From an uncultured Chloroflexales bacterium (GTDB taxonomy: Bacteria; Chloroflexota; Chloroflexia; Chloroflexales; Chloroflexaceae): 47,094 nucleotides of DNA. Positions 1-47,094 of the stretch are shown in pieces; the first letter of the stretch is position 1; the number at the start of each line of letters is the position of its first letter. A program made the translations under genes and the position numbers. The notes below the pieces were generated by a model. The model saw only the letters and a list, made by a program, of their open reading frames with translations, searched no databases and had not been told where the DNA came from. Where the stretch lies: contig CALANA010000201.1 in assembly GCA_937925925.1 (NCBI GenBank), positions 1-47,094 on the forward strand. The letters run 5' to 3'.

Positions 1-27
1 CTTCACGACTGATGTAGGATTGCTATA
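1..27. repeat. Right arm of dispersed TIR repeat family A (cut by window edge)
   Basis: The first bases (CTTCACGACTGATGTAGGATTGCTATA) match the right arm of the repeat copies at 4168-4276, 10739-10823 and 12871-12940. The left part must lie outside the window. It sits about 40 bases upstream of the histidine kinase start. Confidence 0.6.
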
Positions 28-65
28 GGCGTCTATCATGGTTCTGTGTACCGGCATCTTAACCT

Positions 66-2096
66 ATGAAATCATCAAACTGCGTGGACTCGTTGTCAAT
101 AGATCCCGGTAATCGCCTGGCACTGGTTACGAGTTGGTATCATGCGATTGCTATCTCCCATACCTACCCGGCTGATTCCGATGTATGCCAATGTTTATTG
201 GGACTGGTTGATCAGATGATCCTGTTGCTTGGCGCTGAGTCCCTGACGCTTGATCAGGCCGAGGCTCCAGGGATAGCGCTGGTAGGTATGGGCTATACCC
301 AGCCCGAAGTACTGCAACAGACCCTGCTGATTCTTGATCAACACCTGCGGCCCCTCTGCCGCACCGGGGCTGTCAGCCAGTATGAACAACGCCTGAGCAT
401 GCTGCTGGCGGGCATTGCCACTGGCTTTACCCGTGAATTACGTCGCGTAGTTGTACAGGAACAGGCAGAAATGCAGCAGGCGATATTGACAGCCTATCGC
501 CAGTCGGCAAAAGATTTACGATTCAGGGAAGAACAACTGCGGCTGGTGATAACAAATGCACCGCTTATTCTAGTGCAACTGGATCGAGAAGGCACGTTTA
601 CCTTCGCTGCTGGTCAGGGACTGACAGCTATCGGGTGGCAACCAGAGCAACTGGTTGGACACTCCATTTTTACCAGACTCGCCGATAGTGCCGAAAATTT
701 TGACTACTATCAGCGTGGATTGAAGGGCGAGGCAGTTACCTGGACAAGCATCTATGCTGGTCGGTGTTATGAGGCACGGCTTGTTCCGCTCTATGATGCA
801 CAGGGTATGCCCGACGGGGCGATTGGCCTGGGAGTTGACGTTACCGAGCGGGTCGAAGCGCATGCGGCACTGGCGTCCGAGCGTGAAAGTTTGGCACAGC
901 GCGTGGCCGAGCGTACCGCCGAGTTGAGCCAGGCTAATGCGGAACTGCGGCGTTCCAATCAGATGAAAGATGATTTCCTTGCTACCATGTCGCACGAACT
1001 CCGCACGCCGTTGCATGCCATGTTGATGATTGTTGAAGCGCTTCAAGAAGGGATCTACGATCCAGTTACCCCTAAGCAAGCCGCCAAATTAAAGCAGATT
1101 GAGGAAAGCGGCTATCATCTCCTGGATTTGATTAACGACACACTTGATCTGGCAAAAATCGGTGCCGGTAAGATGGAACTGGAGTTGGAAGCGGCCGATG
1201 TCAAAGCGATCTGTCAGAATAGTTTGCAATTAACGGAACAGGCGGCGCAGGTGAAGGGTCTGCGCATTGTCACCTCGTTCGATTCGCAGGTGACGGTGAT
1301 CCGCTGTGACGTGCGGCGTCTGATCCAGATCCTGGTGAATCTGCTTGATAACGCTATTAAATTTACACCAGCACACGGGACAATCGGGCTTGCAGTCGAA
1401 GGTGATCTGTACCAGCAGGCGGTGCGCTTCACGGTCTGGGATACGGGTATTGGCATTGCTGAGACTGATCTGTCACGCCTCTTCAAACCTTTTGTACAAC
1501 TGGATAGCAGTCTGTCACGGCTCTATCAGGGAACTGGCCTGGGATTGGCACTGGTGTATCATCTGACTGAACTGCACGGTGGTGGCGTTTCCGTGACCAG
1601 TATGCCAGGGAAGGGCAGTCGTTTTACGATTACGCTTCCCTGGCATGCGGCCAGCCTGTCCCTGGCCGATCCTGACCCGGATCTGGTACAGCAACAGGAA
1701 ATACCACGTATGTTCACCAATCAGCCCGTGATTGTACTGGCCGAAGATCATGTTATCACCCGCACGTTGCTGGTGGACTATTTGGAGCGGAAGGGTTGTC
1801 AGATCGTGCTGGCCCGGAATGGCCTGGAGGCGATTGAGCAGATACGGGCCACACAGCCAGATGTGGTTATCATGGATATTCAGATGCCCGAAATGAATGG
1901 CCTGGAGGCGATTAAGCACATACGCGCTGATGAAGCCTGCCAGCAGTTGCCGATCATTGCTGTTACGGCACTGGTCATGCCGGGTGATCACGAGCGCTGT
2001 CTGGCAGCCGGGGCAAATGCGTATGTGAGTAAGCCGATCAGTTTACAACACCTGGTTGCCATAATCGAGGATCTGGTGCAGCACGATAGTGAATAA
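66..2096 (+). CDS. Hybrid sensor histidine kinase with PAS and receiver domains
   Basis: A cytoplasmic-looking two-component hybrid kinase of 676 aa with no membrane segment. Residues 1-150 are a helical region I do not recognise. Residues about 155-260 form a PAS domain that ends in the usual 'DVTER' segment, followed by a coiled coil (about 262-300) ending in 'NQMKDDFLATMSHELRTP'. His310 in the H-box is the predicted autophosphorylation site. The ATPase domain shows the N-box (LLDNAIKF), G1 (DTGIGI) and G2 (GTGLGL). A C-terminal receiver domain begins near residue 555, with phospho-acceptor Asp604 in 'VVIMDIQMPEMNG' and the conserved KP near the end. The predicted flow is His310 to Asp604, probably onward to an unlinked phosphotransfer partner. 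No clear Shine-Dalgarno sequence precedes the ATG. It is convergent with the 7TM-GAF gene at 2181-4103. The signal sensed is unknown. Confidence 0.93.
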   Translation: MKSSNCVDSLSIDPGNRLALVTSWYHAIAISHTYPADSDVCQCLLGLVDQMILLLGAESLTLDQAEAPGIALVGMGYTQPEVLQQTLLILDQHLRPLCRTGAVSQYEQRLSMLLAGIATGFTRELRRVVVQEQAEMQQAILTAYRQSAKDLRFREEQLRLVITNAPLILVQLDREGTFTFAAGQGLTAIGWQPEQLVGHSIFTRLADSAENFDYYQRGLKGEAVTWTSIYAGRCYEARLVPLYDAQGMPDGAIGLGVDVTERVEAHAALASERESLAQRVAERTAELSQANAELRRSNQMKDDFLATMSHELRTPLHAMLMIVEALQEGIYDPVTPKQAAKLKQIEESGYHLLDLINDTLDLAKIGAGKMELELEAADVKAICQNSLQLTEQAAQVKGLRIVTSFDSQVTVIRCDVRRLIQILVNLLDNAIKFTPAHGTIGLAVEGDLYQQAVRFTVWDTGIGIAETDLSRLFKPFVQLDSSLSRLYQGTGLGLALVYHLTELHGGGVSVTSMPGKGSRFTITLPWHAASLSLADPDPDLVQQQEIPRMFTNQPVIVLAEDHVITRTLLVDYLERKGCQIVLARNGLEAIEQIRATQPDVVIMDIQMPEMNGLEAIKHIRADEACQQLPIIAVTALVMPGDHERCLAAGANAYVSKPISLQHLVAIIEDLVQHDSE

Positions 2097-2180
2097 CAGG
2101 ACTTGTACCAATGTAACTTCGATCTTCTGCATCTTTTTGTTCGTCTTACCCTTCCGTGTCTCGTCATCTCATCGCCGTAT

Positions 2181-4103
2181 TTACCGCTGTTCGCCATCTT
2201 CCATCATCACCAACTGGCGGGCAACTTCCTCGACGGCGATGCGTTGTTTGCGATAAAAATCCGACTCGCTCATTGCCAGACGGTTTGCCACATCGCGGAT
2301 GCGCTTGCCTTGCAAAAAGCGCAATTCTAAAATATTGTAGAGCAGCCATTCTTGTGCCGAGGGATCAAGTTGTTCGTCGGGACGCAGATTGTCGATGGCC
2401 TGGCGTAACACTGCCTGCAATGCCCGCGTCGGGCTACCCCCCTGATCTTCCAACAGCCGCCGCACTGAACGCATACCTAGCAACGGGCTGTCGGATAGTT
2501 TTGGCCCACCCCAATAGTGGGTCAGCGCATCTTTGACAATCTGGGGGAACTGGGGTTGCAAAGCTACATCGGACTCCAGTGCTGCCAGTGACGCCGGGGT
2601 CGCCTGTTCCAGGTGCGTGGTCAGTTGTTTGAGCGACTCAACTTCGGGGCCAAGGCCGCGCAGCGTCTTGAAAATGCGCTGTTGCATCTGCACGGTTGTC
2701 AGCGCCAGTTCCATCTGATGGGCCAGAACACCGATCAGTCGCCGCGACTCGACAGTGAGGGCACCATTGTGCTGCATTGACTGTGGGGGATACGCAACGC
2801 CTAATGCGCCCAGAAATTGCCCATCGGGGCTGTGCAGGGGCAACAGAAAGAAGCCATTGCACAGCAGAAACGCTTCGGGTGGTGGCAAGACGCGCAGATC
2901 ACGCGGGGCAATTTGTTGCATCTGCGGCATCAACTCTGCCAGTGGATACTCAGACACAAAATGCTTAACAGCGCGGCGTGAACCACATAGCGCCTTGACG
3001 GTGTAGCCATCTTCACTCGCGCCGGCCACAAAGCCGGTCTCGACGCGCAAGGCACCACAGACGGCAATCAGTGTGTTTTCGAGAAGCTGCCGCAAGTCAG
3101 CACGGGTAAAGGTGTCGCGGGGTAAACGCCGCAAGTAGTCGATCTCTTCATGATCCTGCATGTAGATCAACGCATACAGGTAAGGTCGTACCTGACTGAT
3201 CAGCATCGGCATGAGTACGGTCATAATCATAACTGCGAAAATAATCAAGGTATCTCTGGGCAAACCCAGCACCTGTTCAAACCAGGGTACGGCCTGAATG
3301 CATAGAATAATCGTGACGCCCACCACCGGGCCATACAAACCCCAGCGGATAAAGTCTTGCTTGATCAGCCGATCTGGCACCAGCATGCCTTGAAAGGCAA
3401 TGCTATAGGCCATAATCGTGATCATCACCATAATCCCGATATTGATAACGGCCGAAAAGACCAGGATCAGGTTGAGCGGTAGCGGTACCGCTGATCCGGC
3501 AATCACCAGGTAGGGAAAAACTGCCAGCCCCGGAGCGGTAAACGTCACGCCCAGGTAGGTTAGCCGACGCCGTAAGGTTGGTGTAAGTGCATTGCGCCGC
3601 GCATGGATAACAGAACGCAGCATGATCAACCCACTGAACGTGAGAAACAACACATACAACCAGAACAACGGCCCGGCGCTGAACTGTACCAGGATGTCAT
3701 TGGTGACACCATCGCGCACAATCAGGTCTGTCAGGAGTGCCAGCACAAAGAAGAGCAGACTGCCGATATAACTCGCAACAATCAGCGAGCGTGCGCTCCA
3801 CTTCTGCTTTTTGCCCAGACTCACCGTTAGCAGTGCCTGTGCGAGATGCAAATAGGCACCAGGGACGAGCGCAATACCCAGCCACTGCGCTCGCAAAAGG
3901 AACAGTGTTGTTTCAGGCCGGGTAGCGCGTGCCAGCAGAATATCGCCACCCTGGACAATGACCACACTGGTCAGTAGTACACACAACGCCTGTGCGGTTG
4001 CGTTGCGCCAGTTTTGCAGCGCGACATAGGCGAGCAGCGAAAAGGTAACAATTAAGACGGCAGCCGTCAACAGTTCGTTGATTTGCAAAATAATACTGGT
4101 CAT
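2181..4103 (-). CDS. Multi-TM sensor protein with GAF-like domain and C-terminal HTH-like region
   Basis: A membrane protein of 640 aa. The first ~305 residues hold eight or nine hydrophobic segments, resembling the 7TM N-terminal sensor module found in some histidine kinases and diguanylate cyclases. A linker beginning 'YMQDHEEIDYLRRLPRDTFTR' leads into a GAF-like region (about 335-470; note 'ETGFVAG' and 'LPLHSPDGQFLGALGV'). No H-box or ATPase motifs follow, so it is not a kinase. The last ~80 residues ('ILELRFLQGKRIRDVANRLAMSESDFYRKQRIAVEEVARQL') read like a helix-turn-helix of the sigma-70 region 4/LuxR sort. That would make it a membrane-bound one-component regulator, which is inference. 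It is transcribed towards the hybrid kinase, 84 bases apart. There is no obvious ribosome-binding site. Confidence 0.75.
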   Translation of the reverse strand: MTSIILQINELLTAAVLIVTFSLLAYVALQNWRNATAQALCVLLTSVVIVQGGDILLARATRPETTLFLLRAQWLGIALVPGAYLHLAQALLTVSLGKKQKWSARSLIVASYIGSLLFFVLALLTDLIVRDGVTNDILVQFSAGPLFWLYVLFLTFSGLIMLRSVIHARRNALTPTLRRRLTYLGVTFTAPGLAVFPYLVIAGSAVPLPLNLILVFSAVINIGIMVMITIMAYSIAFQGMLVPDRLIKQDFIRWGLYGPVVGVTIILCIQAVPWFEQVLGLPRDTLIIFAVMIMTVLMPMLISQVRPYLYALIYMQDHEEIDYLRRLPRDTFTRADLRQLLENTLIAVCGALRVETGFVAGASEDGYTVKALCGSRRAVKHFVSEYPLAELMPQMQQIAPRDLRVLPPPEAFLLCNGFFLLPLHSPDGQFLGALGVAYPPQSMQHNGALTVESRRLIGVLAHQMELALTTVQMQQRIFKTLRGLGPEVESLKQLTTHLEQATPASLAALESDVALQPQFPQIVKDALTHYWGGPKLSDSPLLGMRSVRRLLEDQGGSPTRALQAVLRQAIDNLRPDEQLDPSAQEWLLYNILELRFLQGKRIRDVANRLAMSESDFYRKQRIAVEEVARQLVMMEDGEQR

Positions 4104-4167
4104 ATGGGGTACAAAACTTGACAGAGGACAGGTTACAGATGACAGATGACGATTGTTATCCCTAATA

Positions 4168-4276
4168 AAGCAATCCTACATGAGTTGTGAAGACTGGAGT
4201 GCCAGTTTGACGCTGGTCTAGCTCCGTCCCGGCTGAAGCCTGGATTCCTATTCACAATTGGAATAGGATTGCTATA
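4168..4276. repeat. TIR repeat family A, full copy
   Basis: The left arm AGCAATCCTACATGAGTTG (then TGAA) pairs with the right arm TTCACAATTGGAATAGGATTGCT, giving imperfect terminal inverted repeats of about 23 bp around a centre containing CCCGGCTGAAGCCTGG. It occupies the 500-bp gap between the divergent 7TM gene and pgsA. The rest of that gap holds a common dispersed tag (CCTGAGCGTAGTCGAAGG, 4410-4428) and the pgsA promoter. Confidence 0.65.
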
Positions 4277-4461
4277 ATTTGTAATCTGTAACCTGATGGT
4301 ACTTGAACAATGCTATCAATTATACCACAGTCATCTCTCTAACCCGGCTGTGGTATATGCTATAGGACTGCCGCAGTCGTCCATCACCCCATGGGTTTCG
4401 CCGGAGTTTACCCTGAGCGTAGTCGAAGGAACGTGAGCTTCAAGTAGCCGCGTAAGTCCTG

Positions 4462-4470
4462 TGCTATAAT
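4462..4470 (+). promoter_or_regulatory. Extended -10 promoter, probably for pgsA
   Basis: TGCTATAAT is a perfect extended -10 element about 135 bases upstream of the pgsA start. No convincing -35 is present at 17 bases, which is tolerated when TGn precedes the -10. Confidence 0.45.
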
Positions 4471-4603
4471 CCTTAGATAGAGAACCCAATAGGCAATGGT
4501 CGCCACGATGCAAAATGAGACGCACTGGCGATGGACGGAGGTCGGCCCATGCCGTATCAGAGCAGGTGACTGTTCACATTGGGGAGAATGACCCCTCGAT
4601 TGG

Positions 4604-5251
4604 ATGATGGTAAATATGCGCAGCATTCCGAATATGCTTGGCCTCTTTCGCATTGTAGCGACTCCGCTGCTGGTCTGGTTGATTTTGTCCGCTCAGGCGG
4701 GAACCTACCTGTGGGCAGCGATTTTGCTCATCGTGATGGCGGTGAGTGATGTCCTGGATGGGCGTATTGCCCGACACCTGCAGGTGGTCTCACCGCTTGG
4801 TGTTTTTCTGGACACGATTAGCGATAAGATCTTTGTTGCGGGCACGCTGTTGCCCATGATCGAACGGGGCCTGTTGCCCAGTTGGATTGCCTTGCTGATT
4901 ATTGGCCGTGATTTTATCATCTCCGGTTTGCGTTCCTATGCGGCGGCTGAGGGCGAGGTGATCTCGGCTGGCAAGTGGGGCAAGCAAAAACTGGTGATTA
5001 CGGTTGTGGCTCTGGTCTGGTTGCTGCTCTATGCCAGCGCGACGGCGAGCGGCATTGCTGCCGTGGCCGGTGGCATTGTAGGCCTCTTGCTCAACCTGTG
5101 GCCGATTGCCATGGCCCTGACGGTGATCTGGACTGTTTTCTCCGCTGTAGACTATATCTGGAAAGCCTGGCCGCTCTTGCGCGGTAGCTGGTCGCCGCGG
5201 ATGTCAGCGGTACCAACTACTGACCACCGACCACCAACCACCGACCGCTGA
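4604..5251 (+). CDS. pgsA: CDP-diacylglycerol--glycerol-3-phosphate 3-phosphatidyltransferase
   Basis: An integral membrane enzyme that transfers the phosphatidyl group from CDP-diacylglycerol to glycerol 3-phosphate, the committed step to phosphatidylglycerol. The protein is 215 aa with about six hydrophobic segments. It carries the complete CDP-alcohol phosphatidyltransferase signature, D-x2-D-G-x2-A-R-x8-G-x3-D-x3-D, at roughly residues 49-74 (beginning SDVLDGRIAR and ending FLDTISDK). Length and topology are normal for PgsA. Three in-frame ATGs lie at 4604, 4607 and 4616. The last (MRSIPNMLGLFR) aligns best with the usual PgsA start, but no Shine-Dalgarno sequence decides it. The last ~15 residues (PTTDHRPPTTDR) are low-complexity and probably recently acquired. 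Confidence 0.93.
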   Translation: MMVNMRSIPNMLGLFRIVATPLLVWLILSAQAGTYLWAAILLIVMAVSDVLDGRIARHLQVVSPLGVFLDTISDKIFVAGTLLPMIERGLLPSWIALLIIGRDFIISGLRSYAAAEGEVISAGKWGKQKLVITVVALVWLLLYASATASGIAAVAGGIVGLLLNLWPIAMALTVIWTVFSAVDYIWKAWPLLRGSWSPRMSAVPTTDHRPPTTDR

Positions 5252-5290
5252 CTGCCTCACCCACTCATTGGCGGAGACCATCCCTAATTC

Positions 5291-5320
5291 GGCGCGGAGG
5301 CGCGGAGGCGCAGAGGCGCA
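5291..5320. repeat. Short tandem repeat GGCGCGGAG
   Basis: Three to four imperfect copies of a 9-base unit (GGCGCGGAG / GGCGCAGAG) lie in the 250-bp gap between pgsA and the glycosidase gene. Related GCAAAGGCGC-type text recurs near 33150, 40920 and 41255. Confidence 0.5.
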
Positions 5321-5502
5321 GCCCCTCGTCTTGTTCTGCGCTTTGCGTTTTGGGCTTTGAGACCTCTCATCAGCAATCTATCAGCCAAAACCTGACCTGC
5401 TCCTACGTTTGTCTAGTTGTCTCACAAGCGTTTTCTATAACAGCTACAATACGGGGCATCGCACCCGCTCGATCGACTATAGCCTGGAACCTGGAATCTG
5501 AA

Positions 5503-7167
5503 ATGGTGGACAAACGATTATCCGTGAAAACCAGATTGTTCTATGCGCTGTTGCTCCTCGTGGTAGTCCTGGGCGTACCGCTTGCGGAAGCCGTGCCGGG
5601 CAACGAGTCAGCAACGGCGGCTATAACTGCGCTGAACCCGGAACTGTTCGGTATGGTCATCCGCGATCCGTGGTATGACTTTGGTACCTATCCTGGTCAG
5701 CCTGACCAGCCCAATCGAGTGGCACAGGATTATATGGGAGCGATGCTGGCGCAGATGGGTGTGCGCTGGGTGCGGCTTGAGTTTCATATTCAGGATGGCG
5801 ACGTGGCGGCACACATTGCCCGCAACGACTACTTCATCAACGAAGTTGCGCCGCGTTACAACCTCAAAGTGTTGGGATTGCTCGGCTTTGGCGTAGCACG
5901 CGACTGGCCGCCCTATCTGCCCGATGACCCGCGCTCGCTGGTCTACCCGCGCACCTACACTGACCCGCGCTATGGCGGCGGTGTCAACGACTATATCCGC
6001 ACCTGGCTCGACCGGGCTTGCATGATTACCAATCGCTACCAGGGCCGGGTGGCGGCGTATGAGATCCTCAACGAGCAAAACCGCTTGCCCCCCGACGCCA
6101 ACGGTATTCCGGCCACCATTGCCGCCCGCCTGCACACCAAGTTCTATCGCATCTTTCGCCATGAGCAGTGCTATCAGCAGGCTGGCGACCAGTCCTGGCG
6201 TAATGCTGTGCCGATTATTCTCGGTGGGCTGCACCCGAAGGGAACCGGCGAGCCGGGCGAGTCGGGCTATATCTCCGATCAGGTCTATTTGCAGCAATTG
6301 TATGCCTCGGATGGGTTTGTGAGCTACCGGCGCAGCTATGGGCATTACCCGCTCGACGGCCTGGGTTATCATCCCTATCCCGAAGAAATCCGCCTGAGTT
6401 TGCAGAGCGACATGGATTTGATCGGCAACCGGCTGGATGCGGTACGCCGACTGGTGAACGGTCTGGATGAGCGGCAGCCACCCTTCTGGATCACAGAGAT
6501 AGGCTACAATGCGGCCTTTATGCGTCAGACCGAGGCCGGGCAGTCGGCGTTTTTACAAGCGACTTTTGCCCGGTTGGGCGCACGGGACGATGTGGCGACG
6601 ATTTTCTGGTTTAAGTACGAAGATTTCCCGCCGGCCACCGGGCGCTTTGCCAATCGGTGGGGCGTGGTACACATCCCTTTCACCGAACAAGATCCGCGTT
6701 GTCCGGGTGATGCCTGCTACGAGCCGCATGGACAGCCGCTCCACCGCCGCCCTGCGTTCTGGACGTATCGCGAACTGGCGGGCCTGCCGGTGAGCCGGCT
6801 CTATCTGCCAATCGTTATGCACTCGTTTGTGCCAATAGAACCGCCCCCAACTGCGACGGCGATTCCAACTGCGACCGCGACGGCGACGGTGCTTCCCACC
6901 ATGACACCGACGACGACCGCGACCGTGCTGCCGACGGCGACGGCGACGGCCACACCCACCGCGACGGCCACACCCACCGCAACAGTAACAGCAACGGCGA
7001 CTTCGATGCCGACCGCCACACCCACCACGACGGCGACGGTCACATCCACCGCGACGGCGACGGTGACGGCCACACTCACCGCAACAGCGACGGCCACGCC
7101 GACGGCGACTTCGATGCCGACCGCCACACCCACCGCGACAGATATACCAGCAGAGACAGAACCTTAG
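5503..7167 (+). CDS. Secreted glycoside hydrolase-like protein with Thr/Ala/Pro-rich tail
   Basis: A 554-aa predicted exported protein. The ATG at 5503 is chosen because it gives a signal peptide (KTRLFYALLLLVVVLGVPLAEA); the frame stays open upstream but that extension is not signal-like. Residues ~45-430 resemble a (beta/alpha)8 glycosidase of the clan A type (GH5/GH39-like). 'YEILNEQN' carries the likely acid/base Glu and 'FWITEIGYNA' the likely nucleophile Glu, with 'GVRWVRLEF' typical of an early strand. After the barrel comes 'RLYLPIVMH', a motif also found at the very end of the protein at 13225-17226. About 100 residues of TPTATATAT-type sequence follow, like a glycosylated wall linker. 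The substrate is unknown. Because the tail is made of simple DNA repeats, its length is probably variable between strains. Confidence 0.8.
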   Translation: MVDKRLSVKTRLFYALLLLVVVLGVPLAEAVPGNESATAAITALNPELFGMVIRDPWYDFGTYPGQPDQPNRVAQDYMGAMLAQMGVRWVRLEFHIQDGDVAAHIARNDYFINEVAPRYNLKVLGLLGFGVARDWPPYLPDDPRSLVYPRTYTDPRYGGGVNDYIRTWLDRACMITNRYQGRVAAYEILNEQNRLPPDANGIPATIAARLHTKFYRIFRHEQCYQQAGDQSWRNAVPIILGGLHPKGTGEPGESGYISDQVYLQQLYASDGFVSYRRSYGHYPLDGLGYHPYPEEIRLSLQSDMDLIGNRLDAVRRLVNGLDERQPPFWITEIGYNAAFMRQTEAGQSAFLQATFARLGARDDVATIFWFKYEDFPPATGRFANRWGVVHIPFTEQDPRCPGDACYEPHGQPLHRRPAFWTYRELAGLPVSRLYLPIVMHSFVPIEPPPTATAIPTATATATVLPTMTPTTTATVLPTATATATPTATATPTATVTATATSMPTATPTTTATVTSTATATVTATLTATATATPTATSMPTATPTATDIPAETEP

Positions 7168-7194
7168 CGATAGTTTAACTCGACTTGAATCTGT

Positions 7195-7348
7195 CGGCAG
7201 CATGGCTGCCGCACTCCATAGACAGCAGCATGGTAGCCGCACTCCATCACGGGGGGCAGCCATGCTGCCGCACTCCATAGACAGCAGCATGGCAGCCGCA
7301 CTCCATCACGGGCGGTAGCATGGCAGCCGCACTCCATAGCTGGTGGCA
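7195..7348. repeat. Tandem repeats of about 25-35 bp with CATGGCAGCCGCACTCCAT core
   Basis: Five imperfect copies of a unit containing AGCATGGCAGCCGCACTCCA, alternating with ATAGAC and CACGGG spacers, start 28 bases after the glycosidase stop. The following 300 bases (7349-7650) show nothing I recognise. A related doublet occurs at 19143-19206. Confidence 0.7.
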
Positions 7349-7653
7349 TTCCCTGGAAAGCCACGAGACGGTGTCTGGTATGCAATAGTTAAGAAATTTC
7401 AACTGAGGCATACCTGAATCTTCGATCATCAACTCCTGCTACTCCACCTCCAACCCGTGATCACGGTATCTGCTTTCCTGATGCATAAAAGCGCTCACCG
7501 ATCTGGTTGTTTGTATCGGCCCAACGCGACGTGCATGTCTCTGCGCAGGTTTCTCAGAGATGTATGAGCGTTGTTGGCGATGGCTTGTCGAAGCCGGATT
7601 TCTTCGTTTCACAGGTGATCCTGATAAAACCTCAATGATTGTTATGGCATGCA

Positions 7654-7708
7654 TTGACAAATAAGACAAAGTATTATATGCTCTTACCATACGTTAGGTT
7701 ATTCTAAT
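7654..7708 (+). promoter_or_regulatory. Sigma-70-type promoter with DtxR/IdeR-like iron box
   Basis: TTGACA (7654-7659), a 17-base spacer and TATGCT (7677-7682) form the best promoter in the window. Twelve bases downstream, TTAGGTTATTCTAAT (7694-7708) matches the first 14 positions of the known DtxR/IdeR consensus TTAGGTTAGSCTAACCTAA at all but the two central bases; the right half then decays. The next intact genes downstream encode an iron-type permease and a DtxR-family repressor, so metal-dependent autoregulation is likely (inference). Confidence 0.5.
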
Positions 7709-7730
7709 ACTATGTATTTGTGCTATACAG

Positions 7731-7892
7731 TACTACAACAAGACTTTCCCTGGAAAGAGATTTTGAGGAGCGAAGTTCCTCCGAAATCTCCTTTCTGGTA
7801 CGACGCAGCGAAGCCGCGTCGTACCAGAAAGGGAACATGGGCTGGGGCCTGCGGCCCCAGCACCCCTGACGAGACGAAGTCTCGTTGTAGTA
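7731..7892. mobile_element. MITE-like element with 14-bp terminal inverted repeats bounded by TA
   Basis: The left end CTACAACAAGACTT (7733-7746) is the inverse of the right end AAGTCTCGTTGTAG (7877-7890) with one mismatch, and both ends are flanked by TA, as for IS630/mariner-type insertions. The interior is a chain of hairpins: 7790-7806 pairs perfectly (17 bp) with 7816-7832 around AGCGAAGCC, and CTGGGGCC-TGC-GGCCCCAG lies at 7842-7860. It contains no coding capacity. It sits between the iron promoter and the permease remnant. Its internal sequence is shared with the larger repeats at 17255-17560 and 26286-26625. Confidence 0.65.
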
Positions 7893-7915
7893 ATAGCGGA
7901 CAGTAGACAATCCAA

Positions 7916-8185
7916 TTGTCGTGCAAGGGAGGGAAGCGAAGCGATGCATTCAATCATAAGTGCCAGCCTGATGCGATCAGCGAGAGTCGCTTTGAGCATC
8001 TCTATCAGCATATGCGCTGGCAACCAGTCTTTGCCACCCGCGTTGTGCGCCGTGCCGAGCAACGTGGCCTGATCCGCAACCAGGCTGGCGTGCTGCTGCT
8101 GACCGAACGAGGACAACAGATGGCTCGTCAGTCGCTGCTGGCAACCACCGGCGCAGATATGACGTTCGTTGAGGGGAAGAGATGA
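7916..8185 (+). pseudogene. Remnant of metal ABC permease/regulator: C-terminal winged-helix part
   Basis: Only the last ~65 residues look like protein ('FEHLYQHMRWQPVFATRVVRRAEQRGLIRNQ', then 'GVLLLTERGQQMARQSLLATTG'). They read like the DtxR-type winged helix found at the C-terminus of some Mn/Zn ABC permeases. The first ~20 codons from the TTG at 7916 are probably not genuine. The stop overlaps the next start (ATGA at 8182-8185), the signature of a former upstream operon member. The 5' part seems to have been lost, and the MITE-like element now occupies that side. It could still be translated as a small DNA-binding protein. Confidence 0.5.
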
Positions 8186-9447
8186 TGCACCTGTTTGATC
8201 TGGTCGCACTCCTACAGCTCCTGCTGGCACTCCTGCTGGCGTTGCTCTGTGGAGGACTCCTCTACGTTACGCAGCGCTCATACCACGGGTGGTGGCAGAG
8301 CTGGTGGCAGCGCGCTGCGGGACAACGTTTATGTGTTCAGGATGACACGGCCATGCACGATGCTGCCCCTATCGACATTCCACCGACCAGCGTGGCGGGT
8401 TATGGTAAGACCAGGTTCGTCTCTGGGATACGTTCCCAACCAGGGAACCCGTCACGCCTGGTGCTGCTGCTGCTGCTGAGCATTGGTCTGATGTCCAGTC
8501 TGGCCTTGATCCATCTCGGCATTGGCACCGTGCTACTCACGCCGGATCAACTTGTTGCAGCATTGCTGGGGCAGGTGGATGATCCAGTTCAGCAGAGTAT
8601 TATCTGGAGTGTGCGCGTCCCCCGCTTGCTGGTTGCTAGCGTGACCGGGGCCATGTTTGGCCTGGCGGGGGTGCTGTTGCAAACCAGCACCCACAACCGT
8701 CTGGCCGATGCCGGGTCACTAGGCGTTGCGTCTGGTGGGGCATTGCTAATTGTTCTCTGGCTGATCTATGTTGATCCGTTGGTACTACCAGGTGCCAGCG
8801 TGTTGCCGCTGGTCGGTTTGAGCGGTTGTTTGCTTGCCAGTTTGCCGCTGTATATCCTGACTCGTTCCACTCCACCGTCTATCGTAGGCAGCACGCTGGT
8901 CGGATTGGCTATCAGTGTCGGCGCACCGGTCATAGCGCTGCTGCTGTTGTTCCCAGATTTGCAAGTGAATACCTTCCTGTGGTGGTCAATCGGGTCACTC
9001 GACCGACGTGGTTGGAGTGCCTGGCAGTCGCTCTGGCCGTGGGCGCTGCTAGCACTCCTGCTGGCGCTGCTGATCGCCTGGATGCCCGCGCTCACCCGTA
9101 GCGGACAGCCTCGGTCACGGATGCTCTGGCTGGGGGCCGCCGGGATTGTAACCGGCAGTGCGGTCGGGGTAGTGGGGGCCGTTGGCTATCTGGGTCTCCT
9201 GGGATCACTACTGGCACAGCGGATCGTAGGTGCTGAAATCCGGCGAGTACTCCTGTTCAGCGCAATCTTTGGGACGAGTATGTTGCTGCTGGCCGATATT
9301 GTGGCGCGGGTTATTTCGCAAGCGGTACTGTCAATTGCCCTGGTCAACGAACTACCGGCTGGTCTGATAACGATGCTGATCGGGTTGCCATATCTGTTGT
9401 ATGTGCTTATACGCCGCCCCGATAGTGTATCGAAGGAGCAGAGGTGA
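8182..9447 (+). CDS. FecCD-family iron (siderophore) ABC transporter permease
   Basis: An inner-membrane permease for an iron-chelate-type ABC importer, 421 aa. After a first membrane segment (residues ~5-30) there is an ~65-residue polar stretch, then 8-9 membrane segments. FecCD hallmarks are 'RVPRLLVASVTGAMFGLAGVLLQ', 'LGVASGGALL', 'WWSIGSLDRRGW' and the closing 'ELPAGLITMLIGLPYLLYVL'. The usual 'GFVGLVVPH' loop appears as 'GAVGYLGLLGSLLAQ', without the VPH residues. Its start overlaps the preceding remnant (ATGA) and is preceded by GAGGGGAAGAG. The ATPase and binding protein expected for the system are not in the window, so either they are elsewhere or the system is damaged. Iron as substrate is inferred from family and context. 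Confidence 0.85.
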   Translation: MMHLFDLVALLQLLLALLLALLCGGLLYVTQRSYHGWWQSWWQRAAGQRLCVQDDTAMHDAAPIDIPPTSVAGYGKTRFVSGIRSQPGNPSRLVLLLLLSIGLMSSLALIHLGIGTVLLTPDQLVAALLGQVDDPVQQSIIWSVRVPRLLVASVTGAMFGLAGVLLQTSTHNRLADAGSLGVASGGALLIVLWLIYVDPLVLPGASVLPLVGLSGCLLASLPLYILTRSTPPSIVGSTLVGLAISVGAPVIALLLLFPDLQVNTFLWWSIGSLDRRGWSAWQSLWPWALLALLLALLIAWMPALTRSGQPRSRMLWLGAAGIVTGSAVGVVGAVGYLGLLGSLLAQRIVGAEIRRVLLFSAIFGTSMLLLADIVARVISQAVLSIALVNELPAGLITMLIGLPYLLYVLIRRPDSVSKEQR

Positions 9448-10112
9448 TGCTTACCGAGTCAACCGAAATGTATCTGATTACCATTTATCGATTAACCCTC
9501 AAAGCCATGTATGCCTCGACCAGTGACATCGCGGCCACGCTCGATGTCAGCCTGCCGAGTGTCTCTGAGAAAGTACGCCGTCTGGCAGAGCAGGGCTATG
9601 TGTATCACGAATGGCGGCAAGGGATCTCGCTGACAAGCCAGGGACGTGAGGTAGCGTTGAATGTGCTGCGCAAACATCGCCTGGCGGCGACCTTCCTGGT
9701 GCAGATGGCGGGCTACTTGTTAGACGAGGTGTATGAGGAGGCCTGCCGCCTGGAGCATGTGATCTCGGATCGGCTGGCGGATCGCCTGGAGGAGTTGCTG
9801 GGGTATCCTCGTGTTGACCCCTATGGCTATCCTATTCCCGGCAAGGATGGCACGATCGCCATTCATCACTATCCCACGCTGGCCCGTGTAGCTGCTGGTG
9901 CAACGGTGGTGGTACAGCGTATTAATGACCTGGATCAGGCGCGGTTGCGCTATATATCTGAGTTAGGACTGGTGCCGAATGTACGGGTGGAAGTGCTAGA
10001 GGTTGCGCCTTTCGAGGGGCCATTGATCTTGAAAATTGACGACCGGACGGTGGCTATCGCCTATGCCATTGCCTGTGAAATTGAAGTCGAGGAAGTAACG
10101 AAGGAGGTCTAG
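9447..10112 (+). CDS. DtxR-family metal-dependent transcriptional repressor
   Basis: A 221-aa regulator of the DtxR/IdeR/MntR family. The N-terminal winged helix (residues 1-65; 'ASTSDIAATLDVSLPSVSEKVRRLAEQGYV') is followed by the dimerisation/metal-binding domain. 'RKHRLAATFL' and 'EEACRLEHVIS' supply the His, Cys, Glu and His expected as metal ligands, the CxxEH pattern favouring an iron-type sensor over MntR. Residues ~145-221 form the FeoA/SH3-like C-terminal domain. The ATG at 9447 overlaps the permease stop (TGATG) and has AGGAG-type sequence upstream. A GTG at 9444 is an alternative. It probably acts on the TTAGGTTA box at 7694. Confidence 0.9.
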   Translation: MLTESTEMYLITIYRLTLKAMYASTSDIAATLDVSLPSVSEKVRRLAEQGYVYHEWRQGISLTSQGREVALNVLRKHRLAATFLVQMAGYLLDEVYEEACRLEHVISDRLADRLEELLGYPRVDPYGYPIPGKDGTIAIHHYPTLARVAAGATVVVQRINDLDQARLRYISELGLVPNVRVEVLEVAPFEGPLILKIDDRTVAIAYAIACEIEVEEVTKEV

Positions 10113-10113
10113 C

Positions 10114-10737
10114 GTGGAGATAACCTGGACGGAATCGGAGCGGTTGCGAAACTGGAAGCTGCGGGTAACAGGCGATTCTTCAAGAGAAGCTGAATTTGAG
10201 AAGTGGCTATTTGTGAGTATCGCCAGCGTGATCTTTGGTCGCAAGGCGGGTGAACTTTTGTCGCTGACGTCAAATCAGTTTGATCTGCCGCTGGCGCAAC
10301 GGTTGGCGTGTGTTGCGCAACTGGTCGAGTCCTGGGATCTCTCTTCGTATGTTCTCTATCAGACCGCGTTTGCTACGCAAGTGATCATCTATCGGCCCGA
10401 GCAGGTGCAGGAGGCATTGACTGCGGTTTCGCCATGTATTCTTGCTTGCACCCTGAATTATGTGTGTGGCCTTGATCCTGCCGCATTTCTGGCTGAAGTG
10501 GCACGGCGTTGGCAAGAGACTGGCGACATTCCGCACGAGATCGGATTGGCACTGGGCTATCCGATCAAGGATGTGTTAGGGTATATGGGTGTTCTGCCGC
10601 TACCGTGTACATGCTGCTGTGGCTGGCGTGTGTATGGTGATCCGGCCCCGTCGTTGGATCGGAGTCGCGCCTTTGTAGCCGCCCGCCAGCAGGCGCTGTT
10701 TTTTCTGCATGCGCCCGGCATGCCAGCGTCGGCGTGA
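10114..10737 (+). CDS. DUF3793 family protein
   Basis: A 207-aa soluble protein starting with GTG, one base after the dtxR-like stop, with a strong AAGGAGG upstream. The C-terminal half has the DUF3793 hallmark 'HEIGLALGYPIKDVLGYMG', a Cys cluster (PCTCCCGWRVYGDP) and a helical end. The function of the family is unknown. Its place directly after a DtxR regulator and an iron permease, and its clustered cysteines, suggest a role in iron or heme handling (inference). Confidence 0.75.
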   Translation: MEITWTESERLRNWKLRVTGDSSREAEFEKWLFVSIASVIFGRKAGELLSLTSNQFDLPLAQRLACVAQLVESWDLSSYVLYQTAFATQVIIYRPEQVQEALTAVSPCILACTLNYVCGLDPAAFLAEVARRWQETGDIPHEIGLALGYPIKDVLGYMGVLPLPCTCCCGWRVYGDPAPSLDRSRAFVAARQQALFFLHAPGMPASA

Positions 10738-10738
10738 T

Positions 10739-10823
10739 AGAGCAATCCTATTCCAATTGTAACCGGGCGTCCAGGCTTTAGCCTGGACGCCTATTTTGTA
10801 CGACTGATATAGGACTGCTATAA
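10739..10823. repeat. TIR repeat family A, full copy
   Basis: The left arm AGCAATCCTATTCCAATTGT and right arm ACGACTGATATAGGACTGCT flank the perfect hairpin CCAGGCTTTAGCCTGG. It starts right after the DUF3793 stop, between it and the dnaK terminator hairpin. Confidence 0.65.
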
Positions 10824-10829
10824 AACAAT

Positions 10830-10869
10830 GTTACAACGGTGGAACGCACTAGCGTTTCACCGTTGTAAC
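10830..10869. terminator. Bidirectional terminator-like hairpin after dnaK and the iron operon
   Basis: GTTACAACGGTGGAACGC (10830-10847), loop ACTA, then GCGTTTCACCGTTGTAAC (10852-10869) form an 18-bp stem with a single G-T mismatch. It lies 11 bases beyond the dnaK stop on the minus strand and about 90 bases beyond DUF3793 on the plus strand. Neither side has a long T run. Confidence 0.55.
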
Positions 10870-10880
10870 CGTGCGGGTTC

Positions 10881-12767
10881 TTACTCGACGGTATACTCAC
10901 CCTCGACGACACCCTCGTCCTTGCGCCCCGATTGCCCCGGTTGTCCCGGTTGTCCCTGCGCCTGACCATCGCCATACGCGCTCTGCGAGATCTGATACAT
11001 CGCCTGCTGTAGTTGATTGGAAAGACTCTGCATCCGGCCCTCATCTTCCTGGGCAATTGCATCACGCAGGTCTTTGATCAAGCTCTCAATGCGCTGACGC
11101 TCGATGCTGTCTATCTTGTCTCCCAGGTCGTTCAGCGTACGCTCACTCTGGTAGGCCATGCTGTCGGATTGGTTCTTTAGTTCGACCAGGGCACGGCGGC
11201 GTTTGTCCTCTTCGGCGTGCGCCTGAGCCTCACGCACCATGCGTTCTACTTCGCTCTTGTTCAGGTTGGTGCTGGCGGTAATCGTAATACGCTGCTCCTT
11301 ACCGGTGGCCTTATCTTTGGCCGAAACGTTCAGAATACCGTTGGCATCAATGTCAAACGTCACTTCGATCTGTGGCACACCGCGTGGTGCAGCCGGAATA
11401 CCCTCCAGTCGGAAGCGGCCCAGCGTCATATTGTCGTTCGCCATCTCGCGCTCGCCCTGCAAGACGTGAATGTCCACGGCGGTTTGACCATCAGCGGCGG
11501 TCGAGAAGATTTCGCTCTTCTGGGTTGGAATAGTCGTATTGCGATCAATCAGTTTGGTCATAATGCCACCGAGCGTCTCAACCCCCAGTGACAGAGGTGT
11601 CACGTCAAGCAACACCACGCCCTTAACATCACCACCGAGTACGCCAGCCTGGATCGCGGCACCAATCGCCACGACTTCGTCCGGATTCACGCTCTTGTTT
11701 GGCTCTTTGCCGATCATCTTGCGTACCAGTTCCTGCACCACCGGCATGCGTGTGCTACCACCAACCAGCACCACCTCGTCAATGTCGCTTGTCTTCAAGC
11801 CCGAGTCCTTCATGGCCTGATTGACCGGCCCGCGCAGGCGCTCGGTGAGCATGCTGGTCAACTGCTCGAACTTCGCCCGGCTCAGACGCATTGCCAGGTG
11901 TTTGGGGCCACTGGCGTCGGCGGTAATGAACGGCAGGTTAATTTCGGTCTCCATCACGCTCGACAGTTCCATCTTGGCCTTTTCGGCTGCTTCCTTGAGC
12001 CGTTGCAACGCCTGGCGATCCTTGCTGAGATCAATGCCCTGATCCTTGCGGAACTCCTCGACGATCCAATCCACAATCCGGGCATCATAGTCATCGCCAC
12101 CCAGGTGTGTATCGCCACTGGTCGCCTTGACTTCGACCACGCCATCACCAACTTCAAGTATACTCACGTCAAAGGTACCGCCACCGAGGTCGAAGACCAG
12201 GATCGTCTCATCCTTTTTCTTGTCCAGGCCATAGGCCAGTGCGGCTGCGGTCGGTTCGTTGATAATGCGCAATACTTCCAGGCCCGCAATCTTGCCCGCG
12301 TCTTTTGTGGCCTGGCGCTGGCTGTCGTTAAAGTAAGCTGGGACGGTAATGACGGCTTTGGTGACCGGCTCACCCAGATAGGCTTCGGCGTCGGTCTTCA
12401 ACTTTTGCAACACCATCGCGCTGATTTCCTGTGGCGCGTAATCTTTGCTCGTTTGCGGTACGTTAATCCGCACATCGCCGCGTGGGCCTTTCGTTACCTG
12501 GAACGGTACCATCTCGCGTTCAACGCCAGTGTCATCATAGTCGCGCCCGATGAAACGCTTGACCGAGTAAATCGTGTTTTCGGGGTTAATCGTCGCCTGG
12601 CGCTTGGCCGTCTGCCCAACTAAGCGCTCGCCATTTTTGGCAAATGCCACCACCGATGGCGTGGTGCGATTCCCTTCGGCATTGGGTATCACCACGGGGT
12701 CGCCACCTTCCATGGCCGCCACCACCGAGTTTGTGGTTCCCAGGTCAATTCCAACTATCTTCGCCAT
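10881..12767 (-). CDS. dnaK: Molecular chaperone DnaK (Hsp70)
   Basis: The cytosolic ATP-dependent Hsp70 chaperone, 628 aa, full length. The start '[14 protein letters not shown]' is the first phosphate loop. '[13 protein letters not shown]', '[16 protein letters not shown]', '[14 protein letters not shown]', '[15 protein letters not shown]' and 'LVGGSTRMP' complete the nucleotide-binding domain. The substrate-binding domain begins with '[14 protein letters not shown]', and a Gln/Gly-rich tail follows, ending '[10 protein letters not shown]'. GAGGAGG lies 10 bases before the ATG. Neither grpE nor dnaJ is adjacent, so this is an orphan dnaK copy. No CIRCE element (TTAGCACTC-N9-GAGTGCTAA) is present upstream. 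Confidence 0.98.
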
Positions 12768-12791
12768 TGTGTATCTGCCTCCTCAAAAAAT

Positions 12792-12807
12792 GAACAAAAG
12801 CTTGTTC
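12792..12807 (-). promoter_or_regulatory. dnaK: Inverted repeat GAACAA-N4-TTGTTC upstream of dnaK
   Basis: A 6-bp inverted repeat lies 8 bases upstream of the dnaK Shine-Dalgarno sequence, inside the likely untranslated leader. On the minus strand CATAAT (complement of 12817-12822) could be a -10 just upstream of it. Operator function is inference. Confidence 0.3.
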
Positions 12808-12870
12808 GCAATAAATATTATGATCTGTGTGCCTGCTCGCCTACCATGAGATGTCTCAGGTAATGATCTG

Positions 12871-12940
12871 TAGCAATGCCCGGCATCCAGGCTCAAGCCT
12901 GGAGTCCTGCTGCACAACTGATGTAGGATTGTTCTATATA
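12871..12940. repeat. TIR repeat family A, copy
   Basis: AGCAATGCCCGGC, a CCAGGCTCAAGCCTGG hairpin, then ACAACTGATGTAGGATTGTTCTATA. It lies in the 457-bp divergent gap between dnaK and the beta-helix gene. Confidence 0.6.
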
Positions 12941-13056
12941 AAAGGCACACACGGTATCTTGGTCAATTACTGTAAACCAGTGTACCCGCTTTTCACTAGT
13001 CTTGCGCAAGAATCGCGTTAGATTTGTGTTAGACTCTCAGATGACTGAAATGAAAC

Positions 13057-13114
13057 GTGGTACAACTTCTAGTACCACTTTCCTAGTTCACAATCATCTT
13101 TTCCGTGCTACAAT
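13057..13114 (+). promoter_or_regulatory. Promoter of the beta-helix gene with upstream inverted repeat
   Basis: TTCACA (13087-13092), 16 bases and TACAAT (13109-13114) preceded by TG make a good extended promoter about 110 bases before the gene start. Nine bases upstream of the -35, GTGGTAC (13057-13063) and GTACCAC (13072-13078) form a perfect 7-bp inverted repeat, suited to an activator or operator site. Confidence 0.45.
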
Positions 13115-13224
13115 GAGGCGGCAATAAAAGTAAAGGTGGCGTATAGGCTACCTGGATGCTAGTTATGCACTTTTTCTGTCTTCTTGTGAACATGCCCGCT
13201 TTCAGGCGGTGTAAGGAGTGTACT

Positions 13225-16200
13225 ATGTCGCCTACTCCTAGACGCTGGTTGCACTTGCCGTTAATCCTGATGCTGCTGCTAACGGTGATTGCCACGGTTC
13301 CCGCGCCAACCCGGGCGCAAGAATTTGATGTTCAATATGTGGTGGACAATACTGGTGATGCGGATACCTCTGAAGGCGGAACCTTCTGCACCGCAGCGGC
13401 GAATGATTGTACGCTGCGCCAGGCGATTGAAACCGCCAATAAGCAAGCGCCCGGTACACGTATTCTGATAACTTTTGCCAATGCGCTGAATAACCAGACG
13501 ATTAACATTAGCAACCCGACCGGGCCACTACCGGCAATCACGATTGGGAATACGGAAATTCGTGGCCCCAGTTTTGGGGTACCGCTCATCGCCGTGAACG
13601 GTTTGGGAAAGGCCGTCGGGTTTCATCTTGCTTCCGACAATAACACCATTTCCGGCCTAAGTATCTATGGGTTCAGCGACACCGGTACCGAACCGTTCCT
13701 GGGTTCGGGTATCTATATCAGTGGCTCAAACAATAAGATTATCGGCAATTTTATCGGGATTACTCCGCAGGGTATGCAACCAGAAGCCGGGCTACGCAAT
13801 TTTAGTGGGGTACGGGTTGCCGGTGGAACGGGCAATGTCATTGGAGGAGTAACCCCCAATTTCGGGTCGGCCAATTATATCAGCGGCAATAGCCAGAATG
13901 GGGTACTCTTAAACAATGCTGACGCAAACTTTGTACAGGGTAACTTCATCGGTGTTGTTAGAACAGGGTTAACGACGGTTGATGTCCTGGGGAATGGGCA
14001 GTTCGGAGTCCAGATTTTCAGTACCGGCAATGGCAGCAGTAGCCAGAACCTGATCGGTGGTACGAATCCGAACGCGGCCAATATTATCGCCGGCAATGGT
14101 CGCGCCGGTATCCGTCTGGCTGGCACGAATACGATGACCAATACCATGCAGGGCAACTTTATCGGCACCGATAATTTTGGTAATCCGCGACCACTGGTGC
14201 CGCCCCCCCCACCCCCACCCCCACCGCCGCCTGACCCCGACCCCGACCCTGATCCTGATCCTGACCCTGACCCGGAACCACAACCAGATTATCGCAATCT
14301 AGGGGATGGCATCTTGATTGAGGGTGGTGCGAAGAATAACATTGTGTCGGGCATACCATCGGCTCCCATGCTGATTAGCAACAATACCGGGAACGGGATC
14401 GTGCTGCGAGGCGCGGGAACGACCGGCAACGAAATTCGGGGAGTCACTATCGGCACCGGTCTCAATGGTACCGAGGTCGATCTGGGCAATCAACAGAGTG
14501 GTATTCGCATTGACGTTGGTGCGTCCGACAATCGGATAACCGGCACCCCCACTATACGAACGCTGATAGTGGGTAATCAGGACAATGGAATCGTGATTGA
14601 CGGCCTGAACACACGCAACAATGCGATTGCCGGAGTGTATATTGGTGCGGTACCCGATCCGTCTGTAACCAATGGCACGGTTACGTTGCCCAACCAGGGC
14701 GATGGTATTCGTATTTTCCGGGCACCGGAGACGCGCATCGAGGCTGGTACCCAGATCGCGGGCAACACTGCGTATGGTATTCGGGTGACGAATGCCGTTT
14801 CAACCACAATCACCGGCAGCATCATCGGCCTGGATGTGGTGGGGGCCGCCAGTGTGCCGAATAGTTCAGGGGGGGTGCGTGTAGATGGTACCTCACAGCG
14901 CACATTGATCGGTGGGGGCGATCTGAACGATGCAGCGCGACGCAATGTGATCAGCGGCAATACCGGGCCGGGTATTGATATTGTGGGTACCAGTGTCATC
15001 ACCGTTACCGGCAATATCATTGGTTTGCGCAAGAACAGAGCCGGAGCAAACGAACCTTTTACCGTCGCCGCGCCGAACGGCGGTGATGGTCTGCGTGCCG
15101 ACAAGACGACAACGCTCACGATTGGTGGGCCAACGCTGGCCGAGGGTAACTGGATTGCGCAGAATGAGGGGCATGGAGTTAGCCTGATAGGGACTCGTTC
15201 CAGCACCGTACAGTCGAACCACATCGGTGTCATCCCCGATCCAGGCGATCCGCAGGGTGTGCGCTTGCTACCACGCGGTAACGCTCTGGATGGCCTGACT
15301 CTGTCCAACACGGAGGCCAGCACGGTCGAGTTTAACCTGATCGCCTTCAATCGGCGTGGAATCGCACTCTCGCAAGCGTTAGAGACCTTGATCCAGTTCA
15401 ATCAGGTGAATCGAAATACACAGCACGGCATTGGGTTGACCGATAGCGCGAATACGACGGTGAGTGTGAATGTGATCAATCAAAATACGCAGCATGGAAT
15501 CGACCTGACCGGCAGTGTGAATACCACCATCCAGTCGAACTCCAGTATTGTGCGTAATGGCGGCAATGGTATTTATGTGCATGGCAATACCGGTGCGGCG
15601 TTGATCAGCCGCAACAACATCTATACGAATACGATAGGGATTCTGGTGCAGGGGAGTGATGAGCTTTCGCCACAGGGCATCCGTATGATCGACAACAGTA
15701 TCAGCGGTAATACAGTCGGTACAGAGCGTGGTGGTATTCGCCTTGAGCCAGCGACGGCTCCGGGAATGAATGCGAATCCGAATCACCCGAATCATGGTAT
15801 TGCGCCCCCGCTTGTAAATGCGACAGCATGGGGCCTGCCCCTGAATCTAGGGATGCGCCTGTCACGTGAAGGTGTGCTATCGGGCTACGTTCTTACCGAT
15901 ACGGGTGGGTTGCCACCCTTCACTACCGTCGCCTGTGTCACCTGTACCGTCCAGATTTTTGCTCCCAATCCGGCCTTATCGGTGCCCGATGGACAGGGCT
16001 TTCGCAAACTGGTTGAAAATGATCCGATAGTAGACGAGACGGGCTTTTTCAGTGTGGAACTGCCTGAAACACCTGGGCAGATCTTGCTGACGGCGACCGA
16101 TTTTGCAGGCAATACCTCGGAGTATGCGATCTTCAGGATCATCCGTGGCGTCCAGATTGCACCGTCACGACCGGATGAGCCAGAGTGGATCGCACCGACG

Positions 16201-17226
16201 GAATCGTATGCCTATCGGCATACGGTGACCAATACCGGCACGATTGAGGATGAGTTCCAACTTGATTACTGGTCGAGCCTGGGATGGACGGCCACGCTCG
16301 AACCGTCAGGCGCGTTTATCGTTCCGGCGCAGGCATCGCGCCCGGTGACGGTGACGTTGCAGGCACCGGCTGGCCCGGCCAGCAACGTGCAGCTTAATCT
16401 CCCCCACACGCTGGCGATAACCGTCGCCAACACGCTTGATAATCGGCTTGCCGATGCGGTGCGCAATACAACCCGCGTGACTGAGAGTATCAAGCTGGCG
16501 ATCGAACCACCTGGTTCATCCGGGTTGACCCTGCCTGGTCAACCAGCCGAATACGTCCATACCATCCGCAACAATGGTAATACCACGGCCACAATCACGC
16601 TAGAGTTTACCACAACCCAGGAGCGGTGGAGTACGACCTTAGACAAGACCAGCATGGTTCTGGCACCGGGCCAGAGTGAACAGATCCGGTTACGGGTAAC
16701 GCCCCCGCGGCAAGCGCTGGCGAATGATCGTTCTGAGGCCAGAATTACGGTGCAGGTTGCCGAAGATCCTGACGAGAATAAGGAGATCATCAACACCACC
16801 ACGGTTACCTTGCAGGCGCTGGCAAAGCTTGAGCCGGATCGTCAGGGTACAGCCCTGGCAGGTCAGACGATTGCCTTCAGGCATACGGCCACGAATCAGA
16901 GCAACGGCACGGCAACCTTCAAGATCGTGGCCCAGTCCAGCCTGGGTAGCACGGTACGATTCCGTTCGGATACGCCTGGGATTGATCTCACCAGTGAGAA
17001 TATGTTTGAAGTTGGGTTTGAAATCCCTCGCAACCAGTTTCACTTCTATGCCGATGTTACGGTTAATCCAGCAGCGCGCTCCGGACAGCGCGACACGGTG
17101 TCGATCTATCTGACTGACGATCAGGATCGGGTCATTGGCGGGGCCAGTGTGACCAATACGATCACGGTGGAGGGCGGAGTAACGAATGATGACTGGCAGG
17201 TCTATCTGCCGATTATCAGGAGATGA
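13225..17226 (+). CDS. Large secreted right-handed beta-helix protein with CSLREA-type N-terminus and NEW3-like repeats
   Basis: A 1333-aa exported protein. The ATG at 13225 has AAGGAG upstream and yields a signal peptide (LPLILMLLLTVIATVPAPTRAQ). Then comes a CSLREA-type segment ('DCTLRQAIETANK'). Residues ~85-890 are a long series of parallel beta-helix rungs of the kind 'GNVISGNTGPGIDI' and 'NTIQSNHIGV'. Near residues 325-355 a loop of about 11 prolines followed by alternating Asp-Pro interrupts the helix. Residues ~970-1320 contain three immunoglobulin-like domains of the alpha-galactosidase NEW3 type ('YRHTVTNTGTIEDEFQL', 'YVHTIRNNGNTTATITL', 'FRHTATNQSNGTATFKI'). The protein ends 'WQVYLPIIRR', similar to the YLPI motif in the 5503-7167 product. 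It probably acts as an adhesin or polysaccharide-binding/cleaving surface protein (inference). Confidence 0.85.
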   Translation: MSPTPRRWLHLPLILMLLLTVIATVPAPTRAQEFDVQYVVDNTGDADTSEGGTFCTAAANDCTLRQAIETANKQAPGTRILITFANALNNQTINISNPTGPLPAITIGNTEIRGPSFGVPLIAVNGLGKAVGFHLASDNNTISGLSIYGFSDTGTEPFLGSGIYISGSNNKIIGNFIGITPQGMQPEAGLRNFSGVRVAGGTGNVIGGVTPNFGSANYISGNSQNGVLLNNADANFVQGNFIGVVRTGLTTVDVLGNGQFGVQIFSTGNGSSSQNLIGGTNPNAANIIAGNGRAGIRLAGTNTMTNTMQGNFIGTDNFGNPRPLVPPPPPPPPPPPDPDPDPDPDPDPDPEPQPDYRNLGDGILIEGGAKNNIVSGIPSAPMLISNNTGNGIVLRGAGTTGNEIRGVTIGTGLNGTEVDLGNQQSGIRIDVGASDNRITGTPTIRTLIVGNQDNGIVIDGLNTRNNAIAGVYIGAVPDPSVTNGTVTLPNQGDGIRIFRAPETRIEAGTQIAGNTAYGIRVTNAVSTTITGSIIGLDVVGAASVPNSSGGVRVDGTSQRTLIGGGDLNDAARRNVISGNTGPGIDIVGTSVITVTGNIIGLRKNRAGANEPFTVAAPNGGDGLRADKTTTLTIGGPTLAEGNWIAQNEGHGVSLIGTRSSTVQSNHIGVIPDPGDPQGVRLLPRGNALDGLTLSNTEASTVEFNLIAFNRRGIALSQALETLIQFNQVNRNTQHGIGLTDSANTTVSVNVINQNTQHGIDLTGSVNTTIQSNSSIVRNGGNGIYVHGNTGAALISRNNIYTNTIGILVQGSDELSPQGIRMIDNSISGNTVGTERGGIRLEPATAPGMNANPNHPNHGIAPPLVNATAWGLPLNLGMRLSREGVLSGYVLTDTGGLPPFTTVACVTCTVQIFAPNPALSVPDGQGFRKLVENDPIVDETGFFSVELPETPGQILLTATDFAGNTSEYAIFRIIRGVQIAPSRPDEPEWIAPTESYAYRHTVTNTGTIEDEFQLDYWSSLGWTATLEPSGAFIVPAQASRPVTVTLQAPAGPASNVQLNLPHTLAITVANTLDNRLADAVRNTTRVTESIKLAIEPPGSSGLTLPGQPAEYVHTIRNNGNTTATITLEFTTTQERWSTTLDKTSMVLAPGQSEQIRLRVTPPRQALANDRSEARITVQVAEDPDENKEIINTTTVTLQALAKLEPDRQGTALAGQTIAFRHTATNQSNGTATFKIVAQSSLGSTVRFRSDTPGIDLTSENMFEVGFEIPRNQFHFYADVTVNPAARSGQRDTVSIYLTDDQDRVIGGASVTNTITVEGGVTNDDWQVYLPIIRR

Positions 17227-17254
17227 TATACAAGACGGTTCGCTATCTGAGCTT

Positions 17255-17560
17255 TCGGTATGGTATACTAATGCCAATGTGCCTTCGACCTTCCGCTTGC
17301 TCATACGACAACGAGACTTCTCCTGGAAAGAGCTGTCGAGGGGGTGGAGGGACGTTGCATGCGTCGCCTCTCCGCCACATTCCCCCTGGCCCCCCTGTGG
17401 GGGTCGGACGTAGCGAAGCTGCGCCCGACCCGAAAAGGCAACATGGGCAGGGATCGCAAGCCCCCACACCCCCGCCGCGACGCGGGCGCGTGGGAGGATG
17501 CATGGCACGAACATGCGGAAGGTTCACGTCGAAACGGTATAATACCTACTAACCATACGC
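17255..17560. mobile_element. Non-coding MITE-like repeat, family B long form
   Basis: The left end (GGTATACTAATGCC..., with CGACCTTCCGCTTGCTC) is imperfectly inverted relative to the right end (GAACATGCGGAAGGTTC..., GGTATAATACC). The inside includes GAGACTTCTCCTGGAAAGAG, a hairpin GGGTCGG...GCGAAGC...CCGACCC (17398-17430) and AACATGGGCAGGG, all shared with 7731-7892 and 26286-26625. It fills most of the 540-bp gap between the beta-helix gene and the first AAA+ gene. Its boundaries are approximate. Confidence 0.5.
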
Positions 17561-17587
17561 TGCGCGCCACCAGTACGCACAAAACGG

Positions 17588-17643
17588 AGCAATACCCCGG
17601 CTAAAGCCGGGAATCCAGGGCTGCACAACTTTTTAGGATTGCC
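17588..17643. repeat. TIR repeat family A, short copy
   Basis: AGCAATACCCCGGCTAAAG (hairpin CCCGGCTAAAGCCGGG) followed by GCACAACTTTTTAGGATTGCC. It is a decayed or shortened copy of the 10739-10823 type. Confidence 0.55.
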
Positions 17644-17645
17644 TG

Positions 17646-17676
17646 ACTGATGCCAACGCGAAGCGTCGGCATCAGT
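17646..17676. other. 14-bp hairpin with GAA loop
   Basis: ACTGATGCCAACGC, loop GAA, GCGTCGGCATCAGT: a 14-bp stem with one mismatch whose top is GCGAAGC. It lies about 90 bases upstream of the AAA+ gene start and could be the terminator of upstream transcription or a leader structure. Confidence 0.5.
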
Positions 17677-17768
17677 TGCCAGTAGTCGCCCCTGACCAGG
17701 AATTGTGCGACTCTAACGAGACGGGATATCTTGAGCAACAAGTAGTGATACATGAGCGGAGGGCCGCT

Positions 17769-19067
17769 ATGCTTACCCCGGTGAATCTGAGCGATGAAAT
17801 AGAGCAACCAGATCTGTTTTTACCACGTCGTCCGACTACAGTCGAAGAGACGGGCCTCTCACTTTCGTATATTTCCGACCTGGTGTTGCGCTCGCTCTAT
17901 GTTATTGGTGAGTTGACCGGACAAGAGTTGAGTGACCACCTGGCGCTGTGGTATGAAGGGGTTCTCGATCAAGCGATTCGTTATTTGCGTCGTGAGCAAC
18001 TGGTTGAGGTGAAAGGCGCGGGCGGGTTGAGTGAGCGTGCCTATCGCTATCAAGTGACGCAGAAGGGAGTTGAGCGGGCACGTGAACTGGGTGAGCGCAG
18101 TCAGTATCTTGGTCCGGCTCCTGTTCCTCTGGCGACCTATTCGGCTATTATGCAGAAACAGGTGATCCATGGCACAATTGTCGATGAACAACGATTGCGT
18201 GAGGCATTTGCCCATCTGGTGATTAGTACGACGCTGATCCAGGAGCTTGGCCCGGCGATCAACTCTGGACGTTCGATCTTTCTCTATGGTCACGCTGGTA
18301 ATGGGAAAACATCGATTGCCGAAGCGATTGCGCGGCTATTTTCCGATGCTATCTGCATTCCCCATGCGGTGATTGTCGATGGACAGGTAATCAAGGTTTT
18401 TGATGCCATTCATCATACTGAGACACCGCTGCCCGCGTCTGAGGCCACAATGTTTGATCGGCGCTGGGTGTATTCTAAGCGACCGATTGTGGTGACGGGT
18501 GGCGAGTTAAATATGAACTCGCTCGATCTGATCTATAATCCGATTAGCAAGTACTATGAGGCGCCGCTGCAGATGAAGGCCAATGCGGGCCTGTTTTTGA
18601 TTGACGACTTTGGGCGGCAGCAGATGAGTCCCCGGGATCTGCTAAACCGTTGGATCGTGCCGCTCGAGAAGCGTGTTGACTTCTTGACGCTGCATACGGG
18701 AAAGAAAATTGAGGTTCCGTTCGATCAGTTGATTATTTTCTCTACCAATCTTGACCCGAAGGAACTGGTAGACGAGGCTTTTCTACGCCGTATTCGCTAC
18801 AAAATCGAGGTGGGCAATCCAACTCCGCAGCAGTATCGTGAGATTATGCGCCGCGTCTGCGCCGCAAAGGATGTGCCTTATAGTGATGATGGCTTGCGCT
18901 ATTTGTTGACAGAGCAGTACGCCAAACGGAACCTTGAACTGCGCTCTGTCCATCCACGTGACTTGATCGATCAGACGATAGATATGGCGCACTTCTTGAA
19001 CATTAAGCCTACTATGTCACCAGAACTCCTGGAAGCGGCATGCCGATCCTATTTCGTTGAGTTGTAA
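17769..19067 (+). CDS. AAA+ ATPase with N-terminal winged-helix-like domain (paralogue 1)
   Basis: A 432-aa soluble ATPase. The ATG at 17769 has GGAGGG upstream. Residues ~25-115 resemble a winged helix ('[20 protein letters not shown]' to '[17 protein letters not shown]'), followed by a conserved 'YLGPAPVPL' linker. The AAA+ core has Walker A GHAGNGKT at residue 174, Walker [10 protein letters not shown] with Asp279-Asp280, sensor-1-like 'IIFSTNLDP' and arginine-finger-like '[10 protein letters not shown]'. It is clearly paralogous to the product at 26918-28534, sharing for example '[12 protein letters not shown]' and 'RDLIDQ'/'RDIIDQ'. The family is annotated only as ATP-binding protein as far as I know; partner and function are not known to me. 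Confidence 0.85.
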
Positions 19068-19142
19068 GAGCCTATCCGCGAAAAGGGTGCAGATGCGGGG
19101 TTGTGCCGCTGATCTTCTGTCCGCAATGGATAGAAACCCGAT

Positions 19143-19206
19143 TCCTGGCGGCGGCATGGCGGGCGCACTCTACAGCGATGGCATGGCGGGCGTACTCGGT
19201 GAGGCG
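19143..19206. repeat. Doublet of a 26-bp direct repeat
   Basis: GGCATGGCGGGCGCACTC and GGCATGGCGGGCGTACTC are repeated 33 bases apart. They resemble the AGCATGGCAGCCGCACTCC units at 7195-7348. A 78-codon reading frame spans the region but shows no protein character, so I treat 19068-19309 as non-coding. Confidence 0.45.
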
Positions 19207-19309
19207 CCAGGCAATTTCCCGCAGGCGTTCACCCATCTGGCACTCATGAGAGCCGCTTTTAACCTTGATCGTGCCCTGAATAAACGCAGATAGCGAAAGG
19301 AGACAGCCG

Positions 19310-20287
19310 ATGCTGCAACGTTTCTTGCGCCACCTGCGTGCCCCGGATCAATATCCGTCACCGGTTGCCGACGAGCGCCCAACGACGTTGCCACCGTACC
19401 ACCTGCGCGTGAGTATGATTGTTCACAACCCGCGGCTCGAAATTGTCGGTGGTCAGACGCTCAGTGCATATATGCGCTGGCACGACCCGGAGCAACTGGC
19501 GCAACAGTATATCGCTGACCTGGATGCGTGCAGCGGTGGACTGGCTCGGTATGCGATTGTGGAGCGCATTGTGGTCGATGGCTATCCAATCAAGCAGGAT
19601 GGCTTTTGCTACGATGACGCCAACTATCTGCGTTGTTGGCAGCAGGGGCGTGGCTTTCATATGCCTGATGCCGTTGACTATGGGCGGTTGCTGGCCGAGT
19701 TTGATCTGATCAACAAGATCGAACGTCGTCACATAGATGAGGTGTGGCTGTTTGCCTTCCCCTACGCTGGCTACTACGAGAGTACCATGGCTGGCGCTGG
19801 CGCGTTCTGGTGCAACTCGCCGCCAGTGCCCGGTAGCAGTCATTGCCAGCGGCGTTTTGTGCTGATGGGCTTCAACTATGAACGTGATGTGGGCTGTATG
19901 CTCGAAAACTTTGGGCACCGCGTCGAGTCGATCATGAGACACGTGTATCGTCAGCACTCCGGCGAGCGCAACCTGTGGAACCGCTTTACCCGCTTTGAGC
20001 GCGATATGCCCGGCCAGGCCGAATGTGGCAATGTACACTTTGCGCCCAATAGCCTGCGCGACTACGACTGGGGCAACCCGCGTACTGTCCTCAGCCGTGC
20101 CGACACCTGGTACCGCTTTCCCGATCTCGCTGGCCCCCCGCGCCCGATGCGCTGCGACGAGTGGGGCGGCGGTGACACACGGGCGCATCACTGCTGGTGG
20201 CTTAATCATCTGCCGCGTGTGCCCGGCGAAACCGATGGTATCCGAAATAACTGGTGGCACTATATTCTCACGCTGGAAGATGTTTGA
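19310..20287 (+). CDS. Conserved protein of unknown function
   Basis: A 325-aa protein with AAAGGAGACAGCC before the ATG. There is no signal peptide and no membrane segment. Recognisable features are a tryptophan/aromatic-rich middle ('DEVWLFAFPYAGYYESTMAG' followed by 'AFWCNSPP'), a 'GFNYERDVGCMLENFGHRVESIMRHVY' segment, and a C-terminal block ('DEWGGGDTRAHHCWWLNHLP', then 'NNWWHYI'). The conserved His, Asp, Glu and Cys residues would suit a metal-dependent enzyme, but I know no assigned activity. I recall similar proteins in Actinobacteria and Chloroflexota; this is from memory. It stands alone, between the AAA+ gene and the nitronate monooxygenase. Confidence 0.75.
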   Translation: MLQRFLRHLRAPDQYPSPVADERPTTLPPYHLRVSMIVHNPRLEIVGGQTLSAYMRWHDPEQLAQQYIADLDACSGGLARYAIVERIVVDGYPIKQDGFCYDDANYLRCWQQGRGFHMPDAVDYGRLLAEFDLINKIERRHIDEVWLFAFPYAGYYESTMAGAGAFWCNSPPVPGSSHCQRRFVLMGFNYERDVGCMLENFGHRVESIMRHVYRQHSGERNLWNRFTRFERDMPGQAECGNVHFAPNSLRDYDWGNPRTVLSRADTWYRFPDLAGPPRPMRCDEWGGGDTRAHHCWWLNHLPRVPGETDGIRNNWWHYILTLEDV

Positions 20288-20340
20288 AGGAAGCGCCTGG
20301 TTCAGACTATTAGACAAGGTTTCAGAGCAACATACCATTG

Positions 20341-20365
20341 GTAGGAACGACTTCAGTCGTTTCCG
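20341..20365. repeat. AACGACT-tc-AGTCGTT hairpin repeat
   Basis: GGAACGACTTCAGTCGTTTCC is a short palindrome of the ACGACT-N2-AGTCGT type seen again three times at 23822-23990 and, as ACGACTTTAGTCGT and relatives, at 36426-36440 and 38224-38238. Here it lies in the gap before the nitronate monooxygenase and may terminate upstream transcription. Confidence 0.45.
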
Positions 20366-20457
20366 GCGCATGTAATCATCGCAAAGCGTTCCTACGTCGG
20401 TACACAGCGTCAAATAAAGTTGAACCATGTCTTAGCAAGCAATAAGGAGTTGACCTG

Positions 20458-21495
20458 ATGAATGTGCAACAACTGCTAAACCTGGAGCTACCAATTATTC
20501 AAGCGCCAATGGCTGGCGTGCAGGGCAGTGCGCTTGCTGTGGCGGTGTCGCAAGCGGGCGGCCTGGGATCACTCCCGGCTGGCATGCTCAGTCCCGAGGC
20601 GTTGCGCAGCGAACTGGCGACAATTGCGGCCCAGACCAGCAAGCCCTTCAATGTCAACTTCTTTTGTCACACGCCCCCGACGTCCAACGCAGCCCGCGCA
20701 GCGGCGTGGCGAGCGGTGCTTGCGCCTTATTACCCCGAGTTGGGCATTGATGTCACCAGCATTCCCGCCGGGCCAGTGCGCTATCCGTTCAGCGCTGCGG
20801 CGGCAGAGATACTGGAAGACGTCAAGCCGGCGGTCGTTAGCTTTCATTTTGGCTTGCCATCCCCAGAATTGCTGGCCCGCGTGCGGGCGTGCGGCGCGAA
20901 GATCCTGGCCTCGGCGACAATGGTGGCCGAGGCGTGCTGGCTCGAAGCCCAGGGCGTAGACGCGATCATCGCGCAGGGGTTGGAGGCAGGTGGGCATCGC
21001 GGGATGTTCTTAACCGACGATATCAGCACCCAGGTGGGTACACTGGCCCTGGTTCCGCAGATCGTGCGGAGCGTAACGATTCCGGTGATTGCGGCTGGCG
21101 GCATTGCTGATGCCCAGGGGGTAGCCGCAGCCATGGCACTGGGCGCGATCGGCGTGCAGGTTGGCACAGCCTATATGCTCTGCCCCGAAGTCACACTTAG
21201 CCCGGTGCATCGCGCTGCGCTCACCAGTGCCGCAGCCAGCCACACCGCGCTGACGAACCTGTTCAGCGGGCGACCGGCACGCGGCATCGTGAACCGCTTG
21301 ATGTGCGAGCTTGGCCCAATGCATCCGCTGGTGCCAGCGTTTCCGCTGGCCGGGGCAGCGGTAGCACTGTTGCGCACTCACGCCGAAAGCCAGGGTAGCG
21401 GCGATTTCTCCCCGCTGTGGGCCGGCCAGAACACAAGTGGTTGCCAGGAATTGCCCGCAGCCGAGTTGACCAGATTGTTGGCGGGGAATGTGTAG
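20458..21495 (+). CDS. Nitronate monooxygenase (2-nitropropane dioxygenase family)
   Basis: An FMN-dependent TIM-barrel flavoenzyme, 345 aa, oxidising alkyl nitronates such as propionate 3-nitronate. Start ATG with AAGGAG. 'PIIQAPMAGVQG' is the N-terminal FMN-binding segment, 'VVSFHFGLP' the strand bearing the conserved His, 'IIAQGLEAGGHRG' the class I signature, and 'PVIAAGGIADAQGVAAAMALGA' with 'VQVGTAYM' the phosphate-binding loops. Detoxification of propionate 3-nitronate is the known role of the class; the substrate here is inferred. It is a single-gene unit. Confidence 0.92.
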   Translation: MNVQQLLNLELPIIQAPMAGVQGSALAVAVSQAGGLGSLPAGMLSPEALRSELATIAAQTSKPFNVNFFCHTPPTSNAARAAAWRAVLAPYYPELGIDVTSIPAGPVRYPFSAAAAEILEDVKPAVVSFHFGLPSPELLARVRACGAKILASATMVAEACWLEAQGVDAIIAQGLEAGGHRGMFLTDDISTQVGTLALVPQIVRSVTIPVIAAGGIADAQGVAAAMALGAIGVQVGTAYMLCPEVTLSPVHRAALTSAAASHTALTNLFSGRPARGIVNRLMCELGPMHPLVPAFPLAGAAVALLRTHAESQGSGDFSPLWAGQNTSGCQELPAAELTRLLAGNV

Positions 21496-21588
21496 GAGTA
21501 GGTGCGGATTAACCGTTGCATAAATGGCGGATAATGATCGCGGTAGCTGAGCGGATCAGGTGATTCTTTGGAATGAAAGAAACATTAC

Positions 21589-22479
21589 ATGCAAGTTCAA
21601 ATTCGTGGTAAACCTGATAATGTACCACCGCGTATTCTTCAACTGGTTGAACATGAAATCACAGCATCACTACAGGCAGTAGAGACTACACCGGGTCAAT
21701 TTATTGTAAATGATACCCAGTGGTTCAAACTAAATGCGCAAGGAAACCCTACACCGTGCGTAATGAACGCCGCTGAATTTATCTCGCGTAGATTTGAGAA
21801 TCACTTACGTGACATCTATGGCTGGCGAACCCAATTTACGGTTTATGGGCAACGTATAGATGCATACAAAGCATATGATTTATCTGGAAAAACATACTGT
21901 ATTTCACAGGAGAATTACAGGAGGCTTATCATGAAATACTGGGAAAATAATCCACAAGAAGATATAGACAAGGTTATACGTGAAGTAAAAGAGATGTATT
22001 TAGTCAGAAGAAAATATGACATACAGCATTGGGAAAAGAAATACCGTGCTTTTTTTACATCTATTCCAGTAAACCAAACCAGCGACAGAAATTTTAATAC
22101 TGGATTAGAGTTTGAAACAGGAAATATTGCATCTGCTTTTAGATCATTTCTTAAACTAACCACACTTTATGAACAAGGATTTGTTGATCTAGGAATTTTT
22201 ATAACCACAGTTAAAGCAGCGGCACACCGAATCTGGCCTGTTTCAAACCGGAATGCAACCTACGAAGAGCTTACAAACAGGAAATACCGAAATAATATTA
22301 AATTTCCATTAATAGAGTTTGTGTTCGAACCCGATGGGTATTCAGCAAGCGCACCTTACCTACAACGAGATGGTACGACCTATACACCTCACAATACCGG
22401 AAGAAATCTAGAAATCAAAGGTATAGTATATCAAGTCTATATTCGTGGTACTTCGGAGCAAATATTATTACCTATATAA
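21589..22479 (+). CDS. Putative type II restriction endonuclease, BamHI/BglII-like (R1)
   Basis: A 296-aa protein encoded in noticeably AT-rich DNA compared with its neighbours. The block 'GLEFETGNIASAFRSFLKL' (residues 172-190) followed by 'EQGFVDLGIFI' matches the core of BamHI/BglII/BstYI-type nucleases. Glu174 and Glu176 form the E-x-E pattern seen in BamHI. Those enzymes recognise GATC-centred sites, so a GATC-core target is a reasonable guess (inference). The gene is convergent with the methyltransferase at 22485-23531, five bases away, the classic tail-to-tail R-M layout. The Shine-Dalgarno sequence is weak (GAAAGAAAC). Confidence 0.7.
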   Translation: MQVQIRGKPDNVPPRILQLVEHEITASLQAVETTPGQFIVNDTQWFKLNAQGNPTPCVMNAAEFISRRFENHLRDIYGWRTQFTVYGQRIDAYKAYDLSGKTYCISQENYRRLIMKYWENNPQEDIDKVIREVKEMYLVRRKYDIQHWEKKYRAFFTSIPVNQTSDRNFNTGLEFETGNIASAFRSFLKLTTLYEQGFVDLGIFITTVKAAAHRIWPVSNRNATYEELTNRKYRNNIKFPLIEFVFEPDGYSASAPYLQRDGTTYTPHNTGRNLEIKGIVYQVYIRGTSEQILLPI

Positions 22480-22484
22480 TTCCG

Positions 22485-23531
22485 TTACTTCTTTCCAACC
22501 ATTAGATCGTTTCTAAACAGGCTTAACTGCTGAGACATATCAGGCTTTCGTTTACCATTGCCACGTGCAGACTCCCATTCTACATCAACACCACGCTGGT
22601 AATCCGTCAGACGACGTACTGCACCACTGGTATCTCCCAATTCTATTCCTAACCAGGAACGACCTAGTTTTTCGGCAGCATAGTACGTTGTGCCTGAACC
22701 ACCAAATGGATCAAGAACAAGATCACCAGCATTGGTAGCCAGCAAAATAAGACGCTCCAACATAATTGGTGCCAACTCATTTGCCGTTCTTGTTTTATAC
22801 TTACCATGGCGTACTGGCGGAATATCATCCATCATATCTTCCAATGTTATCCATGCTCCACTATGTTCATGCTCACAAACTTCATCTACTTTCCATATTT
22901 CGCTTGAATCGTCAAACACATCCATAAGATTTAACCCCTTTTCATTTAGCTTATTTCTGTGCCCACCGTAGTCGCGAATTTCCTTACCACAGTGCCGACA
23001 GACAGGAATAGGAGTATAGACCTTATTAAAAGTAGCAGGTTCACCTTTAGTATAGTACAACAGTCCATAATGTGCTGGAGATAATTTTTTACCACGTGGA
23101 AAAGTCTTCGGCATTCGGCAAGCAATCCAATGTCGAAATAACATATTATTGACATTCAAGAAAGCACCATATTCAATTAGCCAGGAGGGTAAATTGAATA
23201 CAAAAAGCGCACCACCTGGTTTTAAAACACGAATACATTCTAAAAGCCAACTCTTTGACCACTCAAGATATTCTTCTCTTTTCAGTTTATCAGAAACATC
23301 TTTGCCGTAATCCTTACCAAGATTAAAAGGTGGGTCGGCAAAAATCATATCAACGACGTTATTGGAAAGTACACCAAAAAGATCAAGACAATCCCCTTGA
23401 AATAGCTGTCCCATGTCAGTTTGGAAAACTGACACAAGCCGATTTATACGATCACCCTGGAATTGGACTGATTGGTGCAACATGATGGGTTTTTCTCCTC
23501 GCTTTTCAAATAGTTTCCCTGATCTTAACAT
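22485..23531 (-). CDS. Site-specific DNA methyltransferase, beta class (M1)
   Basis: A 348-aa adenine-N6 or cytosine-N4 methyltransferase that should protect the host from R1. Motif IV 'FADPPFNLG' (Asp66) comes first and the AdoMet-binding motif I 'LDPFGGSGTT' (about residues 273-282) near the end, the order of beta-class enzymes. DPPF favours N6-adenine. The middle carries a small Cys/His cluster ('VCRHCGKEIRDYGGH', 'VCEHEHSG') and 'SSEIWKVDEV', part of the target-recognition region. The ATG at 23531 overlaps the end of the HTH gene upstream, implying coupling. A second ATG at 23483 has a better GAGGAG and is an alternative start. It lies in the same AT-rich island as R1. Confidence 0.88.
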   Translation of the reverse strand: MLRSGKLFEKRGEKPIMLHQSVQFQGDRINRLVSVFQTDMGQLFQGDCLDLFGVLSNNVVDMIFADPPFNLGKDYGKDVSDKLKREEYLEWSKSWLLECIRVLKPGGALFVFNLPSWLIEYGAFLNVNNMLFRHWIACRMPKTFPRGKKLSPAHYGLLYYTKGEPATFNKVYTPIPVCRHCGKEIRDYGGHRNKLNEKGLNLMDVFDDSSEIWKVDEVCEHEHSGAWITLEDMMDDIPPVRHGKYKTRTANELAPIMLERLILLATNAGDLVLDPFGGSGTTYYAAEKLGRSWLGIELGDTSGAVRRLTDYQRGVDVEWESARGNGKRKPDMSQQLSLFRNDLMVGKK

Positions 23532-23773
23532 CTCTCTTGTCCATTGTCAATAGAGTTCCCGGCATCGCTTGAACGCGGAGCGTATGGTTTACCAGGTGGA
23601 TGAGCAAGATAGCACTCCAGATCTGAAACCGGTATATAAAGGTAACGACCCAACTTGATGGCTCGCAGCTGTCCGTTGGCAACTAACTGATGAACACGCT
23701 GCCGCGATATCTGAAGCCGTTGCGCTGCCTGTGAAATAGACAAAAGATCTACATTTTCCATGCGCGGTTCCAT
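23525..23773 (-). CDS. Excisionase-like (MerR-type) helix-turn-helix protein
   Basis: About 82 aa. 'LLSISQAAQRLQISRQRVHQLVANG' then 'LRAIKLGRYLYIPVSDLECYL' is the typical helix-turn-helix domain of excisionase-like proteins. The chosen ATG (23773) has AAGGCG six bases upstream; 23761 is also possible. Its last codons overlap the M1 start, so it is the first gene of an M1 operon and a candidate controller of methyltransferase or nuclease expression (inference). Confidence 0.75.
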   Translation of the reverse strand: MEPRMENVDLLSISQAAQRLQISRQRVHQLVANGQLRAIKLGRYLYIPVSDLECYLAHPPGKPYAPRSSDAGNSIDNGQERC

Positions 23774-23821
23774 GATGCGCCTTGTAGCACAAAATGTCAA
23801 CATGCCGGTGTTTCGCTATGA

Positions 23822-23990
23822 GGCACGGGAGAACGACTGAAGTCGTCACGACATCGGTCATCCATGCGCCGACCGTGACGGCGACCAACACGCCACGGGA
23901 GAACGACTAAAGTCGTCACGACATTGATCATCCATGCCGCCGACCGCTAAGGCACGGGAGAACGACTGAAGTCGTCACGACATCGGTCAC
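23822..23990. repeat. Three direct repeats in the divergent R-M control region
   Basis: The unit GGCACGGGAGAACGACTGAA continuing AGTCGTCACGACATCGGTC, mostly followed by ATCCATGC and CGACCG, begins at 23822, 23892 and 23951. Each contains the palindrome ACGACT-N2-AGTCGT. They sit between the HTH-M1 operon (minus) and the XRE-R2 operon (plus), where both promoters must be. Confidence 0.7.
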
Positions 23991-24043
23991 GTCAAACCGT
24001 GACATCTGAAACATGCGCCCTCATGTTTTCGCTTTCCATTGTA

Positions 24044-24052
24044 TGCTACAAT
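24044..24052 (+). promoter_or_regulatory. Extended -10 for the XRE-R2 operon
   Basis: TGCTACAAT is an extended -10 element about 130 bases upstream of the XRE gene. No strong -35 is visible. Confidence 0.35.
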
Positions 24053-24180
24053 AGCGTTGTATTGCAGTTGACTTGCCACGACCAGCGCTACGGTACCTGC
24101 CTGCCGTGTGTCTGGTTTCTGGTAGTGTCGATAAGGATTAGAGTTGGCGTCATACCAACTACCAGGATTGTCTAACAGCC

Positions 24181-24417
24181 ATGCAACAGTTTGGATCAAA
24201 ATTACGTGCGCTACGTAAGCACCACCAGATGACCTTGATCGGATTAGCCGACGCGCTGGGCTATGCATCCTATAGCTATCTCAGCGAAGTTGAAACAGGC
24301 AAAGTGAACCCATCGCTGGAGCTGGCGCTGAAAGTCTCGCGGCTGTTTAATGTCTCGCTCGATCAGTTGCTCAAGGATGAGTTAGCATTGGATGCAGAAG
24401 ATACCCACGTGGCATAA
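24181..24417 (+). CDS. XRE-family regulator, candidate R-M controller (C) protein
   Basis: 78 aa, essentially one lambda-repressor-like HTH ('FGSKLRALRKHHQMTLIGLADALGY' ... 'SYLSEVETGKVNPSLELALKVSRLFNVSLDQLL'). Size and position, 66 bases ahead of a nuclease-like gene, fit the C proteins that time nuclease expression in type II R-M systems. The ATG has no Shine-Dalgarno sequence; C genes are sometimes leaderless. Confidence 0.8.
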   Translation: MQQFGSKLRALRKHHQMTLIGLADALGYASYSYLSEVETGKVNPSLELALKVSRLFNVSLDQLLKDELALDAEDTHVA

Positions 24418-24483
24418 GAAGTTTCATGCCCACCCTGTCTCTATGCTGATGCGTGGTCTGGCTGAAACACAAGGCTGATAGTA

Positions 24484-25104
24484 TTGAGCATCGATCTCCA
24501 ATTCCAGGGTAAATATAACTGCGCTGTCTGTCGCACTCGCTGTAACAGCACATCTAAGAGCGCGTATATCTTTCAGGATGATGTCTTACTCTCGGCGGAG
24601 GCCGAGGACTGGCTGACCGGGAGATTGTCCTCATCGCTAGCTGTGCAAGTCAGAAAAACGATTGCCGAGGCGCATGGACTTCCAGATTTAGAGCTCGTCC
24701 AAAATGAAAGAGTTGTTGCACGGATTGAAGTGAAAGCCCAGGGTCGAGCCTTTATGCTTGTCCAGAAATTGCTCCCTCATGCCGACCTGCGCCCATACGA
24801 GACGGTTGCGCTCAACCTGAGCGACCTCGAGCGCTATATTCGTCATTATCGCAAAGAGCAGTTACCTACATTTGTTGTCTGGCGGGTAAAGCGGCCATGC
24901 CTGGGTGAAGGCTATTGGGGTCAACATATTGAGGCGTTGGATCACATTCTTAAATGCTATGGATTGCGGAGAAGATTTCGTAGAAGATCGACAACCAGTG
25001 ATTATGTAGACGGTCAACACAAAGGTGTTACAGTTAACTATCACTTTAGCTTACAAGAATTAGTGCCATTAGAGCAAATAGAAATAGCACTGAGGGCGCT
25101 ATAG
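24484..25104 (+). CDS. Putative PD-(D/E)xK restriction endonuclease (R2)
   Basis: About 206 aa from a TTG start (AAGG 13 bases upstream), or slightly shorter. 'LPDLELVQNERVVARIEVKAQ' holds Pro67-Asp68 and Glu82-Val-Lys84, a well-formed PD-X13-ExK nuclease core. The N-terminus carries 'NCAVCRTRC', a possible partial zinc site. There is no closer family match I can name. It sits after the XRE gene and runs tail-to-tail into the methyltransferase at 25169-26269, again the layout of a type II R-M system. The nuclease call rests on motif plus context. Confidence 0.6.
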   Translation: MSIDLQFQGKYNCAVCRTRCNSTSKSAYIFQDDVLLSAEAEDWLTGRLSSSLAVQVRKTIAEAHGLPDLELVQNERVVARIEVKAQGRAFMLVQKLLPHADLRPYETVALNLSDLERYIRHYRKEQLPTFVVWRVKRPCLGEGYWGQHIEALDHILKCYGLRRRFRRRSTTSDYVDGQHKGVTVNYHFSLQELVPLEQIEIALRAL

Positions 25105-25168
25105 CGATCGTTCGTTGCGGATTATTATGAATCTGAAAAATTGAAAGTTAGTCTGTATCAATCCAAAG

Positions 25169-26269
25169 CTACTGCTTGCAGAACACAAAGATATATTCAT
25201 GCTTGAAAATATAAAACCCACCCACCAGCGCCCGATAGCGCCATAGCTCTTTCTGATTACGCTTGCCGGTGGTGGTCTCAAAGTTTTTGACAATAATGCT
25301 TTTCAGCGTAAATCCGCGCTGCAACACCTCGTTCATAGTCTGAAACCCAAGCGGAATCCACTCACCCTGCGCATATTTATCGCCAATCACCAGCACCAGA
25401 TAGCGCCCCCGGTCGAGTACCGGCGCGACATTATCTACCACCTGCCCGATCATTGCCAGAAACGTCGCCACCGAGGGCGCATTGGAGAGATCGCGTGGGT
25501 TTGCGCTAAATTTGATAATGTCGAAATAGGGCGGATGCATCAGCACCAGTTGCACCGACGCCTGTCCATAATGGTGCAGGATGGCTTGATAATCGACCTG
25601 CGTGCTGTCGCCAGTGATCACCGCGCTGACCACCTCGTGCCGGTTCGGCTCCTGTGCCAGCAACGCCCGCGCCTGGCTGGCAACCGTGTCTTGTAACTCA
25701 ATGCCGATCGTGTTACGCCCCAGGCGTTGCCCTTCGATCAACGTTGTCCCCAGTCCGGCAAAGGTATCCAGTACCCAGTCGCCTTTTCGGGTGTAGCGCC
25801 GCAGCATCTGGTGCGGAATCTGGGGGATAAAATTGCCCCAGTAGCCAGCACTATGCACCCCGGAGTTGTCACGACGGTCGAATAACCACAGGCTATCGGT
25901 CAGAATGTCATCGTACTCCTTCCAGCGATTGAGGTTGATGTCGTTGATCGCACTCGTCCTGATTTCGGTCATACTCTTGATCAGGCGCTCAACGTAATAC
26001 CGCGCCCGTTCCAGTGTTTGCGCCTCGACTATTTGCTCCAGATCGGCCAGCACATGTGCCGGGCTACAGGTGGCAGGTGCCTCAGTCGCATCCTGTGCAT
26101 GCAGATGGTGGTCGGTCTGGGCGAGATCATGTTTGAGCGCAAGAACGGCCTGGCGTAGCGCCGGCAGCGTAGCGCACGCTGTCAGTTGCCGCAGGCGCTC
26201 CAGCAGCAGCGCCGTATTCAAGTGCCACGGTTCATCTGCCCTGGTATCCGGTTGCTCTTCAGTCAGCAT
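25169..26269 (-). CDS. DNA methyltransferase (M2), N4/N6 type with HPPY motif
   Basis: About 366 aa from the ATG at 26269 (a GTG lies at 26284). Residues 1-150 are a helical domain with no motifs. Motif I 'VLDTFAGLGTTLIEGQRLGRNTIGIEL' lies near 165-192, and motif IV appears as 'LVLMHPPYFDIIKFS' near 241-255. The order I then IV suggests an alpha- or gamma-like enzyme. HPPY instead of (D/N/S)PP(Y/F) is unusual, but the rest of the loop is intact. It is the presumed partner of R2. GC content is normal for the region, unlike R1/M1. Confidence 0.82.
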   Translation of the reverse strand: MLTEEQPDTRADEPWHLNTALLLERLRQLTACATLPALRQAVLALKHDLAQTDHHLHAQDATEAPATCSPAHVLADLEQIVEAQTLERARYYVERLIKSMTEIRTSAINDINLNRWKEYDDILTDSLWLFDRRDNSGVHSAGYWGNFIPQIPHQMLRRYTRKGDWVLDTFAGLGTTLIEGQRLGRNTIGIELQDTVASQARALLAQEPNRHEVVSAVITGDSTQVDYQAILHHYGQASVQLVLMHPPYFDIIKFSANPRDLSNAPSVATFLAMIGQVVDNVAPVLDRGRYLVLVIGDKYAQGEWIPLGFQTMNEVLQRGFTLKSIIVKNFETTTGKRNQKELWRYRALVGGFYIFKHEYIFVFCKQ

Positions 26270-26285
26270 AGTATTGCCTATCACC

Positions 26286-26625
26286 CTTATACCAATCTGG
26301 TTTCACCCCCGCCCAAACGACGATTCGAATCTGGTCTGATCTGCGCTGGAACCACGAATTCCAATTCGACTTCGCCCTTCCGCATCCGTTGGTTCGTCGT
26401 ACGCTTGCACATACGACCACGAGACTGCCCCTGGAACGAGCTGTCGCGGGGCGGAGGGGCGTTGCATGCAATGCCCCTCCGCCGACATCCTCACATGGGC
26501 GGGGGCCTGCGGCCCCCGTACCCCCACTGGCAAGAACATGCGGAAGGTTCACATCGAAACGGTAGAATACCACGAATACCACGATTTTTTGCGAAATGGA
26601 CATCGGATTGGTATTATGCTGGGAC
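26286..26625. mobile_element. Non-coding MITE-like repeat, family B long form
   Basis: The ends carry inverted ATACCAATC (TTATACCAATCTGG at 26287 against CCGATTGGTATTAT near 26604-26617). The inside matches 17255-17560: CACGAGACTGCCCCTGGAACGAG, a palindrome GGAGGGGCGTTGCATGCAATG continuing CCCCTCC (26451-26480), GGGGGCCTGCGGCCCCC, and GAACATGCGGAAGGTTCAC. With 26626-26917, where I see nothing, it makes up the 650-bp gap before the second AAA+ gene. Confidence 0.5.
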
Positions 26626-26917
26626 TCCGGTCGTTCGCGTTTCTCAAACTGCATAAGGCATTCTATGTTGATTCCATATGTCACGTGCCCATACCAGAAT
26701 CATGTGCGGCGCTCACCGGGCAACCAGGCAACCGGAAAAACCCGTTTCTCCCAGACCTTAAAGTCATGGGTGCAGGTAGGACTAACGCACTATAGGCACC
26801 TCTGTAGCAGAGCGTTATACTGCTTACAGGTGCTATTGGCACTGTTTAACCGGGATACAACCATAACCCGGCACTCATACACGATCGTTCTATTATACAT
26901 CTGGAGGTTTACTCTCT

Positions 26918-28534
26918 ATGCGCTATCTGCTCGACCAGAAGTCGTATGAGGAAATGCTGACTAAAAAAGACCATTCACGCGATTGTTATGTTCGTGATCA
27001 AGACTACCTGCATCACCTGTATGTCGATGGAGTGAAATATACCGTGGCTCGCGCCGTCTATGCCTGCATCAAAGAAGCGACCGCTGCTGGCGACACCGAG
27101 GCGCTGCTGCATTTGCAGTTTCACAAAGAAGATTTGGAACGTCTGATTGCCGATGCGCAACGCAACGGTGTGGACATACGTAGCGTGCGCAATCTGGGCG
27201 ATCCTCCGCCATCGGAAGAAGAAGCGCGTCCCACCTTAAGCAACTCTTTTATCCCCCCGATGCCCACGACGATTGAGGAGACGGGACTGAACCGCACCCT
27301 GCTGACCGAGCAATTCTTGCGCGTTCTCTATAACAAAGGCCGTTCGACCGGAGCCGAAATGGCTGAAGAACTCAAGCTATTCTACCGCATTATCGAGCCG
27401 ATCATTGCCGATCTACGCAATCTAGAAATGATTGATATTGTTGGGCAGCGTGGGTATGGCGACATTAACTATGAGTATGTCCTGACCTCACGTGGCATTC
27501 AGGCCGCCAACGATGCTCTGCTCAAAACCCAGTATGCTGGCCCGTGCCCGGTGCCTCTGCGTACCTGGATCGAGTCGGTAAAAATCCAGACCATCAAGAA
27601 TGTGGTCGTAACTCGACGCAATATCCGCGAAGCATTCGCCGATCTGATCATTGATGAGTCGATCCTGAACTGGGTGGGACCAGCCGTCAACTCGGCGGCT
27701 TCGGTGATGTTGTATGGCTTCCCTGGCAACGGTAAAACCAGTATTGCCGAACGCATTACGCACCTGATGGGCGATGCGATCTTTATTCCCTATACGATTG
27801 AAGCCGATGGCTCGATCATCAAAATGTATGACGCGATCGTTCACGAAGCATGCACAACGCCCCTGCCCGAAGATCTCGAATACGATCGGCGCTGGATCCA
27901 GATCAATCGTCCTGTGGTTATTACCGGCGGTGAACTGACGCTGGAGGCGCTTGATCTGATTTACAACGAGACCTCAAAAATCTACGAAGCGCCGTTTCAG
28001 ATGAAGGCCAATGGTGGTATCTTTCTGATTGACGACTTTGGGCGGCAAAAAGTACGTGTTTTTGATCTGCTGAACCGTTGGATCGTCCCTCTCGAAAAGC
28101 GCTATGACTTTCTGACCACCGTGACGGGCAAAAAGCTCCAGATCCCCTTCGATCAACTGATTATGTTTTCCACCAATCTGCACCCCTCCGATCTTGGAGA
28201 CGAAGCTTTGCTCCGACGTATCAAGTTCAAGTTCGAGATCATTGACCCGACCGAGGCCCAGTGGCGCGAAATCTGGAAGTTGATGTGCCGTATCCGCAAA
28301 GTGCCCTACGATGATCGTGGGTTGGACTACCTGGTGGCCAAGTGGTTTGTGCCCGAGAACCGCCCGTTTCGGATGTGCCAACCGCGTGACATTATCGATC
28401 AGATGATCTCGATTGCCAAGTATAACATGGAGGGCGTTACTCTAAATCCCGATCTCTTGGATGCGGCCTGTGCTACCTACTTCACCAGTAAAGAGAAGAA
28501 GAGCTTTGGTGCGAAGGTGCGTCTGGATTTATAG
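26918..28534 (+). CDS. AAA+ ATPase with N-terminal winged-helix-like domain (paralogue 2)
   Basis: 538 aa, ATG with GGAGG at 26902-26906. Residues 1-110 are an extra charged domain absent from paralogue 1 ('MRYLLDQKSYEEMLTKKDHS'). The winged-helix-like part then starts at 'PTTIEETGLNRTLLTEQFLR', with the linker 'YAGPCPVPL'. Walker A GFPGNGKT is at residue 267, Walker [10 protein letters not shown] has Asp372, the sensor-1 segment is 'IMFSTNLHP', and the arginine finger 'EALLRRIKFK'. Identity to the 17769-19067 product is high through the core. The basic tail is KEKKSFGAKVRLDL. Function unknown; possibly the two assemble as a hetero-ring (inference). Confidence 0.85.
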   Translation: MRYLLDQKSYEEMLTKKDHSRDCYVRDQDYLHHLYVDGVKYTVARAVYACIKEATAAGDTEALLHLQFHKEDLERLIADAQRNGVDIRSVRNLGDPPPSEEEARPTLSNSFIPPMPTTIEETGLNRTLLTEQFLRVLYNKGRSTGAEMAEELKLFYRIIEPIIADLRNLEMIDIVGQRGYGDINYEYVLTSRGIQAANDALLKTQYAGPCPVPLRTWIESVKIQTIKNVVVTRRNIREAFADLIIDESILNWVGPAVNSAASVMLYGFPGNGKTSIAERITHLMGDAIFIPYTIEADGSIIKMYDAIVHEACTTPLPEDLEYDRRWIQINRPVVITGGELTLEALDLIYNETSKIYEAPFQMKANGGIFLIDDFGRQKVRVFDLLNRWIVPLEKRYDFLTTVTGKKLQIPFDQLIMFSTNLHPSDLGDEALLRRIKFKFEIIDPTEAQWREIWKLMCRIRKVPYDDRGLDYLVAKWFVPENRPFRMCQPRDIIDQMISIAKYNMEGVTLNPDLLDAACATYFTSKEKKSFGAKVRLDL

Positions 28535-28627
28535 GCTGAGTGCATGGTCTACCACGTACAAACCTGATGTGGTGCGATGGTCAGTTCGCCGTTTCATCTG
28601 TGACAACGTGGCCGAAAAAGCTTGATG

Positions 28628-28666
28628 TCACCCCAAAATTGCGCTGTAGGGGCGATTTTGGGGTGA
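28628..28666. terminator. Hairpin terminator between AAA+ and rhodanese genes
   Basis: TCACCCCAAAAT and ATTTTGGGGTGA form a perfect 12-bp stem around a 15-base loop, in the 200-bp convergent gap. It can serve either strand; on the minus strand a TTTTT run follows some bases later. Confidence 0.6.
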
Positions 28667-28734
28667 AAAACAAAGAAATTACCAATCTGCTGAAGGCGCA
28701 AAGGTGATCTGACTATACCACCGCGTAAGGCCTG

Positions 28735-29193
28735 TTACTTTTCCACTGGATAGCGTGCGCGTTCCCAGGCGATCATGCCCCCACGCATATTGTGGACGCG
28801 CTCATATCCCTGCTGGCGGAGGAAATTGGTAATCTGACCGCTGCGGTTGCCACTGCGACAGTAGACGATAACGGTTTTGTCGGTGGGGATTTCATCTAAT
28901 CGTCGCGGCACCTCATTCATAGGGATGAGCAGCGTGTCGGCGATATGTACGGCGTCATGTTCCCATGGTTCACGCACGTCGAGCAAGATAACATCTTCCT
29001 GATGCTGGATGCTCGCCACCGTTGCGACATCAATCTCACGTGCTAAGTTCAGCAGATCAACGTCGGCGCTGGCAGCCACATCTGCCGCTCCCAGGCTATC
29101 AACGGCAACCGGTGCATCAACGGTCGCCGCATCAGGCGTACACGCTGTTAGCAACAGGAATGATCCGATTATGAGTACCATCAGGTGTTTCAT
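28735..29193 (-). CDS. Rhodanese-domain lipoprotein
   Basis: 152 aa from the ATG at 29193 (AAGGAG seven bases upstream; a TTG lies one codon earlier). The signal peptide ends in the lipobox LTAC, so it is lipid-anchored outside the membrane. The rhodanese domain (residues ~55-150) has 'VILLDVREPWEHDAVHI' and the active-site loop 'VYCRSGNRS' with its catalytic Cys. It transfers sulfane sulfur or acts in thiol chemistry; the partner is unknown. Single gene. Confidence 0.9.
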   Translation of the reverse strand: MKHLMVLIIGSFLLLTACTPDAATVDAPVAVDSLGAADVAASADVDLLNLAREIDVATVASIQHQEDVILLDVREPWEHDAVHIADTLLIPMNEVPRRLDEIPTDKTVIVYCRSGNRSGQITNFLRQQGYERVHNMRGGMIAWERARYPVEK

Positions 29194-29335
29194 CAAAGCT
29201 CCTTTGCTCTGTTTCAGAGCATTTGTCCAGAAAGGAGGTATCGCTCACTGGTCGATGCGCCAGAGTTCCCCTCGTCCCCACACATACTACCTGTATTCTA
29301 CCGCATGCACCGGGAAAGTCCAGCTATAATGACGC

Positions 29336-29486
29336 AACCGACGGGAGTCCCAGCTTGAGCCGGGCCGGTGGTGCGTGGCGCTCGTCGCCCCTGACGCAAC
29401 CGACGGGAGTCCCGGCTCAAGCCGGGCCGGTGGCACCCGGCACCGGCACTCCGACCGGAGTCCCGGCTTAAGCCGGGCTGGTGTTG
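29336..29486. repeat. REP-like cluster, family C (GAGTCCCGGCTNAAGCCGGG)
   Basis: Three copies of the hairpin (C)CCCGGCTNAAGCCGGG joined to ACCGACGGGAGTCC stand in tandem. The same family occurs at 33525-33545, 34516-34539 and 35563-35696. It lies in the 590-bp gap before the PPDK-regulator gene. Confidence 0.7.
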
Positions 29487-29565
29487 CGGCAGCACGTCAA
29501 TAGTGCGTTAATCAGAGCTGCTGTGCAACCCAGGCTTCTTAAACGATGAATCTATTGGATGTCAT

Positions 29566-29681
29566 GTAACCGTTCAGGTGGGGTGGTCAGGAGGGGCGTT
29601 GCCCCTCCTGGAGTCTCTTCGTTTTGCGGGGGCCGCAGGCCCCCGCGCCCCGCCAGCGCACGTACCACCTGAACGGTTACG
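29566..29681. mobile_element. MITE with perfect 16-bp TIRs and 9-bp target-site duplication
   Basis: GTAACCGTTCAGGTGG (29566-29581) and CCACCTGAACGGTTAC (29666-29681) are exact inverted repeats. They are flanked directly by GGATGTCAT at 29557-29565 and 29682-29690, a 9-bp direct duplication. The 116-bp element contains the hairpins CAGGAGGGGC-gtt-GCCCCTCCTG and GCGGGGGCC-gca-GGCCCCCGC and no gene, so a transposase acting in trans must have moved it. Confidence 0.85.
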
Positions 29682-29782
29682 GATGTCATCATAGTTATGG
29701 TAAGATAGATATAGACAGTTGAAAGATCTGCACAAGATGTGCATGCACATTGTATGTGTCCCTGCATTCGGAGATGATTGCA

Positions 29783-30631
29783 ATGAGCGAGTCAGATCAG
29801 CAAAAAGATGGACAGGAAATCCCCCCGATCTATGTCGTGTCCGGTGGCAAAGGATCGATTGCCGAGGAGGTCGTCCGTAGCGCCCTGGCCCAGTTTGAGG
29901 GCATTGAGGTGCCGGTGATTGTCATTCCACGAGTGCGTCACCAGGAGCAGATTGATGAACTGATGCCCCATGTGGTCGCATCACAGGGTACGATTGTGCA
30001 TACAATGATGGACGCACAGATCCGCAAGGCCTTGATCCAGGCTGCAGATGCGCACCAGATCACATCCATCGATCTGGTGGGACACCTGCTGGAACGGCTG
30101 TCGCAGATTCTGGGCCGGCAACCCCTGGGCCGACCAGGATGGTATCACCATCTGCGCGCCTCATATTACGAGCGGATCGAGGCCATCGAGTTTACCGTCG
30201 CTCATGACGATGGGCGTAATCCGCAAGAGTGGCACAAAGCCGAGATTATCCTGACCGGCGTGTCCCGCACGGGCAAAACCCCCTTGAGTATCTATCTCTC
30301 CGTGCAAGGCTGGAAGGTCGCCAATGTTCCGCTCGTGCCGCAAATCCCGCCCCCGCCTGAATTGTTTCAAGTTGACCCACGGCGGGTAATTGGCCTGACG
30401 ATTGACGGCGGGCAACTCGCTGCGCATCGCCAGAAACGTCAGAAACGCCTGGGGATTGCGTTAGGTGCCAACTACACCGACCTGGATGCGGTGTATCAGG
30501 AAGTGACGGCGGTGCGGCGCATTTTTCGCAAGGGCGGGTTTACCGTCGTTGATGTCACTGACAAGCCTATCGAGGAGAGCGCAGACGAAGTGATCAAGAT
30601 TATCACCCGCCAGAACCCCACCCGTCTGTAA
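29783..30631 (+). CDS. Pyruvate, phosphate dikinase / PEP synthase regulatory protein (kinase-pyrophosphorylase)
   Basis: A 282-aa bifunctional regulator of the DUF299/PSRP family, which inactivates PEP synthase or PPDK by ADP-dependent phosphorylation of the catalytic-site Thr and reactivates it by Pi-dependent phosphorolysis. The N-terminus 'IYVVSGGKGSIAEEVVRSALAQF', the P-loop 'LTGVSRTGKTPLSIYLS' and 'GWKVANVPLVPQIPPPPELF' are the family's blocks, and the length is normal. The ATG at 29783 has GGAG ten bases upstream; earlier in-frame ATGs (29750, 29774) are less likely. The target enzyme is not in the window. Confidence 0.93.
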   Translation: MSESDQQKDGQEIPPIYVVSGGKGSIAEEVVRSALAQFEGIEVPVIVIPRVRHQEQIDELMPHVVASQGTIVHTMMDAQIRKALIQAADAHQITSIDLVGHLLERLSQILGRQPLGRPGWYHHLRASYYERIEAIEFTVAHDDGRNPQEWHKAEIILTGVSRTGKTPLSIYLSVQGWKVANVPLVPQIPPPPELFQVDPRRVIGLTIDGGQLAAHRQKRQKRLGIALGANYTDLDAVYQEVTAVRRIFRKGGFTVVDVTDKPIEESADEVIKIITRQNPTRL

Positions 30632-30639
30632 CCGTGCCG

Positions 30640-30935
30640 GTGAGATTGCCCGGCCCGTGAATGGGCGGGCAACGGGGCAGCAAAGCCTGCCTGCACGGGC
30701 TAATAAGGCCCCGCAGGGGGCCTTTGCACGGTCGCCCGACGCTTCAGCATCCGGGCGGCAGGTGTGTCGCCCGGCCCGTGAACGGGCGGGCAACGGAGCA
30801 GTAAAGCCCGCCGGCGCGGGCTAACGCGTGAATGGGTGGGCGACACATGAGCAAAGCCTGTTGGTGCGGGTTAACGCGTGAACGGGCGGGCGACTCTTGT
30901 GCGACGCCTGCCGGCGCGGGCTAACGGGTTGACCA
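30640..30935. repeat. Degenerate tandem repeats of about 60-75 bp
   Basis: Four or five copies of a unit containing CGTGAACGGGCGGGC(A/G)AC, then GCARAGCC(C/T)GCCGGCGCGGG and CTAACG. Between copies 1 and 2 lies GGCCCCGCAGGGGGCC (30706-30721), a hairpin fit to terminate the upstream gene. They fill most of the 360-bp gap between the two convergent genes. Confidence 0.65.
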
Positions 30936-30993
30936 CGCCGGCGGGCTGTGGGCCATCGCGTCAGCGTTCGAGCATACGCGACTGCGTTTCGTG

Positions 30994-31671
30994 TTATTCA
31001 GTGGCTTCTGGTTCAGTTGGTTCGGTTCGTATGCCGGGGAGCCGGGCGTTAAAGACCTGCTTCTCGGTATCACCGGGCAGCATATAATAAAACCCATCCG
31101 GCCCTACCACACGCGCCAGTTGGTTCAGAATACGCTCGATATCATCATCGTAACGGGCGACAAAGATCGGCTTGCCCTCTGGCCCACCCAGGGGTATCTT
31201 CCTGGCGCATGCATCGATCTGTGCCCCGGTGAGTAACAGACGTGCCTGCTGAAACTCAGGGTCTGGCGCAATCCCCAGTTGTTGCGCGTAGGCATGGCCG
31301 TAGGCAATAATCTTTGCCACCAGATTGAAGTCGGCTGGCTCCATGGGATGATCGTCCATCAGCGGCGTGCGCAGGCGGCGTTCATAGTCTTCCGGTGATT
31401 TACAGATGCGCACAAACGCCTTCTTCACGCCCAGACACCCCAGGTCAACCATATAAGACGCGGCGGCAATTTTGCTGGAACGAGGCGACTTGCGGGCCAC
31501 GACACAGGTAATGATTGCGCTTTCTACATCCCATTCTTTCGAGAGCAGCACCTCATACACTGGCCAGGTGACACACTGGTGCAACCAGCTTTTTTGTGCC
31601 GGCGGTGTTGCGGGCTGCGCCGTTCGTGGCGGTTGATTCCGCGCAACGTCTCGACCAGGATTGCGAGCCAT
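30994..31671 (-). CDS. Conserved protein of unknown function
   Basis: 225 aa from the ATG at 31671 (GGAG six bases upstream; GTG one codon earlier). The N-terminus is basic and Pro-rich. Recognisable blocks are 'WPVYEVLLSKEWDVESAIITCVVARKSPRSSKIAAASYMVDLGCLGVKKAF' and 'IIAYGHAYAQQLGIAPDPEF', followed by a C-terminal 'GKPIFVARYDDDIERILNQL'. There are no membrane segments. The YMVDLGCLGVK region recalls proteins I have seen annotated only as hypothetical, so no function is proposed. It runs towards the PPDK-regulator gene. Confidence 0.7.
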   Translation of the reverse strand: MARNPGRDVARNQPPRTAQPATPPAQKSWLHQCVTWPVYEVLLSKEWDVESAIITCVVARKSPRSSKIAAASYMVDLGCLGVKKAFVRICKSPEDYERRLRTPLMDDHPMEPADFNLVAKIIAYGHAYAQQLGIAPDPEFQQARLLLTGAQIDACARKIPLGGPEGKPIFVARYDDDIERILNQLARVVGPDGFYYMLPGDTEKQVFNARLPGIRTEPTEPEATE

Positions 31672-31871
31672 CACTGGCTCCTTTCATACTACAAATACGA
31701 CGACCGACGGTATTTATTGCGTGTAGTGTACCAGATGCGGCCCGCCTGCGCCAATCGCAGGCCGTGCGTCAAAGTTCAGGATGATGTTGTTGCCCAGGTT
31801 GCTTGCCTTGAGCAGCCATGGGCGAAGCGCAGGATCTGGCTCGATTTGTGACCGTCCCTGTCACACTGCTG

Positions 31872-31880
31872 TGCTATGCT
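31872..31880 (+). promoter_or_regulatory. Extended -10 of the SDR gene
   Basis: TGCTATGCT lies 40 bases before the start codon at 31921. There is no convincing -35. Confidence 0.35.
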
Positions 31881-31920
31881 CTATGCATGTTGATTCGCTG
31901 TCAGGAAAGGAGCAAAGTGG

Positions 31921-32790
31921 ATGCAGCCACTCAAGGGACAGACCGCCCTGGTCGCCGGAGCCACCCGTGGCGCGGGGCGCGGGATCGCCTGTATGCTTGG
32001 TGCGGCGGGGGCTACGGTTTATTGCACCGGGCGCAGCGTGCGCGGACAACCGGCTACAGGCAACCGGCCCGAAACGATTGAGGAAACGGCAGAACTGGTG
32101 GCGGCCCACGGTGGGGTGGGCATCGCGGTGCAGGTGGATCACACGCTTGAGGCGCAGGTCAAAGCACTGTGTGAACGCATCCAGGCCGAGCAGGGCCGGC
32201 TGGATATTCTGGTGAATGACATCTGGGGTGGGGATGAACTGACCGAGTGGGGCCAGCCCTTCTGGACGCTGTCGATCCCGCAGGGCTTGCTGATGCAGCA
32301 GCGCGGGCTGCACACGCATATCATCACCAGTCGCTACGCCGTTCCGCTGATGCTGGCGCAGCGGCGCGGGCTGATCATCGAGATCACCGATGGCGATACA
32401 CCGGCTTACCGCGGCAATTTGTTTTACGACCTGGTCAAGTCCGCCGTTATTCGGCTGGCCTACGCCATGGCCGAGGAGTTGCGCCCGTACAACATCACCG
32501 CGCTGGCGCTCACGCCGGGCTTTCTGCGCTCGGAAGCCATGCTCGATCTGTTTGACGTTACCGAGGCGAACTGGCAGGCTGGAGCGCAGCGCGACCCGCA
32601 CTTTATCGCCTCGGAAACACCGTTCTATGTCGGGCGTGCCGTGGCTGCCCTGGCCGCTGACCCGGAGGTGGAGCGCAAGTCGGGCGGCGTGTTTAGCTCG
32701 TGGGGCCTGGCCGCCGAGTATGGCTTCACCGACAAAGACGGCAGCCAGCCCGACTGGGGCCAATATGCCACCACGCACGGGTTGCGCTAA
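31921..32790 (+). CDS. Short-chain dehydrogenase/reductase (SDR)
   Basis: A 289-aa NAD(P)-dependent oxidoreductase, ATG with AAAGGAG. The Rossmann motif 'VAGATRGAGRGIA' (Gly-rich T/A-G-x3-G-x-G), 'YCTGRSVRG' (Arg suggesting NADP preference), 'LDILVNDIWGGD' in place of the common NNAG, and the catalytic 'YDLVKSAVIRLAYAMAEEL' (Tyr and Lys) are visible. The closing 'SGGVFSSWGLAAEYGFTDKDGSQP' resembles the DHRS1-like branch. The substrate is unknown. Single gene. Confidence 0.88.
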   Translation: MQPLKGQTALVAGATRGAGRGIACMLGAAGATVYCTGRSVRGQPATGNRPETIEETAELVAAHGGVGIAVQVDHTLEAQVKALCERIQAEQGRLDILVNDIWGGDELTEWGQPFWTLSIPQGLLMQQRGLHTHIITSRYAVPLMLAQRRGLIIEITDGDTPAYRGNLFYDLVKSAVIRLAYAMAEELRPYNITALALTPGFLRSEAMLDLFDVTEANWQAGAQRDPHFIASETPFYVGRAVAALAADPEVERKSGGVFSSWGLAAEYGFTDKDGSQPDWGQYATTHGLR

Positions 32791-32841
32791 TGGGTGCCCG
32801 CAACGCCGCGCGTTGCCCGCATCCGCGCATCGCCTTTTGCG

Positions 32842-32878
32842 TTGGCACGTTGGCACGTTGGCACGTTGGCACGTTGCG
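32842..32878. repeat. 8-bp tandem repeat (GGCACGTT)n
   Basis: Four copies of GGCACGTT follow one another. It is the reverse complement of the AACGTGCC arrays at 40860-40915 and 41185-41256. Confidence 0.7.
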
Positions 32879-33081
32879 GAGGCAATGCCCCACATTGATG
32901 CTCAATGCCAGCGTTGGGTTGCGCTGCCATGCGTCGCCCGGCATTGGCGGTCATTGCCGATCGTTTGTAGGGGCACCCCTCGTGGGTGCCCGCAACGCCC
33001 CACATCGCTCCGCATCGCTCCCGCATCGCCACGCAACGCCACGCAATGCCCCGCATTGTGTGCGATGCCATACCATGCCCC

Positions 33082-33430
33082 GCAATGTCCGCCTCGCGCC
33101 TCGCGCCTCGCGCCTCACGCCTTCGCACGGTCTCTTTTTTAACGCAAAGACGCAAACGGGCAAAGGCGCAAAGGCGCAAAGGGATTGGGGGTGAAACGGG
33201 CCAACGCGCCAATGCGCGAACGCAATGTCCGCCGCGCGCCTCGCGTCTCTGCGCATTCGCACGGTCTCTTTTTGAACGCAAAGACGCAAACGGGCAAAGG
33301 CGTAACAAAGGGATTGGGGGTGAAACGGGCCAACGCGCCAATGCGCGAACGCAATGTCCGCCGCGCATCCTCGCATCCTCGCCTCGTCGCCTCGTCGCAT
33401 CGCCTGTCAATGCCAGCGTTGGGTTGCGCT
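33082..33430. repeat. Direct repeats of about 130-140 bp, low-complexity
   Basis: A unit starting GCAATGTCCGCC and continuing TCGCACGGTCTCTTTTT, AACGCAAAGACGCAAACGGG and GGGATTGGGGGTGAAACGGG occurs at 33082 and 33222, with a third start at 33351. The whole 867-bp gap (32791-33657) is filled by such GCAA/CGCC-rich text; I see no gene in it. Confidence 0.65.
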
Positions 33431-33657
33431 GCGGGTGACCACGAGGGTCGCCCCTACGCACGGTGTCACATTGACACCAAATGCCGGGCAAAGGGGGCAT
33501 TGATCGGCAATGCCAGGCATTATTGAAGCCGGGACTCCGGGCGTGCGCAAAGCGTGCTAATATCGGGCCAGCGTTTCTGGTGGCAACCAGATTGATGGTA
33601 CGGTGTTGTGATGCAAAATGCAGTGCGATGGTTGGCGGGGCACATTATAATTCATAG

Positions 33658-33936
33658 TCAGGGCTTGGCGTTCTCCGAGGGAGTAAACGTGTGTTTTGCC
33701 AGGAACGACACGCGCTCCAGGGTGGCTGTTATATCCCACTCACTCATAAACAGCGGCAGGTTAACCATTTCAAAGCCGATGCGCGGCAGGACAACATCAA
33801 GGCTTACTTCCTCGCTTTCGGCGATTTCACACGCGAGTGCTACACACTCGTTTGTCATAAGCGTGTGACCGAGCAGGTGCAGCGTGCCTGATTTACACCT
33901 ATCGTCGGGCATGGTAATATGAGATGCTAAAGTCAT
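33658..33936 (-). CDS. Small protein of unknown function, divergent from the RHH gene
   Basis: 92 aa from the ATG at 33936, preceded by AGGAG at a spacing of 7, which is the main reason to trust it. The composition is ordinary for a soluble protein: 'HLLGHTLMTNECVALACEIAESEEVSLDVVLPRIGFEMV' and a closing 'LFMSEWDITATLERVSFLAKHTF'. I do not recognise a family. It shares the palindrome-bearing intergenic region with the ribbon-helix-helix gene at 34177 and could be under its control. Confidence 0.6.
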   Translation of the reverse strand: MTLASHITMPDDRCKSGTLHLLGHTLMTNECVALACEIAESEEVSLDVVLPRIGFEMVNLPLFMSEWDITATLERVSFLAKHTFTPSENAKP

Positions 33937-34097
33937 AACGAAACTCCTGGAAGCCACGCACGTCCGTAAACACATTGCGCCTCTCTCTGACGGTCGTGGC
34001 GCTGCTGGTGCCCCATATGTTTAAGCAGGGGGAGGATGCTCGTTGTTCCTGATGCGTTGGCATAAGGGCGCTACAGTATCCGATAGAAATGGCAGTG

Positions 34098-34122
34098 CCA
34101 TGGCAGTATTATACTGCCATGG
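34098..34122. promoter_or_regulatory. 25-bp perfect palindrome, likely operator
   Basis: CCATGGCAGTAT, one T, ATACTGCCATGG. A further half-site, GGCAGT, stands at 34091-34096. The palindrome contains TATACT, a plausible -10. It lies between the divergent genes at 33936 (minus) and 34177 (plus), the latter coding a DNA-binding RHH protein. Confidence 0.7.
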
Positions 34123-34176
34123 GTGCATTATTGTCAAGACCGTTCTGGCGGTAGGGCAATGGTAGGATGGTGAGAC

Positions 34177-34359
34177 GTGGCCGATATACGCACAAACTTA
34201 CGCCTCCCTGAGGAGTTATATGCACAAATTAAGCAACTGGCAGCCAGGGATCTCCGTTCGGTCAATGCTCAGATGATTGCGCTGCTGCAAGAGGCGATTG
34301 CCCACCGGCAACAGGAACTGCAACGTCAGGAACAACGGCCTGATCAGGAACTCAGGTGA
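34177..34359 (+). CDS. Arc-type ribbon-helix-helix DNA-binding protein
   Basis: 60 aa from a GTG start with AGGATGG upstream. 'RTNLRLPEELYAQIKQLAARDLRSVNAQMIALLQEAI' is a complete Arc/MetJ-type ribbon-helix-helix, followed by a Gln/Glu/Arg-rich tail. Such proteins are antitoxins or autorepressors. No toxin-like gene follows; the palindrome 55 bases upstream is its probable operator. Confidence 0.82.
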   Translation: MADIRTNLRLPEELYAQIKQLAARDLRSVNAQMIALLQEAIAHRQQELQRQEQRPDQELR

Positions 34360-34515
34360 TCAACGCTGGATGGCGCACGAGGTTGGGCGTTCAGGTGTAT
34401 GGTGGCGTTTTGAGTCAACGTAACGGCGTGAAGAGATCAGGGTACACGTGGAAGCATTGCGTGGCATACCACTGAAGAAACAGTGCGATGGGCGTGCGAA
34501 TAGGGTCTGGTAACG

Positions 34516-34539
34516 GAGTCCCGGCTCAAGCCGGGACTC
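34516..34539. repeat. REP hairpin, family C, possible bidirectional terminator
   Basis: GAGTCCCGGCT-CA-AGCCGGGACTC: perfect 11-bp arms, in the convergent gap between the RHH gene and the SRPBCC gene. Confidence 0.6.
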
Positions 34540-34570
34540 TGGTCGTGTGTGTAAGAACGTGCTGGTGGGC

Positions 34571-35224
34571 TTATGTAGACCTGGTGTCAGCCGCCGCGAC
34601 GCGGGCCTTGATGCCGAGCAGCATCCGCCGCTCCATGGCAAACTGGATCGGATCGGTGAGTACGCGCCAGATGAGCGTGTTGCGGTACCCCGGCGCGTAG
34701 TCGGTGCGCGTGCGCACAAGCAGCCGCGTCGCCTGGGTGCCGTGCGGCTCGACCACGAACGCCCACGAACTTTGCACTGACTGTTGCGTCTGGGTGTCAC
34801 CTGCCAGCAACACCAGCCACTGCGCTGGTTGGCAATCAACGACGGTGAAAAAGGGATAGCCTTCTGGCCCCAGGCGCACCACGTCGCCGGGGTGCAACGA
34901 CTGATAGGCCGGCAAGAGACGATCGGCACTGTGAATGGCACAACCTGCCAGGTTTTCGAGCAAATCGTAGCTATAGAAACCGCCGCGCCCCTGTCCAATC
35001 TGGATCACCCAGGGCCACACCTGGTCGGGCGGCGCGTCGATGGTAATGGCGCGTGTCGTGATGAGCCGGGGATGCGGTACTCGGTCATCTCCTGGCAGCG
35101 TGCGGCTGGTTTCAGCCGCTGTTGCGCCCCAGCGGGCATACCAGGGCCGCAGCAGTGGCGACAGTGCTATTGTGGTCGCAATGATGCCCACGCCGAGCAG
35201 TGCATCACTGGCTTGCTTCAACAT
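34571..35224 (-). CDS. SRPBCC (START/Bet v1-like) family protein
   Basis: 217 aa with AGGA upstream of the ATG. An N-terminal hydrophobic segment (residues 5-25) may anchor it. The core 'LITTRAITIDAPPDQVWPWVIQIGQGRGGFYSYDLLENLAGC' is the common SRPBCC start, followed by 'GDVVRLGPEGYPFFTV' and a long C-terminal helix ('DPIQFAMERRMLLGIKAR'). These proteins bind hydrophobic ligands; the ligand is unknown. It lies 18 bases downstream of the tautomerase gene on the same strand, probably one operon. Confidence 0.85.
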   Translation of the reverse strand: MLKQASDALLGVGIIATTIALSPLLRPWYARWGATAAETSRTLPGDDRVPHPRLITTRAITIDAPPDQVWPWVIQIGQGRGGFYSYDLLENLAGCAIHSADRLLPAYQSLHPGDVVRLGPEGYPFFTVVDCQPAQWLVLLAGDTQTQQSVQSSWAFVVEPHGTQATRLLVRTRTDYAPGYRNTLIWRVLTDPIQFAMERRMLLGIKARVAAADTRST

Positions 35225-35242
35225 TGCTATGTCCTACCTCGA

Positions 35243-35446
35243 TCACACGCCGCGTTTGCGGCGCAGCGTCACTGTTTCGCCAACAATACCCCAGTTATCG
35301 GTATCCACTTCATCGATCACCACTACTGTGGTCTGCGGATTTTTCCCCAGCACATCGGCCAGCAACTGCGTAACGCCCTGGATCAGTGCTGCCTTCTGCT
35401 CCGGCGTTGCGCCCTCGCGGGTAATCTTAATATTGACGTATGGCAT
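35243..35446 (-). CDS. 4-oxalocrotonate tautomerase-like protein
   Basis: 67 aa. After removal of Met the catalytic Pro1 is at the N-terminus ('PYVNIKITREGATPEQKAALIQGVTQLLADVLGK'), and 'TTVVVIDEVDTDNWGIVGE' is the usual second strand with an unusually basic tail (TLRRKRGV). It probably isomerises unsaturated 2-oxo acids or a related substrate. Cotranscribed with the SRPBCC gene. Confidence 0.88.
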   Translation of the reverse strand: MPYVNIKITREGATPEQKAALIQGVTQLLADVLGKNPQTTVVVIDEVDTDNWGIVGETVTLRRKRGV

Positions 35447-35562
35447 TGGTTTATGTCTTTCGTATACAAGCGTTGTGCTGCCTTCAGACCGTTCCGAACG
35501 GCTGAACCGCGAAGTGCAGCAGCTATGCTACCGCATCCGGCGGGCCAGGGCAACCCAGGCCC

Positions 35563-35696
35563 GGCTAAAGCCGTGACTCCGGTTGGGGTTCCGGTGCCAG
35601 GTGCCACCAGTCTGTCTAAAGCCGGGACTCCGGTCAGGGTTCCGGTACCAGGTGCCACCAGTCCGTCTAAAGCCGGGACTCCGGTCGGGGATGGAT
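35563..35696. repeat. REP-like cluster, family C, with 52-bp period
   Basis: Three copies of (T)AAAGCCGGGACTCCGGT followed by (C/T)(A/G)GGGTTCCGGT(G/A)CCAGGTGCCACCAG. It lies in the 355-bp gap upstream of the tautomerase. Confidence 0.7.
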
Positions 35697-35746
35697 GCAG
35701 ATTCATTTTTCAACGTTCATGAGCCGGGTCTACGCTGCCGCAGCAT

Positions 35747-35779
35747 GCTGGAGGCGGCAGCATAGCTGCCGCCTCCAGC
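35747..35779 (-). terminator. 15-bp perfect hairpin downstream of mce
   Basis: GCTGGAGGCGGCAGC-ATA-GCTGCCGCCTCCAGC lies 22 bases past the mce stop on the minus strand. No T tract is present, so termination is inferred from position and stability. Confidence 0.55.
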
Positions 35780-35801
35780 GCACGAATACACACGGCACGT
35801 A

Positions 35802-36215
35802 TCAATGATGGCCCATATGCTGCACCAGTTCCACCAGCACACCCTGCTCGCCGTTCTTCGGATGCACAAAGGCCACCAGCGTGTTGTGAATACCGGGGCG
35901 CGGCTCCTCGTCGATCAGTTTGACGCCGCGCTCGCGTAGCTCGTTCAGCGCGGCATGAATATCATCGACGCGATAGGCCACATGATGCATCCCTGGCCCC
36001 TTCTCGTTCAAATACTTGGCAAAGCTGGCCTCGTCCGATGTAGGCGCAATCAGTTCCAGCAACATCTCACCCATGCGCGTCGCCGCAACCGCCATATGGC
36101 GTTCTGGCATTGGAATATGCTCCCACTCGGTAATGCCGAACGCCTTTCCGTAGAACTCAACCGCCTGATCAATGTTCTTGACTGCAAAGCCAATGTGATC
36201 GACATTCTTAAACAT
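35802..36215 (-). CDS. mce: Methylmalonyl-CoA epimerase (VOC family)
   Basis: 137 aa, ATG with AGGAGG six bases upstream. It interconverts (S)- and (R)-methylmalonyl-CoA between propionyl-CoA carboxylase and methylmalonyl-CoA mutase. 'VDHIGFAVKNIDQAVEFYGKAFG' gives the first metal-ligand His, 'KGPGMHHVAYRVDDIHAAL' the second, and 'GVLVELVQH' the Glu. 'FVHPKN' is the CoA-site segment typical of Mce. In Chloroflexales it serves propionate metabolism and the 3-hydroxypropionate bicycle (established for the group; not shown here). Single gene. Confidence 0.93.
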   Translation of the reverse strand: MFKNVDHIGFAVKNIDQAVEFYGKAFGITEWEHIPMPERHMAVAATRMGEMLLELIAPTSDEASFAKYLNEKGPGMHHVAYRVDDIHAALNELRERGVKLIDEEPRPGIHNTLVAFVHPKNGEQGVLVELVQHMGHH

Positions 36216-36339
36216 ACTCGCCTCCTGTTGACCTCCTATGGCGGGGTGCCCTGCCGCCTCGCATTACCGTGACACGCATTGCTGCGCACCTCGGGCACCA
36301 CCGGGCGTTGTCACAACCCACCTCTATTATACAAGACCT

Positions 36340-36412
36340 GGGCGGATGCGGGGATGCGAGGATGCCGGGATGCGCGGATGCGCGGATGCGACGATGCGCG
36401 AAGCACGCAAAC
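36340..36412. repeat. Tandem GGATGCGCG repeats
   Basis: About six imperfect 8-10-base units (GGATGCG, with GCG or AG additions) end in GATGCGCGAAGCACGC. With the promoter below they occupy the 520-bp gap upstream of the first WD40 gene. Confidence 0.6.
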
Positions 36413-36566
36413 GCAGCGTGTAGTCACGACTTTAGTCGTTGCAGCGTGCCCGGCGCGAAATCAGACGGCCGTTCGCATCGTTCCCCCGTCCCGTCGTTCA
36501 GCGCCTCAGCGATACTGACCTCTGGCGCGAGGCGCGCAGGCCCGCTGTCGTCCACCGTGCATACCT

Positions 36567-36576
36567 GTGTTACAAT
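36567..36576 (+). promoter_or_regulatory. Promoter of the first half-kinase/WD40 gene
   Basis: TGTGTTACAATAGCGCCAAC carries the -10-like TACAAT (36571-36576), about 160 bases before the start codon. The same 20 bases recur at 38459-38478 before the second gene, supporting function. Confidence 0.4.
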
Positions 36577-36735
36577 AGCGCCAACGATACCGAAACCATG
36601 AGGTGTCATGCCGATCCATCATCTGGTTGTGTACTTCTGAATATCCTGTTTCACTGATTTTTCTGGATCGATATTGAGATCTGTCTACAGACAATTGTGA
36701 TGATCGGTAAGATCTTAGTCACACAGGAGCGGAGT

Positions 36736-38220
36736 ATGTCCACTATTTTAGAATCTGGTACGCTTATTCATGCCCGCTATCGCGTGGTGCAACTGATCGG
36801 GCAAGGCGGGATGGGCGCGGTGTATACGGCTATTGACGAGACCTTTGGCAGTCAGGTGGCGCTCAAGCAGATGGTTCCCACCCCGCACCTCAACCCATCC
36901 CAGGTAGCGGGCATCGAACGGGCCTTTCAGCGTGAGGCGCCCTTGCTACACCGGTTGCAGCATCCCGCGCTCTCACACGTTAGGGATTCTTCTGTTGCCG
37001 CCAGTGGGCGTTTTCTGGTGATGCCCGCATGTACGGAAGCTACCATACGCCGACGTCCGCACCTTCCTCTGACCCAACCACTGTCCAGTTCGCCCGCACC
37101 AGCGCCGCACCGGCCGCGCTGGTTGCGGTTCGGTCGTCTGGTGGCGCTGGTGCTGGTGCTGGTATTCCTCGGCGTAGGACTCGCGGGCTGCAGTTCGTCG
37201 GGGCGTCTGGGGAGCAGCGAGCGTAGGGATCAAACCGATACTCCCGGTATTCCAACAGGCACGATGCCCATTTCCCCTGAAAATGCGGCAACCGTGGTGC
37301 AACTTGCCCGCCTGGGCAAGGGATCAATCCATGATGTTGCCTGGAGTCCTGATGGCCGCCAGTTGGCCGTGGCTTCCGCGATAGGTCTGTTCCTGTACGA
37401 TGCGGACACACTCAAAGAAATACACCAGATGGCAAAGACTTCGATAACACGTGTGGCGTTTGCACCCGACGGGGCGACGCTGGCCTCGGTGTCGATGTAT
37501 GATACGATCGGGCGGTTGTGGCAAGCAGCGGATGGCAAGCTGCTGCACACGTTTAATGGGCACACAGGTGGGGTGTGGAGCGTGGCGTTCGCGCCGGACG
37601 GGGCGACGCTGGCCTCCGGGTCATGGGATACCACCGTACGATTGTGGCGGGTGACGGGCGTGCTACTGAACACGATCAATGCGCACACGGGGACGGGTAT
37701 GGTGTGGAGCGTGGCATTTGCGCCGGACGGGGCGACGCTGGCCTCAGTATCATATGACAATAGCGTGCGGCTGTGGCGGGTGGCGGATGGTACGCTGTTG
37801 CGCACGCTGGAAGGGCACACGGACTGGATACGGAGTGTGGCCTTTGCACCAGACGGGCAGACGCTGGCCTCGGCGTCATATGACAAGACCGTGCGGCTGT
37901 GGCGGGTGGCCGATGGCACGCTGCTACACACACTGGAGGGGCACACAGACTTGGTGAACAGCGTGGCCTTCTCACCAGACGGGGAAACGCTAGCCTCGGC
38001 GTCATATGACACCACCGTGCGGTTGTGGCGGGTGGCCGATGGTACGCTGTTGCACACGCTGGAAGGGCACACAAATTTGGTCGAGAGTGTAGCGTTCGCA
38101 CCGGATGGGAAGACACTGGCGTCAGGGTCGTTGGATGGTACCGTACGGCTGTGGGGAGTACCGGGTGAGCAAGTTGTTGCCGGGCGTGGCGGCGCGGCGA
38201 CGCAGAGGAGCAGCCTGTAG
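36736..38220 (+). CDS. Kinase N-lobe / lipobox-like TM / 7x WD40 protein (copy 1)
   Basis: 494 aa from the ATG at 36736 (AGGAGCGGAG upstream). Residues ~8-95 are the N-lobe of a PknB-type Ser/Thr kinase: glycine loop 'LIGQGGMGAVY', then 'VALKQM' with the ATP-binding Lys, the helix-C region 'AFQREAPLLHRLQHPAL', and the hinge-like strand 'ASGRFLVMP'. There the kinase ends: no HRD, DFG or APE motif follows. A Pro-rich linker leads to a membrane segment (about 134-152) closing in 'GVGLAGC', a good lipobox. Residues ~190-490 hold seven WD40 repeats ('SVAFAPDGATLASGSWDTTVRLW'), enough for one propeller. It cannot be a catalytic kinase as it stands. Its tandem partner at 38561 has the same truncation. 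Confidence 0.85.
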   Translation: MSTILESGTLIHARYRVVQLIGQGGMGAVYTAIDETFGSQVALKQMVPTPHLNPSQVAGIERAFQREAPLLHRLQHPALSHVRDSSVAASGRFLVMPACTEATIRRRPHLPLTQPLSSSPAPAPHRPRWLRFGRLVALVLVLVFLGVGLAGCSSSGRLGSSERRDQTDTPGIPTGTMPISPENAATVVQLARLGKGSIHDVAWSPDGRQLAVASAIGLFLYDADTLKEIHQMAKTSITRVAFAPDGATLASVSMYDTIGRLWQAADGKLLHTFNGHTGGVWSVAFAPDGATLASGSWDTTVRLWRVTGVLLNTINAHTGTGMVWSVAFAPDGATLASVSYDNSVRLWRVADGTLLRTLEGHTDWIRSVAFAPDGQTLASASYDKTVRLWRVADGTLLHTLEGHTDLVNSVAFSPDGETLASASYDTTVRLWRVADGTLLHTLEGHTNLVESVAFAPDGKTLASGSLDGTVRLWGVPGEQVVAGRGGAATQRSSL

Positions 38221-38560
38221 TAACAACTTTAGTCGTTGCGGCCCACCCGGCGCGGACGGCACCCCGAAGCCGTGCCCGACCGCGAACGGCTCGGTGCCCT
38301 TCAGCGCCAATGGGCCGCGTTTCAGCGGAATCAGACAGCTATACGCATAGTTCCCCCGTACCGTGGTGCAGCGCCTCAGCGATTCTGACCTATAGCGGGA
38401 TGCGCGGAGGCGCGCAGGCGCGAGGCGCGCAGGCCCGCCGCCGTCCACCGTGGATACGTGTGTTACAATAGCGCCAACGATACCGAAAACATGAGGCGTC
38501 CTGCCGGGCCATCACCTGGTTGTGATGATCGGCAAGACCCTGGTCGTCCAGGAGCAGCGC
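38221..38560 (+). promoter_or_regulatory. Duplicated upstream region with promoter of copy 2
   Basis: This 340-bp gap repeats the region upstream of copy 1. GTAGTAACAACTTTAGTCGT corresponds to 36419-36440, 'GCGCCTCAGCGAT' to 36499, and TGTTACAATAGCGCCAACGA (38461-38480) to 36568-36587. An internal insertion, CGGCGCGGACGGCACCCCGA onward (38255-38310), resembles 41114-41170. Confidence 0.55.
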
Positions 38561-40837
38561 ATGTCCATCTTCTTAGGAACTGGTACGCTTATTCATGCCC
38601 GCTATCGCGTGGTGCAACTGATCGGGCAAGGCGGGATGGGCGCGGTGTATACAGCCATTGATGAGACCTTTGGCAGCTCGGTGGCGCTCAAGCAGATGTT
38701 TCCCACCCCGCACCTCAACCCATCCCAGGTAGCGGGCCTCGAACGGGCCTTTCAGCGTGAGGCGCACTTGCTGCACCAGTTGCGGCATCCCACGCTCCCG
38801 CGCGTCAGCGATTATTTTGTTGCCGCCAGCGGGCGCTTCCTGGTGATGCCCGCGTTTACGGAAGCTACCGTACCCCAGCACCCGCACCTGCCTTCGATCC
38901 AACCACTGCCCCATGCGCCCACACCAGCGCCGCACCGGTCGCGCTGGTTGCGACTCGTCAGTCTGGTGGCGTTGGTACTCGTGCTGGTATTGCTCGGCGC
39001 AGGACTCGCGGGCTGCAGTATGCCGGAGCGTCTGGGGGGCAATGTTTCCTCCATTTCTCCGGAGAATGCGGCGACCGTGGTACAGCGTGCCCGCCTGGGC
39101 AAGGGATCCGTGCAAGACCTTGCCTGGAGTCTCGATGGTCGCCAGTTGGCTGTGGCTTCCTCAATTGGTCTGTTCCTGTACGATGCAGACACGTTCCAGG
39201 AAAGACGCCTGATAGCGGCGGATACCTGGATAAGAAGCGTGGCGTTCGCGCCGGACGGGGCGACGTTGGCCTCGGCGTCGGATGACCAGACGGTGCGGCT
39301 GTGGCGGGTGGCGGATGGCGCGTTGCTGCACAAGCTCAGGCACACAGGTTTGGTGGAGACCATGGCGTTCGCGCCAGACGGGGAGATGCTGGCGTCGGCG
39401 TCCAGGGACGAGACGGTGCGGCTGTGGCGGGTGGCGGATGGCGCGTTGCTGTACACGCTTGAGGGGCACACGGACGAAGTGGTGAACGTGACGTTCGCGC
39501 CGGATGGGGCGACGCTGGCGTCGGCGTCCAGGGACGAGACCGTGCGGCTGTGGCGGGTAGCGGATGGCACGTTGTTGCACACGCTTGAAGGGCACACGTC
39601 CTGGGTGCGGAGCGTGGCGTTCGCGCCGGACGGGGAGACGCTGGCGTCGGGGGCGTGGGATGAGACCGTGCGGCTGTGGCAGGTGGCGGATGGAACGTTG
39701 CTGCGCACGATCGAGGGGCACACGAGTGAGGTGGAGAGCGTGGCGTTCGCGCCGGACGGGGAGACGCTGGCGTCGGCGTCGTATGATCAGACGGTGCGAC
39801 TGTGGCGGGTGGCGGATGGCACACTGCTGCGCACCCTTGAAGGGCACACGGGTGTGGTGCGGAGCGTGGCGTTCGCGCCAGATGGGGCGACGCTGGCGTC
39901 GGTGTCGCATGATCAGACGGTGCGACTGTGGCGGGTGGCGGATGGCACACTGCTGCGCACGATCGAGGAACACACGCATGTGGTGACGAGTGTGGTGTTC
40001 GCCCCGGATGGGGCAACGCTGGCATCGGTGCCGGGGGACGAGACCGTGCAGCTATGGCGGGTGGCGGATGGCACACTGCTGCGCACGATCGAGGAACACA
40101 CGCATGTGGTGACGAGTGTGGCGTTCGCGCCGGACGGGACGACGCTGGCGTCGGGGTCATGGGATGGTACTGTGCGACTGTGGCGGGTGGCGGATGGCAT
40201 GCTGTTGCGCACGTTCGAGGGACACGTGGGTGCAGTGAGAAGCGTGGTGTTTGCGCCGGACGGAGCGACGCTGGCCTCGGCGTCCAGGGACACGACGGTG
40301 CGGCTGTGGCGCGTGGCGGATGGTATGCTGCTGCACACGTTCGAGGGGCACACGGACTGGGTGTTGAGCCTGGCGTTCGCGCCGGACGGGGCCACGCTGG
40401 CCTCGGCGTCATCTGATCATACTGTACGGCTGTGGCGGGTAGCGGATGGCACGTTGCTACACACGCTGGAGGGGGAGGGGCACACGCACTGGGTGAGAAG
40501 CGTGGCGTTCGCGCCGGACGGGGCGACGCTGGCCTCGGCGTCGATGGACGAGACGGTGCGGCTGTGGCGGGTGACGGATGGGGCGGTGTTGCACACGCTC
40601 GACGGGCACACGGACGAAGTGGTGAGCGTGGCGTTCGCGCCGGAGGGGGCGACGCTGGCCTCGGCGTCGATGGACGATACCGTACGACTGTGGCGCATAG
40701 CCGATGGCATGCTGTTGCGCACGCTCCAGGGGCACACGTCGTTGGTGACAAGCGTAGCGTTCGCGTTGGACGGGGCGACGCTGGCCTCGGCGTCGATAGA
40801 TGGTACGATCCGGCTGTGGGGGCTACCGGATGAGTAA
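38561..40837 (+). CDS. Kinase N-lobe / lipobox-like TM / 14x WD40 protein (copy 2)
   Basis: 758 aa from the ATG at 38561 (CCAGGAG upstream). Its plan is identical to copy 1: kinase N-lobe with 'LIGQGGMGAVYTAIDETFG' and 'VALKQM', hinge 'ASGRFLVMPAF', no C-lobe, Pro-rich linker, membrane segment ending 'GAGLAGC'. Residues ~180-757 contain fourteen WD40 repeats, exactly two seven-bladed propellers' worth. Repeats 2-14 are near-identical in DNA (126-bp period; recurring GGACGGGGCGACGCTGGC and GTGCGGCTGTGGCGGGTGGC), pointing to recent amplification or gene conversion. The WD40 part is probably outside the membrane if the segment acts as a signal anchor. The role may be scaffolding (inference). Confidence 0.85.
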   Translation: MSIFLGTGTLIHARYRVVQLIGQGGMGAVYTAIDETFGSSVALKQMFPTPHLNPSQVAGLERAFQREAHLLHQLRHPTLPRVSDYFVAASGRFLVMPAFTEATVPQHPHLPSIQPLPHAPTPAPHRSRWLRLVSLVALVLVLVLLGAGLAGCSMPERLGGNVSSISPENAATVVQRARLGKGSVQDLAWSLDGRQLAVASSIGLFLYDADTFQERRLIAADTWIRSVAFAPDGATLASASDDQTVRLWRVADGALLHKLRHTGLVETMAFAPDGEMLASASRDETVRLWRVADGALLYTLEGHTDEVVNVTFAPDGATLASASRDETVRLWRVADGTLLHTLEGHTSWVRSVAFAPDGETLASGAWDETVRLWQVADGTLLRTIEGHTSEVESVAFAPDGETLASASYDQTVRLWRVADGTLLRTLEGHTGVVRSVAFAPDGATLASVSHDQTVRLWRVADGTLLRTIEEHTHVVTSVVFAPDGATLASVPGDETVQLWRVADGTLLRTIEEHTHVVTSVAFAPDGTTLASGSWDGTVRLWRVADGMLLRTFEGHVGAVRSVVFAPDGATLASASRDTTVRLWRVADGMLLHTFEGHTDWVLSLAFAPDGATLASASSDHTVRLWRVADGTLLHTLEGEGHTHWVRSVAFAPDGATLASASMDETVRLWRVTDGAVLHTLDGHTDEVVSVAFAPEGATLASASMDDTVRLWRIADGMLLRTLQGHTSLVTSVAFALDGATLASASIDGTIRLWGLPDE

Positions 40838-40850
40838 GTGGTCGCCAGGC

Positions 40851-40930
40851 GTCTTTGCGTTAGAACGTTAGAACGTGTCAACGTTAGAACGTGCCAACGT
40901 TAGAACGTGCCAACGCAAAGGCGCAAAGGT
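40851..40930. repeat. Tandem AACGTTAG/AACGTGCC array bounded by TTTGCGTT...AACGCAAA
   Basis: About seven 8-base units (GTTAGAAC, GTGCCAAC) stand between TCTTTGCGTT and AACGCAAAGGCGC, which are inverted relative to each other. Confidence 0.65.
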
Positions 40931-40933
40931 AGC

Positions 40934-41092
40934 GCGTCCCTCCGGGGCGCGGGTGGGCGTTCGGCGTGTGGCGGTTGGCCGGTAACGCGTCCCTCCGGGG
41001 CGCGGGCGGGCGTTGGACGTGTGGCGGACAGCCGGTAGCGCGTCCCTCCAGGGCGCGGGTGGGCGTGGGGGTGCATCCTACCGGTGGGCGGC
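40934..41092. repeat. Three tandem repeats of exactly 53 bp
   Basis: GCGTCCCTCCGGGGCGCGGG starts at 40934, 40987 and 41040 (third copy with A for G), followed by (T/C)GGGCGTT and CGTGTGGCGG. It lies in the 460-bp gap after the second WD40 gene; no gene is seen. Confidence 0.7.
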
Positions 41093-41174
41093 GTCTCCTT
41101 GTGCGGCGCACACGGCGCGGCGGATGGCACGCCGGAGCCGTGCCCTACTGTGAACCGCTCGGTGTCCTCCATGT

Positions 41175-41262
41175 CTTTGCGTTAGAACGTTAGAACGTTA
41201 GAACGTGCCAACGTGCCAACGTTAGAACGTGCCAACGTGCCAACGTGCCAACGCAAAGGCGC
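41175..41262. repeat. Second AACGTTAG/AACGTGCC array
   Basis: Same construction as 40851-40930, with about nine units between CTTTGCGTT and AACGCAAAGG. It ends shortly before the DUF433 gene. Confidence 0.65.
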
Positions 41263-41298
41263 AATGGGCAACACGTATTCCAGATGAGGTTATTGGCG

Positions 41299-41643
41299 AT
41301 GATTCAGATCACGGAAAACCGGTATATTGTTAGAAATGAGAAAATTTTAAGTGGCGAACCGATTATCAAAGGAACACGGACGCCAGTGCGGGCCATTGTC
41401 GAAACAGGGCGGCAAGGTTTTTTGCCCGAGGAAATTCCCAATCTACTGCCACACCTGACATTAGCACAGATATTTGATGCCTTAAGTTACTACAGCGAAC
41501 ATCAGGAGGAAATTAACGATTATATTCAACGTAATCGCATTCCAGACGAGCTAATTGACCCACTGGTTGAGGGATATGTGAACCAACTTTTCATTGAACT
41601 TTATCTCGATGAAGATGTTCATGTACTCATCGCCGATCTATGA
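41299..41643 (+). CDS. DUF433 antitoxin fused in frame to a truncated DUF5615-type toxin start
   Basis: 114 aa from the ATG at 41299 (TGAGG nine bases upstream; 41284 is an alternative). 'ILSGEPIIKGTRTPVRAIVETGRQG' with 'EEIPNLLPHLTLAQIFDALSYYSEHQEEINDYI' is a full DUF433 protein, the HTH-bearing partner of PIN-like DUF5615 toxins. The end is odd: after 'RNRIPDELIDPLVEGY' it continues 'NQLFIELYLDEDVHVLIADL' and stops. 'LYLDEDVHVLIADL' is what a DUF5615 toxin looks like at its N-terminus. So the toxin gene seems to have been joined to the antitoxin and cut off after about 15 codons. Confidence 0.75.
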   Translation: MIQITENRYIVRNEKILSGEPIIKGTRTPVRAIVETGRQGFLPEEIPNLLPHLTLAQIFDALSYYSEHQEEINDYIQRNRIPDELIDPLVEGYVNQLFIELYLDEDVHVLIADL

Positions 41644-41874
41644 CTACCTGGTAGTGGCGCTGGATACCTCTTTCTGATCCTTTGCCTCTCTGCATCTCTG
41701 CGGCTTTGCGTTAAACGGTGGCCGTGGTTGCACACCCGGGCCACCAGGTGCGATGCCTCGGCACCCCGTCTATTGACAGCCAGGTCTGATTGACTACAAT
41801 GTCAGCAGACAGCATGCCCTTCCACAGAGATTGTGCTATAACCGGTTGATCGACATGTGTTGCTGGTACGGAAC

Positions 41875-44124
41875 ATGCCTGCTGAACGTGCCGCTCACCG
41901 TAATACTGAGTTACCGCTCGTGCAAACTTTGTTCCTCGAATCAACCGAGATGCTGGCGCTGCTGACCGAGGCAACGCGCCTGCTGCACAATGGACGCCCC
42001 CTGGCGCTACGCGTGCAGGCGCTGTTTACGCTCCTGCGCAATGCGATTGCCTACCGCGATGCGCGCCTGACATGCTGGTTCCAGTCGGCCCAACCGGGTA
42101 CCGTGCGCCAGCAGTTTTGTGCCCCTGATGACTGGCCCTATCCCTGGGATGATGCGTTGATGCGCCAGATGGCGCTCAACGGGCAACTGACCTGCCGCCT
42201 GTGTGTGCTGGATGCCCCGCAGGAAAACCAGGTGACGCTGCCCGCCGTGCAGTTTGCCTATCTCGGTGCGCCCATTCGCTGGGATGGTCGGCTGTGGGGC
42301 ATCCTGGAACTCCGCGCTGATGATCTGGCAATCTTCGATGGCATTGCGCAGGAAATCGTCGCGGCGCTTCTGCCGCAACTGGCTGCGGTCATTGCCGAGG
42401 AGGGTGTGAGTCAGCGGCAGTCTGAACGTGACGCACCAGTGCCTTTTGCATCCGCGCCCACCACCGCCCTGGCCGCCCGCTCGTCGGCCGCAGTGGCCCG
42501 GCACCAGAAACATTTGCTGACTGCCCTGGGGCATGAGCTGGAGGAGTTGCTTGATTTACATAAGCTGCTGACCCTGCTGCTCCGCTGGACGCTGGATGCA
42601 ACCGGTGCCGAAGCCGGCGCGATCAGCCTGGTTGATCACGAACGCATGGAACTGGTGGTGCAGGTGTATGAGGGCTATGGAGTCGAACCATTTGCCACTG
42701 ACCTGCCGCACGGGTTGCGCCACCGCTGGAATTGGGAAGTGGGGTTAGCTGGACGTGTCGCCCGCAGCGGTCGCGCTCTGCTGCTGCGCGATGTCACCCA
42801 GAATCCTGATGTGCGCCCGACAGCCAGCAACCTGCGGGCCGAACTGGCGGCTCCGATCAAAGTCAATGGCCGTGTGCTGGCGGTGCTGGTGCTGGATAGC
42901 CCGCGCTCGGCCGCTTTTGGCAACGAGGAACTGGCCTTTGTGCGTGCCCTGTGTGAGCGGGCGGCGCAGCCGCTGCGCCGGGCCATGACCTACCAGGAAG
43001 TCCTGGAAACCAGTACACAACTCAATCAGGTCTTTGCCAGTTTGCCGATCGGCCTGGCGTTGCTGGATATGACCGGGCGCGTGCTGCGCTTTAATCCCGC
43101 CTGGTCGACCACCTGGGGGATGCTCTCGCCGCCGCACGATAGTGACCTCCCTTTTCATGTGCCCCTGGATCTGGTCGATGCGCTGCTGCCACGTCTGCCC
43201 GACCCATTGCGCCTGACCGAATTTTGTGCCACCGATCAGCGTACTCCCGATGCAGTGCAGCAAACCACTGTGCAGTTGATCAATCCCTTGCAGGAACTGC
43301 AGGTGCTGTCGGTACCAACCCACGACAGTCTCGGCCAGCACACCGGGCGGCTGTGGGCCGTGAGCGATGTTACCCGCGAGCGGGAGGTGGATCGCCTCAA
43401 AAACGAGTTTGTGTCGATCGTGTCGCACGAGTTGCGTACGCCCCTGACCTCGATCCTGGGCTATACCGAACTGCTGATAGCCCGTGATTTTGCCCCGTCT
43501 GACCAGAAGCAGTTTATCAAGACCGTGTATGATCAGGCGACGCATCTTTCGCAACTGGTTGAGGATTTGCTGGGTGTTTCGCGCCTGGATGCGGGCAAGG
43601 TCAAGCTCAACCGCTGGGTGGTGGCGCTGCGGCAGCTTATTGCCGAGTTGACCAACCAGCTCAATGCGCAACTGGATCGGCATCGGTTGCTGATTCGGCT
43701 GGCCGATCCGCTGGCACCGGTCTATGTTGATCGCGACAAGGTGAAGCAGATCCTCTTCAACTTGCTCACCAATGCGATCAAATATAGTCCCAATGGCGGT
43801 GAGATCGAACTGGTAGTGCAGGAAGCCGATCCGACTCGCGTCTGGTTGCCGCCCGATCACCCGCCGGGCCACTGGCTGCTGGTGAGTGTGCGCGATCAGG
43901 GGATTGGCATTGCACCCGAAGACTTGCCGCGTATCTGGGAGCGCTTCTATCGTGTGGATAACACCAATACGCGGCGCATCGGGGGGACGGGTCTGGGCTT
44001 AAGTATCACGCGTGGTCTGGTGGAATTGCATGGCGGGCGGATCTGGGTTGAGAGCGAGATGGGCAAAGGGAGCGTTTTTACTTTCTCGCTGCCGGTCGCC
44101 ACCGAGGTTGAGCGCAAGGGGTGA
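41875..44124 (+). CDS. GAF/PAS sensor histidine kinase
   Basis: 749 aa from the ATG at 41875 (GTG at 41857 possible). Soluble, no membrane segment. Residues ~10-180 form a first GAF-like region; a GAF domain at ~215-370 is clearer ('LDATGAEAGAISLVD', 'GLAGRVARSGRALLLRDVTQNP'). A PAS domain follows at ~385-490 ('FASLPIGLALLDMTGRVLRFNPAW', ending 'VSDVTRERE'). HisKA 'EFVSIVSHELRTPLTSILGY' has His518 as phosphorylation site. The ATPase motifs are 'LLTNAIKYSP' (N), 'DQGIGIAP' (G1), 'FYRVDN' (F) and 'GTGLGLSI' (G2). No receiver domain or response regulator is adjacent, so it is an orphan kinase. Confidence 0.92.
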   Translation: MPAERAAHRNTELPLVQTLFLESTEMLALLTEATRLLHNGRPLALRVQALFTLLRNAIAYRDARLTCWFQSAQPGTVRQQFCAPDDWPYPWDDALMRQMALNGQLTCRLCVLDAPQENQVTLPAVQFAYLGAPIRWDGRLWGILELRADDLAIFDGIAQEIVAALLPQLAAVIAEEGVSQRQSERDAPVPFASAPTTALAARSSAAVARHQKHLLTALGHELEELLDLHKLLTLLLRWTLDATGAEAGAISLVDHERMELVVQVYEGYGVEPFATDLPHGLRHRWNWEVGLAGRVARSGRALLLRDVTQNPDVRPTASNLRAELAAPIKVNGRVLAVLVLDSPRSAAFGNEELAFVRALCERAAQPLRRAMTYQEVLETSTQLNQVFASLPIGLALLDMTGRVLRFNPAWSTTWGMLSPPHDSDLPFHVPLDLVDALLPRLPDPLRLTEFCATDQRTPDAVQQTTVQLINPLQELQVLSVPTHDSLGQHTGRLWAVSDVTREREVDRLKNEFVSIVSHELRTPLTSILGYTELLIARDFAPSDQKQFIKTVYDQATHLSQLVEDLLGVSRLDAGKVKLNRWVVALRQLIAELTNQLNAQLDRHRLLIRLADPLAPVYVDRDKVKQILFNLLTNAIKYSPNGGEIELVVQEADPTRVWLPPDHPPGHWLLVSVRDQGIGIAPEDLPRIWERFYRVDNTNTRRIGGTGLGLSITRGLVELHGGRIWVESEMGKGSVFTFSLPVATEVERKG

Positions 44125-44141
44125 GACCACACCGACGGTGC

Positions 44142-45071
44142 CTACACCCCGGCCACCGCCTCGCTGCCTTCCACACGATAGGCATAGGCCATACGCGCCG
44201 TGTTCCAGGCCAGCCCGACCTGGCCCTGGGTATTGAGCAGAATGCAGCCGCCGTTCCCTTTCGTCACACGGCGCATCAACAGAGCCACCGCCCGCCGGGC
44301 GGCCATATGCGGTGATACGCCGCGTTCCATAAACTCCACCGCCCGCCGTGCCAGCGCCATGCGGATGATCGCCTCGCCCCATCCGGTGGCAGCGCAGGCA
44401 CCGACCGTGTTGTCGGCATAGAGACCACAACCAATGAGTGGCGTATCACCTACGCGGCCAGGCAGCTTAAACGGTGTTCCGCCAGTGGAGTTGGCCGCCG
44501 CCAGGTTGCCACTGCGATCCAGCGCCACCGCGCCGACCGTATCGTGCGCGGCTGACGTTGTGGGTTCGGGCAGCGAAGCTTCCTCGGTCACAGTACCAAC
44601 CTCGCGCAGGGCGTGCTTTGCCCGCCAGCGCTCCCAGCGGGCACGGGCGCGCTCAACGATGAGATCGGCGTTAGCGCAGAGCGGCATGCCCTGTGTCGTG
44701 GCAAACGCCTCGGCCCCACTGCTCACCAGCATCGTCGCCGGGCCATTAAGAATGTGACGCGCCAGCGTAATCGGGTTACGCACGCGCTGCACGGCTCCCA
44801 CCGCGCCATAGGCCAGCGTACTCCCATCCATGATTGCGGCATCCAGTTCAATCGTCCCGACCGCATTGAGTACCGATCCCGTACCGGCATTAAACACCGG
44901 ATCATCTTCCAGCACCCGCACCGCCGCTTCGCAGGCATCCAGCGCCGAGCCGCCCTGCTCTAGCACTGCCCACCCTGCTGCCAGCGCCGTATTGCAGCCC
45001 GCCAGATGCCCGGCGATCAGTTCGTCGCGGATAATACCGGCTCCACCATGAACAATGAGTGCGATTGGCAT
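44142..45071 (-). CDS. Isoaspartyl peptidase / L-asparaginase (Ntn hydrolase)
   Basis: 309 aa from the ATG at 45071; the frame is open further upstream but 'MPIALIVHGGAG' is the normal family start. It is made as a precursor that cleaves itself before a catalytic Thr: 'AAHDTVGAVALDRSGNLAAANSTGG' supplies Thr and the oxyanion segment 'GR VGDTPLIGCGLYAD'. Other family blocks are 'ALDACEAAVRVLEDDPVFNAGTGS' and 'ELDAAIMDG'. It hydrolyses beta-aspartyl dipeptides and asparagine. No clear Shine-Dalgarno sequence. It is tail-to-tail with the kinase, 17 bases apart. Confidence 0.92.
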   Translation of the reverse strand: MPIALIVHGGAGIIRDELIAGHLAGCNTALAAGWAVLEQGGSALDACEAAVRVLEDDPVFNAGTGSVLNAVGTIELDAAIMDGSTLAYGAVGAVQRVRNPITLARHILNGPATMLVSSGAEAFATTQGMPLCANADLIVERARARWERWRAKHALREVGTVTEEASLPEPTTSAAHDTVGAVALDRSGNLAAANSTGGTPFKLPGRVGDTPLIGCGLYADNTVGACAATGWGEAIIRMALARRAVEFMERGVSPHMAARRAVALLMRRVTKGNGGCILLNTQGQVGLAWNTARMAYAYRVEGSEAVAGV

Positions 45072-45235
45072 AGGTACATCACTCGTATTCAAGCGTGCGT
45101 AATGACTGACCTGAATGTACCACAGGCGCTGCTCCTGCGCAAGTAGATTCTGACACATTGGTGATTGGCGATAGGGCGGCCCCATACCGGAGAAAGCCCC
45201 CACCCGGACGCCAGCCAGTCTGCCACTGGCGCATA

Positions 45236-45379
45236 TCAGCGCAACCCCAGCCGCATCCCGCCCAGCCATCCTGGCACACGAAAGAGCATACCGATAAAGC
45301 CGCGCTGCCAACCCTGGGCTACGCTTACAATGACGATCAACGTCAATCCGAGATCAATCAGGTTGAAGTCTATTGTCAC
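45236..45379 (-). pseudogene. CvpA-like fragment (47 codons)
   Basis: From a GTG at 45379 the frame reads 'TIDFNLIDLGLTLIVIVSVAQGWQRGFIGML', which looks like the N-terminal membrane helix and 'RGF' turn of CvpA/colicin V production proteins. It then becomes unrelated ('FRVPGWLGGMRLGLR') and stops. The start codon abuts the repeat beginning at 45380. Either a gene remnant or a one-helix small protein. The rest of 45072-45379 shows nothing else. Confidence 0.35.
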
Positions 45380-45870
45380 CTAGTACAAGCGGGCCTACAT
45401 CCCGCCGTAGGTGTCGGTCATCCTGCGCGGAGGCGTCGCCGGAGTGTATGCCATCCTGAGCGAAGCGAAGGATCTTGCGGAGCGCATGGCATCCTGAGCA
45501 GAGCGAAGGATCGTATCCCATCAGAAGGAAGATGCTGCGCTGCGCTCAGCATGACCACACGCGGCGCAAGATGCTTCGCTGCGCAAGATGCTTCGCTTCG
45601 CTCAGCATGACAACGCGCTGCGTACGATGCTGCGCTCAGCATGACAACGCGCTGCGACGATGCTGCGCTGCGCACGATGCTGCGCTTCGCAAGATGCTGC
45701 GCTTCGCTCAGCATGACAACGCGCTGCGACGATGCTGCGCTGCGCACGATGCTTCGCTTCGCTCAGCATGACAACGCGCTGCGCACGATGCTGCGCTCCG
45801 CACGATGCTGCGCTCCGCACGATGCTTCGCTTCGCAAGATGCTGCGCTTCGCTCAGCATGACAAAACCCT
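45380..45870. repeat. Dense cluster of GCGAAGC-type dispersed repeats
   Basis: The region opens with CTAGTACAAGCGGGCCTACA and TCGGTCATCCTGCGCGGAGG, then ATCCTGAGCGAAGCGAAGGA, a widespread bacterial intergenic tag. It then becomes a tandem mix of AGCATGACAACGCGCTGCG and ACGATGCTGCGCTTCGC units. The opening 65 bp recurs at 46990-47054. No gene is seen between 45380 and 45893. Confidence 0.75.
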
Positions 45871-45893
45871 GGAGCTATTTCCGTCATCGTGTA

Positions 45894-46913
45894 CTAGTCA
45901 CCTGTTGCATTGATGAGAAACTGATCATAGGCCGCAATAAAAGCTGCCGGTTGTTCAAAGAAGGGCAACGCTCCGGTCTCAAAAGATTGGATCGTCCAGT
46001 TAGGCCGGCTTTGGACGCGCTGTACATCACGAAAGTCACTGAAGCCGCCACGAGTGCCATAGGCCAGCCACACTGGCTGTGTAAGCACATCATACACGCG
46101 CCCGATATCGGTGCTGAACAGGAGACCAGCCACAAACGCATAGGGCGCATGCTGCGCACCGGGTTGATGGCTCGTCAGATAACAGTAATCGTTCAGGCCG
46201 GCATCAATTGCGGCATATGAGCCAAACGTCTGCGCCAGAAAGAAGCGAATACTGGGCTTGCTGGTCAACAGGTCGAAGAACGGTCGATTCCAGAGCGGAA
46301 AGTCAAACACGGTGCGTATAGCCGGGTTGCCGAGCGTGCTGCCCGGTGTGGCATAATAGGGTACGCCTTTGCCGAAGCCGGTCGGAGTAATAAACGCCAG
46401 TGTGCGGAATTGGTCGAGGTGTTCACTGGCGGCACGGGCCAGAAACTCGGCACTGAGCGAGAGCGCCAGCGCGTCTATCGCTGTAGCTCCGGTATCCTGT
46501 GCAATGGCCGTGACCATATCCATAATCGCATCGGCGTACAGGCGGGGCGTGTAATTGCGCGGCGAGCGGTCGGAAAAGCCAAAGCCGGGCAGATCCAGCG
46601 CATAGACGCGGCGACTCTGGCGGTAGTGTTCAAACAGAGGCCGCACCTCATAGGACGAACCAGCGGCGTTGATGCTGTGGATCAGCAGCATCGGTGCGCC
46701 AGTTCCGTCCACATAGTAGTTCAAGCGTCCGGTGCGCCCGTTCAACTCGCGCTGCTCGCCCGACAGAGCTGGCGGCAGGGGCAGGTTGCGGGCCAGAAAC
46801 AACGTACTGTAGCCAATCCAGCCGACCGCCGCCGTGAGTGGTATACTGCCGACCAGCCGCAGCAACCGGTGTTTGTGGTGGCGCGGGTGCGCCGTTCTTG
46901 TGTGCATCGGCAT
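45894..46913 (-). CDS. Membrane-anchored alpha/beta hydrolase
   Basis: 339 aa, ATG with AAAGGG seven bases upstream. A basic N-terminus and one membrane helix (about 18-42) are followed by an alpha/beta-hydrolase fold: 'MLLIHSINAAGSSYEVRPLFE' (oxyanion HG variant, here HS), 'VYALDLPGFGFSDRS', and the nucleophile elbow 'ALALSLSAEFLA', in which the usual G-x-S-x-G reads A-L-S-L-S. 'PVWLAYGTRGGFSDF' is where the acid residue is expected. No clear catalytic His near the C-terminus, so activity is uncertain. It is flanked on both sides by the 65-bp direct repeats at 45380 and 46990. Confidence 0.85.
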   Translation of the reverse strand: MPMHTRTAHPRHHKHRLLRLVGSIPLTAAVGWIGYSTLFLARNLPLPPALSGEQRELNGRTGRLNYYVDGTGAPMLLIHSINAAGSSYEVRPLFEHYRQSRRVYALDLPGFGFSDRSPRNYTPRLYADAIMDMVTAIAQDTGATAIDALALSLSAEFLARAASEHLDQFRTLAFITPTGFGKGVPYYATPGSTLGNPAIRTVFDFPLWNRPFFDLLTSKPSIRFFLAQTFGSYAAIDAGLNDYCYLTSHQPGAQHAPYAFVAGLLFSTDIGRVYDVLTQPVWLAYGTRGGFSDFRDVQRVQSRPNWTIQSFETGALPFFEQPAAFIAAYDQFLINATGD

Positions 46914-46989
46914 ATTTGCCCTTTCCTGTGCTTAAAACGTTAGACCTGGCTAAATGCCCATCAGGGGATAGATTACCGGTTACAGAGAA

Positions 46990-47094
46990 CTAGTACAAGA
47001 GGGCCTACATACCTCCCTCGTTGTCGGTCATCCTGAGCGGAGGCGTAGTCGGAGCGATGGAGCTTGGATACTATCAGAAGGCCAGATGCTTCGC
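46990..47094. repeat. Copy of the 45380 repeat (runs to window end)
   Basis: CTAGTACAAGAGGGCCTACA, then TCGGTCATCCTGAGCGGAGG and CTATCAGAAGG with AGATGCTTCGC, in the same orientation as 45380-45545. The rest lies outside the window. Confidence 0.7.

Follow-up and report, generated by a model that had tools for sequence, protein, structure and literature searches.

How did a short, geneless stretch of hairpin DNA come to lie between two genes of an uncultured Chloroflexales bacterium, and which transposase put it there? The element is found in the 47,094-nucleotide stretch of DNA analysed here (the window), between a gene for a rhodanese-domain protein and a gene for a kinase/pyrophosphorylase, the latter about 100 bp downstream (Table 1). 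A first-pass annotation had described it as a MITE with perfect 16-bp inverted ends and a 9-bp target duplication. Both descriptions hold, as the terminal inverted repeats match at 16 of 16 positions and the two copies of the duplication are identical. The element measures 115 bp, one less than had been given, and the last base of the right duplication is 29689 and not 29690. Allowing up to three mismatches, the window contains four matches to the 16-mer end (two of them exact), versus 0.44 expected.

Table 1 Features of the element and its surroundings, in window positions.
Feature	Position	Strand	Remarks
Rhodanese-domain gene	28738-29196	-	
Left target site duplication copy, 9 bp, GGATGTCAT	29557-29565	.	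Sequence; 8 or 9 bp is the family rule
MITE, subfamily A, 115 bp	29566-29680	.	4 differences from subfamily consensus; 28 subfamily-A copies in the DNA read
Left terminal inverted repeat GTAACCGTTCAGGTGG, 16 bp	29566-29581	+	End common to IS66-family elements elsewhere
Inner hairpin 1, CAGGAGGGGC-GTT-GCCCCTCCTG	29588-29610	.	Fold
Inner hairpin 2, TGCGGGGGCC-GCA-GGCCCCCGCG	29625-29647	.	Fold
Right terminal inverted repeat	29665-29680	-	Exact reverse complement of GTAACCGTTCAGGTGG
Right target site duplication copy, 9 bp, GGATGTCAT	29681-29689	.	Sequence
Kinase/pyrophosphorylase gene	29783-30628	+	

The element had also been called "all hairpin", which is roughly right: its predicted fold as single-stranded DNA consists of a terminal stem and two inner hairpins (-42.5 kcal/mol; z = -6.9 relative to shuffled sequences). 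These inner hairpins may aid the folding of the element or may be captured repeats. No transposase gene is present, the two open reading frames that cross the 115 bp being mechanical, and we found no promoter- or terminator-like sites within the element itself. When a same-genus genome was compared at this locus, homology was not found beyond the gene there. Directly upstream of the MITE, the window contains three copies of a 42-nt palindromic REP-like repeat, TGACGCAACCGACGGGAGTCCCGGCTCAAGCCGGGCCGGTGG (29330-29484).

The window copy is one of a large family. Throughout the draft assembly (5.23 Mb, 316 contigs, 93% complete), the 16-mer end has 170 exact matches and 265 matches with at most one mismatch, whereas a reversed-pattern control of the same 16-mer had none. 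Close copies of near full length numbered about 28 in a DNA search of the genome (88-96% identity), which also recovered more distant ones. Complete elements were counted in about 1.7 Mb that we read base by base, roughly one third of the genome. This yielded 97 paired elements, which we assigned to subfamilies A (28, including the window copy), B (43) and C (16), with 10 others. Their usual length is 115-121 bp, and longer forms carry an additional hairpin module of about 44 bp. In long copies of 160-162 bp (L001, L044, L200 and others) this extra module, TTTTTCGGCCCGTTGTGGCGGC...GCCGCCACAACGGGCCGAAAAA, is located between the usual two hairpins, which suggests modular gain or loss of hairpins. 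One subfamily-C copy (L024, about 1300-1480) is apparently split by an element of another kind, whose inverted ends are AGTGTCGGTTTTTT...AAAAAACCGACACT. Many contigs of the assembly end inside MITEs, so these repeats partly explain its fragmentation.

The copies also speak to the age of the family. Divergence from the subfamily consensus has a median of 5-7% (5.2% in subfamily A), and the window copy differs from its consensus by 3.4%. Hence, despite the perfect ends and duplication of the window copy, the family as a whole does not represent a very recent burst. The recent movement that had been proposed for the element agrees with its intact ends and target duplication, but "recent" is overstated for copies that lie about 5% from their consensus.

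We then examined the insertion sites. Exact duplications flank 43 of the 97 paired elements (8 bp in 17 cases and 9 bp in 26), and when one mismatch is allowed, duplications of 8 or 9 bp are found at 64 of the 97. In a control that compared left flanks with the right flanks of other elements, over 20 rounds, nothing longer than 4 bp was obtained. The target itself shows a weak, two-fold symmetric pattern around the duplication. To find empty sites, we removed an element together with one copy of its duplication and sought the joined sequence, uninterrupted, elsewhere in the genome. Three such sites were recovered within the same genome. The target of the L078 copy is uninterrupted in C225 (L134), at 96% identity over 180 bp; since both sequences lie at contig starts, this pair may represent a strain variant or a duplication. 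The L053 and L059 copies are inserted in members of a separate repeat family, other copies of which are uninterrupted (82-83% over 131 bp). Taken together, the 170 ends against none in the control, the 97 pairs, the duplications and the empty sites establish a real MITE family of many dispersed copies, in line with the MITE reading of the first-pass annotation.

The repeat that hosts the L053 and L059 insertions is present in 64 or more copies in about 1.7 Mb, and also occurs in the window at 26357-26484 and 17268-17404. Its consensus (ATACCAATTTGACTTCGACCTTCCGCATCC...) contains the hairpins GGCGTTGCATGCAACGCC and GGGGGCC. Another MITE-like element (L059, about 194-318), with ends GTACCTGTTCAC...GTGAACAGGTAC, is nested in the MITE copy of L059, and similar sequences are present in L089 and in L256, in the latter beside an IS66 fragment.

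We obtained candidates for the responsible transposase by searching public genomes for the 17-mer GTAACCGTTCAGGTGGG. Among the matches listed, IS66-family elements with the 16-17 bp end were found in at least four genomes and are complete in two. The 'Tectomicrobia' MAG KatS3mg131 has, among these matches, four complete IS66 copies of 1529-1536 bp with the same ends. Their duplications are TCGCCGCGG, AAAACCCA, ACCTGGGA and GGCATCGGC (8, 8, 9 and 9 bp, respectively), and the only ends in that genome are the eight that belong to these four copies. The gammaproteobacterial MAG KW1-S15_132 has, again among the matches listed, one IS66 element of 1604 bp with the same ends and an intact transposase of 488 amino acids, which scored 316 bits against NF033517 (cut-off 180) and also matched PF03050; no clear target duplication was detected at this copy. 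The autonomous elements (L224, KatS3mg131) encode one IS66 transposase ORF in 1.5-1.6 kb and no tnpA or tnpB. Contig ends of two further MAGs, one from Armatimonadetes and one from Caldilineales (DTUCFX11), place the C-terminus of an IS66 transposase directly next to this 17-mer end.

The window element is thus very probably a non-autonomous MITE of IS66 type, moved in trans by an IS66 (ISBst12-type) transposase that would now be lost from the lineage or missing from the draft assembly. Action in trans is suggested by the identity of the ends and the length of the duplications: GTAACCGTTCAGGTGG starts with GTAA, and duplications of 8 bp and of 9 bp both occur at the KatS3mg131 IS66 copies as well. 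According to this model, an autonomous element would supply the IS66 transposase, the transposase would recognise the 16-bp ends of the MITE, and copies would be inserted at new sites, creating target duplications of 8 or 9 bp. Because no IS66 transposase lies between its ends, we file the element as a MITE with IS66-type ends and not as an IS66 insertion sequence. Except for the ends, its interior has no visible resemblance to the IS66 elements found, and direct descent by internal deletion is at most a candidate route. The lack of an autonomous copy in a 93%-complete assembly counts against the IS66 model.

The first-pass annotation had expected an autonomous parent with the same ends in this genome or in a relative. 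Searches of the whole assembly with the PF03050 profile, which gave one truncated remnant, and with an IS66 transposase protein recovered in all only two degraded IS66 fragments, neither with these ends. Long pairs of ends (0.4-6 kb apart) in 1.67 Mb were, where inspected, MITEs or chance matches. Paired ends are absent from all 81 other genomes of the order, some of which do encode IS66 transposases (29-50% identity). These 81 genomes and 399 sampled genomes of the phylum had only single matches to the end, and the ones inspected were chance-like, for example within coding sequence. Viral contigs had no matches to the ends. The expectation was therefore not borne out in this assembly or in the other genomes of the order that were searched, whereas the matching IS66-family elements of distant bacteria provide the kind of parent that had been envisaged.

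A related question, within the preferred explanation, is whether the organism has an intact parent that the draft lacks, identical IS copies having collapsed during assembly into contigs below the length retained. No contig shorter than 2.5 kb was seen, the many contig ends within MITEs fit such a collapse, and all that is left of the IS66 copies in the Caldilineales MAG is contig-end stubs. Against this, about 30 contig-end stubs with these ends were inspected in our assembly, and all of them run into MITE interiors and none into IS66; the protein search of the whole assembly, as described, gave remnants only. We therefore regard an unassembled parent as possible but somewhat doubtful.

It is improbable that a different DDE family with 8-9 bp duplications (e.g., IS256 or IS4) moved the MITE and that the match to IS66 ends is coincidental. 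The length of the duplication is by itself not specific to IS66, and a PF01609 (DDE_Tnp_1) profile search of the genome did recover two broken transposase copies. These remnants, however, have no such ends nearby, whereas IS66-family elements carrying the 16-17 bp end occur in at least four genomes, of which two have complete copies, and the same mixture of 8 and 9 bp occurs at IS66 elements. Even less credible is a structural or regulatory repeat of the REP/ERIC sort, multiplied by duplication or through a RAYT-type system instead of by DDE transposition: the strong hairpins, short length, many copies and adjoining REP-like repeats agree with it, but transposase-made insertion is marked by exact 8-9 bp duplications, terminal inverted repeats and empty sites, and the duplications and empty sites largely refute it.

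MITEs with the same IS66-type ends were also found in other genomes. Caldilineales DTUCFX11 has one of 187 bp with an 8-bp duplication, and others with exact 8-bp duplications occur in Poribacteria B30T1B8, HGW-Chloroflexi-1, an Anaerolineales MAG and another Chloroflexi MAG. The Poribacteria B30T1B8 genome contains 88 occurrences of a 13-bp form of the end, and the Anaerolineales (SuakinDeep) genome 152. In neither of the two did an IS66 query detect a transposase, an absence that is tentative in draft genomes. As a speculation that we hold with some reserve, IS66-type ends of 13-16 bp may have repeatedly built large MITE families in distant phyla (this genome, Poribacteria B30T1B8 and Anaerolineales SuakinDeep), each with no autonomous IS66 partner detected; visiting IS66 elements would amplify hairpin DNA that they meet locally, and their later loss would leave orphan MITE populations.

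Among known systems, the ends most resemble those of the ISBst12 group of the IS66 family (ISBst12, ISDge4), with the form GTAAC..TCAG; duplications are 8 bp in that group and 8-9 bp here. In ISDge4, an experimentally active member, the end reads GTAACTGCTCAGCA and the repeat is 8 bp long (PMC12898284). The complete elements with the exact window end carry a single IS66 transposase ORF, and it is by this layout that they are ISBst12-like; in contrast to the group, the window element lacks a transposase gene and has an interior made of hairpins. As a short, geneless element with inverted repeat ends, target duplications and up to tens of copies, it resembles MITEPsy1 (100 bp, shown to transpose, 4-bp duplication) and MITEPsy3 (102 bp, 78 copies), whose parents were attributed to IS5-like and IS630 elements (PMC3189936, PMC6053426), but it differs from both in its IS66-type ends and 8-9 bp duplications. 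REP/ERIC-type repeats are likewise palindromic and of high copy number, yet target duplications, which are the rule here, are unexpected there. The open papers that we searched contained MITEs of other IS families and none assigned to IS66, and no match to the end sequence was found in the literature. The family is probably a new one of an already known kind. With more than 100 copies in one genome, its ends and target scars allow the responsible transposase family to be named, and the same ends at high copy in unrelated phyla make IS66 mobilisation of hairpin DNA across species testable.

Follow-up and report, generated by a model that had tools for sequence, protein, structure and literature searches.

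A palindrome centred on a predicted bidirectional promoter between a ribbon-helix-helix gene and a divergent orphan gene in a Chloroflexales genome

What might a long and perfect palindrome be doing between two small genes that are transcribed away from each other? The question is raised by positions 33658–34359 of a 47,094-nucleotide stretch of DNA (hereafter, the window), which is contig C201 of the 5.23-Mb genome, in 316 contigs, of an uncultured Chloroflexales bacterium. The original prediction, which delimited this range correctly, had seen here a small self-contained regulatory module composed of a ribbon-helix-helix (RHH) regulator gene, a gene of 92 codons and the palindrome, and had suggested that it was possibly a new toxin-antitoxin-like pair. 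The base of comparison throughout is a sister genome (G001), the only other member of the genus among the genomes searched, and statements about conservation rest on this one comparison.

The rightward gene (34177–34359, plus strand) starts with GTG and encodes a 60-aa protein of the Arc/MetJ type, which scored above the Pfam cut-offs for both RHH_5 (E=1.6e-7, 31.4 bits against a cut-off of 26) and Arc (E=2.5e-7, 30.9 bits against 20.4); its profile matches in the PDB include AmrZ, Mnt and Arc. It is a bare, repressor-sized protein (56 aa in the sister genome), whose tail is short, hydrophilic and poorly conserved. The gene is preceded by a ribosome-binding region, AGGATGG (34164–34170, plus strand), which is conserved in the sister genome (AGGATGGTGAG). 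Relatives of the protein at E ≤1e-4 are found in 12 of the 158 genomes of the class, and the close orthologues are those of the two genus members only.

The leftward gene (33658–33936, minus strand) diverges from the RHH gene and encodes an acidic orphan protein of 92 aa that is predicted to be helical, with a net charge of -7 (-8 in the sister homologue). The claim that this gene is well initiated held good, with an ATG at 33936 behind the Shine-Dalgarno sequence AGGAG (33944–33948, minus strand), and AGGAG also precedes the ATG in the sister genome. Searches of Pfam, PHROGs, NCBIfam and PADLOC returned no match to the protein at E ≤1, the best row of a PDB search had an E value of 0.41, and the sister homologue gave sub-threshold rows only in the family-library searches. 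That homologue, at 60% identity, is the one that was found. Rows at E ≤0.01 were obtained in four of the 158 genomes of the class, two of these being the genomes that carry the pair. Two loci considered as distant relatives, L021 (E 0.001, with an internal stop) and L022 (E 0.008), were set aside as chance matches: their frames overlap other ORFs, and no RHH ORF was obvious by eye beside L021 (among ORFs of at least 40 aa) or L022 (at least 60 aa). A sample of 400 genomes of the phylum yielded the 92-aa protein once, in the genome of the window itself. The plasmid and phage collections contained no match to this protein, the viral contigs no match to either protein, and the genome contig collection no match to the pair beyond the sister record. 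Two AlphaFold2 models of the 92-aa protein, built on a two-sequence alignment, are helical, and confidence in them is low (mean pLDDT, 61.7 and 64.6). With Foldseek, neither had a match in the PDB at E ≤0.001, nor had the second among viral structures at the same threshold. A structural re-comparison gave a best Z of 6.1 for the first model (the N-terminal domain of SigE, 67 residues, 3.6 A) and of 4.0 for the second, both within a range that the tool calls common.

Is the pair a real genetic unit? The original prediction would have fallen if neither the gene pair nor the palindrome were conserved; the pair and the core of the palindrome are both kept in the sister genome, where the divergent pair lies on contig C1096 with protein identities of 60% for the 92-aa gene and 66% for the RHH gene. 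At first, second and third codon positions, the two genomes differ 18/19/40 times in the 92-aa gene (88 codons compared) and 10/9/26 times in the RHH gene (56 codons). The values of dN/dS estimated by NG86 were 0.24/1.08 and 0.21/1.04, respectively (ratios of 0.22 and 0.20), and those estimated by YN00 were 0.27/0.71 and 0.28/0.49, with weaker ratios of 0.38 and 0.57. Because the divergence is biased toward third positions and dN is below dS, each gene has the appearance of a genuine coding sequence under selection, a reading that two sequences support rather than prove.

The pair occupies different chromosomal places in the two genomes. The thrS side of the sister contig maps to contig C146 of the window's genome, and within the first 3.9 kb of the sister contig the only DNA match to that genome is the region of the pair, the next match being a tRNA gene. 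The left-hand neighbours in the window map to two other sister contigs (C732 and C831). Beyond the 92-aa gene, the sister contig carries a transposase-like HTH ORF at ~1.4 kb and a tRNA-Arg gene at ~2.0 kb. Because both assemblies are fragmented, part of this difference in context could be due to assembly. Nonetheless, because the pair, its orientation, the palindrome core, the outer half-site and the promoter described below are kept together at a different chromosomal place, the view that this is a self-contained module is supported. Judged by ORF layout, each gene is monocistronic in both genomes. A dispersed repeat, AAGCCGGGACTC(C/T)GG, occurs in the window at 33526–33545, 34528–34547, 29455–29469 and 35568–35684. 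Two copies bracket the module (at 33526 and 34528), but the 12-base core of the repeat is present 207 times in exact form in the genome (once for a reversed control), and many of these copies are arranged in tandem or as inverted pairs; repeats so widely dispersed are no evidence of a mobile unit. A comparison of the window with Rfam gave nothing at gathering scores.

The alignment of the DNA between the genes (240 bp in the window, 236 bp in the sister genome) is poor outside two blocks, each identical at 18 of 20 positions: 34101–34120, which is the core of the palindrome, and 34131–34150, which comprises the -35 box described below and the bases that follow it. The best ungapped 20-mer match is 18 of 20, and in mononucleotide shuffles of the sister sequence (n = 60) it did not exceed 15 of 20. 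The palindrome itself, CCATGGCAGTAT-T-ATACTGCCATGG (34098–34122), is as predicted 25 bp long and perfect, with 12-base arms around a central T. Among inverted repeats of the window with a loop of 0–1 it is the longest, and an arm of at least 12 (loop 0 or 1) appeared in none of 100 dinucleotide-preserving shuffles of the window, in which the longest arm was 11. Other inverted repeats in the window that are of similar or greater length (35747–35779, 10766–10791 and 34516–34539) are GC-richer and have loops of 2–3; the first of these, with 15-base arms and a loop of 3, is the longest in the window and may be a terminator.

The extra half-site that had been predicted is also present, as TGGCAGT at 34090–34096 (plus strand), in the same orientation as the TGGCAGT of the left arm (34101–34107) and offset from it by 11 bp. 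TGGCAGT thus occurs three times, with centre spacings of 11 and 12 bp, and the array ends with the palindrome 54 bases before the GTG of the RHH gene; the predicted proximity stands, with this distance in place of the 55 bases first given. A spacing of about one helical turn between half-sites is usual for the Arc/MetJ-type RHH family, and here such repeated half-sites adjoin the regulator's own gene. In the sister genome, the palindrome has shrunk to a 17-bp core with one pair mismatched, and the outer half-site reads TGGTAGT, again at an offset of 11 bp. We propose the palindrome, with its conserved core at 34102–34118 (GGCAGTATTATRCTGCC), as the putative operator of the RHH protein. The conserved block that starts at the -35 box and extends in the direction of the RHH gene (34131–34152, 18/20) contains TGGCGGT (TGGCGTT in the sister genome), which may be a weak fourth half-site or else an upstream element of the promoter.

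What does the palindrome cover? The minus strand, which leads to the 92-aa gene, carries a -35 box TTGACA (34132–34137) separated by 18 bp from a -10 box TATAAT (34108–34113) at the palindrome centre, a 12/12 match to the consensus, with a predicted start at A 34101 and a leader of about 165 nt. Perfect TTGACA/TATAAT promoters with N17–18 number 26 in the 5.23-Mb genome, against 0 for a reversed control pattern, and to judge from its sequence this one would be strong when free of repressor. On the plus strand, towards the RHH gene, the -10 box is TATTAT (34107–34112), with a predicted start at A 34119 and, across a 17-bp spacer, a weak -35-like element, TAGAAA (34084–34089), that brings the match to 9/12. 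The two -10 boxes interlock, the -11 and -7 positions of one strand pairing with the -7 and -11 positions of the other, and the predicted starts are 18 bp apart, both A, with -18T on both strands. With reciprocal -11A/-7T and this start distance, the region has the form of a bidirectional promoter, as judged by sequence geometry alone. The -10-like TATACT of the earlier reading is better read as interlocking TATTAT and TATAAT, and the centring of the palindrome on a bidirectional promoter goes beyond that account. The sister genome has TTGACA-N18-CATAAT in the same position, an identical plus-strand hexamer and the reciprocal -11A/-7T, with G at the minus-strand start position as we read the alignment. 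The rightward -35-like element was not listed in a promoter scan of the sister region; because it is weak in the window and not found in the sister genome, transcription of the RHH gene may start from a different promoter.

Does the RHH protein have other targets? The operator core (GGCAGYATWATRCTGCC) is found at a single site in each of the two genomes that carry the pair, whereas the remaining 156 genomes of the class lack it. When up to three mismatches to the 17-bp core were allowed, 15 further matches were found in the genome, all with three mismatches, against four for a reversed control; by our arithmetic, about 12 would be expected in uniform sequence. The one that we inspected of the 15 (L017) lies inside a coding-size ORF, and these genome-wide near-matches give no support for a regulon. 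Because there is one operator core per genome and the near-matches all differ at three positions, regulation by the RHH protein seems to be directed at a single target and not to be global. The paired GGCAGT arrangement was absent upstream of seven other small RHH loci (one lone match, in G043, in a scan without a control), and several of these upstream regions have inverted repeats of their own.

We therefore asked how these elements might work together. In our judgement the locus is probably a dedicated, single-target, autoregulated RHH repressor module in which the divergent 92-aa gene is held shut. Arc-type RHH dimers would bind at the palindrome and at the outer half-site and, because the palindrome is centred on the two interlocking -10 boxes, the bound protein would exclude RNA polymerase in both directions, repressing its own weak promoter together with the consensus-strength promoter of the 92-aa gene. 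Removal or dilution of the RHH protein would then release strong monocistronic transcription of the 92-aa gene, and the module would behave as an autoregulated, tightly held switch. Binding at this site, repression, its relief and the use of both starts are what we infer from the sequence, and our guess for the 92-aa protein is a helical partner or effector that acts locally and whose expression is costly if unregulated.

Could the symmetry instead belong to the promoter? Passages in two reports describe bidirectional promoters as pseudo-symmetrical by nature (PMC12825309, PMC10268837), and the predicted starts and -18T positions fit such a promoter exactly. Some palindromic character in the -10 region is to be expected of any bidirectional promoter, so that part of the symmetry may be owed to RNA polymerase and not to the RHH protein. 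That the palindrome is nothing else, and that the RHH protein acts elsewhere, is nevertheless very unlikely: the 12-base arms extend the symmetry past the promoter's need, the conserved GGCAG/CTGCC arms sit between the -10 boxes and the predicted starts, the extra half-site keeps its 11-bp offset, and the genome offers no second exact copy of the core on which the protein could act.

The identity of the 92-aa protein invites further readings. In favour of a toxin, with the RHH protein as its antitoxin and autoregulator, is that the two small genes stay together while their neighbourhood changes; RHH is a common DNA-binding fold of antitoxins, as stated in a passage of PMC4803016, and the placing of a consensus promoter beneath an operator hints that the gene product needs to be kept off. 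However, the genes are divergent and do not form one operon in either genome, and two transcripts running in opposite directions would not couple doses as type II operons do; moreover, the protein is acidic, the tail of the bare RHH protein has the short and variable character noted above, and no toxin family was matched in Pfam, PHROGs, NCBIfam, PADLOC or the PDB, although a new toxin would give no match either. The toxin-antitoxin part of the original prediction thus found no support, and we regard a divergent pair of this kind as highly improbable. An anti-repressor or co-regulator that creates a feedback switch by binding the RHH protein, perhaps by means of a helical hairpin of RHH type, would fit the second model, in which a hairpin (about residues 29–60) is better defined than in the first, with helices at 29–42 and 46–64 and pLDDT near 90 at residues 31–50. 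The Foldseek rows include an Arc mutant (1baz, E 4.7) and the RHH antitoxin TacA2 (7ak7, E 6.8), and Arc (1b28) was aligned at Z 2.0 over 35 residues at 3.8 A. Yet all of these fold matches are at noise level, the models are of low confidence, and a profile-profile comparison of the protein with RHH gave a probability of 0.1%, which lends no support to an RHH-like hairpin; the anti-repressor reading is thus quite unlikely. Somewhat broader, and still rather unlikely, is a reading in which the 92-aa protein stands at the head of an orphan family, restricted to the genus, that directly opposes the RHH protein, as a complex-forming anti-repressor or a neutralised toxin, and in which the locus is a divergent, mobile, bistable switch of two genes, with a single palindrome for its entire control region, at once the operator and a pair of interlocked promoters.

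How does the autoregulated repressor module that we favour compare with known systems? In immunity region I of phage P22, the short RHH repressors Arc and Mnt sit on a promoter and control divergent transcription through paired half-sites about one helical turn apart. The module is similar in its short RHH protein, its paired half-sites and its proposed promoter-seated control of divergent transcription, and in an alignment with Arc the RHH protein has Asn and Arg at matching strand positions (nLRlPeeL/NLRWPREV). It differs in being chromosomal, with no phage genes seen beside it, in having three half-sites at 11- and 12-bp spacing, and in having as a partner an orphan of no known antirepressor type. 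Type II toxin-antitoxin loci with RHH antitoxins likewise consist of a small pair with an RHH regulator and apparent autoregulation, whereas here the genes are divergent, there is no toxin family, and the RHH protein is without a clear toxin-binding domain. The Omega repressor of the omega-epsilon-zeta system, as part of PMC4803016 describes it, is a MetJ/Arc-type RHH protein that governs a toxin-antitoxin operon and reads several 7-bp sites, palindromic and non-palindromic, with the heptad NATCACN; several 7-bp sites of both kinds are found here too, but they are TGGCAGT, lie 11–12 bp apart and serve divergent genes. As to the promoter, the interlocked -10 layout with starts 18 bp apart is given in a passage of PMC10268837 as the commonest among bacterial bidirectional promoters, and the region shares with the promoters of PMC10268837 and PMC12825309, in the parts that describe them, the 18-bp start distance, the reciprocal -11A/-7T, the A starts and the -18T. 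In contrast to those promoters, a perfect 25-bp palindrome, the presumed operator, is centred on this one, and a consensus -35 box in one direction is combined with a weak one in the other. Such promoters, one recent paper states, are hardly studied in bacteria, with nothing known on their control (PMC12825309).

The kind of system proposed here, an autoregulated RHH repressor with a divergent target and a bidirectional promoter, is already known, and its effector is an orphan. Judging by titles and the openings of abstracts, we found no description in the literature of a divergent RHH pair like this one. To our knowledge, the regulators of Chloroflexota, the phylum of the host, have been little studied. 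The module provides a compact natural case in which one palindrome is at once a candidate repressor operator and a predicted, exactly symmetrical bidirectional promoter, and if our model is true, a single local repressor silences both directions of such a promoter. The 92-aa orphan lends itself well to a screen of function, since its promoter, its operator and its likely regulator have each been defined.

Some further features of the two contigs deserve mention. The adjacent ORFs at 36697–38220 and 38522–40837 of the window each have, by eye, a protein-kinase-like start followed by WD40-like repeats, and apparently represent two copies of one gene, as though a duplication had taken place recently. 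On the sister contig (L013), a 457-aa ORF without a Pfam match (1945–3318) is convergent with the 92-aa gene; its last 95 residues resemble by eye an antitoxin-like small protein, perhaps through fusion or read-through of the frame. Several of the 26 perfect promoters in the window's genome have palindromes inside the spacer by eye, such as GAACATATGTTC at C168:33398, which we take to be LexA-box-like, as if the consensus promoters of this genome were the repressed ones.
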